Source of the DNA: an uncultured Bacteroidota bacterium
GTDB lineage: Bacteria; Bacteroidota; Bacteroidia; Bacteroidales; F082
NCBI GenBank assembly: GCA_913055825.1
Contig: CAJXKB010000025.1
Location: 1-36,421, forward strand
DNA length: 36,421 nucleotides
Reading direction: 5' to 3'
Made by a program: the position numbers and the translations under genes. Positions 1 through 36,421 of this stretch are shown piece after piece. The notes below the pieces were generated by a model, which saw only the letters and a program-made list of their open reading frames with translations, was not told the origin of the DNA and searched no databases. How positions within the stretch are numbered: position 1 is the first letter of the stretch; every line of letters begins with the position of its first letter.

Positions 1-165
1 CCCGCCCGACTTGAAAGGTCACCCTCAGCCTGCGCGAGTCTGACGGGGAGTCGGTGCGTGGCACAAAGAAAAATGAAAAATTAAGAATGACGAATTAAAC
101 CCAAAGCCTCTTTAATCAGCCACCGCGAGTCCCTTCGCTTTTGGCCTTGCTTCAGACTCGCGCTA
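1..165. repeat. Gene-free left edge with inverted copies of a GCGAGTC motif
   Basis: No coding frame here looks real. GCGCGAGTCTG (32-42) recurs as its exact reverse complement CAGACTCGCGC (153-163). A third copy, CGCGAGTC (124-131), can pair with 155-162 across a 23-nt loop. A TGAAAGGTC motif near position 11 resembles the arms of the palindromes at 182-251. This suggests that the repeat field continues beyond the left edge of the window. Confidence 0.5.
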
Positions 166-181
166 AAGGAGTGAGAAGCTC

Positions 182-251
182 AACCTTTCAGGAGCAAGCC
201 CACCTGAAAGGTTAACCAATTTTCCTTTCAGGAGCAAGGCCACCTGAAAGG
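182..251. repeat. Two palindromic repeats (class A) after the kinase operon
   Basis: The first copy (182-213) has 11-nt arms, AACCTTTCAGG and CCTGAAAGGTT, around a 10-nt loop (AGCAAGCCCA). The second (224-251) has 9-bp arms around AGCAAGGCCA. The TAA stop of the kinase gene (252-254) is read directly out of the edge of the second copy. The same palindrome occurs twice more at 7465-7496 and 7626-7657, on the other side of the three-gene operon. The arms could act as transcription-end hairpins, but no T-run follows, so a dispersed intergenic palindrome family is more likely. Confidence 0.8.
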
Positions 252-1436
252 TTAACTATTTTTCGGAAATTTAAAGGTCACCACTCCCCCACCATCCGGA
301 TGGTTGGAAAGATAAAATTCACAATTATGATGTTGCATGATGGTACGGGCAAAATGTAGGTTCAGTCCGGTATGCTGATCCTGATGTTCCATACCTGTGT
401 TAAACTTAAGCAGGCTTTTTTCGAGTATGGCAGAAGGAAAACCTTCTCCATGGTCACGCACTGTACAAATCGCCCTGCCTCCTTCACGGTCAATACTAAT
501 TTCAACCGGCTGGTCATCAGGAGAATAGACAAGGGCATTGTCTGTAACTATTTCCAGGGCCTTTCGCAAATAATTGACATCTGCTTCAATTGTGATTTCA
601 GGGTCTGTTTTTTGCAAGACCAGCCTTGACTTTGCCCGGGGGTTCTTTTCGGTGAACTCCTGCATAAAACTTTCAATAAAGGAGGGCAAAGAAAATTCAA
701 TCTTTGAGAAAACCGATGCCCCATTGACATTGAGGTTTGAGATTTCTAATGCCTGTAGCGAAAACCGTTCCAACCTTTTGGTCGACTGGTCCAGCATAGC
801 AAGGTATTCCAAAACCTCCTGAGGAAGTTCGCTCATTTTCATCAGTTCCACCCCACCCAAAATCCCATTTAGAGGAGTACGGATTTCATGGCTGACCATG
901 TGTAGGAATTCGGTTTTAGCAAAATCGAGCTTTTCGAGGTCTTTCACAGCTATGGCGAGTTTGGCATTGGAGGCCTCCAGTTCCTTTGTTCTTGCTTTTA
1001 CCTTTTCTTCCAATTGTTGATTCCACTCATTCAAGGCTTCCTTGCTTTTTTTGAGTGCCACATGGGTGGCCACACGGGCCAGTAACTCCTCGGGACGGAA
1101 GGGCTTGGTTAAATAATCCACGCCACCTGCGTCAAAGGCTTTGTTCAGACTTTCAGTATCTGTTTTGGCGGTAAGAAAGATGATGGGTACATCTTTATAA
1201 GCTTCTACTTCTTTTATCCGTTGAGAGGTTTCGTAACCATCCAGACCGGGCATCATTATATCCATTAAAATCAAATCGAAAGATGCCAGCGAAACCCATT
1301 GCAAGGCTTCCTCGCCGCTAAGGGCAAATTCAACATTATATTGCTCACCCGAAAGAAGGGAAGCGGCAATCTCCACATTACTCGGATTGTCGTCCACAAT
1401 GAGAATAGTGGCCCCGTCTTTATTTTCGTTTTTCAT
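252..1436 (-). CDS. Response regulator-histidine kinase fusion protein (REC-HisKA-HATPase)
   Basis: This is a 394-residue soluble signalling protein. An N-terminal receiver domain (about 10-125) shows the acidic pair D15/D16, phospho-acceptor D59 in LMDIMMPG, and K111 in LTKPF. A coiled coil (about 130-175) leads to a HisKA dimerisation domain with H183 in VSHEIRTPLNG. The ATPase domain has N300 and a DHGEGFP G1 box. There is no membrane segment. I chose the ATG at 1436 rather than an upstream TTG because the receiver core begins right after it. It overlaps the end of the upstream hybrid kinase gene by 17 bp, so the two are translationally linked. It probably takes phosphate from that kinase or signals in parallel. 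No DNA-binding output domain is present, so the final target is not visible. Confidence 0.93.
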   Translation of the reverse strand: MKNENKDGATILIVDDNPSNVEIAASLLSGEQYNVEFALSGEEALQWVSLASFDLILMDIMMPGLDGYETSQRIKEVEAYKDVPIIFLTAKTDTESLNKAFDAGGVDYLTKPFRPEELLARVATHVALKKSKEALNEWNQQLEEKVKARTKELEASNAKLAIAVKDLEKLDFAKTEFLHMVSHEIRTPLNGILGGVELMKMSELPQEVLEYLAMLDQSTKRLERFSLQALEISNLNVNGASVFSKIEFSLPSFIESFMQEFTEKNPRAKSRLVLQKTDPEITIEADVNYLRKALEIVTDNALVYSPDDQPVEISIDREGGRAICTVRDHGEGFPSAILEKSLLKFNTGMEHQDQHTGLNLHFARTIMQHHNCEFYLSNHPDGGGVVTFKFPKNS

Positions 1437-4400
1437 GATAATATAAATTGAGCTGTTCCACAAAGTTACTAAAATTCACAATCATTTCTTTTTCTTTTTC
1501 CAACAAAAAATGTTCAGAGGCCGCTAAAAGTTCTTCGCCATAACGTTGTATGGCCTCCGTATGATAAGCCCTTCCTATTTCAACCAATAACTTCCCCATT
1601 TCCCTTACTTTTTGCCGTGGACGGATACCTGTCGCCAAGCTTTGTTGCAAAGGAGTTATTTTGTCATTCAAATCGGCCATCAGTTGGGGAAATTGCTCCA
1701 GTGCTTTTGCAGTAAGCGCTACCTGCCCGGTTTTTGTTTTATCCTTAAGCTCATATTTCAAATGGCTACGTAAAACGCTTACAAGGTCATTCATGGTAGC
1801 AGGTTTACGAACAAAAGCGTTAAAACCTTCCTTTTTGATTTCTTTTCCTTTACCCTTAGTGGAAGAGGCCGTAAGGGCAATCACCGGGATATGCGACCAT
1901 TCGGCATGTTCACGAATTATTTTGATGGCTTCAATGCCATTCATTACGGGCATCCGGATGTCCATAAATACTAAATCAACCGGGTTATGCTCCATGATTT
2001 CTAAGGCCTGCTGCCCGTTTTCTGCTTCAAGGAACGTAAACGGATAGTCTTCCAGCAAAGCCTTTAACACAACGCGGTTGCCGGGCGTATCGTCCACGAT
2101 GAGCAGCGTAGCCGGTTCAGAAAAATGAATTTCAGGATCAATCGCTTTCAAAGCTTTCTTTTCTGTTTTTTCTCCGGCAAGCCTAATACCGGGTAAATGG
2201 ATCATGAAAGTACTCCCTTTGCCTTCTTCACTTTTCAGTTCGATATACCCGTCCATCAATCGTACAATTTGCATGGTAATTGCAAGGCCCAGGCCAGTAC
2301 CCCCATATTTATTACTGATTGTGGAATCTTGCTGCTCAAATAGTTTGAAAATCTTCTCATGAAATTCGGGAGGAATGCCTTTTCCGCTATCTGCTACCTC
2401 AAGGAGCAAATCGGCTGTTTCATTGCCAATGCTTTCGGCCTTAATACTGATTTTCACAAAACCCTTTTCCGTAAACTTAATGGCGTTGCTGGTAAGGTTG
2501 AGCAATATTTGCCTTATTTTGAGTTCATCGAGGTATAAAGCATCGGGGACTTCAGGAGCAATGGAGATAATAAAGTCCAGGTTTTTTTGGTGGGCTTTCA
2601 AGCGAAAAATACTTTCAATATCGCTCACAAGATACCTGATATCAACTGCTTGCATGTTTATTTCCATTTTTCCGGCCTCTGCCTTTGAAAAATCCAGTAA
2701 GTCGTTTATCAGATTGAGTAAAGCCTTGCCACTACTCTGCATAGATTCTATATAGTCTTTTTGTATCGGGTCGCTTGCTCTCCTTAAAAGGATTTCGGTA
2801 AATCCGAGGATGGCGTTCATGGGGGTGCGGATTTCGTGGCTCATATTGGCCAAAAAAAGGCTCTTGCTTCGGGTGGCTTCTTCGGCTATCTTTACTTCCT
2901 CATTTAATCGCTGTTCTCTAAATTTCCTTTCGGTGATATCAATAAACGTAACCACAGCGCCTACTACTTTGCCATTATGTATTTGGGGGTACGACCAATA
3001 TTCTACAGGAAAATTACTGCCATCGGCTTTCCAAAACACTTCATCGTCCACATGTATTTCTTTTCCCTGTTTTAATGTCTGATAAATCCTGCATTTTTCC
3101 ACTGGGAAATGCTTCCCGTCAACATAGCGGCCATGTATCATTTCATGCATGTTATTCCCTATCAAATCGCTTTCCTGCTCATAACCAAGCATACGCAGGC
3201 ATGAATTATTCAAAAATGTACAATTCCCATTCAAATCAATGCCATAGATGGCCTCGGCAGCTGAATTCAGCAGGAGAAGGGTCTTTTCTTCGCTCTCTTT
3301 TAAGGCACGCTCGGTTTCTTTCAAATCAGTGATATTCTGTCCAATAACTGAAACACCAACAACTTTTCGGTTTAAATCTCTAATGGGTGAAAGCTTTAGG
3401 GAAACATCGATGATCCTGCCGTCTTTTCGCATACGGCGTGTTTCATACCTTTCTACTGTTTCACCATCCTTTATTTTTGAAATCAGTAATGGCCCTTCGT
3501 CAGTCATATCCTTTGGTAACAGTATCGAAACAGGTTTCCCGATTATTTCGTCAGCAGTATATCCATAGTTTAGCTCGGCACCCTTGTTCCAGCTTTGAAT
3601 AATACCCTTCATGTCTTTGCTGATAATGATCGCTTCGGATGAATGAACAATATTGGCCAGGTTCTGTAGTTCGAACTGTGACGCTTCCAGCTTTTGCAAT
3701 GCAATTTCAGCTAAACGTTTTTGTTTATTGGCATCCTGCATAAGGCTTAAAGCGGCTTTGCGCGATTTTTCCAAATGCGTGGCATTGACCTCCATGTCTT
3801 CCTGCCATTTTTTCCTTTCCGTGATATCTTCCTGGACTGAGACAAAATGGGTTATCTCACCCGCATCGTTCAATATAGGGGATATGGATACAGAATGCCA
3901 AAGGAGCCTCCCATCCTTTTTTTTGTTTTGAATTTCCCCCTTCCACGCTTTTTTGTTTAAAAGAGTGGCCCACATTTCAGTATAAAATGAAGAGGGCATT
4001 AATCCGCTGCTGATGATATTAGGGTTTTTACCAATTACTTCCGGGGAGCTATAACCCGTATCCAATTCAAATTTTTTATTCACATACCTAATCAGCCCTT
4101 CCTTATCGGTAATCATTACCGCAACGGGGTTTTGTTCAATTGCCTTTAGCAATATTTTATTCTGCTCTTCGGCTTCTTTACGTTGCTTAATTTCATCGTT
4201 AAGTGCATCTCTTGAGGCAGTTATGGTTTTAAAATTAACGGTCATTTCATTAAATTCCCTTGCCAACATCCCAATCTCATCCTTACTTTTCGAAATAACA
4301 CGCTGACTTAAGTCACCCTTTGCCACCTTTTTAATGGCAAGCTGAAGTGCTTTAACAGGCTTTGAAAATTTATATGCTAAATAGAAGGATAGTACAATAA

Positions 4401-5406
4401 TTGCGGGAAAAAAGATGAATAAAAGAAGGAGTACCTTCTTTTTCATCCGGTCAACAGGTAAAAAGAGCTCCTTTTTATCTTTTTTAACTACCAATCCCCA
4501 GTTCAACAAGGGTATATGTTCCCAAACAGCAAATACATTCTTGCCCCGGTAATCTACTGAAAAGCCCGAACCGCTTTTCCCTGCCGTGGCATACTGAATG
4601 GGCAGTGCTGTATCCGAACCGATAGTCACGCTCCTTTTGAAAGCGGCATTCTCATCAAAACGAAGGGGGCAGATAAAGACCACTCTATTTGAATCCCTTT
4701 CGCCAATCAACACTTCCCCGGTTTTACCGAGATTTGTAACATCCTTTACGAGGTTAAACAGGTCCTCGACTTTTAACCTGACCATAACCACCCCCATAAA
4801 AGCCTGCCCACGAAATATGGGGGCCATAAGGAAAGAACTTGCTTGCTTAGACCCATCGTAGTGGCGGTACTTTGATAAAAGAGATTTTTTAGTCTTAACT
4901 ACTTCATCAAAAAGACGCTCAAGTTCCGGGTGACCGCTTTTTTTATTGAATAAATTGGCATACAAATGATCATTCTGTTTTAGTGAGTAGACAATGTTGC
5001 CATGTTTGTCGAGGAGGAGTATATCGGAATATCCAAAGGTTGATGCATAATACTGAAGGGTCTTGTGAAAAGTATTGGGATGTGTTTCATCCATCCGGAA
5101 TTGGCTCGATTTGGTCTTGTGATTATCTTTTACATTTTCAAAATAAACAATTGCTTCTACCATGTCATGGCTATGCGCAATCATATTGAGATCCTTTTTA
5201 TGTTCAGCAAAATAACGAACTATCTGCCTCTCTTTTAGCCCGGCTATATGGTAAAATTCCTCAAGGCTCTTCTCTTTCAATGTTTTCTGATAGTATGAAT
5301 ATGTAATCACACCGATCACGCTTAGCGGCACCATTGAAATCACAATAAACCAAAACAGGAGTTTGATTCCGATTCGGCTGATATAAGGAGCATTCAGATA
5401 TTTCAT
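1420..5406 (-). CDS. Membrane-bound hybrid sensor histidine kinase with three PAS domains
   Basis: This is a 1328-residue inner-membrane sensor kinase. A transmembrane helix (about 13-37) is followed by an external sensor region of Cache type (about 40-320), a second helix (about 323-346) and a HAMP linker (about 348-400). Three PAS domains follow (about 418-530, 576-695 and 703-828). The HisKA domain has H857 in MSHEIRTPMNA. The ATPase domain shows the N-box LNLTSNAIKF, DSGKGIP and GGTGLGLA. A receiver domain (about 1100-1215) has D1149 in FMDIRMPVMNG and K1201. The last 90 residues are helical and may be a degenerate Hpt-like bundle, but no clear phospho-histidine motif was found. It lies 6 bp after the PAS-only gene and overlaps the downstream REC-kinase gene. 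The ligand is unknown. Confidence 0.95.
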   Translation of the reverse strand: MKYLNAPYISRIGIKLLFWFIVISMVPLSVIGVITYSYYQKTLKEKSLEEFYHIAGLKERQIVRYFAEHKKDLNMIAHSHDMVEAIVYFENVKDNHKTKSSQFRMDETHPNTFHKTLQYYASTFGYSDILLLDKHGNIVYSLKQNDHLYANLFNKKSGHPELERLFDEVVKTKKSLLSKYRHYDGSKQASSFLMAPIFRGQAFMGVVMVRLKVEDLFNLVKDVTNLGKTGEVLIGERDSNRVVFICPLRFDENAAFKRSVTIGSDTALPIQYATAGKSGSGFSVDYRGKNVFAVWEHIPLLNWGLVVKKDKKELFLPVDRMKKKVLLLLFIFFPAIIVLSFYLAYKFSKPVKALQLAIKKVAKGDLSQRVISKSKDEIGMLAREFNEMTVNFKTITASRDALNDEIKQRKEAEEQNKILLKAIEQNPVAVMITDKEGLIRYVNKKFELDTGYSSPEVIGKNPNIISSGLMPSSFYTEMWATLLNKKAWKGEIQNKKKDGRLLWHSVSISPILNDAGEITHFVSVQEDITERKKWQEDMEVNATHLEKSRKAALSLMQDANKQKRLAEIALQKLEASQFELQNLANIVHSSEAIIISKDMKGIIQSWNKGAELNYGYTADEIIGKPVSILLPKDMTDEGPLLISKIKDGETVERYETRRMRKDGRIIDVSLKLSPIRDLNRKVVGVSVIGQNITDLKETERALKESEEKTLLLLNSAAEAIYGIDLNGNCTFLNNSCLRMLGYEQESDLIGNNMHEMIHGRYVDGKHFPVEKCRIYQTLKQGKEIHVDDEVFWKADGSNFPVEYWSYPQIHNGKVVGAVVTFIDITERKFREQRLNEEVKIAEEATRSKSLFLANMSHEIRTPMNAILGFTEILLRRASDPIQKDYIESMQSSGKALLNLINDLLDFSKAEAGKMEINMQAVDIRYLVSDIESIFRLKAHQKNLDFIISIAPEVPDALYLDELKIRQILLNLTSNAIKFTEKGFVKISIKAESIGNETADLLLEVADSGKGIPPEFHEKIFKLFEQQDSTISNKYGGTGLGLAITMQIVRLMDGYIELKSEEGKGSTFMIHLPGIRLAGEKTEKKALKAIDPEIHFSEPATLLIVDDTPGNRVVLKALLEDYPFTFLEAENGQQALEIMEHNPVDLVFMDIRMPVMNGIEAIKIIREHAEWSHIPVIALTASSTKGKGKEIKKEGFNAFVRKPATMNDLVSVLRSHLKYELKDKTKTGQVALTAKALEQFPQLMADLNDKITPLQQSLATGIRPRQKVREMGKLLVEIGRAYHTEAIQRYGEELLAASEHFLLEKEKEMIVNFSNFVEQLNLYYHEKRK

Positions 5407-5412
5407 GGTGTA

Positions 5413-7107
5413 TTATTTTGTATGGGTGACATCATTATCTTTCTCATCGTCCCAAACGACGGCATAACGGGCAGGCAGGTTCATTTGTTTGCAGAGTAGG
5501 TTTATTTCCTCTTTCAGTTCAATCACACGCATTTCACGATCAATCATCGCATTGTTAAACTCTTCAAGTTCACGGGCTTTGTCTGCAAGATTTTGTGCGG
5601 CATGCTTGCTCTCAGTAATATCCATGACAAAACCTGTTGTCCCCATAAAATTATTCTGTTCGAAAACAGGCGAAATCCTGAGACTGATTATTCGGGAAAT
5701 TCCGTCAGTCCTAATGATGGGCACTTCAACTTCAGGTGGGAATTTTCTATCGGCTACAAAACCGGCATACATGGCCCGGAATTTCTCTTTTGCTTCGGCC
5801 GGGATATTTATGTAGAAAGGAAGGCCTTCCATCTCATTAGGGTTTTTATAACCAAAAAGCTTACACATGGCCCTGTTGGCAAAAGTTACCTCTCCGGCTG
5901 CGTTGCATGTAAAAAAGCCTTCCCCTATTTCGTTTACAAGCTTAAGATAATCTTTTTCCAGTTGTTTTCTATTGTCAATATCCCTTGCCGCCACAACCAC
6001 CCATTTCTTGTCATCAAGCTGCATCAACCTCATGTTTATTTCAACCCAAAACAGACGACCGCTTTTATGTTTCATGTTCCACTCAAAGCGTTGAGGCCTG
6101 CCGGCAGCAGCTTTTTTTATCCATTTTATGGCTTCATCTTGCGAGTAGGGAGGCACGTTGGCACTAATATCCCCCACCGTCGAGTTTAGTATTTCTTCCC
6201 TTGTATAGCCAGTCATCTCGCAAGCGGCTTCATTTACATCCAATATCTCACCGGTAGCGGCATCATGGAAAAACAACCCGTCATTGACAGAATTAAAAAT
6301 ACTTTCGTATTTTAATTGGCTTTCCTGCAGTTTCAACTCTGAAAATTTTCGCTGCGAAACATCCTGCTCTGTGCCAAACACCTTAGTGGCAGTACCATTT
6401 TCATCGTAAATTGTCTCTGTATAGGAATGAATCCATTTGGTTTTCCCGTTTGTTACAATCCTGAAGTCGTTTTCGAAAGGCTCTTGCAAGAGGCGGTCAT
6501 CCCACAAAGCCTCAACCCTTTTTAGGTCGTCGGGATGCACCAGTTCAAAAAACTTATCGAGTGACGGTTTATCTTGTCTATCAATACCGTAAATCCGGTA
6601 AAGTTCGTCAGTCCAAAGTAATTCATTGGTTTTTAAATCGAACTCCCATGAACCGATATGCCCATTCTGCTGGGATATTTCGAGTAAAGTCATGGTCTTT
6701 GCCAATTTCCGTGTAGCAAGCATTTCTTGTGTCCTATCGCGGGCCATAGCAATAAACTCTTCAGAAGATGCCAATTTCCCGGGTACAATAATGCGAACCT
6801 CCGAACAACGTGGGCTGCCATCCTTATGTACCCATTCAATTTCAAAAGGAAGGTATTTGTTATTTTTGATGATATTTGCAAAAATTTTGTTCAAGCGGCG
6901 TATATCTTTTGAATGGAAAAAGGGCATCTTGCTAAAATGTTTGTTTTCAATAACATTCAGGGGATAACCACTCACCGTCTCAAATGCAGGATTGACATAA
7001 GTGATTATTCCTTTAAGATTTACCGCAACAATAATGTCGGGTAGCCGGTCAAGGATTTGACATTGCAACGAGGCTGATTTTTGTATTTTTTCAGGAGGGG
7101 TGCTCAT
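5413..7107 (-). CDS. PAS-only sensory protein (four PAS domains, no kinase)
   Basis: This 564-residue soluble protein has four PAS domains in tandem (roughly 20-130, 150-265, 278-390 and 400-515). Recognisable pieces include ITYVNPAFETVSGY, ILDVNEAACEMTGYTREEI and VTFANRAMCKLFGY. The second domain is of the PAS_3 type (PDDLKRVEALW). The C-terminus is a coiled coil containing REMRVIELKEEINLL, a tail often seen on PAS proteins. There is no HisKA, ATPase, GGDEF or other output domain. The reading frame is open further upstream, but that stretch is AT-rich and unlike protein, so I start at the ATG at 7107 (MSTPPEKIQK). It is the first gene of the three-gene operon and probably feeds sensory input to the hybrid kinase by protein contact, which is inference. 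Confidence 0.9.
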   Translation of the reverse strand: MSTPPEKIQKSASLQCQILDRLPDIIVAVNLKGIITYVNPAFETVSGYPLNVIENKHFSKMPFFHSKDIRRLNKIFANIIKNNKYLPFEIEWVHKDGSPRCSEVRIIVPGKLASSEEFIAMARDRTQEMLATRKLAKTMTLLEISQQNGHIGSWEFDLKTNELLWTDELYRIYGIDRQDKPSLDKFFELVHPDDLKRVEALWDDRLLQEPFENDFRIVTNGKTKWIHSYTETIYDENGTATKVFGTEQDVSQRKFSELKLQESQLKYESIFNSVNDGLFFHDAATGEILDVNEAACEMTGYTREEILNSTVGDISANVPPYSQDEAIKWIKKAAAGRPQRFEWNMKHKSGRLFWVEINMRLMQLDDKKWVVVAARDIDNRKQLEKDYLKLVNEIGEGFFTCNAAGEVTFANRAMCKLFGYKNPNEMEGLPFYINIPAEAKEKFRAMYAGFVADRKFPPEVEVPIIRTDGISRIISLRISPVFEQNNFMGTTGFVMDITESKHAAQNLADKARELEEFNNAMIDREMRVIELKEEINLLCKQMNLPARYAVVWDDEKDNDVTHTK

Positions 7108-7164
7108 AGAAAATTGGGGTGGAAAATTTAAATTAGCAATGAATATACAGATATAATTTCTTGT

Positions 7165-7172
7165 CAAAAATA
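7165..7172 (-). promoter_or_regulatory. Candidate -7 box for the PAS/kinase operon
   Basis: The minus strand reads TATTTTTG, a match to the Bacteroidota -7 consensus TAnnTTTG, 57 nt before the chosen ATG at 7107. The surrounding sequence is very AT-rich and no clear -33 TTTG lies at the usual distance, so the call is tentative. Confidence 0.4.
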
Positions 7173-7345
7173 CAAAATAAATAATATATAAACTATTTAA
7201 ATTTATAAATATCTTGATAAAAGCATGACCACTAAGGATAACCATCACTTGAAAGCCGTGCTTTTCAAGGATTTTAATCAGAATGAATGTAATAATAGGT
7301 ATTTCTTTTCAGGTCTTTTTAGTTTCCTATCAGGGCTTATAATTT

Positions 7346-7685
7346 CCTTTCAGGTCGAACAAGACCTGAAAGGTAGAAAACCCCACTACCCTGCTTTAAA
7401 ACGCCATAGGGAAAGTGGCTGAAAATCAATACCAGTTATGGGAAAATATAACTGCAATAAGCTCAACCTTTCAGGAGCAAGGCCACCTGAAAGGTTAACC
7501 AATTTTCCTTTCAGGTCGAACAAGACCTGAAAGGTAGAAAACCCCACTACCCTGCTTCAAAACACCATAGTGGAAGTGGCTGAAGATCAATACCAGTTAT
7601 GGGAAAACATTACTGCAATTAACTCAACCTTTCAGGAGCAAGGCCACCTGAAAGGTTAACAATCAGGTCGAACAAGCCCCGAAAG
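7346..7685. repeat. 161-bp tandem repeat built from two alternating palindromes
   Basis: Two near-identical units start at 7346 and 7507, exactly 161 bp apart. Each begins with palindrome B: 11-bp arms CCTTTCAGGTC and GACCTGAAAGG around a GAACAA loop, at 7346-7373 and 7507-7534. About 90 bp of spacer follows, then palindrome A with AACCTTTCAGG arms at 7465-7496 and 7626-7657. A decayed start of a third unit (TCAGGTCGAACAAG) is visible at 7663-7676. The spacers differ by a few substitutions, so the duplication is not brand new. The rest of the gene-free stretch 7108-7796 holds only weak look-alikes of the arms. Confidence 0.9.
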
Positions 7686-7796
7686 AACCATTCATAGGAA
7701 ATACTGTTTGGAGTGCCTGGAGTTTGGAGTTCAGCGCACTAAAGTTGGTTCGCGAGGGCTAAGTGATAATTTTCATACATTAGCAGCAAATTGTAA

Positions 7797-8240
7797 ATGA
7801 TTGCTTGCATGGAAAAGACAAATCCGGAAAAAACCAAAAAGTTCGATAAAAGTTATTTAGAGATGGCGCATGTGTGGGCCAAAAATTCATATTGTAAACG
7901 TCGTCAGGTAGGTGCGCTGATTGTAAAAGACCGCATGATTATTTCGGACGGATACAACGGAACACCTTCGGGTTTTGAAAATATCTGTGAAGATGAGTCA
8001 GGAAGCACCAAACAATACGTTTTACATGCCGAAGCCAATGCCATTACCAAGGTTGCCCAATCGAACAACAGCAGTAAAGGTGCCACACTTTACATAACTG
8101 ATTCCCCCTGCGTGGAATGTTCGAAACTTATTATTCAATCAGGTATCAGGCGTGTGGTTTACGACCGTGAATATCGCATTACCGACGGACTGGATTTACT
8201 GAAACGTGCCGGCGTGGAAGTGGTGCATTTTGATATATGA
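7797..8240 (+). CDS. dCMP deaminase (deoxycytidylate/cytidine deaminase family)
   Basis: This zinc enzyme of 147 residues is predicted to deaminate dCMP to dUMP, the substrate for thymidylate synthesis, in the cytosol. The zinc and catalytic motifs are complete: HAEAN (H77, E79) and PCVEC (C105, C108). The signature GYNGTPSGFENIC is characteristic of dCMP deaminases rather than tRNA or free-cytidine deaminases. The length is normal for the family. The ATG at 7797 is used here, but the ATG at 7809 (MEKTNPEK) is an equally plausible start. A near-consensus -7 box (TAATTTTC, 7767-7774) lies upstream. The gene stands alone, with a decayed kinase fragment immediately downstream. Confidence 0.93.
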   Translation: MIACMEKTNPEKTKKFDKSYLEMAHVWAKNSYCKRRQVGALIVKDRMIISDGYNGTPSGFENICEDESGSTKQYVLHAEANAITKVAQSNNSSKGATLYITDSPCVECSKLIIQSGIRRVVYDREYRITDGLDLLKRAGVEVVHFDI

Positions 8241-8307
8241 GCCCGCTGTTACAGGCCTATCCTGAATTTACTTCCCATATAAATATAATGCTTATTCTTG
8301 AACAAAG

Positions 8308-8601
8308 GAATTGGAAGAAGAATTTAGGGGCTTGTCGATTGATAAAATTGACGATGAGACCAATAGGAAAAAGATATCCCCCCATGCGGATATTAAAATT
8401 AATTGATAAGTTCGTTTCTTTTGTAAAAGATACCGGCATCGGCATAAGTCCCCAAAAACGGGATGTGATATTCAAACAGCTTATTCGCAGGAAATTGACA
8501 AAAAAACAGCCAGTGATGCCTGCTGTGATGTTTTTATCTTCAAGCCCATCAACAAAGATGAATTTTACGAAATCATGGCCCGTTATTGTAAGAATGTATA
8601 G
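8308..8601 (+). pseudogene. Remnant of a hybrid histidine kinase (ATPase and receiver fragments)
   Basis: Two recognisable kinase fragments sit in different frames. At 8420-8476 one frame reads FVKDTGIGISPQKRDVIF, the G1 box of a HATPase domain. About 30 nt later, from 8506 to the TAG at 8599-8601, another frame reads CDVFIFKPINKDEFYEIMARY, the end of a receiver domain including the conserved KP. The several hundred bases that should separate these domains are missing. A further open piece in the second frame (8308-8400, beginning ELEEEFRGLS) ends in a stop and may also belong. No intact protein is possible. The last 19 bases overlap the 3' end of the opposing Nudix gene. This also accounts for the gene-poor stretch 8241-8582. 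Confidence 0.75.
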
Positions 8602-9245
8602 GCACTCTCCATGTTAAGCAAAACCTCTCTTAACTCATTTAATATCATTGCTGTAGCGCCCCAAACCACTTCGTCGTGCAAATAAAAACAGGGAACTGAA
8701 ACGTCAATTCCTGTACGGTGATGAATTTGTTTTTCCGTTTTGCAGGCAGGATTCATGAAATCATCCAATTCAATTTCCATAAGATGATCAATTTCGACCG
8801 GATCAATATGAAACACCGGATTATCAGTCACATATCCCACAAAAGGATAGACATCAAAATTACTTGGAGGGATGTACATGGAAGTTAACCGGCCAAGGAG
8901 TTTGATATTTTTCGAATCAATTCCAATTTCTTCCTGTGTTTCGCGTAAAGCAGTGGCAGCAAAATCCTGATCGGAATCTTCAAACTGACCACCAGGCAGT
9001 GATATTTGCCCGCTGTGTACGCCATTATACACCACACGTTTAACCAAGGCAAAATAAATCGAATCTCTTTTTGGATAAAAAAGTACCATTACCGCACTGA
9101 GTCGCCTGCCCTCCTTTGAATCCATTCTTGCATCCGTTGTCCGCGTGGATGGCACCATTTCCCATTGTGCCCGAGTGCCGGGCAAAGGCTTTGACAACTC
9201 CTGCCCAATGCCTGTAATAAATTTTTCGAAAGATAATTTACTCAT
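8583..9245 (-). CDS. Nudix hydrolase, CoA pyrophosphatase (NudL-like)
   Basis: This is a 220-residue cytosolic hydrolase. The Nudix box (about 85-109) reads GGQFEDSDQDFAATALRE followed by TQEEIGI. It is preceded by VKRVVYNGVHSGQISLP, which matches the extended motif of the CoA-diphosphatase subgroup. Members of that subgroup cleave CoA and CoA esters to 3'-phosphoadenosine phosphate and 4'-phosphopantetheine derivatives. The frame is open upstream, but I start at the ATG at 9245 (MSKLSFEK). The stop of the shortened ttcA gene overlaps this start by 8 bp (ATGAGTAA), so the two are probably co-transcribed. The 3' end runs into the opposing kinase remnant. Confidence 0.9.
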   Translation of the reverse strand: MSKLSFEKFITGIGQELSKPLPGTRAQWEMVPSTRTTDARMDSKEGRRLSAVMVLFYPKRDSIYFALVKRVVYNGVHSGQISLPGGQFEDSDQDFAATALRETQEEIGIDSKNIKLLGRLTSMYIPPSNFDVYPFVGYVTDNPVFHIDPVEIDHLMEIELDDFMNPACKTEKQIHHRTGIDVSVPCFYLHDEVVWGATAMILNELREVLLNMESAYTFLQ

Positions 9246-9477
9246 GGCGCAACCCTCCCGGAAGATATTCTTCATCAATATTGTGCATGGCGTTAAAAAG
9301 GTTGAACTTTGCTTTGGGATGAATTTTCTCCAACGAATCTTTTCCACCACTCACAGCCGCCAACACCTTATCCCCATCATCAATCATGTTAAATTGCATG
9401 ATGGCTTTGGCCACATAGTTTTTTACATGCTCGATATGCCGCTTCTGCCATTGGCTGAGGTTTTGTTGTGCTTTCAT
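9238..9477 (-). pseudogene. Internally deleted ttcA-like tRNA 2-thiocytidine gene
   Basis: The 79-residue frame joins the two ends of a TtcA-type protein. Residues 1-48 match the family N-terminus, including FNMIDDGDKVLAAVSGGKDS with the PP-loop SGGKDS (43-48). Residues 49-79 (LEKIHPKAKFNLFNAMHNI) match the family's C-terminal region, where similar FxAMxN motifs occur. Full-length TtcA proteins are roughly 250-310 residues. The middle is absent without a frameshift, including the CxxC motifs that bind the iron-sulphur cluster. The product cannot thiolate tRNA as a normal TtcA. It is either a pseudogene or a retained mini-protein. It still has a good -7 box and a translationally coupled Nudix gene behind it. 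The ATG at 9477 is chosen over an upstream TTG. Confidence 0.8.
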
Positions 9478-9483
9478 TGGCCA

Positions 9484-9491
9484 CAAAGATA
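9484..9491 (-). promoter_or_regulatory. Candidate -7 box for the ttcA remnant/Nudix pair
   Basis: The minus strand reads TATCTTTG, an exact TAnnTTTG match, only 6 nt before the ATG at 9477. The same octamer precedes upp, the flavodiiron gene and gdhA. If the box is used, transcription would begin at or next to the ATG. Confidence 0.5.
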
Positions 9492-9546
9492 AAAGTTTGG
9501 CAGCAAACCGTAAAGGAATTATAAGAAGTCCTTTTAAAAATTATTT

Positions 9547-9554
9547 TAGCTTTG
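9547..9554 (+). promoter_or_regulatory. Candidate -7 box for the DUF554 gene
   Basis: TAGCTTTG matches TAnnTTTG exactly and ends 5 nt before the ATG at 9560, pointing to a leaderless transcript. No -33 TTTG is found at the usual spacing. Confidence 0.4.
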
Positions 9555-9559
9555 CTCTT

Positions 9560-10249
9560 ATGTTAGGAACCATTGTCAATGCGGGTACCGTAATTGTGGG
9601 AAGTCTCATTGGGCTTGCGCTCAAAAGTCGTTTGCCCGAACGCTATATCAACATCTTTTTTCAGGTCATCGGTTTGTTTACCCTGTATCTTGGCATCTCT
9701 ATGGCAATGAAATCAACCCACGTATTACAGCTGGTAATCAGCCTTATAAGTGGCGCTTTCATTGGCGAGGCTCTTCATCTCAATCGGGGCCTCGACCGTA
9801 TTGCCGAATGGGCAAAGAAAAAGTTTAAAAGTTCGCACGAGCGCTTTACCGAAGGGCTTCTGACTGCCTTTTTGTTATACTGCATGGGCTCATTGACCAT
9901 TTTAGGCGCCATTCAGGAAGGTATGACGGGCGATGCGCATTTGCTGTATGTTAAATCGCTAATGGATGGTATTTCATCTATTGCCCTGGCATCAGGATTG
10001 GGTGTAGGCGTTCTGTTTTCTGCTGTCCCACTGCTAATTTTTCAGGGGGGAATTACCCTGCTGGCCATGTGGATGGGCGATTTCATTTCGTCTGTCATTA
10101 TCACCGAGCTTACAGCCACCGGCGGTGTTTTACTGCTTGGTCTGGGCATCAACATCCTGGGCATCAAAAAAATTAATGTAATCAATATGTTACCTGCCCT
10201 GGTAATGATTATTTTATTTATGTGGTGGTTTCCAAATATTGGAATCTAG
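9560..10249 (+). CDS. DUF554 family membrane protein
   Basis: This is a 229-residue polytopic inner-membrane protein with about six or seven hydrophobic segments. It begins with MLGTIVNAGTVIVGSLIGL, the typical opening of DUF554 proteins (YdfK/YqgA relatives). Other family-like pieces are GALIGE-type ISGAFIGEALHL, LLTAFLLYCMGSLTILGAIQEG and MDGISSIALASGLGVGVLFS. The biochemical role of DUF554 is not established, and transport of a small solute is only a guess. The frame is open to 9497, but the family N-terminus and a -7 box ending at 9554 favour the ATG at 9560. It is divergent from the ttcA remnant and has no obvious partner gene. Confidence 0.9.
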   Translation: MLGTIVNAGTVIVGSLIGLALKSRLPERYINIFFQVIGLFTLYLGISMAMKSTHVLQLVISLISGAFIGEALHLNRGLDRIAEWAKKKFKSSHERFTEGLLTAFLLYCMGSLTILGAIQEGMTGDAHLLYVKSLMDGISSIALASGLGVGVLFSAVPLLIFQGGITLLAMWMGDFISSVIITELTATGGVLLLGLGINILGIKKINVINMLPALVMIILFMWWFPNIGI

Positions 10250-10280
10250 CAACAATATTAATAACCGGTAGTCAACACAC

Positions 10281-10560
10281 TCATTTTGAGCAGTCGTACA
10301 CCACAAATTTTTCATTTTCGGCCACGATAATAGTTTCGGTAAATAGTTTTTTCAGATGTGTTTTATAATTCAGGTTCAAAAATATCCGGGTTATCATCCC
10401 AATGAAAGCCATTATGATCACCGGAAAGATTCAGCCGGGAAGATTCTATTGCCAAACGGAAATCATCAAGTAAATAAATTTCAGCACCGGGGGAGAAAAA
10501 TAGCAAGTAAAACATTACCGGAAGCCAAATCCGGCATTCGTTGGGCGCCGGATATTTCAT
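10281..10560 (-). pseudogene. Possible decayed gene of unknown identity
   Basis: Two adjoining minus-strand frames look protein-like but do not form one gene. The upstream frame (10363-10560) ends with NGFHWDDNPDIFEPEL. A second frame, shifted relative to the first and overlapping its end, reads FTETIIVAENEKFVVYDCSK before a TGA at 10281-10283. The composition looks like real coding sequence broken by a frameshift. I do not recognise the family. A short intact ORF at 10363-10560 cannot be excluded. This is the only content I see in the gene-free stretch 10250-10635 apart from a hairpin at 10577. Confidence 0.3.
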
Positions 10561-10576
10561 GCAGATGCGCTATCAG

Positions 10577-10597
10577 AAAACCGCTGGCCGGTTTTTT
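10577..10597 (+). terminator. Weak hairpin with a T-run
   Basis: AAAACCG (10577-10583) pairs with CGGTTTT (10589-10595) around CTGGC, and the T-run continues for two more bases. It could end plus-strand transcription, but it lies more than 300 nt after the DUF554 stop, so its role is uncertain. Confidence 0.35.
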
Positions 10598-10635
10598 ATT
10601 GGCATATGTCCCTGTCCGGAAAATAGATTGTCGTC

Positions 10636-11883
10636 CTATTCGTAGCGAAGAGATTCGATCGGATCGAGCCGGGCCGCTTTATTGGCCGGAATAATCCCTG
10701 AAACCAAAGCCACAATAAAGGTTAAAAGGACACCTCCAAAAACCCAGAGCCAGGGAATAATAAATGTACTACCGGTAATTAGGGAAACAGCGTTCCCAAC
10801 TATAACACCGGCTATAATTCCCAGAATACCACCTATTTGTGCAATCACAACCGCCTCAAAAAGGAACTGGTTCCGGATGGTGCGACTACGTGCCCCAATG
10901 GCTTTCCGGATACCTATTTCGCGCGTACGCTCGGTTACCGACACCAACATAATATTCATTAAGCCGATGGCTGCACCAAAAAGAGTAATCAGTCCGATCA
11001 CCGTGGCGCCAATGGTAATTTTACTGGTGAGTCCAATGAGCATATTAGCAATATTATCACTTTTAATAATAGAAAAAGAGTCCTCCTCGCCAAGTCTGTC
11101 TTTCCTGATTTGCCTGAAAGCCCCTGTAGCTTCTCCAATGGCGGCATCCATTTGAGAAGGGTCCGTCACCATTACACTGATATTAAAATTCATATTGGGC
11201 CTCGAAAAATATTGCCTCACATTATTTAAAGGCAACAGGCACAAACGATCGCCATTAAAGCCCACACTGGAACCTTTTTCTTTCAATACCCCAACCACTT
11301 TATATTTTCCGGCCCCAATGGATATTACTTTTCCCAGTGGGTTCAGTGGTTTTTTGAAGAGTTTGGTCGCGATTCCGTTTCCGAGGATAACAAGATGATC
11401 TCCGTTCTGAGCCTCAACCGGCTGAAAATTTCTCCCCTGTGCCAACTCCAACCCTGCCGTGGAGAGATAATTTTCATCGATTCCTACCACCCGGATGTTC
11501 GGATCTGTTTTTAAGGACTTGAATTTTAAAGTTGCGGTGCCTGTGCCTGTAATGCTCAGTGAAGTGACGGCAGGAAAATTAAAACGGTTTTTAAAATCGA
11601 CAGCTTCTCTGTAAGTAATTATTGAGTAAGATTTTGGATGTGTCCTGTGGCTTCCGATTCGCACGTGAAGTGAGCGGTTACGGATGTTAAATGTATTGGA
11701 CCCCATCATGGTGAAATTCTGGGTCAGAAAATATTCAACAGCATCAATAGCGGTTAAAATTCCCACCAGGGCCATAATTCCAAAAGCGATAATCATGACC
11801 GTAAGGATTGTTCGCACCAAATGGTTTTTTATAGAACCCAGCGAAATACGGGCATTTTCCCTAATAAGTTTTAGATTTTTCAT
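10636..11883 (-). CDS. MacB/FtsX-type ABC transporter permease
   Basis: This is a 415-residue inner-membrane permease of the MacB type. It has an N-terminal transmembrane helix (about 24-46), a large periplasmic MacB core domain (about 50-280) and three C-terminal helices forming the FtsX domain. Between the first two of these lies the conserved VTERTREIGIRKAIGAR motif. It ends in AARLDPIESLRYE, the usual tail of these permeases. Such proteins work with a separate ATPase and often a membrane-fusion protein, exporting macrolides, peptides or lipoproteins by mechanotransmission. Neither partner is encoded nearby. The ATG at 11883 lies one base after the upp stop, so the gene is probably co-transcribed from the upp promoter. 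The frame continues upstream into upp, but that part is a shadow. Confidence 0.9.
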   Translation of the reverse strand: MKNLKLIRENARISLGSIKNHLVRTILTVMIIAFGIMALVGILTAIDAVEYFLTQNFTMMGSNTFNIRNRSLHVRIGSHRTHPKSYSIITYREAVDFKNRFNFPAVTSLSITGTGTATLKFKSLKTDPNIRVVGIDENYLSTAGLELAQGRNFQPVEAQNGDHLVILGNGIATKLFKKPLNPLGKVISIGAGKYKVVGVLKEKGSSVGFNGDRLCLLPLNNVRQYFSRPNMNFNISVMVTDPSQMDAAIGEATGAFRQIRKDRLGEEDSFSIIKSDNIANMLIGLTSKITIGATVIGLITLFGAAIGLMNIMLVSVTERTREIGIRKAIGARSRTIRNQFLFEAVVIAQIGGILGIIAGVIVGNAVSLITGSTFIIPWLWVFGGVLLTFIVALVSGIIPANKAARLDPIESLRYE

Positions 11884-11884
11884 G

Positions 11885-12538
11885 TTAATCTTCCTTCTTA
11901 CCGTAAGCCAAATCACCGGCATCACCCAAACCGGGTACAATAAAAGCCTTGGCAGTCAATTCATCATCAATTGCACCCGTCCAGATGGTCATCTTCAACT
12001 TTGAAAATGTCTTCTTCAAATTTTCGATTCCTTCCTTGCTGGCTAAAACCGAAACCACATGGATATGTACGGGTTTTCCTTTTTCAAGAAATCCTTTGAT
12101 AGAAGCAATCAGCGAGCCACCTGTTGCAAGCATAGGATCACTTATAATCAGCACACTATCCGATGGAGAGGGAGCAGAAATATAATCAAGTTTAATCACA
12201 AAATCTTCGTCCTGATCGTATTTCCGGTATGCCGAAACAAATCCGTTATCAGCATGGTCGAAAAAATTCAACATACCCTGATGTAAAGGTAATCCGGCAC
12301 GTAAAATGGTAGCCAGGAGTGGCTGATCTTTGAGCAAATTCATCCTGGCAGTTCCCAGCGGAGTTACTACCTCTTTTTCCTCATACGTGAGCTCCTTGCT
12401 AATTTCGTAAGCAAATATTTCGCCGAGACGTTCCAGATTTTTCCGAAAGCGTAGCTTATCCTGTTGTATATGCCGATCGCGTATTTCTGAAAGAAACTGA
12501 TTAAAAATAGAATTTTCTTTTCCTAAAACTCTTACCAT
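11885..12538 (-). CDS. upp: Uracil phosphoribosyltransferase
   Basis: This 217-residue enzyme makes UMP from uracil and PRPP in pyrimidine salvage, in the cytosol. The PRPP-binding loop is clear at 130-142 (IISDPMLATGGS). The N-terminal half carries ILRAGLPLHQGML, which corresponds to the active-site region of UPRTs. The C-terminus GLGDAGDLAYGKKED matches the family's uracil-binding end (GDAGDxxYG). The length is normal, and the start is the only sensible ATG. An exact TAnnTTTG box lies 18 nt upstream. The MacB-type permease gene follows after one base, which is an odd functional pairing. Confidence 0.96.
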   Translation of the reverse strand: MVRVLGKENSIFNQFLSEIRDRHIQQDKLRFRKNLERLGEIFAYEISKELTYEEKEVVTPLGTARMNLLKDQPLLATILRAGLPLHQGMLNFFDHADNGFVSAYRKYDQDEDFVIKLDYISAPSPSDSVLIISDPMLATGGSLIASIKGFLEKGKPVHIHVVSVLASKEGIENLKKTFSKLKMTIWTGAIDDELTAKAFIVPGLGDAGDLAYGKKED

Positions 12539-12556
12539 TGTGTAGTGATTGTGTTA

Positions 12557-12564
12557 CAAAGATA
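12557..12564 (-). promoter_or_regulatory. Candidate -7 box for upp
   Basis: The minus strand reads TATCTTTG, an exact match to TAnnTTTG, 18 nt before the upp ATG. It is embedded in ATTATCTTTGTAAC, a 14-mer also found upstream of gdhA. No clear -33 element was found. Confidence 0.5.
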
Positions 12565-12619
12565 ATGGAAATTATTTATTGTCGGACTATTTTTTTGCCT
12601 TTGAAACAGTCATTTATGA

Positions 12620-13558
12620 TTATCCCCATTTCCACATTGTTTTTAACTTGACCAAATGTCTCCATGGAAAGTTAAGTCGGTTAAAATCAAGGCGATAGTA
12701 ATTCACTTCCTTGGCTCCGAATCCTTTATAAAAACGTGCGAGGTTCGGATTATTTGAACCCTCAAAATCCAGTATTTTTTGTGATGATGCCCATTCGCGT
12801 ATTACCGCATCAATTAAAAAAGTCATGGCGCCCGTTTCACGTGCCTGCACATTGGTAGCCGAAAACAGAAAAATCAGATGTTGATGGCTTTTCAGAAAAA
12901 ATGCACCTGCACACAAGTCATTATTCACGGTATAAACACCGTATATCAGACCCATACCCCGATATATCGCGGTGTACATCAAACGTTGCAATCTAAGATA
13001 GTGTACTGTTTTCCAGTGTTTTATTTGTTTCCCCCTGTTTTCACGAAAAAGTCTGACCAATTCTTCGGGTTTTAGTCCTTTCATCAAAACCAAACCGGAA
13101 GTCTGTGCTTTTTTTAGGTTTCGTCTTGTATTTGATGTATATTTTGATGACAGTTTACGATAATCATGAATTAGATCCAGTAAATTATTTTTTTGTGGAT
13201 ATAGCTGAAAATCACCGTCTGACGGTTGATTATGGACATTTAAATTAATTTGAGCAAATTGGTAATGAGCAGGGATATGTGCAATAAAATCATTTACAAC
13301 TACTGCGTTAAGAATCTTCTTAGAGAAAATCCCCAACTGCTGGGTAAAATAGGGTTGAAATAAATAGGAAATTCCAAATTTTTTAGCTCCTGTTAGTGGC
13401 ATTACCCGTTCATAATCATTTTCGACCAGTGCTTCCCATTCGCTGTGAACCACATCGAGGTACCATGACAAAGCATATATATTTCCATTAAAAGCCCGGC
13501 TGATACAATCGTCCCATTTCTTCTTATCAATAGCATGATGTGAAAAATATTGTATCAT
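12620..13558 (-). CDS. GNAT acyltransferase of the FemAB/BioF2-like type
   Basis: This 312-residue cytosolic protein has the double-GNAT look of FemAB-like acyltransferases. The second half contains SSKYTSNTRRNLKKAQTSGL, a basic helix typical of these proteins, then the GNAT-like strand LIYGVYTVNNDLCAGAFFLK. It continues with FLFSATNVQARETGAMTFLI and ILDFEGSNNPNLARFYKGFG, which match the acetyltransferase_6 pattern. The substrate cannot be read from the sequence. Relatives modify peptidoglycan precursors or surface polysaccharide precursors. The gene lies 43 bp after a polysaccharide-deacetylase-like gene on the same strand, which supports a cell-envelope role. The ATG at 13558 is the natural start. 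Confidence 0.75.
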   Translation of the reverse strand: MIQYFSHHAIDKKKWDDCISRAFNGNIYALSWYLDVVHSEWEALVENDYERVMPLTGAKKFGISYLFQPYFTQQLGIFSKKILNAVVVNDFIAHIPAHYQFAQINLNVHNQPSDGDFQLYPQKNNLLDLIHDYRKLSSKYTSNTRRNLKKAQTSGLVLMKGLKPEELVRLFRENRGKQIKHWKTVHYLRLQRLMYTAIYRGMGLIYGVYTVNNDLCAGAFFLKSHQHLIFLFSATNVQARETGAMTFLIDAVIREWASSQKILDFEGSNNPNLARFYKGFGAKEVNYYRLDFNRLNFPWRHLVKLKTMWKWG

Positions 13559-13601
13559 AGCGACATATATTTACCAACACTAAAAAATTCCAACCTTTAA
13601 C

Positions 13602-14915
13602 TTACTCACCTGCAAATTCGAGCAGGTTTTCATAAACTGCCCTCCATCCCCTCCAACGCTTCTTATCGCTCAGCGATTCGTTATGCCACAGCGAAATAAA
13701 AGTACCATTAACTTTTCGTACTTCATCTACGAGTTGCCTTATTTTCGCGATGGCATCTGCCGGGGTAAGTTTCATATAATCTTTTAACGTCCCGTCCATC
13801 ACGGCAAAAGGATGGATACGCAACTTTGTCTCAACATCAAGTGTTAGGTCATAAAACCTATAGGTATCACAAATACCTGCCCTAAACCCGGGCAAAGCGG
13901 CATAACCCATTGAATAATCATCGGTTATATCATTTTCAATTAAATTTTCGTACGTTTCGGGTAATGAAAAACGCAAAAAATGCTGACGGCTTCGTGTGAT
14001 ATCCTTTTTAAGCAGATCTTCAAGTTGAAAAAGTTCTTCTTTTAAAAATTCGGGATTATCCATGGTTTGATACGAAGGATGGATGCCTATCTCGGCATAA
14101 TCGGCCAGCCATTTTACTAACAATCGAAATTTTCGGTTTCTAGGGTTTATGTTTTTATCAAAAGTTCCGTAATAGCCGAACAAAATAAAATAAATAGGAT
14201 ATAAGTGATACTTTTGTGTATAGCTCATTTGCAAATCGTAGGTATCAAACGGATCCTTTTCTTTTCCGAGCAGCACCCGTGTACGAAGCCTCACTTCACT
14301 AAAATTGAAACTTTGCAATGCCAGATAATAGCCTCCAAGACTCCGAAAAAGGCCTTTTTGCCGGTAAGCCCATGCCGAATCAATATCATAAGTTGGAACA
14401 AAACGGAATTTCTTTTTTGGAAAAACAAAATGAGGATAGCGTTCGCCGATAATTTTTTTTATCTCCAACACCCAGATGTTTACCATTGGTTTTTCTAAAA
14501 TTCCCAATTGATTGCTCAGGCTTAACCGGGCTGTAAACCGGCCATGGATGTCCCTCACAAAAGGAAGATATTCCTCGTATCGCGAAACCAGGAAAAAGAT
14601 AGCCGAGAAAGCATCAAAGGGCAAAACTGATTCCTCGCTGTAAACCGGAAAGAAAGCCTTTTCGTCTTTATACACAAGCGGATTGTATTCAAGGTTGCGA
14701 ACCCCTCTTTCGAATAACAGGCCCCACGATTCAAAAAACAGATCGTCGGTATGCGCTTTAAGCCCATACATTATTTTCGGTTGGTCTGCCGATTGAAATT
14801 CATCCAGATTATTGGTCAGGCGATACGCTACCTTTAGCAAATCATTAAAAACCAACCGAAAAACATATCGTACCCGATTGGTTAGCTTGGGGACATATAT
14901 TAGTAACTCATTCAT
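13602..14915 (-). CDS. Polysaccharide deacetylase-like protein (CE4-type fold)
   Basis: This 437-residue protein has an N-terminal domain of unknown function (about 1-165) and a C-terminal domain resembling NodB/CE4 deacetylases. The motif FVPTYDIDSAWAY (D177, D179) sits where the catalytic and metal-binding aspartates of CE4 enzymes lie. EIGIHPSYQT (H279) resembles the second metal-binding motif. The protein ends with FISLWHNESLSD, where a late catalytic histidine is expected. No signal peptide is visible, so it may act on cytosolic precursors. The GNAT-like gene follows after 43 bp. The layout fits the Bacteroidota family annotated as polysaccharide deacetylase with an N-terminal DUF. Activity is inferred, not demonstrated. 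Confidence 0.75.
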   Translation of the reverse strand: MNELLIYVPKLTNRVRYVFRLVFNDLLKVAYRLTNNLDEFQSADQPKIMYGLKAHTDDLFFESWGLLFERGVRNLEYNPLVYKDEKAFFPVYSEESVLPFDAFSAIFFLVSRYEEYLPFVRDIHGRFTARLSLSNQLGILEKPMVNIWVLEIKKIIGERYPHFVFPKKKFRFVPTYDIDSAWAYRQKGLFRSLGGYYLALQSFNFSEVRLRTRVLLGKEKDPFDTYDLQMSYTQKYHLYPIYFILFGYYGTFDKNINPRNRKFRLLVKWLADYAEIGIHPSYQTMDNPEFLKEELFQLEDLLKKDITRSRQHFLRFSLPETYENLIENDITDDYSMGYAALPGFRAGICDTYRFYDLTLDVETKLRIHPFAVMDGTLKDYMKLTPADAIAKIRQLVDEVRKVNGTFISLWHNESLSDKKRWRGWRAVYENLLEFAGE

Positions 14916-14920
14916 TTATT

Positions 14921-14928
14921 CAAAAGTA
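14921..14928 (-). promoter_or_regulatory. Candidate -7 box for the deacetylase-like gene
   Basis: The minus strand reads TACTTTTG (TAnnTTTG), ending 5 nt before the ATG at 14915. It suggests a start separate from the upstream exported-protein gene and a leaderless message. Confidence 0.4.
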
Positions 14929-14972
14929 GGAAAAAAACATGGAAGCCTCACATCTGTGGGGAAGTATTGAAA

Positions 14973-15851
14973 TTATTTTACGGGAACTAACCGGTCTTCA
15001 TTCCCCAGGAACAGGTGATGATGATAAGGGTCGTACCGCCAATAACGGTGGCTGCGACGGTTGGCCGCAATGTGCTCATCAAGATACCTGTTCATAAAAT
15101 AGTCAAAAGTATAATCGGCATATGTACGTCCCAGGCTTTCGGCATAACCATAAATTTTTTTCAATGTTAAGCTATCTAAGCGATAAAGATATTGTAATTT
15201 GCCGCTAAAATCGTTTATACTAAACCCGCCTTTTACCCTGTCGGTCAATAAATTTTCTGCAAAAAGCACCTGATGCCCGATGGTTTTTTTTTGTCCGGCA
15301 TTAACCTTGCTAACTTCAAACCAGATATTTACATCCAAAGCTTCAAGTTGTTTACGAAATACGTAAGTTAGATCATCCACGAAAGCAGTATCAGTAAAAG
15401 GATAATATTGCTCATCCAGTTCAGCCTGTGCCACATTAATAACATACGCATTACCGCCCGCCGAAAAAAATTGTGCTGTTTGTTGAGCCCGGAAAACCCT
15501 GATCCCAAAAACTTTTAATTCAGCAGCATAGCCTTTAGCCAGCCGCGTCAGAAAAACAGAATCATCAATCAAGCGAATAAATTTTGAATGTTGCCAGAGC
15601 AGTTCTTCCTTTTCCTGTTGTGTTTTATAACTAAGGCTATCAAGGATATGCGATTTTTGATTATACTTATAGATGTTTTTTGGAAGCAGTAGCAGGATTT
15701 TAGCAGGTTTGAAAGTTTTCACGAATTCTTTAGCAATTTTTCGTTCATTTTGACCTTTGGTCTGCCCTGCAGTCACCATTAGCAAAGCGAACACAAACAT
15801 TGAAAACAGATATTTAAAATCAAACTGTCTCATTCCTGCATTTTTTCTCAT
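14973..15851 (-). CDS. Exported protein of unknown function
   Basis: I do not recognise this family. Starting from the ATG at 15851 the protein is 292 residues long. The N-terminus has a basic stretch, a hydrophobic core (YLFSMFVFALLMVTAG) and a likely signal-peptidase site near QTKGQ, so it is probably periplasmic or outer-membrane associated. There is no lipobox cysteine. The mature part is mixed alpha/beta in character and rich in Tyr and Lys, with a histidine-rich tail (YDPYHHHLF). An ATG at 15833 (MRQFDFKYLF) is an alternative start; the open frame further upstream looks spurious. It precedes the deacetylase-like and GNAT-like genes on the same strand, so a link to the envelope is possible but unproven. 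Confidence 0.7.
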   Translation of the reverse strand: MRKNAGMRQFDFKYLFSMFVFALLMVTAGQTKGQNERKIAKEFVKTFKPAKILLLLPKNIYKYNQKSHILDSLSYKTQQEKEELLWQHSKFIRLIDDSVFLTRLAKGYAAELKVFGIRVFRAQQTAQFFSAGGNAYVINVAQAELDEQYYPFTDTAFVDDLTYVFRKQLEALDVNIWFEVSKVNAGQKKTIGHQVLFAENLLTDRVKGGFSINDFSGKLQYLYRLDSLTLKKIYGYAESLGRTYADYTFDYFMNRYLDEHIAANRRSHRYWRYDPYHHHLFLGNEDRLVPVK

Positions 15852-16006
15852 CTGACTATCTATATCGGATGGCAATATTAAAAGTTGGGCATTTGAAACA
15901 CCCATATTTCAATTTACTATGCCGTTTATTCATTGTTAACCAGTTCGTATTTACCACTTTATGCCCAATTTTTTATATTTCGTGTTGGGGTGCGTTATTT
16001 ATATTA

Positions 16007-16675
16007 TCAGAATGGCAAATCATCGTTTTTATCATCACTCCGTTGGACTGTATTTTGTAAATCATACCAGCCAGATAATTGCAAATAACATCTTTCATTC
16101 ATATCTGTATCTTCTGGTTTCCACCATCTTGCTAATGATATTCTCATCAAAGTACCACTTGGAATTATTTGTTTTTTTGGTTCAAAACCAACATATCGAA
16201 AACGCTTTGCTCTTGAAAATGAATTTGGAGTGGGATAGAGGTAGTACTTTTCATCATTGTCTAATATCAAGTCCTTATCAGAAATCCAGAATCCAACACT
16301 ATTTTGTGGTAGATTATTTCTATTTTCAATATAACCACTTCCCGAACCAGTCCAGCCTAATAAGCCATTAAAAATATTATTTGGAGAACCACGAAATATT
16401 TGAATACCACTATTTTCAATAAAATTCGTAAAATTATCGACTTTGCGTAAAAACTTTTTGGTACTTATTATTACATCCTCAATATGCGGTGGATCAACAT
16501 CTTCCCTCTCTGTAAAATTTATATCCCAAATATCTCCTATGTCAAAATCAGTATCAGCATATTGGTCCCAGTTTCCAGGATTTAACAATCTTACAAACCT
16601 ATTGTTTGAAACTATCAAGCCACCTACACAAGCGGCTTTTCCTTTATGTGTTTTTGATGTGATTAATATTTCCAT
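16007..16675 (-). CDS. Dual-OB-like protein linked to DUF488 genes (tentative)
   Basis: This 222-residue protein is all-beta in appearance. It starts with MEILITSKTHKGKAACVGGL, followed by RFVRLLNPGNWDQYADTDFDIGDIWDINF, which looks like a small barrel with a nucleic-acid or ligand face. The second half contains GFWISDKDL and RFRYVGFEPKKQIIPSGTLMRISLARWW. From memory this matches proteins annotated as dual OB domain-containing, but I could not verify it. Its ATG shares one base with the stop of the upstream DUF488 gene (TAATG), indicating strong translational coupling. It ends 13 bp before the left inverted repeat of the cassette. A role as the nucleic-acid recognition part of a three-protein system is inference. 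Confidence 0.6.
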   Translation of the reverse strand: MEILITSKTHKGKAACVGGLIVSNNRFVRLLNPGNWDQYADTDFDIGDIWDINFTEREDVDPPHIEDVIISTKKFLRKVDNFTNFIENSGIQIFRGSPNNIFNGLLGWTGSGSGYIENRNNLPQNSVGFWISDKDLILDNDEKYYLYPTPNSFSRAKRFRYVGFEPKKQIIPSGTLMRISLARWWKPEDTDMNERCYLQLSGWYDLQNTVQRSDDKNDDLPF

Positions 16676-17151
16676 TATAGATGCTTTATTTTGTATCCTA
16701 ACTTTTCAAGTTTATCGCTTACAATTGATCTATGGCAAGCTTCCGGCTTTTCTTCAACACAGAATAAAACAACATTACTTGCAGCAACTTCATCCAGTTT
16801 GTCCAAAAAAGCATTAAAATCAAAGTTGCTTAATATTCTGTCTTTGTAGGCTATCGTAAAGGCCTTTCCTAATTTATCTCTATCACGTTTTAAAACACCT
16901 TCTTGTGCATCCGCTTCTTTTTGTAATTCTCTAATTTCTTTTGTTGGTGCAAGGTCAATAATGTGAGCATATTTAATATCAAGTTCATTTAACCTTTGTT
17001 GCAATCTATTGCTATTTACAAAAGCATATTTTGAACCCCTGACACCTCTACGTTGACGTATATCACAAAAAGTATCTATATTATTATCAATTAATTTCTG
17101 AAAATATTCTTGTTCTGTTGAACCATAAACTCCTATTGTAAAAAAATTCAT
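16675..17151 (-). CDS. DUF488 family protein (second copy of the cassette)
   Basis: This 158-residue protein shows the DUF488 hallmarks. The N-terminal strand is TIGVYGSTEQEYFQKLIDNN, then FCDIRQRRGVRGSKYAF with the conserved DIR. The C-terminal motif is VLFCVEEKPEACHRSIV, with a conserved Cys and the CHR triad. DUF488 proteins have no settled biochemical function; the conserved Cys, Asp-Arg and Cys-His-Arg motifs look like an active site. It is clearly divergent from the neighbouring DUF488 gene, so the pair is not a recent duplication. It lies 8 bp after that gene and overlaps the downstream gene by one base. Confidence 0.88.
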   Translation of the reverse strand: MNFFTIGVYGSTEQEYFQKLIDNNIDTFCDIRQRRGVRGSKYAFVNSNRLQQRLNELDIKYAHIIDLAPTKEIRELQKEADAQEGVLKRDRDKLGKAFTIAYKDRILSNFDFNAFLDKLDEVAASNVVLFCVEEKPEACHRSIVSDKLEKLGYKIKHL

Positions 17152-17159
17152 AAAGCGTC

Positions 17160-17726
17160 TTATTTATATTTTTTTCTTGAACCAAAAGACAATTCTTCTC
17201 CAAATAGATTAACAGTTCCATTTGGTGCGACAATTGACATTACATCTTTTTGGTCTTTAATAATTAATTTTTTTTGTTTGTTTTTTGTTCTTGTAATATG
17301 GTTAAGGTTAATACCAATTTTGATTAATTCTTCTCCAATAAGTTTGGTTCTATGACATTCTTCGGGTTTGCTTTCACTACACATTATGGCTACTTTAATT
17401 TTTTTTTGATTTGCCATTACAAGTCTTTGTAGACCTTTCTTAAAAAAATCTTTTTCTTTTAGTTTATCATAATCAACATGTCCATTTGTATAACAAGAGG
17501 TGTCATCAGGCAATCCACCAAGAACATCTCCCATGAATGCATATGTAATACCATTTCTTAAAAGCGAAAACTTTAATGCATTTTGATTGAAATGTGGACT
17601 ATATTTTGAATATGGCTTTGACCTAATATCAATCAAGTAGTCAATATTAAAATGCTTTAACTCCTCAATAAAAGTTTCAATACTCTTGTTTCCATGTCCT
17701 ATTGAATATAATGTCGACTTATCCAT
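17160..17726 (-). CDS. DUF488 family protein (first gene of the cassette)
   Basis: This is a 188-residue protein starting at the ATG at 17726 (MDKSTLYSIGHGN); the open frame upstream crosses the promoter and is not used. Family motifs are YSIGHGNKSIETFIEEL, YLIDIRSKPYSKYSPHFN and AIMCSESKPEECHRTKLIGE. A C-terminal tail of about 50 residues ends in FGEELSFGSRKKYK and carries PNGTVNLFGEEL, a short motif also seen at the end of other DUF488 proteins. The function is unknown. It is the first gene of the cassette and sits 4 nt behind a -7 box. Confidence 0.88.
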   Translation of the reverse strand: MDKSTLYSIGHGNKSIETFIEELKHFNIDYLIDIRSKPYSKYSPHFNQNALKFSLLRNGITYAFMGDVLGGLPDDTSCYTNGHVDYDKLKEKDFFKKGLQRLVMANQKKIKVAIMCSESKPEECHRTKLIGEELIKIGINLNHITRTKNKQKKLIIKDQKDVMSIVAPNGTVNLFGEELSFGSRKKYK

Positions 17727-17730
17727 ATTA

Positions 17731-17738
17731 CAAATATA
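17731..17738 (-). promoter_or_regulatory. Candidate -7 box for the DUF488 cassette
   Basis: The minus strand reads TATATTTG (TAnnTTTG), ending 4 nt before the ATG at 17726. It lies inside the inverted repeats, so the cassette would carry its own promoter. Confidence 0.5.
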
Positions 17739-17807
17739 ATTTATATTATGTATTTGGTTTTTTATGCACCCCAACTATGCTATAGAAACGTTAATTCTGG
17801 CAAAAAA

Positions 17808-19010
17808 TTATGATTTGAGCATTTCTTTAGCAAATGCTGTGCCATATTCCTCCGCTCGTTGTAAATCTTTCTCTGTGGGTGAAAATTTAATAAAAACACC
17901 TTCCTCAAAAAAATTAAACTTTAGCGATCTCAGATTCTGCTCAAGCATCTTCCTGTTCTCGCCACTCCATCCATATGAGCCAAATGCTCCGGCTATTTTT
18001 CCATGATCGCGATAGGGATTGACAACCGCGAACAATCGATAAATGGGCAATAAAATATTTTGATTAATGGTGGGACTTCCTACAATTATGGCATTACTTT
18101 GCGTAAGTTTCATTTCGAGTTCTCCCAGCGGGCTATGCTCAATATCCATTAATTCTACATCAAAATCACCTGCACGCCGAATTCCGCGGGCAATGGCCCC
18201 GGCGATAACACCGGTTTTGTGATAAGCTGACACATAGGGAATAAACACCTTGTTTTTAGCGGGCTGCTTCAGGTATTTTTCGGCCCACATTCGGGTAAGG
18301 TCCATATACTGTTTCCAGTTTGATCTCAATATAGGGCCATGTCCGGGACAAATAGCCGCAATTTCCAACGGCTCAATTTTATCCAGTGCCCGAATCATAA
18401 AGCGGCTGAACGGCTTAATAATTACATCAAAATAATAGCGAAAAGCCACACTGAAATCATCCACTTCATCATCAAACATCCGCTCATCGGCAAAATGACA
18501 ACCAAATGAATCACAGGTAAATAAAAGTTTCTCGTCTTCAAGATAAGTGTACATCGTGTCAGGCCAATGCAGGTTGGGAGCCGATATAAAACGCAGTGTT
18601 TTATTGCCCAAATTCAACGTATGCCCGTCTTTAACAGCGATAGAATCAAAATCGGTACCGACTATATCTTTGAGGTATTTTATTGCCACAGAGGTAGCCA
18701 CCACTTTTGCTTTAGGTGCAATTTTCAAAAGATTTTTCAGGTTACCCGAATGATCCGGTTCGGTATGATTCATAACGATATACTCAATTTCAGCCGGATC
18801 GGTAACCGAACGTATTTTTTGCTCATAGGTTTCCCAAAAAGTTTCTTTTGAAGTGTCGATGATGGTTTTTTTATCAGCATTGATAAAATAAGAATTATAA
18901 GTGGAACCGAAGTCGGTTGTCATTACCACATCAAAAGTGACCAAATCGTAATCCAGTATCCCAATCCATTTCACATCGGGGCTAAGATTTAATATTTCGT
19001 TTTTTTTCAT
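17808..19010 (-). CDS. Flavodiiron protein (FprA family, O2/NO reductase)
   Basis: This 400-residue cytosolic enzyme reduces O2 to water or NO to N2O and protects anaerobes. An N-terminal metallo-beta-lactamase-like domain holds the diiron ligands in NHTEPDHSGN (H82, E84, D86, H87), H148 in PNLHWPDT, D167 in FTCDSFG, and a late histidine in CPGHGPI. The C-terminal half is a flavodoxin domain with the FMN-loop region VFIPYVSAYHKTGVIA and the later VGSPTINQN. The length is typical of two-domain FDPs; there is no rubredoxin or flavin reductase extension, so a separate electron donor is needed. The ATG at 19010 (MKKNEILNL) is preferred over a GTG nine bases upstream. Confidence 0.95.
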   Translation of the reverse strand: MKKNEILNLSPDVKWIGILDYDLVTFDVVMTTDFGSTYNSYFINADKKTIIDTSKETFWETYEQKIRSVTDPAEIEYIVMNHTEPDHSGNLKNLLKIAPKAKVVATSVAIKYLKDIVGTDFDSIAVKDGHTLNLGNKTLRFISAPNLHWPDTMYTYLEDEKLLFTCDSFGCHFADERMFDDEVDDFSVAFRYYFDVIIKPFSRFMIRALDKIEPLEIAAICPGHGPILRSNWKQYMDLTRMWAEKYLKQPAKNKVFIPYVSAYHKTGVIAGAIARGIRRAGDFDVELMDIEHSPLGELEMKLTQSNAIIVGSPTINQNILLPIYRLFAVVNPYRDHGKIAGAFGSYGWSGENRKMLEQNLRSLKFNFFEEGVFIKFSPTEKDLQRAEEYGTAFAKEMLKS

Positions 19011-19033
19011 TAAAAGCACATTTTTTATAGGTA

Positions 19034-19041
19034 CAAAGATA
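19034..19041 (-). promoter_or_regulatory. Candidate -7 box for the flavodiiron gene
   Basis: The minus strand reads TATCTTTG (TAnnTTTG), 23 nt before the ATG at 19010 and inside the 118-bp gap after parC. No -33 TTTG is evident. Confidence 0.45.
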
Positions 19042-19128
19042 CAAAACCACAGGGTTGCTGTAGTTAAAAATCAGTTATTTTAACAGAAATTAAACTTTCA
19101 AAGAAATGAAGCTGTCGGATATAAGGTC

Positions 19129-21837
19129 TTAAAATAACTCCATTTGTCCCTTCTCGTCATCAGGTTTATCGACATTGGAATCAGAAGTATTTGATCCCTG
19201 CTTATTTTTGATTTCCACAGTAGCTTCATTTTGCTTTTCAGCAACGGTATCTTCATCAGTAACAAAGTTTCCCGGTTCCTCTGCCTGAGGGTTCAACGGC
19301 AGGGGGTCAATCAGTTTAATTTTTTTCACCTCTTTGTTTGACAATCGTTTACCTTTAGCAAGATAGCCTTTAATTCCAATAAAATCGGCCAGTGGGACCA
19401 CTTCAAAGATTACTTCATTGTTTGCTTTGCCTTTAATCTCCAATTCAATTCGTGGCAAATGATCAAATGAAAACAAAATCAGTTTAGACCCTTTAGTATC
19501 AGGTATAAAAGCATATTTTTTATTAACTGCGCTGTCTTTATCCAGCTGAAAGCGCTTAGCATAAAATTTTTCCTGTTGTCCGTCGAAATAGACCGCGCTA
19601 ACGATTTGATCGGGATTAAATTTACTGATATGAATCATCTCGTCATCAAAATGAGTAGATAAATCAAAAGTCGTCAATTTGATTTCTCCCGAAGATAAAA
19701 GGGTAAATATTTTATCATTCCCCTTAAAAGCTCCGAGATAAAGTCCTCTTTCCTCGGTATTTAATCGTCTTATTGTATCGTCGTACCAAATATCCAGTGC
19801 ACCAAGTGTACTGACGCCGTCTTCACGTTTACTGATAGATTTGATAGCGGTTTTACTAATAATATTTCCCTTTGACGCACGGCCTTTAATAGCAAGGCTG
19901 CTAAAATCAAAATCGAAAGCAGTTTTCTTCATCTTAGGACGCGGGCGTAAGCTAACGTGAACTACTTCGGCTTCCCCGTTGGGGTTGGCAGTAAAATAGA
20001 CCACTTTTGAATCAGGCGTTCCTTTTGTGAGTACATATTCTTTATCGCGGGTAACTCCTTTAACAGGAAACCTTTTTACATAATATTTTCCCAAACGGCC
20101 ATCCCGGTAGATCATATTGTAAATGGTACGCTCGTCATTTTTTGTAAAAACATCGATATGGATAACGTCTTTTCCCACAAAAACTTTAGGTACAACTTTA
20201 GTAACGATAAAAGTGCCGTCATTGCGAAATATTATCATATCATCAATATCAGAACATTCGGTTACATACTCATCTTTTTTTAGAGAAGTTCCTGCAAAGC
20301 CTTCTTCGCGATTGACGTATAATTTTTGATTGGCGACGGCAACGGCTGCTGCCTGGATTGTGTCAAAATTTCGAATTTCGGTACGGCGTTCGCGGCCTTT
20401 CCCGTATTTCTTTTTGATGTGCCTGAAATAGTTGATGGCATAATCGGTCAAATGAGCCAAATGATTTTTAACCTCTTCCATTTCTTCTTCGACTTTCCGG
20501 ATTTGGTCTTCGGCTTTGAAAGCATTGTATTTTGAGATACGTTTGATTTTGATTTCGGTAAGCCGTATCAGATCATCTTTGGTAACTTCACGTCTCAGTA
20601 ATTTTTTAAACGGGCCGAGGCCTTCGTCGATAGTTGAAAGCACACATTTCCAGGTTTCACACTTTTCGATAAGTAAATAAATACGGTTTTCGATAAATAT
20701 CTTTTCCAACGAAGAATTATGCCACAGGTCGTTCAGCTCGTCCAAACGAATCTCCAGTTCCTTTTTCAGCAGGCCCAGGGTCTGGTCAGTGTTGGCACGC
20801 AATATTTCCTTTACCGAAATAAACTGGGGACGGTCATTCAAAATCACACACGCATTGGGCGAAACGGACACTTCACAATTAGTAAAGGCATAAAGGGCAT
20901 CAATGGTTTGATCGGGTGAGACATTATTGGCGAGATAAATCACAATCTCAACATGTTCGGCCGTATTGTCATCAATCTTTTTAATACGTATTTTTCCCTT
21001 GTCATTGGCGGATACAATCGAGTCGATGAGAGATGAAGTAGTTGTGGTAAAAGGTATTTCAGTAATAACAAGGGTCTTTTTATCCCGTTGGGATATTTTA
21101 GCGCGCACGCGGACTTTACCACCCCTGAGTCCTTCATTATATTTTGAAAAGTCTGCCAGCCCGCCGGTCAGGAAATCAGGGAAAAGGTCGAAATCTTTAC
21201 CCTGAAGATGCCGGATTGACGCATCAATAAGCTCATTGAAATTGTGGGGTAAAATTTTAGAAGCTAATCCTACGGCAATACCTTCCACTCCTTGCACAAG
21301 TAATAGAGGGAACTTAACGGGAAGGGTTACCGGCTCTTTGTTCCGGCCATCATAAGACGTTTTCCATTGTGTTGTTTTTGGGTTAAAAACCACCTCTTTG
21401 GCGAAGGCCGAAAGGCGTGCTTCGATGTATCGGGGTGCAGCTGCACTATCGCCTGTAAGTGTATTTCCCCAGTTTCCCTGAGTCTCAATAAGCAGTTCTT
21501 TTTGACCAAGTTGCACCAAAGCGTCGCCAATAGAAGCATCACCATGGGGGTGAAACTGCATGGTATGGCCGATGATGTTGGCAACCTTATTGAAACGACC
21601 GTCATCAAGCCGGCTCATGGCATGGAGGATGCGTCGCTGAACCGGCTTAAGCCCGTCCAGTGCTTCAGGCACTGCCCGTTCCAGGATTACATAAGAAGCA
21701 TAATCGAGAAACCAGTTTTCATACATACCCCGAAGATGCAATTGACGATGCTCTTCACCTGATTGTTCTCCGGTTTTATCTTCCGTTTTTTGCTCTTCTT
21801 CTCCTTCGTGTTTATTCAAATCTTCCATACCATTCAT
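19129..21837 (-). CDS. parC: DNA topoisomerase IV subunit A (ParC, GyrA family)
   Basis: This is the 902-residue catalytic A subunit, which breaks and rejoins DNA to decatenate chromosomes. An acidic N-terminal tail (about 1-32) precedes the conserved core. The core has DGLKPVQRRILHAM, NIIGHTMQFHPHGD, and the active-site tyrosine Y137 in AAAPRYIEARL. A coiled-coil tower and a beta-pinwheel C-terminal domain follow. The Bacteroidota ParC look is strong, for example YENWFLDYASYVILERAVP near the start and a charged, low-complexity C-terminus ending GQMELF. The canonical GyrA-box was not found, which favours ParC over GyrA. The start is the ATG at 21837, or the one at 21828. parE is not adjacent. 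Confidence 0.92.
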   Translation of the reverse strand: MNGMEDLNKHEGEEEQKTEDKTGEQSGEEHRQLHLRGMYENWFLDYASYVILERAVPEALDGLKPVQRRILHAMSRLDDGRFNKVANIIGHTMQFHPHGDASIGDALVQLGQKELLIETQGNWGNTLTGDSAAAPRYIEARLSAFAKEVVFNPKTTQWKTSYDGRNKEPVTLPVKFPLLLVQGVEGIAVGLASKILPHNFNELIDASIRHLQGKDFDLFPDFLTGGLADFSKYNEGLRGGKVRVRAKISQRDKKTLVITEIPFTTTTSSLIDSIVSANDKGKIRIKKIDDNTAEHVEIVIYLANNVSPDQTIDALYAFTNCEVSVSPNACVILNDRPQFISVKEILRANTDQTLGLLKKELEIRLDELNDLWHNSSLEKIFIENRIYLLIEKCETWKCVLSTIDEGLGPFKKLLRREVTKDDLIRLTEIKIKRISKYNAFKAEDQIRKVEEEMEEVKNHLAHLTDYAINYFRHIKKKYGKGRERRTEIRNFDTIQAAAVAVANQKLYVNREEGFAGTSLKKDEYVTECSDIDDMIIFRNDGTFIVTKVVPKVFVGKDVIHIDVFTKNDERTIYNMIYRDGRLGKYYVKRFPVKGVTRDKEYVLTKGTPDSKVVYFTANPNGEAEVVHVSLRPRPKMKKTAFDFDFSSLAIKGRASKGNIISKTAIKSISKREDGVSTLGALDIWYDDTIRRLNTEERGLYLGAFKGNDKIFTLLSSGEIKLTTFDLSTHFDDEMIHISKFNPDQIVSAVYFDGQQEKFYAKRFQLDKDSAVNKKYAFIPDTKGSKLILFSFDHLPRIELEIKGKANNEVIFEVVPLADFIGIKGYLAKGKRLSNKEVKKIKLIDPLPLNPQAEEPGNFVTDEDTVAEKQNEATVEIKNKQGSNTSDSNVDKPDDEKGQMELF

Positions 21838-22053
21838 AAAATAATTCGGTTGAAACCGTACCGGCCGCAACTCGGGACAAAACAATAAAAAACAATTTGC
21901 CACAGGGCCGCTTAAACTTTAAAGCTGCGAATATAAGAAAACGCGTTAAAAATATCTTCACTTTTAGCGGGGCTGTTGATAACTTCCGGATAAGGATAGC
22001 TCTTCAATTGTATCATCGGAATGGGTTAGAAGCACAAAAAGAGGGTAAAAGCT

Positions 22054-22092
22054 AAAAAAAACGCCCCAACCAAAGGAAAGGGCGTTTTTTTT
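22054..22092 (-). terminator. Rho-independent terminator of gdhA
   Basis: A strong stem, ACGCCC (22061-22066) with GGGCGT (22080-22085), is flanked by an A-tract and a T-tract that pair further and give a T-run in either direction. It lies 19 bp after the gdhA stop. No plus-strand gene needs it, so it serves gdhA and insulates the downstream parC. Confidence 0.9.
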
Positions 22093-22111
22093 ACCATTAT
22101 AAAGTTTACAA

Positions 22112-23449
22112 TTAAATCACACCCTGATCGAGCATAGCGTTGGCTACTTTAAGGAAACCTGCTATATTGGCACCTTTTACATAATTGATGTAACCATCTT
22201 CTTCGGTTCCGTACTTAACAGCAGCTTCATGAATGGAAGTCATAATCTGATGCAATTTGGCATCTACTTCCTCTGCTGACCAGTTAAGTTTCATAGAATT
22301 TTGGGTCATTTCAAGACCTGAAACAGCCACGCCACCGGCGTTAACTGCTTTACCGGGACCAAATGGGATTTTGTTATTGTGGAAAGCCTTAACAGCTTCA
22401 GGTGTACAACCCATGTTTGAAACTTCAGCAACAGCCTGCACACCGTTTTTAATCAGGTTAGCAGCATCTTCACCGTTCAGTTCATTCTGAGTGGCACAAG
22501 GCATGGCAATATCACATTTAACTTCCCAAGGATGTTTTCCGGGGACGAAAGTAGCTTCGGGAAATTCTTCTGCATAAGGCGCAACAATATCCTGATTTGA
22601 AGCACGGAGCTCAAGCAAATAATCTACTTTTTCACCGGAAATCCCTTCAGGATCATAAACATAACCGTCAGGGCCTGAAATAGTAACCACTTTGGCACCT
22701 AATTCATTAAGCTTAAGAGCAACACCCCAGGCTACATTACCAAAACCTGAAATAGTAACCGTTTTCCCTTCAAAACTATCTCCTTTGGTTTTCAGCATTT
22801 CCTTTGTAAAATATACACCGCCAAAACCGGTAGCTTCCGGACGAACCAGGCTGCCGCCCCATCCAAGGCCTTTACCGGTTAAAACACCTGTATTTTCACG
22901 GGCAAGTTTTTTATACATGCCAAAAAGATATCCGATTTCTTTTCCGCCTACACCGATATCACCGGCCGGAACATCAGTTTCGGGACCGATAAGTTTCCAG
23001 AGCTCCAGCATAAAAGCCTGGCAAAAACGCATAATTTCATTATCCGATTTTCCTTTGGGGTTAAAGTCGGAACCACCTTTTGCACCGCCCATTGGCAAGG
23101 TTGTTAACGAATTTTTGAAAATTTGCTCAAAACCGAGGAACTTCAAAATACTCAGGTTCACACTGGGGTGCAAACGCAAACCGCCTTTGTACGGGCCAAT
23201 GGCATTGTTAAACTGAACACGGTAACCCAGGTTTACCTGAACATCACCATTATCATCCAACCATGATACCTTAAACATCAGTATCCGGTCTGGCTCGACC
23301 AATCGTTCAATAATTTTTGCAGAATCAAACTGCGGATTTTCATTTACCACTTCATTAATTGATTCGAGCACTTCGCGAACAGCTTGAAGGTACTCTGACT
23401 CACCCGGATGTTTTTTTTCCAGGTCGTTCATAATATTGTTAAGGTTCAT
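22112..23449 (-). CDS. gdhA: NADP-type glutamate dehydrogenase
   Basis: This 445-residue hexameric enzyme interconverts 2-oxoglutarate plus ammonia and glutamate, assimilating nitrogen in the cytosol. The substrate pocket is visible in YRVQFNNAIGPYKGGLRLHP and in LPMGGAKGGSDFNP, which carries the catalytic lysine (K124). PAGDIGVGGKEIGYLFG follows. The dinucleotide-binding fold shows GFGNVAWG. The length and N-terminus match the short bacterial NADP-dependent group. The start at 23449 (MNLNNIMND) fits that group. The 325-bp upstream region holds its -7 box about 100 nt away, leaving a long untranslated leader. A terminator follows directly. Confidence 0.96.
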   Translation of the reverse strand: MNLNNIMNDLEKKHPGESEYLQAVREVLESINEVVNENPQFDSAKIIERLVEPDRILMFKVSWLDDNGDVQVNLGYRVQFNNAIGPYKGGLRLHPSVNLSILKFLGFEQIFKNSLTTLPMGGAKGGSDFNPKGKSDNEIMRFCQAFMLELWKLIGPETDVPAGDIGVGGKEIGYLFGMYKKLARENTGVLTGKGLGWGGSLVRPEATGFGGVYFTKEMLKTKGDSFEGKTVTISGFGNVAWGVALKLNELGAKVVTISGPDGYVYDPEGISGEKVDYLLELRASNQDIVAPYAEEFPEATFVPGKHPWEVKCDIAMPCATQNELNGEDAANLIKNGVQAVAEVSNMGCTPEAVKAFHNNKIPFGPGKAVNAGGVAVSGLEMTQNSMKLNWSAEEVDAKLHQIMTSIHEAAVKYGTEEDGYINYVKGANIAGFLKVANAMLDQGVI

Positions 23450-23551
23450 GGCCTTGTAAATTTGTTAATTTTAAATTATGTTATCCATCAAATTATCTTG
23501 ATTTCAGGGGGCAAAATTACTGCTTAATCCAACGTTCGTACGATTTCGTTA

Positions 23552-23559
23552 CAAAGATA
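23552..23559 (-). promoter_or_regulatory. Candidate -7 box for gdhA
   Basis: The minus strand reads TATCTTTG within ATTATCTTTGTAAC, shared with the upp promoter. A TTTAG 18 nt upstream could be a weak -33. The predicted 5' leader is about 100 nt. The rest of the gene-free stretch 23450-23774 is AT-rich and otherwise holds only the divergent glycosylase promoter. Confidence 0.5.
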
Positions 23560-23711
23560 ATGTATTTTTAACCATTCTAAATTATATTTGATATGTATTA
23601 ACAAATCATTGATTAACAGATTTATATATATGTTTACTGCGATTATTTTTATATTGAGAAATCATCCTGAAAAGGGGATTTTACAAAAACAGTAAAATCA
23701 TTAGCCGGCTT

Positions 23712-23750
23712 TACGTAATTTACGTAGCATTGATTTACCCTTTATATTTG
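23712..23750 (+). promoter_or_regulatory. Promoter with an overlapping palindrome before the glycosylase gene
   Basis: TATATTTG (23743-23750) is an exact TAnnTTTG box 24 nt before the ATG. About 20 nt upstream, a TTTA at 23719-23722 sits in the -33 place. That element lies inside a perfect inverted repeat, TACGTAA-T-TTACGTA (23712-23726), the geometry of an operator that could block the polymerase. No regulator gene is nearby. Confidence 0.45.
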
Positions 23751-23774
23751 CATTAAAACTAAAAGCAGAAATCG

Positions 23775-24443
23775 ATGACATTTGATGAAAAAATAATACA
23801 ATTTTACCAGAAACTAAAGTTACCCACACACTTTTACGACAATGTGGAAATCCTCAATCCTTATCAAAATCAGGAGACCATTGCCGCCTGCAAAGCCTTT
23901 TACAATAAGTTTTATCACGACCAAAAAGTGAGACGGATAATTTTGGGAATCAATCCCGGACGATTTGGTGCAGGCATCACCGGCATTCCGTTTACCGATC
24001 CTGTCCGCCTTGCAACAGATTGTGGTATTAGCAATACTTTTGACAAAAAACCGGAACTTTCATCACAGTTTATCTATCTCCTAATAAACTCGATGGGAGG
24101 TCCTAAAATCTTCTATCAACATTATTACATAGGCGCCGTAAGCCCACTGGGTTTTGTGAAAAACGGAAAAAATTTTAACTATTACGATGATAAAACTTTT
24201 GAACGAAAGCTTAAACCTTTTATTGTAAGAACATTGATTGAACAGATTGCATTGGGGGTTAGTACCGATAAATGCTACTGTTTGGGACAAGGTAAAAATT
24301 ATGAATACCTAAAGTTACTCAATTCCGAACTCCAAATATTCGGTGAAATCATACCCCTTCCCCACCCAAGATGGATTATGCAGTATCGTCGAAAACAATT
24401 GGAATCGCATCTCCAAAAAATCAGCATATTGCTGAGCGTTTAA
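23775..24443 (+). CDS. SMUG2-type uracil-DNA glycosylase family protein
   Basis: This 222-residue protein is a predicted base-excision DNA glycosylase. The first UDG-superfamily motif is RRIILGINPGRFGAGITG (about 53-70) followed by IPFTDP, which fits the SMUG-like GINPG pattern. The second motif is PLPHPRW (H197), corresponding to the catalytic HPSPR loop. The length fits the SMUG2/DUF4918 group common in Bacteroidota. It would remove uracil or another damaged base from DNA. The gene stands alone, divergent from gdhA. The intergenic stretch before the thioredoxin gene shows no T-run hairpin, so some read-through is possible. Confidence 0.85.
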   Translation: MTFDEKIIQFYQKLKLPTHFYDNVEILNPYQNQETIAACKAFYNKFYHDQKVRRIILGINPGRFGAGITGIPFTDPVRLATDCGISNTFDKKPELSSQFIYLLINSMGGPKIFYQHYYIGAVSPLGFVKNGKNFNYYDDKTFERKLKPFIVRTLIEQIALGVSTDKCYCLGQGKNYEYLKLLNSELQIFGEIIPLPHPRWIMQYRRKQLESHLQKISILLSV

Positions 24444-24633
24444 CACAGGTTACATAGGTTCATCTATCAAATGAAATATTGTCAGGTTTAAAAAACGGTT
24501 TTTCGGGTTGTCTTATATTTATTTTTTTATATGTGTTGACTTATAATTCGATTAATTGTGAAGCCATTAATAACAAGGTGCCATGGCACAGTTTCTGTTT
24601 ACGGCATCAACATTTACATTAAATTTAAATAAA

Positions 24634-24981
24634 ATGGTACTACCTACAAATTTAAAGCACGTTGCTTCGGCAGCGGAATTAAAACAGTTGCTGAATGATC
24701 ATGAAAATGTTATGGTATGTTGTGGCCGTATGGGGCCCATGTGCGTGCCGGTTTATGATGTGATGGAAGATTTACAGGACGAATATCCCCATGTGGAATT
24801 CAGGGATATGCTTTTCGACAATCCTGAAGCAGGGATTATCCGTGAGCTTCCCGAGTGTCGTGGTTTTATGGGGCTTCCTTTCACAGTATATTACAAAAAC
24901 GGAAAAGTGGTCAAAGCCACCAGCAGCATCCAGAATCGCGATCAAATAACCGCAATTTTGGATAAAGAATTTCAAAAATAA
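24634..24981 (+). CDS. Atypical thioredoxin-like protein paired with trxB
   Basis: This 115-residue protein has a thioredoxin fold with an unusual active site. Instead of WCGPC it has MVCCGRMGPMCVPV, with C29, C30 and C37 around the end of the second strand, so the dithiol is rearranged (CxxxxxxC from C30 to C37). The cis-proline loop is kept (GLPFTVYYKNGKVV, P82), and a further cysteine, C75, lies in ELPECRGFMG. I start at the ATG at 24634 because the thioredoxin core begins there. An ATG at 24583 adds 17 residues without fold similarity, although a weak AAGGTG precedes it. trxB follows after 18 bp on the same strand, so the two very likely act together. Confidence 0.75.
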   Translation: MVLPTNLKHVASAAELKQLLNDHENVMVCCGRMGPMCVPVYDVMEDLQDEYPHVEFRDMLFDNPEAGIIRELPECRGFMGLPFTVYYKNGKVVKATSSIQNRDQITAILDKEFQK

Positions 24982-24999
24982 ACGTTTAGGAATTTTCAA

Positions 25000-25926
25000 A
25001 TGGACAATAATCATTTTGATGTAATTATTCTAGGCGCAGGGCCTGCCGGCTTAACCGCCGGCATTTACCTGGGACGTTCCAAAGCCAAAACCCTGATTTT
25101 AGACACCGGAATGCCTGGCGGACAAATGGTGTTGACTTACGAAATTGCTAACTATCCGGGCATTGAAAATATCAGTGGCTATAAGCTTTCTTCCATCATG
25201 AAAAAACAAGCCAAAAATTTCGGGTGCATCATAAAATCGGGGGTAAAAATTGAACAATTTGAGTTAGAGGGCAAAACCAAATCAGTTAAGCTTTCCAATG
25301 GCGATAATTATACTGCCTCTGCATTGATTATCGCTACCGGTGGACGCTCGCGTATGCTGAATGTACCAGGTGAAACCGAATTCAAAGGTCGTGGTATTTC
25401 ATACTGCGCCACCTGCGATGGTGATTTTTTTCAGGATAAGGAAATTGTGGTGGTTGGCGGAGGGAACTCGGCGCTGGAAGAAGCTGTTGCCCTGACAAAA
25501 TATGCGAGTAAAGTAACTATACTGCACGAATTTGATCATTTCCAGGCTTTTGAACATGCCGTGGAAGAAGCCCGGAAACATCCTAAAATCAACTTCATCA
25601 TGGAATCTCACATCACCGCCTTTTACGGAACGGAAAGCTTGGAAAAGATTCGATATAAAAATCTGAAAAGCGGTGAAGAAAGGGAAATGACCATTGACGG
25701 AGTATTTATTTTTATCGGTTATGAAGCCAACACCCAAAGCCTGCAAAAAACTCCATTACAGTTAAATGGCCGAAATGAAATTCTCACGGACGAAAATCTG
25801 CAGACTAATATTCAGGGGGTTTTTGCTGCCGGCGATTGCCTTGCCAAACGCTACCGGCAGATAACTACAGCGGTATCAGACGGCACTGTTGCAGCACTGA
25901 ATGCTTTAAATTACGCGCAACATTAA
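25000..25926 (+). CDS. trxB: Thioredoxin reductase-like flavoprotein
   Basis: This 308-residue FAD enzyme of the low-molecular-weight thioredoxin reductase family reduces thioredoxin-like proteins. FAD binding shows GAGPAGLTAGIYLGR (12-26), ATGG and the late GVFAAGDC. The redox-active pair is C136/C139 in YCATCDGDFF. The second nucleotide fold has VVGGGNSALEEA. The usual NADPH 2'-phosphate motif HRRxxFRA is replaced by HEFDHFQAF (176-184). That argues against NADPH and for NADH or another donor. It lies 18 bp behind the atypical thioredoxin gene, and the two probably form an operon. The start is the ATG at 25000. Confidence 0.92.
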   Translation: MDNNHFDVIILGAGPAGLTAGIYLGRSKAKTLILDTGMPGGQMVLTYEIANYPGIENISGYKLSSIMKKQAKNFGCIIKSGVKIEQFELEGKTKSVKLSNGDNYTASALIIATGGRSRMLNVPGETEFKGRGISYCATCDGDFFQDKEIVVVGGGNSALEEAVALTKYASKVTILHEFDHFQAFEHAVEEARKHPKINFIMESHITAFYGTESLEKIRYKNLKSGEEREMTIDGVFIFIGYEANTQSLQKTPLQLNGRNEILTDENLQTNIQGVFAAGDCLAKRYRQITTAVSDGTVAALNALNYAQH

Positions 25927-25948
25927 AGCCCGGGCAAACCGTTCTCAA

Positions 25949-26136
25949 GTATACCTTATATCCGCAAGAGTCTGTCTGCTGCAAGCTCTAATAGCACGCC
26001 ACTGTTGACAATGCTCGCTTGAAGTTCCTCACCGTAGCTACTGCTACGCTTGCGGTACTTCTTCGTTGCGCTTCCCAATATTGACGCACTATTCAAGCTT
26101 TCGCTACGAAACACCCTTGCGGATATAAGGGTATAC
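25949..26136. repeat. 190-bp MITE-like long inverted repeat
   Basis: The outer arms, GTATACCTTATATCCGCAAG (25949-25968) and its near-perfect complement at 26116-26136 (one extra base), enclose a second layer of imperfect pairing. The left half 25970-26030 aligns with the reverse complement of 26050-26115. The centre is a tight hairpin, CGTAGC-TACT-GCTACG (26033-26048). The whole unit can fold into one long imperfect stem. No coding frame is convincing; a minus-strand ORF of about 70 codons across it is probably a by-product of the repeat. It could be a MITE-like element or a structured RNA. It fills most of the gene-free stretch 25927-26244. Confidence 0.7.
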
Positions 26137-26216
26137 AATAAACCATATTCAGGCTGGGCAAAAGTCAATTTGACACTGCAATTTGCAAGCTTGTTTTATC
26201 ATCCGGGAATTTGGCA

Positions 26217-26224
26217 TACATTTG
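26217..26224 (+). promoter_or_regulatory. Candidate -7 box for the DUF819 gene
   Basis: TACATTTG (TAnnTTTG) ends 20 nt before the ATG at 26245. A TTG at 26191-26193 might serve as a distant -33, but the spacing is a little long. Confidence 0.45.
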
Positions 26225-26244
26225 CGGCCAATTAATATTTGCTT

Positions 26245-27393
26245 ATGATTACACTAGCTATTATCGACCCGGGACAGCACTGGATGCTGTGGGCGATTTT
26301 GATTTTTGCTGCCAGTTTTGGCATCTGGGCCGAACAAAATACAAAATGGGGAAGCAAACTTTCTGCTGTCGTAATTAGTATTTTATTTACGTTTTTATTG
26401 TCGAACTTTTCCATAATTCCCACCAGCGCCCCTACCTACGATATTGTATGGTCGTATTTGGTTCCGTTGGCCGTTCCGCTATTGTTATTTAAAGCTAATA
26501 TTCGACGTATTATCAAAGAAGCAGGCCCAACGCTGATTGCTTTTGGCATTGGTGCTGTGGGAACTATCGTCGGAACACTCATTGCCTTTAAGACCATTCC
26601 CTTAGGTGCAGAAGGCTGGAAACTGGCCGGTATATTTTGCTCAACATATATCGGAGGTTCAATGAATTATGTCGCATCTTCCGAAGCTCTTCAACTACAC
26701 TCCAGCGACCTGCTCACTGCCGGGGTAGCTGCCGACAATCTGGTAATGACACTTTATTTCCTCCTGCTTTTCGCAATTCCATCCATGGGATTTTTCAAAA
26801 AATATTACAAAAATGTTCACCAGCAGGAAGCCGAGCTGGCCGAAAGTATTGAACAAACTGAAATAGAAAACGACAATCCGGGACTATTGGATATGGGCAA
26901 AGCATTAAGTATCGGATTTATTGTTACCGCCATCAGCTTTTTCCTTCAGGACCTCATTGGCATTAAAGGAAGTGCCATCCTCATTATCACTTTGATAGTA
27001 ATTGCTATTGCTACCATTTTTCCCAAGCCCATGAATAAAATAAAAGGTGCTGATATGATCGGCACCTTCCTGATGCAGATATTTTTTGCTGCTATTGGTG
27101 CCAGCGCCAACGTCATTATTGTCCTGAAAGTAGGGCCGGCGTTATTTCTCTTTGCAGGATTGATTTTGCTGGTTCATTTACTGTTTATTTTATTTTTCGG
27201 AAAGCTCTTTAAACTCGATATTGCTGAAATCGTAATTGCCTCCAATGCCAATATGGGCGGGCCGACTACCGCAGCTGCCATGGCCGTGGGCCGGCGATGG
27301 AAATCGTTGGTGATACCTGCTATTCTTTGTGGAACGTTAGGTTATGCAGTGGCAACATTTATTGGCGTAGGTGTGGCATATTTTCTCCACTAA
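26245..27393 (+). CDS. DUF819 family integral membrane protein (YjcL-like)
   Basis: This is a 382-residue inner-membrane protein with about ten to twelve hydrophobic segments. The family look is clear in WSYLVPLAVPLLLFKANIRR, GEGWK-type GAEGWKLAGIFCSTYIGGS, MNYVASSEAL and, near the end, ASNANMGGPTTAAAMAVGR. It resembles two-repeat secondary transporters, but no substrate is established for DUF819. A charged loop (about 195-215) separates the halves. The start is the ATG at 26245, since the TTG two codons upstream is unlikely. The next gene downstream is the FMN-riboswitch-controlled receptor, which has its own promoter, so the two are separate transcription units. Confidence 0.9.
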   Translation: MITLAIIDPGQHWMLWAILIFAASFGIWAEQNTKWGSKLSAVVISILFTFLLSNFSIIPTSAPTYDIVWSYLVPLAVPLLLFKANIRRIIKEAGPTLIAFGIGAVGTIVGTLIAFKTIPLGAEGWKLAGIFCSTYIGGSMNYVASSEALQLHSSDLLTAGVAADNLVMTLYFLLLFAIPSMGFFKKYYKNVHQQEAELAESIEQTEIENDNPGLLDMGKALSIGFIVTAISFFLQDLIGIKGSAILIITLIVIAIATIFPKPMNKIKGADMIGTFLMQIFFAAIGASANVIIVLKVGPALFLFAGLILLVHLLFILFFGKLFKLDIAEIVIASNANMGGPTTAAAMAVGRRWKSLVIPAILCGTLGYAVATFIGVGVAYFLH

Positions 27394-27434
27394 TTTAAAC
27401 CAAAAACAAATAGAAATAAAATTATCTTTTTCGA

Positions 27435-27465
27435 TTTGGATTTATAAAAAATCGAAATACATTTG
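27435..27465 (+). promoter_or_regulatory. Promoter of the FMN riboswitch/TonB receptor gene
   Basis: TTTG at 27435-27438 and TACATTTG at 27458-27465 are separated by 19 bp. This is the complete Bacteroidota sigma-A arrangement (TTTG, about 19, TAnnTTTG) and the only promoter in the window with both elements intact. Transcription would begin near 27470, a few bases before the riboswitch. Confidence 0.75.
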
Positions 27466-27474
27466 CAGCGACAA

Positions 27475-27611
27475 TTCTTCAGGGCAGGGTGCCTTGTTTG
27501 GTAACAAACAAGAATTCCCGACCGGCGGTATAGCCCGCGACTCCCGATAAAAACCGGGACTGATTCCGTGAAATCCGGAAGCCGACAGTAACAGTCTGGA
27601 TGGAAGAAGAA
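27475..27611 (+). ncRNA. FMN riboswitch (RFN element)
   Basis: The conserved RFN blocks appear in order: CAGGGCAGGGTG (27480-27491), AATTCCCGACCGGCGGTA (27513-27530), AGCCCGCGA (27532-27540), TGATTCCGTGAAATCCGGAAG then CCGACAGT (27561-27589), and AGTCTGGATGG near the end. The P1 helix closes between TTCTTC (27475-27480) and GAAGAA (27603-27608). Unusually, P2 is lengthened by a perfect 8-bp hairpin, CTTGTTTG-GTAA-CAAACAAG (27493-27512). The element binds FMN and should lower expression of the downstream receptor when flavin is plentiful. Confidence 0.95.
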
Positions 27612-27620
27612 ATTGCCGCA

Positions 27621-27721
27621 TAAACTACATTTGTTACGCAAGGCGCCTTGCGTGATAGTTTAAGTGTAGATTTACGCGATAATAATACTCCCTCCCTGCC
27701 CTGTCGGATGCAGGTTTTTTT
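27621..27721 (+). terminator. Expression platform of the FMN riboswitch
   Basis: After the aptamer comes a long hairpin with a perfect palindrome, ACGCAAGGCGCCTTGCGT (27636-27653), extended by TAAACTA/TAGTTTA arms. Next is a short terminator-like stem, CCTGC (27695-27699) with GCAGG (27710-27714), followed by seven T residues (27715-27721). The 5' arm of that stem lies in CCCTGCCCTG (27694-27703), which is exactly complementary to CAGGGCAGGG at the start of the aptamer. The pairings exclude each other, as expected for an antiterminator. The terminator stem is only 5 bp, so control of translation is also possible. Confidence 0.6.
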
Positions 27722-27744
27722 ATGCAAATTTTTAAATTTCAATC

Positions 27745-30318
27745 ATGAAAAAGAGTATTATTTATCTGATTTTCAGCATCCTATTTACACAGCCCATGTT
27801 GGCTCAATTCAAAGTTAACGGACATATAGTTGACCTGAACAACCGGAAACCGCTGGCCGGTATCCACATTGTGATGCCTGACGGGAAAAACGGCGTGGTG
27901 TCCGACAGCACAGGTTTATTCAGCTTCCAAACCAAAAAAAAACAATCCTGGTTCTTATTGGAAGCCGTGGGATATCAACATCAAAAAATAAATTATAAAA
28001 TCAAAGGACAGGAAATAAATCTCGGTATAATAGGCCTAAAACCTAAAATCTATACCTTAAACGAGATAAACATTACTTCAGGTCTGGCTAACAACCGGAA
28101 TACGCCTGTTAATGTTACTAACCTGGAAGCAAGGACTATTAAAAACCAACTGGGTGACCGGCCTTTGCCCCTTGCCATGCAAAATATCCCCGGTGTTTAT
28201 TCCGTACGCGACGGAGGCGGCAGTGGAGATGCACGCCTGAGTATCCGGGGTTTTAAACAGGATAATGTGGCCCTTTTGTTGAATGGGGTTCCCATTAACG
28301 GTGTGGAAAACGGCTTGGTTTACTGGAGCAACTGGCTCGGACTAAATGATGCTGCCGCTGAGATACAAATACAAAAAGGGCCCGGGTTCACCAATCTGGC
28401 TACCAATGCCGTTGGTGGAAGTATCAACATAGTAACCCGCACGGCTGGTCGCAGCAAAGGAGGTAGTTTTAGCTTTCAAATTACCGATTACGGAAACCAA
28501 AAAACAACCCTCAGCCTAAATAGCGGCCTGCTGAAAAACGGGTGGAATTTTTCGTTCATGGGCGCTTATTTCAGCGGAAAAGGCTATGTGGATGCCACTT
28601 ATGTGAAAGGCTTCTCTTACTTTTTTACTGCTAACAAACAACTGAATAGTAAAAACCACCTGAATATAACTCTGTTAGGATCACCGCAACACCACGGACA
28701 ACGAACCTTACGACTTTCTTATGAAGAAGAAAAATTACGCGGCAACCGTTTCAATAAAGATTGGGGATCACTGGACGGGCAGATAAAAAATGCTTCCGAA
28801 AACTTTTACCACAAACCCTTTTTGAGTATTAACCATGACCTGGCAATTAGCAAAAGCAAAAAACTTTCCAACACCTATTATATTAGCTACGGAACAGGTG
28901 GCGGAAAATGGTCCGACAGTTTCAATTATGCCCCTTCCATTTTTACTTACCGTACAGAGAGCGGACAAATCGACTGGAACCGGATATACCTGAACAATTC
29001 CGAAAGTCACTCTCCCTATGCTTTAGCCAATGGAGATACCGTGACAAACTACGCTATTAATATCGGGACCAATTTTTTGGCAAGCCATATTCAAACCGGG
29101 TTTATGAGCACATTTGAACAAGACTACGGCAAAGGACTAAAACTCACCGCCGGACTGCATTATCGCTACTTAAATTCATTCTTGCGGGAAAAAATTACCG
29201 ACCTTATGGGTGGCAAATTCTATATTGAGGACTATGGTTGGTCGTTGAGCGGTGTTGCCGGCCGTAACCAGATTAAATCCGTGGGCGATATCATAAAAGT
29301 GGATAATAATTCAATTATTCAGCTGGCCTCGGCTTATGCCCGTTTAACCTATGAAACTCCTAAGCTAAAAGGCTATGCTTCCATTGGCGGAAATAATCAT
29401 TGGTATCAGCGTATCGACCGTTTCAATTACATCCAAAATACCAAAAGCAGACAAATTGCCAAACCCGGATTTGATGTTCGTGCAGGCCTGAGTTATTCGG
29501 CCGGCAACCGGCACATTTTCTATTTGAATACTGCTTTTATTTCGAGGGCACCCTATTTTAAATATGTATTCGGCAATTTTACCAATGTCCCGGTTCAAAA
29601 TCTAAAAAATGAACAAATTGAGGACTTCGAGATAGGGTATCGATACATCGGGGTAAAATTCAATGCAAAAATTAATGTTTACTACACCCGTTGGGACAAT
29701 GTGTCAATGTTGAGCAATGAATATATTCAGTTAGAAAACAATAAGCAGTCGCGTGGCATGATAAACGGGCTCAATTCGTTACATAAAGGCGTGGAATCGG
29801 AAGTGGAATACCGCTTTAACAATTCACTAAAGCTAAAGGCTTTTGTTTCATTTGGTGATTATCGCTGGCTAAATGATGTGCATGCCACACTTATTAACGA
29901 CAACAATGTGGTTACCGATACCGTAAATGTGTTTGCCAAAAACCTGTTCGTAGGCGGAAGTGCTCAAAATCAACTTGGGGCTTCGTTTGACCTTCGTTTT
30001 TTCAAAGCGGCACACCTCATGTTGGAATGGAGATTTTATGATAAAATATTTGCTGACTTTGACCCTACGCAACGTTCAGACCCGTCAAACCAAAAACAAG
30101 CCTATCGTTTCCCATCCTACCATGTCCTGAATGCATACATCAGTCTTCCGTTTCAGTTGGGAAAATTTCCCGCCATGCTTCAAATCAATGCTTATAATTT
30201 ACTGAATAATGTCCATATTGAAAGCGGAGAAGATGGGATCAAAAATAATTTAGCAACTTTCAGGGGTTATTGGTCATTTGGAGCCAATTATAACATTAAC
30301 ATAAAATTTTTCTTCTGA
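27745..30318 (+). CDS. TonB-dependent receptor, predicted flavin importer
   Basis: This is an 857-residue outer-membrane receptor. Residues 1-21 are a signal peptide (ending MLAQ), followed by a carboxypeptidase-regulatory-like domain (about 22-105) with GHIVDLNNRKPLAGIHIVMP. The plug (about 118-234) has GDARLSIRGF and GGSINIVTRTA. The remainder is a 22-strand type barrel ending in NINIKFFF with a terminal phenylalanine. There is no SusD partner, so it is not a glycan-uptake pair. The FMN riboswitch upstream makes riboflavin or FMN the most likely cargo; TonB receptors under RFN control have been predicted as flavin transporters in other Bacteroidota. A paralogous receptor lies directly downstream. 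Confidence 0.88.
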   Translation: MKKSIIYLIFSILFTQPMLAQFKVNGHIVDLNNRKPLAGIHIVMPDGKNGVVSDSTGLFSFQTKKKQSWFLLEAVGYQHQKINYKIKGQEINLGIIGLKPKIYTLNEINITSGLANNRNTPVNVTNLEARTIKNQLGDRPLPLAMQNIPGVYSVRDGGGSGDARLSIRGFKQDNVALLLNGVPINGVENGLVYWSNWLGLNDAAAEIQIQKGPGFTNLATNAVGGSINIVTRTAGRSKGGSFSFQITDYGNQKTTLSLNSGLLKNGWNFSFMGAYFSGKGYVDATYVKGFSYFFTANKQLNSKNHLNITLLGSPQHHGQRTLRLSYEEEKLRGNRFNKDWGSLDGQIKNASENFYHKPFLSINHDLAISKSKKLSNTYYISYGTGGGKWSDSFNYAPSIFTYRTESGQIDWNRIYLNNSESHSPYALANGDTVTNYAINIGTNFLASHIQTGFMSTFEQDYGKGLKLTAGLHYRYLNSFLREKITDLMGGKFYIEDYGWSLSGVAGRNQIKSVGDIIKVDNNSIIQLASAYARLTYETPKLKGYASIGGNNHWYQRIDRFNYIQNTKSRQIAKPGFDVRAGLSYSAGNRHIFYLNTAFISRAPYFKYVFGNFTNVPVQNLKNEQIEDFEIGYRYIGVKFNAKINVYYTRWDNVSMLSNEYIQLENNKQSRGMINGLNSLHKGVESEVEYRFNNSLKLKAFVSFGDYRWLNDVHATLINDNNVVTDTVNVFAKNLFVGGSAQNQLGASFDLRFFKAAHLMLEWRFYDKIFADFDPTQRSDPSNQKQAYRFPSYHVLNAYISLPFQLGKFPAMLQINAYNLLNNVHIESGEDGIKNNLATFRGYWSFGANYNINIKFFF

Positions 30319-30589
30319 TTCATGTAAAAAAAGATAATTTTTCTAAGTTTTAAATTAATGAACATCAGCCGATAAGCCCATGAATTTAACTTTTATTAAG
30401 AAATCCAAAAACTTTTCAACAAATTTCAAACAGGTAATAAATTGTTAGCCTTTAAATTACGGCCTTTTCACCGATTCATGCGCTGAGATATAGGCCACAC
30501 TTAACAAAAGCTTAATGTTTTCAATGAAAATATTCCATATTTTAGCCACAGAAATTTTTGGAACCAATTTTAATTAAATTATTTGTTTT
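30319..30589 (+). other. Intergenic region between the two receptor genes
   Basis: This 271-bp AT-rich stretch separates the receptors. I see no RFN element, no strong terminator and no exact TAnnTTTG box. An ATTATTTG lies 4 nt before the next ATG and a TTTG lies at 30557-30560, so a degenerate promoter is possible. A CTGAGA near 30484 was considered as part of a TPP riboswitch and dismissed. Confidence 0.4.
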
Positions 30590-33160
30590 ATGAAAAGTAC
30601 AAAATTACTTTTAACCCTTCTGGTAAGCGTACTCTTTGCCGGAGCAACACTTGCCCAGGGGGTAGTAAAAGGTGTCGTTATGGACGCCAACAACCATGAG
30701 ACCCTTGTTGGGGCTACAGTGGTTGTAGAAGGAACTACTGTTGGTGTAACCACCAACCTGGACGGTAGCTTTACACTGGTTTCCCCCGTTGGAAACCAAA
30801 CTTTGAAATTCAGCTATGTAGGCTATGTTTCTCAGGAAATAAAAGTTTCCGTTAAAAACGGTGCTACTTATAATGTAGGTACCGTAAACCTCAAATCAAG
30901 CGCTATTGGCTTAAGTGAAGTAAACGTGTTGGCATCTGTGGCCGTCGCGAGGAAAACACCTGTTGCTGTTTCCACCATTGATTCCAAATCAATTGCCGAT
31001 CAATTGGGAACAAAGGATTTACCTTCTGTTATGATTTACACGCCTAACGTTTACGTTACACCCACCGGTGGTGGTTATGGTGATTCCAGAATTAATGTAC
31101 GTGGTTTCGACCAGAGAAACGTTGCTGTGATGATTAACGGTATCCCCGTTAACGATATGGAAAACGGCTGGGTGTATTGGTCAAACTGGGCAGGCTTAGG
31201 TGATGCTACCCGTACCATTCAAATTCAGCGTGGTTTAGGTGCTTCCAAACTGGCTATTAACTCTGCCGGGGGTACCATCAATATCATTACAAAAACTACT
31301 GATATGAAAAAGGGTGGATCGGTTTATTTATCCACTACCGATTATGGTCTTATGAAACAAATGCTGACACTCTCCACCGGAAGGCTCAAAAGCGGGACTT
31401 CTCTTACTTTTGTTGGTTCGCACACTGCTGGTAGCGGTTATATTGATGCTACATGGACTAAAGCATGGTCATATTTTCTGTCAGTGTCACAAGAGTTGGG
31501 TAAAAACAACCAATTAGTATTTACAATCATTGGTGCACCCCAACAACACGGACAAAGAAATGGTTATTACATGCTGACTCAGAAAATGTTTGACAAATAC
31601 GGCCCTAAATACAATGAAAACTGGGGATGGCGCGGTGGCGAACAATTAAACGAACGTGTAAACTATTACCACAAACCTCAGATGGCCTTAAACTGGTATT
31701 CAAAACTGAGTGAAAAAGCTCACCTTGCTACTTCACTTTATTATTCATTTGGAACCGGTGGTGGTTCTGGTCCTTTAGGATACAATGGTAATGGCCATTA
31801 TTATAAATACGAACCACCCATGACGGCCAGTGGTCAATATGATTGGGATGCTTTAGCTGAATACAATGCCAATAACATCGATTCAACTTATTCGACTACC
31901 GAATCACGTTCACAGCACATTATCCGCAATTCGGTAAATAATCACCAATGGTATGGTTTGTTATCAACATTAACTGTTAATTTTAATGATGGACTTACGC
32001 TGACTACCGGTCTTGACATGCGTCATTACAAAGGTGAACATTACCGTGAAGTTCGTGACTTATTGGGTGGCGACTATTGGTACGATTACACTTTTGGCAT
32101 GAGCAAAGTAGGTGATAAAATTGCTTACTGGAACGATGGAATCGTTAGCTATACAGGCGTGTTTTCACAGCTGGAATACACCAAAGGTATTTTTAACGCC
32201 TTTGTTGCCGGTACTTTCTCAAATACCTGGAACAAACGTATTGACTATATGTCATACTACCCTACTGATCCTAAAGCCGTTAGCCCTACACTTTCTAAAG
32301 TTGGGTACGATTTTAAAGCCGGTGCCAACTTCAACGTTTCCGAAAGAAGTAACTTCTTTGTTAACGGTGGCTTATATTCAAGGGTCCCCTTCTTCCGTTT
32401 CCAGTTCCTGAACTATCGAAACACTGTCAATACCAATCTGAAAAACGAAACTATCACTGCTGCCGAATTAGGTTACAATTATAAGTCTGCTAAATTCAAC
32501 TTCAAATTTAATGCTTATTATACCGTTTGGGGTTCAATTTCACAGTTGGCCGGATTTGTTGCTGATAATGGTGCTTACGTCAACGCATTTATGTCTGACT
32601 TAAAAGAAGTTCACAGAGGTGTTGAATTGGAATCAACATGGTATGCAACCCGTTGGTTAAATTTTGGAGCTATGATTAACTTAGGCAAATGGACCTATGC
32701 CGATGATGCAACCGCCCTTTTATATGATGATCAAACTCATGCACAGATTGGTTCAGGTACCATCTATACCAAAGATTTACGTGTAGGGGATCAGCCCCAA
32801 AGTTCTTATGGCTTTAATGGTAATATTAAGCTCACCAAAAAAGTTACCTTTGGTTGGAACTACCTGTATTACACCAATCTTTATGCTAATTTCACTCCGG
32901 AAACCCGTAAAAATCCTAACGACCGTGCACAGGCTTACAGACTGCCTGACTATGGCAAATTAAATGTACGTTTGGGATGGAGATTTAAAATTGCCGGTAT
33001 GGATTCCTATTTTAACTGGAATGTTTATAATCTGACAAACAATATTACGTTGGTTGAAGCTGAAGATAAATATGACAGCGCAACAGGTACACACGTATTC
33101 AAAAAAGGATTCTGGAGTTGGGGTCGTAATATGAACTTCTCCCTGAAAGTTAAATTCTAA
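30590..33160 (+). CDS. TonB-dependent receptor, paralogue of the upstream one
   Basis: This is an 856-residue outer-membrane receptor. It has a signal peptide (about 1-23, ending TLAQ), a carboxypeptidase-regulatory-like domain (about 24-105, with MDANNHETLVGATVVVEGT) and a plug (about 120-236, with GDSRINVRGFDQRNVAVMIN and GGTINIITKTT). The barrel ends in FSLKVKF. It is a clear paralogue of the preceding receptor: both have SNWxGLxDA and PQxHGQR motifs and nearly the same length. It is not behind an RFN element, so its cargo may differ or its regulation may be independent. A very strong terminator follows. The ATG at 30590 starts a clean signal peptide. Confidence 0.88.
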   Translation: MKSTKLLLTLLVSVLFAGATLAQGVVKGVVMDANNHETLVGATVVVEGTTVGVTTNLDGSFTLVSPVGNQTLKFSYVGYVSQEIKVSVKNGATYNVGTVNLKSSAIGLSEVNVLASVAVARKTPVAVSTIDSKSIADQLGTKDLPSVMIYTPNVYVTPTGGGYGDSRINVRGFDQRNVAVMINGIPVNDMENGWVYWSNWAGLGDATRTIQIQRGLGASKLAINSAGGTINIITKTTDMKKGGSVYLSTTDYGLMKQMLTLSTGRLKSGTSLTFVGSHTAGSGYIDATWTKAWSYFLSVSQELGKNNQLVFTIIGAPQQHGQRNGYYMLTQKMFDKYGPKYNENWGWRGGEQLNERVNYYHKPQMALNWYSKLSEKAHLATSLYYSFGTGGGSGPLGYNGNGHYYKYEPPMTASGQYDWDALAEYNANNIDSTYSTTESRSQHIIRNSVNNHQWYGLLSTLTVNFNDGLTLTTGLDMRHYKGEHYREVRDLLGGDYWYDYTFGMSKVGDKIAYWNDGIVSYTGVFSQLEYTKGIFNAFVAGTFSNTWNKRIDYMSYYPTDPKAVSPTLSKVGYDFKAGANFNVSERSNFFVNGGLYSRVPFFRFQFLNYRNTVNTNLKNETITAAELGYNYKSAKFNFKFNAYYTVWGSISQLAGFVADNGAYVNAFMSDLKEVHRGVELESTWYATRWLNFGAMINLGKWTYADDATALLYDDQTHAQIGSGTIYTKDLRVGDQPQSSYGFNGNIKLTKKVTFGWNYLYYTNLYANFTPETRKNPNDRAQAYRLPDYGKLNVRLGWRFKIAGMDSYFNWNVYNLTNNITLVEAEDKYDSATGTHVFKKGFWSWGRNMNFSLKVKF

Positions 33161-33180
33161 CAGAACCTTTTAATATCTTT

Positions 33181-33217
33181 AAAAAAACCCCTCTTCAAAT
33201 GAAGAGGGGTTTTTTTT
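33181..33217 (+). terminator. Strong rho-independent terminator of the second receptor gene
   Basis: ACCCCTCTTC pairs with GAAGAGGGGT around an AAAT loop, and the stem is extended by an A7/T7 pairing. A run of eight T residues follows (33210-33217). It lies 20 bp after the stop at 33160 and isolates the receptor gene from the phosphodiesterase gene at 33242. Confidence 0.97.
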
Positions 33218-33241
33218 ATATCTTGCCGAAAAAATATCATA

Positions 33242-34480
33242 ATGAAAAACTACATTTCTCTGCGCGCTTCAATAGTACTCTTTTTGGCTGTCAGCTTTTT
33301 ACAAACGGCTTGCCATTCACCCGTTACAAAGCAAATCAATAATTCAAAACCCTATCTCATAATGCTTTCGTTGGATGGCTTTCGTTGGAATTATACTGAT
33401 GAAGCCAACACCCCTGTGTTGGATTCCTTAAAAAAAGCCGGTGTATTTGCCGAAATGAAACCCTGCTTTCCCACTAAAACTTTCCCCAATCATTACAGTA
33501 TAGCTACAGGTTTATATCCTGACCATCACGGTATTGTACTTAATAGTTTTTACGCTCAAGATTTAAACAAACACTATAGTATTTCGGACCGGGCATCCGT
33601 TTCCGATCCCACGTTTTACGGAGGTGAACCCATTTGGAATACGGCAACCAAACAAGGGGTGAATGCCGCTATCCTTTATTGGGTTGGTTCGGAAGCACCC
33701 ATCCAAAACATGCGTCCCGAAAAATGGTTTCACTACAATCAAACATTGCCTTTTACTTCACGCATTGACAGCATTGTTACATGGCTTTCATATCCTGATG
33801 GCACACGTCCTCATTTAATTTTATGGTACTATCCCGAGCCGGATGGAAGTGGCCATCATTTTGGCCCTAAGGGTGAAAAAACCATTGCAATGGTTGAGCA
33901 ACTTGACCATTGGTTAGGAAAGTATTTTACAGCTATGCGAAAGCTACCTGTTTTCCCGAAATTGAACTTTATCATTACTTCCGACCATGGTATGGGAAGC
34001 ATCTCAAACGAGAAACAAATTATTCTTGATAACTGGGTTGATACCGCTATGCTCTCTCAAATCGACGGCAGTAATCCGGTTTATAATTTTAAGGTAAAAA
34101 AAGGGCTTATTAACAAGGTTTATGTAAGATTAAAAAAAGCGTCCCATTTGCAAGTGTGGAAACATGATAGTTTACCACAACGACTTCATTACGGACACAA
34201 TATTCGCACACAAGACATTACGGTGGCCGCCGCGCCGGGTTGGAGTATCTATTGGTCGTGGAAAATCGGCCATGGCAAAGGCACCCATGGATACGACAAC
34301 GATTGGTCTGATATGCACGCCATTTTTTATGCGGCCGGACCGGCTTTTAAGCAAAATTACAGCCAGCCCGTTTTCGAGAATGTGGACATTTACCCGCTCA
34401 TTGCTCACATTTTACAACTAAATCCTGCAAAAACGGATGGTCATTTGAATGATGTGAAAGGGATGTTAAAGGAAGAGTAG
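33242..34480 (+). CDS. Lipoprotein nucleotide pyrophosphatase/phosphodiesterase (NPP family)
   Basis: This 412-residue protein belongs to the alkaline phosphatase superfamily and is of the ENPP type. A lipoprotein signal ends in LQTAC with C24 as the lipid-carrying cysteine, so it is exported and membrane-anchored. The two-zinc site is complete: D45 (SLDGFRW), the nucleophile T80 (TKTFPNHYSI), D201 and H205 (PEPDGSGHH), D248 and H249 (TSDHGMG) and H349 (GKGTHGY). Such enzymes cleave nucleotide diesters and pyrophosphates; substrates in this family can include NAD, FAD and nucleotide sugars. A strong terminator separates it from the receptor gene 5' of it. Cleavage of FAD to feed the flavin receptor is a hypothesis only. 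Confidence 0.88.
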   Translation: MKNYISLRASIVLFLAVSFLQTACHSPVTKQINNSKPYLIMLSLDGFRWNYTDEANTPVLDSLKKAGVFAEMKPCFPTKTFPNHYSIATGLYPDHHGIVLNSFYAQDLNKHYSISDRASVSDPTFYGGEPIWNTATKQGVNAAILYWVGSEAPIQNMRPEKWFHYNQTLPFTSRIDSIVTWLSYPDGTRPHLILWYYPEPDGSGHHFGPKGEKTIAMVEQLDHWLGKYFTAMRKLPVFPKLNFIITSDHGMGSISNEKQIILDNWVDTAMLSQIDGSNPVYNFKVKKGLINKVYVRLKKASHLQVWKHDSLPQRLHYGHNIRTQDITVAAAPGWSIYWSWKIGHGKGTHGYDNDWSDMHAIFYAAGPAFKQNYSQPVFENVDIYPLIAHILQLNPAKTDGHLNDVKGMLKEE

Positions 34481-34506
34481 ATAAGCCTTCGTACTCAGCT
34501 GCCGGC

Positions 34507-35601
34507 TTAATCCAAAATTTGATCCATCCGCGACAAACGGCTTCGCAAAAAATGGTCGGCCATCACCAGTGCAGCCATTGCTTCAACAATGGGAACGGCT
34601 CTGGGAACAACGGTAATGTCGTGACGACCTTTTCCTTCGAGCAACAATTCATTGCCCTGTGCATCGTACGACACCTGTGGCTTCATAATGGTGGCAATGG
34701 GTTTAAAAGCCACATTAAAGTAAATGTCATTTCCATTGGAGATACCACCTTGTACTCCTCCGGAAAAATTAGTCAATGTGGATAATTTATCCTCTTTCTT
34801 AACAAATAAATCATTGTGTTCGGAACCTTTCATGCTTATTGCTGAAAAGCCTGACCCAATCTCAAAACCTTTTACCGCATTGATACTCAGCATTGCCTTT
34901 CCCAAATCGGCATGAAGTTTGTCAAATACAGGCTCACCGAGTCCCACAGGAGTGCCTTTTATAACACAAGATATTTTTCCGCCCAGTGTATCTCCCTCAG
35001 CAGCAGTTTTTTCAATAAGTTTCAACATCTCATCTGAAGTTTTCTGATCGGGACAACGCACCGGCGATTTTTCCGCAAGGGGTAAATCATTCCAATTAGG
35101 GATGTTTTTTATATCAACTGGCCCTAATTGACTGACGTAGGCACGGATACTAATTCCGGCCTCCCTGAGCAATATTTTGGCAAATGCACCGGCTACCACA
35201 CGTGCAATGGTTTCACGGGCCGATGAGCGCCCTCCTCCCCTATGATCTCGAATACCATATTTTTTTTGATAGGTATAATCGGCATGCGATGGGCGGTAAG
35301 CTTTTGCAAGATGGTTATAATCAGCCGAATGCTGATCTTTATTCCAAATAAGAAAGCCAATGGGAGTCCCAAGTGATTTCCCCTCAAATACACCGGAAAG
35401 TATTTCAAAATGATCGGCTTCCTGCCTGGGGCTCACCCATTTCGATTGCCCGGGACGCCTTCGGTTCAATTCATTCTGGATGAACTCTTCATTTATTTTC
35501 ATACCGGAAGGAAAGCCTTCAATAATGCCACCAATGGCCTTTCCGTGCGATTCGCCAAAACTTGTAATTTTTAAAATTTTTCCGAAAGTATTCCCTGACA
35601 T
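34507..35601 (-). CDS. aroC: Chorismate synthase
   Basis: This 364-residue FMN-dependent enzyme makes chorismate from EPSP, the last shikimate step towards aromatic amino acids and related compounds. Conserved pieces are [20 protein letters not shown] near the start, [32 protein letters not shown] and the FMN-binding [34 protein letters not shown] lies in the C-terminal half. The length is normal and there is no fused flavin reductase domain, so reduced FMN must be supplied by the cell. The start ATG at 35601 fits the family N-terminus ([10 protein letters not shown]). It is convergent with the phosphodiesterase gene, 26 bp apart, and divergent from the small lipoprotein gene. Confidence 0.97.
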
Positions 35602-35617
35602 ATCTAAATTTATAGTT

Positions 35618-35625
35618 TAATTTTG
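35618..35625 (+). promoter_or_regulatory. Candidate -7 box for the small lipoprotein gene
   Basis: TAATTTTG (TAnnTTTG) ends 29 nt before the ATG at 35655, in the 53-bp gap shared with the divergent aroC. No -33 TTTG at the usual spacing. Confidence 0.45.
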
Positions 35626-35654
35626 TAAAAATAAATAAAAATCAGAATCAAAAA

Positions 35655-36353
35655 ATGTTAATCAAAACCATGAGGTATTTTAAAAATTGGAAGAGTTTTA
35701 TTTTCATTGTTTTAGTTGGATGTGGGTTTTCGTTTGCGGCTTGCAATATCACATCCTCCAATTCAACTCCTTATTATCATTTTTCAAAAACAGCACAAGA
35801 TTATTGTCTTTTTAGCAAAGGGACTAACTGGACTTATAAAAACGATCAAACGGGTACAACCTATAAGATTTCGATAAATAAGCTGAACTCCTACGTTGGA
35901 TTTCACGTTAAAAACCCACTTACGAACGCATACAGTTATGATGCTGTGGAAATGCAATATGACTCAAACGGCCTTCAGCTAAGTAAAGCCCTGATTACGG
36001 CAGGACCGACACTTGCCGGAAATACCGAGGCTAATGATCTGTATCGTATTTTCTGGAATGACAGCAGTTTTATATTGGCTTTTGCCCCAGGATACACAAT
36101 GGGAGAAGAACAACGTCTGGGCGGAGAGGAAGGCCTTTACACCAATCTGGAGGTCTTAAGCACTTTTTCCGTAAACAACAAAGAGTTTTCCAATGTATAT
36201 CACACTCAGGTAATTAAAGCGGAAAATAATGCTGATTCCGCACGTTACGAATTCTATTTTGCGCCACATAACGGGTTAATCAAATGGATGAAAGTTTATA
36301 AAGGAGTGACCATTAGCTATAGCCTACAATCAGATTCGATTGTTCAACAGTAG
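35655..36353 (+). CDS. Small lipoprotein of unknown function
   Basis: I do not recognise this family. The 232-residue protein has a lipoprotein signal: a basic start, a hydrophobic core (FIFIVLVGCGFSF) and a lipobox FAAC with C30 as the anchor. The mature part is beta-rich, with many Tyr, Asn and Ser residues, and reads LFSKGTNWTYKNDQTGTTYK near its start. That opening resembles Bacteroidota lipoproteins with a beta-sandwich, but the link is weak. It is probably on the cell surface or periplasmic face. An ATG at 35670 (MRYFKNW) is an alternative start. No functional neighbour was identified. Confidence 0.7.
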   Translation: MLIKTMRYFKNWKSFIFIVLVGCGFSFAACNITSSNSTPYYHFSKTAQDYCLFSKGTNWTYKNDQTGTTYKISINKLNSYVGFHVKNPLTNAYSYDAVEMQYDSNGLQLSKALITAGPTLAGNTEANDLYRIFWNDSSFILAFAPGYTMGEEQRLGGEEGLYTNLEVLSTFSVNNKEFSNVYHTQVIKAENNADSARYEFYFAPHNGLIKWMKVYKGVTISYSLQSDSIVQQ

Positions 36354-36421
36354 TATGCCATGCACCAGGGATAGGAGCGGCAGCCCGGAGGCAACAGCAT
36401 TATTGAGGCTTTCGGGGCAAA
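36354..36421. other. Right edge, no gene
   Basis: This 68-bp tail shows no gene start. It is more GC-rich than the preceding intergenic DNA and holds GGAGCGGCAGCCCGGAGG, which may begin a repeat that continues beyond the window. Confidence 0.3.

Follow-up and report, generated by a model that had tools for sequence, protein, structure and literature searches.

A three-gene block related to the defence candidate PDC-M45 in an uncultured Bacteroidota bacterium is very probably a solitary cassette of an integron-like system

Sedentary chromosomal integrons of the Vibrio superintegron type pair an IntI integrase with attC sites, and hold their gene cassettes in a tandem array with the integrase gene alongside. 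The core of canonical integron cassettes follows the consensus GTTRRRY, and attC sites have extrahelical bases. For the Bacteroidetes, the available passages of PMC9024848 report earlier finds of integrase-only elements (In0) and one complete integron, in Salinibacter ruber, and those of three further papers (PMC2426708, PMC8618304 and PMC9668308) name the phylum or the Bacteroidetes/Chlorobi group among the integron carriers; the passages of these three papers do not describe the system presented here. Nor did any title on it appear among the matches listed from the open-licence PMC literature on integrons in Bacteroidota and on defence cassettes.

The window analysed here (the whole stretch of DNA, 36,421 nt) contains a block of three genes that is very likely a single integron-like gene cassette with a 3′ hairpin, the inverted repeat around the genes being the R′/R″ core pair of its recombination site (Table 1). 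Like the Vibrio-type superintegron, the system to which this block would belong has tandem cassettes, 3′ hairpin sites, a G^TT core and an adjoining tyrosine recombinase, and its cargo includes defence and toxin families. It differs in its 10-bp R stems, which are cassette-specific, and in the distance from R″ to G^TT, which is about 119 nt in many of the Bacteroidota sites and 180–190 in some. As in the single-attC/CALIN elements treated in the available part of PMC9024848, the cassette has no neighbouring integrase, whereas its site belongs to a different attC family.

Table 1. Positions in the window of the candidate cassette, its recombination site and its genes.
Feature	Position	Strand	Remark
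Whole integron-like gene cassette (putative), 1909 bp	15866..17774	-	Read from TTGGGGTGC (17774) to ...GCCATCCG (15866)
5′ core site R′ (GTTGGGGTGC)	17766..17775	-	Same architecture in 72 cassettes of a same-genus array (G005)
TATATTTG, fits presumed Bacteroidota -7 box TAnnTTTG	17731..17738	-	12 nt before first ATG, inside repeat
D488a, first DUF488 protein (PADLOC PDC-M45B)	17160..17726	-	188 aa from ATG
D488b, second DUF488 protein	16675..17151	-	158 aa
DuOB, dual OB-fold protein	16007..16675	-	222 aa
DuOB C-terminal DDLPF	16010..16024	-	Identical to tip of a host SSB (PEDDLPF)
R″ core of attC-like site, partner of R′	15984..15993	+	GCACCCCAAC on coding strand
attC-like recombination site	15866..15993	-	R″, L″ stem, central loop, L′ stem, terminal G
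L″ arm AATATAAAAAATTGGGCAT	15961..15979	-	From fold
L′ arm ATGCCCAACTTTTAATATT	15874..15892	-	From fold

The original prediction had described this block as three genes enclosed by a perfect 10-bp inverted repeat, more AT-rich than its flanks and with a promoter inside the repeat, and this description was confirmed. Both repeat copies were recovered at the stated positions with all three ORFs between them on the minus strand, and the GC content was 27–33% inside the block versus 37–44% in the flanking windows. A perfect inverted repeat of at least 10 bp arose by chance between two 100-bp flanks in 2.2% of 2000 single-base shuffles, which is close to the predicted odds of about one in a hundred; because of this frequency, the repeat by itself is mildly unlikely and constitutes little proof. 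A third copy of GTTGGGGTGC lies at 31535–31544 without a partner within the window, and genome-wide the pattern occurs 7 times versus 3 times when read backwards. Translation of D488a most likely starts at the ATG at 17726 and not at a TTG inside the repeat, as the homologues begin there. Ahead of this ATG the predicted promoter could be recognised as a match to TAnnTTTG, which we take to be the consensus of the Bacteroidota -7 box, and the same box was found 12 nt ahead of the first ATG in 10 of the 14 loci examined (the window's locus included). This fixed distance suggests that the cassette has its own promoter and that its transcript is nearly leaderless.

The predicted families were confirmed as well, since all three proteins scored above their own Pfam cut-offs. 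D488a and D488b matched the DUF488 profile (PF04343) with 73 and 62 bits, respectively, and both conserve the DxR and CHR motifs, while DuOB matched PF22557 with 70 bits (versus a cut-off of 27). Among the PADLOC models, D488a scored 165 bits on PDC-M45B and D488b a weak 53 bits on PDC-M45C, below its 66 bits on PDC-M19A, and the PDC-M45A models gave no match to DuOB, which is too divergent for them. A homologous system (L092) matched PDC-M45A, B and C, all three, and these correspond to DuOB, D488a and D488b. The gene order is the same as well. Because of the correspondence between the families, the block can be regarded as a diverged form of this already known candidate, which makes phage defence plausible; the cassette probably carries a phage-defence module. 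Among the matches listed from the open-licence PMC literature on DUF488, no title dealt with the function of this domain, and one abstract (PMC9740157) names it.

Structure prediction lent support to the dual-OB-like character that had been proposed for the third protein. In the AlphaFold2 model (pLDDT 92.6), DuOB consists almost wholly of beta structure and ends in a loose tail. The best Foldseek matches of this model were the two-OB HIN domains of IFI16/AIM2/p202, which bind DNA and act as DNA sensors. These matches are weak (E 3.4e-3, TM about 0.3), and a search with the sequence profile found no solved relative; the likeness is likely one of shared architecture only. The model of D488a (pLDDT 85.7) weakly resembled Cys phosphatases, but other folds too, and places C116 at a strand-to-loop junction ahead of a helix. 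For both proteins the structure matches stood at E about 3e-3, none being at 0.001 or better, and sequence searches of solved structures returned nothing for either DuOB or D488a.

The C-terminal end of DuOB resembles the C-terminal tip of bacterial SSB, its DDLPF being identical to that of a host SSB (L120), which ends in APEDDLPF. DuOB itself falls outside the SSB family (PF00436 matches two other genes of the same genome, not DuOB). In the DuOB model the last blocks have a low pLDDT of 53–55, and among the 62 homologous loci with DuOB the DDLPF end was present in 13 and a DDLPW end in one. These features would fit a protein that senses single-stranded or unusual DNA and docks via its DDLPF tail on the network of SSB partners, while the DUF488 pair may act as Cys-dependent effector enzymes against phage. 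We lean, by a modest margin, towards a use against phage, in which a DNA sensor at the replication fork would work together with the two Cys enzymes. The genes could instead serve housekeeping repair or modification of nucleic acids, to which an SSB-like tail and OB folds are suited. Their patchy distribution, with DuOB found in 14 of the 198 relatives if the genome of the window is counted, the PADLOC candidate status, and the defence-type families in a sister array (see below) all speak against this role, which we consider rather unlikely.

The boundaries of the element, as established by computation, differ from those of the block as originally delimited. Contrary to what had been assumed, the left repeat does not form an end, because the element runs on through a hairpin, missed in the original prediction, that reaches 118 bp beyond it, to 15866. 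Read on the coding strand, the block thus starts at G^TT and ends, 3′ of its last ORF, in an attC-type hairpin with the order R″-L″-loop-L′-R′, as in an integron gene cassette. Its core, GTTGGGG, departs from GTTRRRY, and cores differ between cassettes. When close carriers were compared (Brumimicrobium L121, Flavobacterium L122, L123, L125, L127, L133 and L146), the upstream and downstream motifs proved similar or identical within each locus and different between loci (GTTGGGG, GTTAGGG, GTTGTGG, GTTGGGC). Such per-locus matching ends are the pattern of integron cassettes, in which the attC hairpin is divided, one half opening the cassette and the other, R″, standing ahead of the remainder of the hairpin at the 3′ end. 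The crossover would lie between the G at 17775 and the following TT. Beyond the 3′ end of the window's attC comes AT instead of TT; this is what a solo insertion should show, although no array partner is present at that place for confirmation.

When joined as in a circle, the hairpin measures 144 nt in the window (its 3′ end having been set by eye), L121, L123 and L125, 145 nt in L122 and L133, 147 nt in L127 and 210 nt in L146. Its folding energy was below that of 100 single-base shuffles in all eight cases, with z from -1.7 to -5.5 (-5.2 in the window), values that are favoured by the joining of complementary ends; in L127 and L133 the lowest-energy top-strand fold differs from the clean two-stem form. 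A covariance model of the site, R1, was built with the window excluded, from 19 sites of other genomes to which the array L199 contributed 9, and matched the window site at 15864–15986 with 59.3 bits (E=5e-9), at the very end that had earlier been set by eye. In R1, 15 of 16 pairs change on both sides while 98% remain paired, a covariation that is partly by construction because the sites were picked by a rule already requiring a stem match and 9 of the 19 come from one array. One A.C mismatch is invariant in all 19 model sites, which is reminiscent of the extrahelical bases of attC sites. Rfam contained no family matching 15500–18200 of the window or 4800–19000 of L199.

Tandem arrays of such cassettes, each adjoining a recombinase gene, were found in other genomes. 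In a complete genome of the same genus (G005), a recombinase gene at 1942166–1943290 is followed after 1.1 kb by 73 sites that extend over about 88 kb and almost all point the same way. This count takes 76 R1 matches, leaves out 3 lying on the opposite strand and 1 with E=0.72, and includes 1 from another scan. Across its 72 cassettes, the start of the cassette agreed with its own R″ in on average 5.86 of 7 bases, versus 2.70 (sd 0.16, maximum 3.28) in 2000 shuffles; the agreement is not explained by the selection of sites, because the matched bases lie outside the modelled columns of R1. The match was full in 37 cassettes, and 36 of these carry the same A/G change at the eleventh base, which accounts for the repeat of the window matching over exactly ten bases. 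The 11 cassettes of L199 behaved likewise (6.27 versus 2.89 shuffled, a value reached by 0 of 2000 shuffles). In four loci with 3 to 5 intervals each, a match of 6 or 7 bases was seen in 4 of 4 intervals (L205), 3 of 3 (L146), 3 of 5 (L198) and 1 of 3 (L280, a Chryseobacterium plasmid). In seven loci altogether (G005, L198, L199, L202, L205, L208 and L280) the recombinase gene precedes the first site that was detected, points in the same direction as the sites and thus adjoins a tandem cassette array as in an integron, the gene in L199 being split between two frames. No R1 site at E<0.5 was present in the stretches examined of L200, L201, L203, L204 and L206, or in the short pieces L286–L292.

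In the G005 array, the longest ORF lies on the sense strand in 53 of the 72 cassettes; 20 cassettes are 512–521 bp long, and most of these have no plausible ORF. Among the 48 sense ORFs that were scanned, all of 70 aa or more and contained in a single fetched stretch, at least single members matched PADLOC candidates or systems, for example PD-Lambda-5, SoFic, a retron-type reverse transcriptase and PDC-S01 (matches listed for 25 of 225 families). Pfam added single caspase, SIR2, AbiJ and MazF members, and two ORFs each matched Fic and a TIR effector model.

The array recombinases are tyrosine recombinases that differ from IntI. Seven aligned sequences keep the residues R, K, HxxR, H and Y and carry an extra N-terminal stretch. 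This stretch and the transcription in the cassette direction are both unlike the integrase of the Vibrio-type superintegron, and the insert of IntI1 (reference taken from a plasmid) is absent from all 15 family members aligned with it, leaving gaps of about 31 and 11 columns. Five whole recombinases scored 173–210 bits on the integrase model TIGR02249, all under its cut-off of 265. That model was rejected as a marker for lack of discrimination, as sub-cut-off matches occurred in all 14 control genomes. No match in 14 genomes reached the cut-off. The best NCBIfam match was NF040815 (XerA type; 'site-specific tyrosine recombinase/integron integrase'), which covers the core domains and not the extra N-terminal stretch. 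It gave 188–223 bits, and as its cut-off of 220 was reached by 2 of the 5, the family is not an unnamed one. In a tree, the array recombinases stood apart from XerC/XerD (99/97), their position relative to IntI1 not being settled among several long branches. With the threshold set by eye at 320 bits, above the group that scored next, 30 of 60 relatives had a match.

These properties bear on whether the block could be an ordinary integron cassette, spread by canonical IntI-type integrons of other phyla. The G^TT core, the pairing of R″ with R′, the attC at the 3′ end and the orientation of the ORFs are all integron-like, the name of NF040815 includes 'integron integrase', IntI1 shares about 30% identity with the array recombinase over 65% of the length, and IntI4 is its second best solved relative. 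Against this stand the scores below the TIGR02249 cut-off, the missing IntI1 insert, and the R cores that are cassette-specific instead of following the canonical consensus. R1 also failed to match in a Vibrio genome, but as no IntI above the cut-off was seen there, this test carries little weight. On balance we consider an origin from IntI-type integrons improbable, and favour a solitary cassette of a distinct, integron-like system widespread in Bacteroidota.

This system is indeed broadly distributed. With strict filters and E up to 1e-4, R1 sites were found in 106 of 198 Bacteroidota genomes and in none of five genomes of other phyla; 15 loci of 118 kb from non-Bacteroidota records gave none either. 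The genome of the window itself has 22 R1 sites at E up to 0.1. Thirteen sites of this genome were examined, and the cassette start matched 9 bases of R″ in 4 (window included), 7 bases in 2 and 6 bases in 4, with no match within the stretch examined in the other 3; some of these R″ end otherwise than AAC. At least one further cassette of this genome, on contig C30, resembles a solo insertion. Only a C-terminal recombinase fragment was seen, at a contig end. The recombinase on contig C43 of this genome is not of the array kind; downstream of it lies a frame that was identified by eye as IS91-type zinc-binding.

In the window, the cassette sits between a flavo-diiron-type gene and a hypothetical gene, and this locus is empty, with the two flanking genes adjacent, in all 20 relatives fetched (drawn from 42 with the flavo-diiron-type gene; 10 of the 20 belong to the same genus). 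An eleventh same-genus relative, G006, matched neither flanking gene. The gap between the conserved parts of the flanking genes is 2004 bp in the window versus 50–161 bp in the ten same-genus genomes, and subtracting the 1909-bp cassette leaves 95 bp, within that range. The block had been proposed to be a discrete mobile unit, and both these empty sites and the recurrence of the three-gene order at other loci bear this out; mobility by cassette recombination is strongly supported. Wider surroundings were fetched for 12 of the 14 DuOB loci, and in these DuOB comes after DUF488 genes in the same order; in one of them (L100) the contig breaks off within D488b and so lacks the first gene. When one genome per species was scanned, 67 related loci were obtained, 60 of them with all three genes in the stretch fetched. 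At some of the loci where the gene order recurred, matching ends were present too. An attC within 60 bp after DuOB (E<0.01) was found at only 9 of the 67 (some contigs end there), which indicates that most homologues travel otherwise.

A transposon or MITE-like element with the repeat as its terminal inverted repeat would also account for a perfect inverted repeat, an AT-rich insert and empty sites in relatives. The ends, however, vary between carriers and co-vary within each, the hairpin extends past the left repeat, the three genes are the only named coding ORFs inside, and no target duplication was evident in the flanks inspected; the shared terminal repeats, target duplication and transposase expected of a transposon were thus not found, and we rejected this reading as highly improbable. 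A search for the wide pattern GTTGGGGTGCGTTATTTA (3 mismatches, six genomes) gave 15 matches versus 11 for the backwards control and revealed no mobile family. The shuffling frequency leaves some room for a repeat that arose by chance, but this, like a regulatory hairpin formed locally within a resident operon, is scarcely credible given the locus being empty in all 20 relatives fetched and the independent R1 match at the predicted place.

The preferred reading, a solitary cassette of an integron-like system, can be put as a model. In its circular form, the cassette would present an attC-like hairpin of about 144 nt, in which a cassette-specific 10-bp R stem is followed by a spacer, by an L stem of 18 positions that includes the invariant A.C mismatch, and by a large loop. 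The cut, at G^TT, would presumably be made by a tyrosine recombinase dedicated to this task, whose gene immediately precedes the arrays in the same orientation; its action and its use of strands are inferred. Linearisation would send the R′ half to the cassette start and leave the R″ half before the end, and it is this splitting of the halves that would create the look of a perfect 10-bp inverted repeat. One such cassette would then have landed outside any array, bringing along its likely own promoter and a three-gene operon related to PDC-M45.

Integrons are the best studied gene-capture platforms of bacteria, yet they have rarely been reported in Bacteroidota, while more than half of the 198 sampled genomes of this phylum carry one attC-like site family. 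We think it probable that this family marks a Bacteroidota-wide integron platform of the phylum's own, in which a tyrosine recombinase independent of IntI acts on attC-like sites whose R stems differ from cassette to cassette. Its arrays, with as many as 70 or more cassettes, would bank anti-phage genes, while single cassettes would also scatter to secondary chromosomal sites, and it would have escaped recognition because the programs that search for integrons are geared to IntI and to attC of the canonical form. If true, bacteria of gut, soil and water would have a large and hardly noticed means of exchanging genes, together with a ready library of defence genes, and it could be tested whether cassette recombination evolved on a second lineage of recombinases. 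The cassette described here in turn provides a specific hypothesis, in which a dual-OB sensor would be tied to the replication fork via an SSB-type tail.

Within the cassette, a TAnnTTTG motif resembling the Bacteroidota –7 box lies directly ahead of the first gene, and the distance from this motif to the ATG was fixed at 12 nt in 10 of the 14 loci, a spacing that suggests, at the level of sequence, leaderless transcription.

Features in the window and in related loci (^, inferred crossover)
Feature	Position	Remarks
TAnnTTTG box	window 17731-17738	12 nt from ATG
521-aa frame containing DuOB	L126 1144-2709	Psychroflexus
attC-like match, 41 bits	L207 2907-3029 (own-genome contig C43)	strand opposite to IS91-associated tyrosine recombinase
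Apparent solo cassette, 1259 bp	L241 (own-genome C30:14541)	start ...AACGAG^TTGGGTGC, end ...AAACG^GTATC
Split array recombinase	L198 6014-6918 (Brumimicrobium)	two frames
Split array recombinase	L199 3945-4870 (Flavobacterium)	two frames
Recombinase, then four attC-like sites	L280 7974-16669	Chryseobacterium plasmid

In Psychroflexus, attC-like sites were located farther downstream of the DuOB frame. Among the loci with more classical relatives of the PADLOC defence candidate PDC-M45 (L093-L097), the DuOB proteins were larger (335-419 aa), and a gene of >800 aa was found directly upstream in three of the five (L093, L094 and L097).

The window's own genome apparently harbors a second solo cassette, on contig C30. 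On contig C43, the attC-like match was located immediately upstream of the IS91-associated tyrosine recombinase. In the array of the complete same-genus genome G005, 20 of the 72 cassettes measured 512-521 bp (L270-L274), the majority of which resembled one another as repeats without a plausible ORF; these could be RNA-encoding or selfish cassettes.

Brumimicrobium and Flavobacterium share a similar position for the break between the two recombinase frames; these may be either two decayed copies or one frameshifting gene. Finally, the Chryseobacterium locus indicates that the platform of recombinase and attC-like sites can be plasmid-borne.
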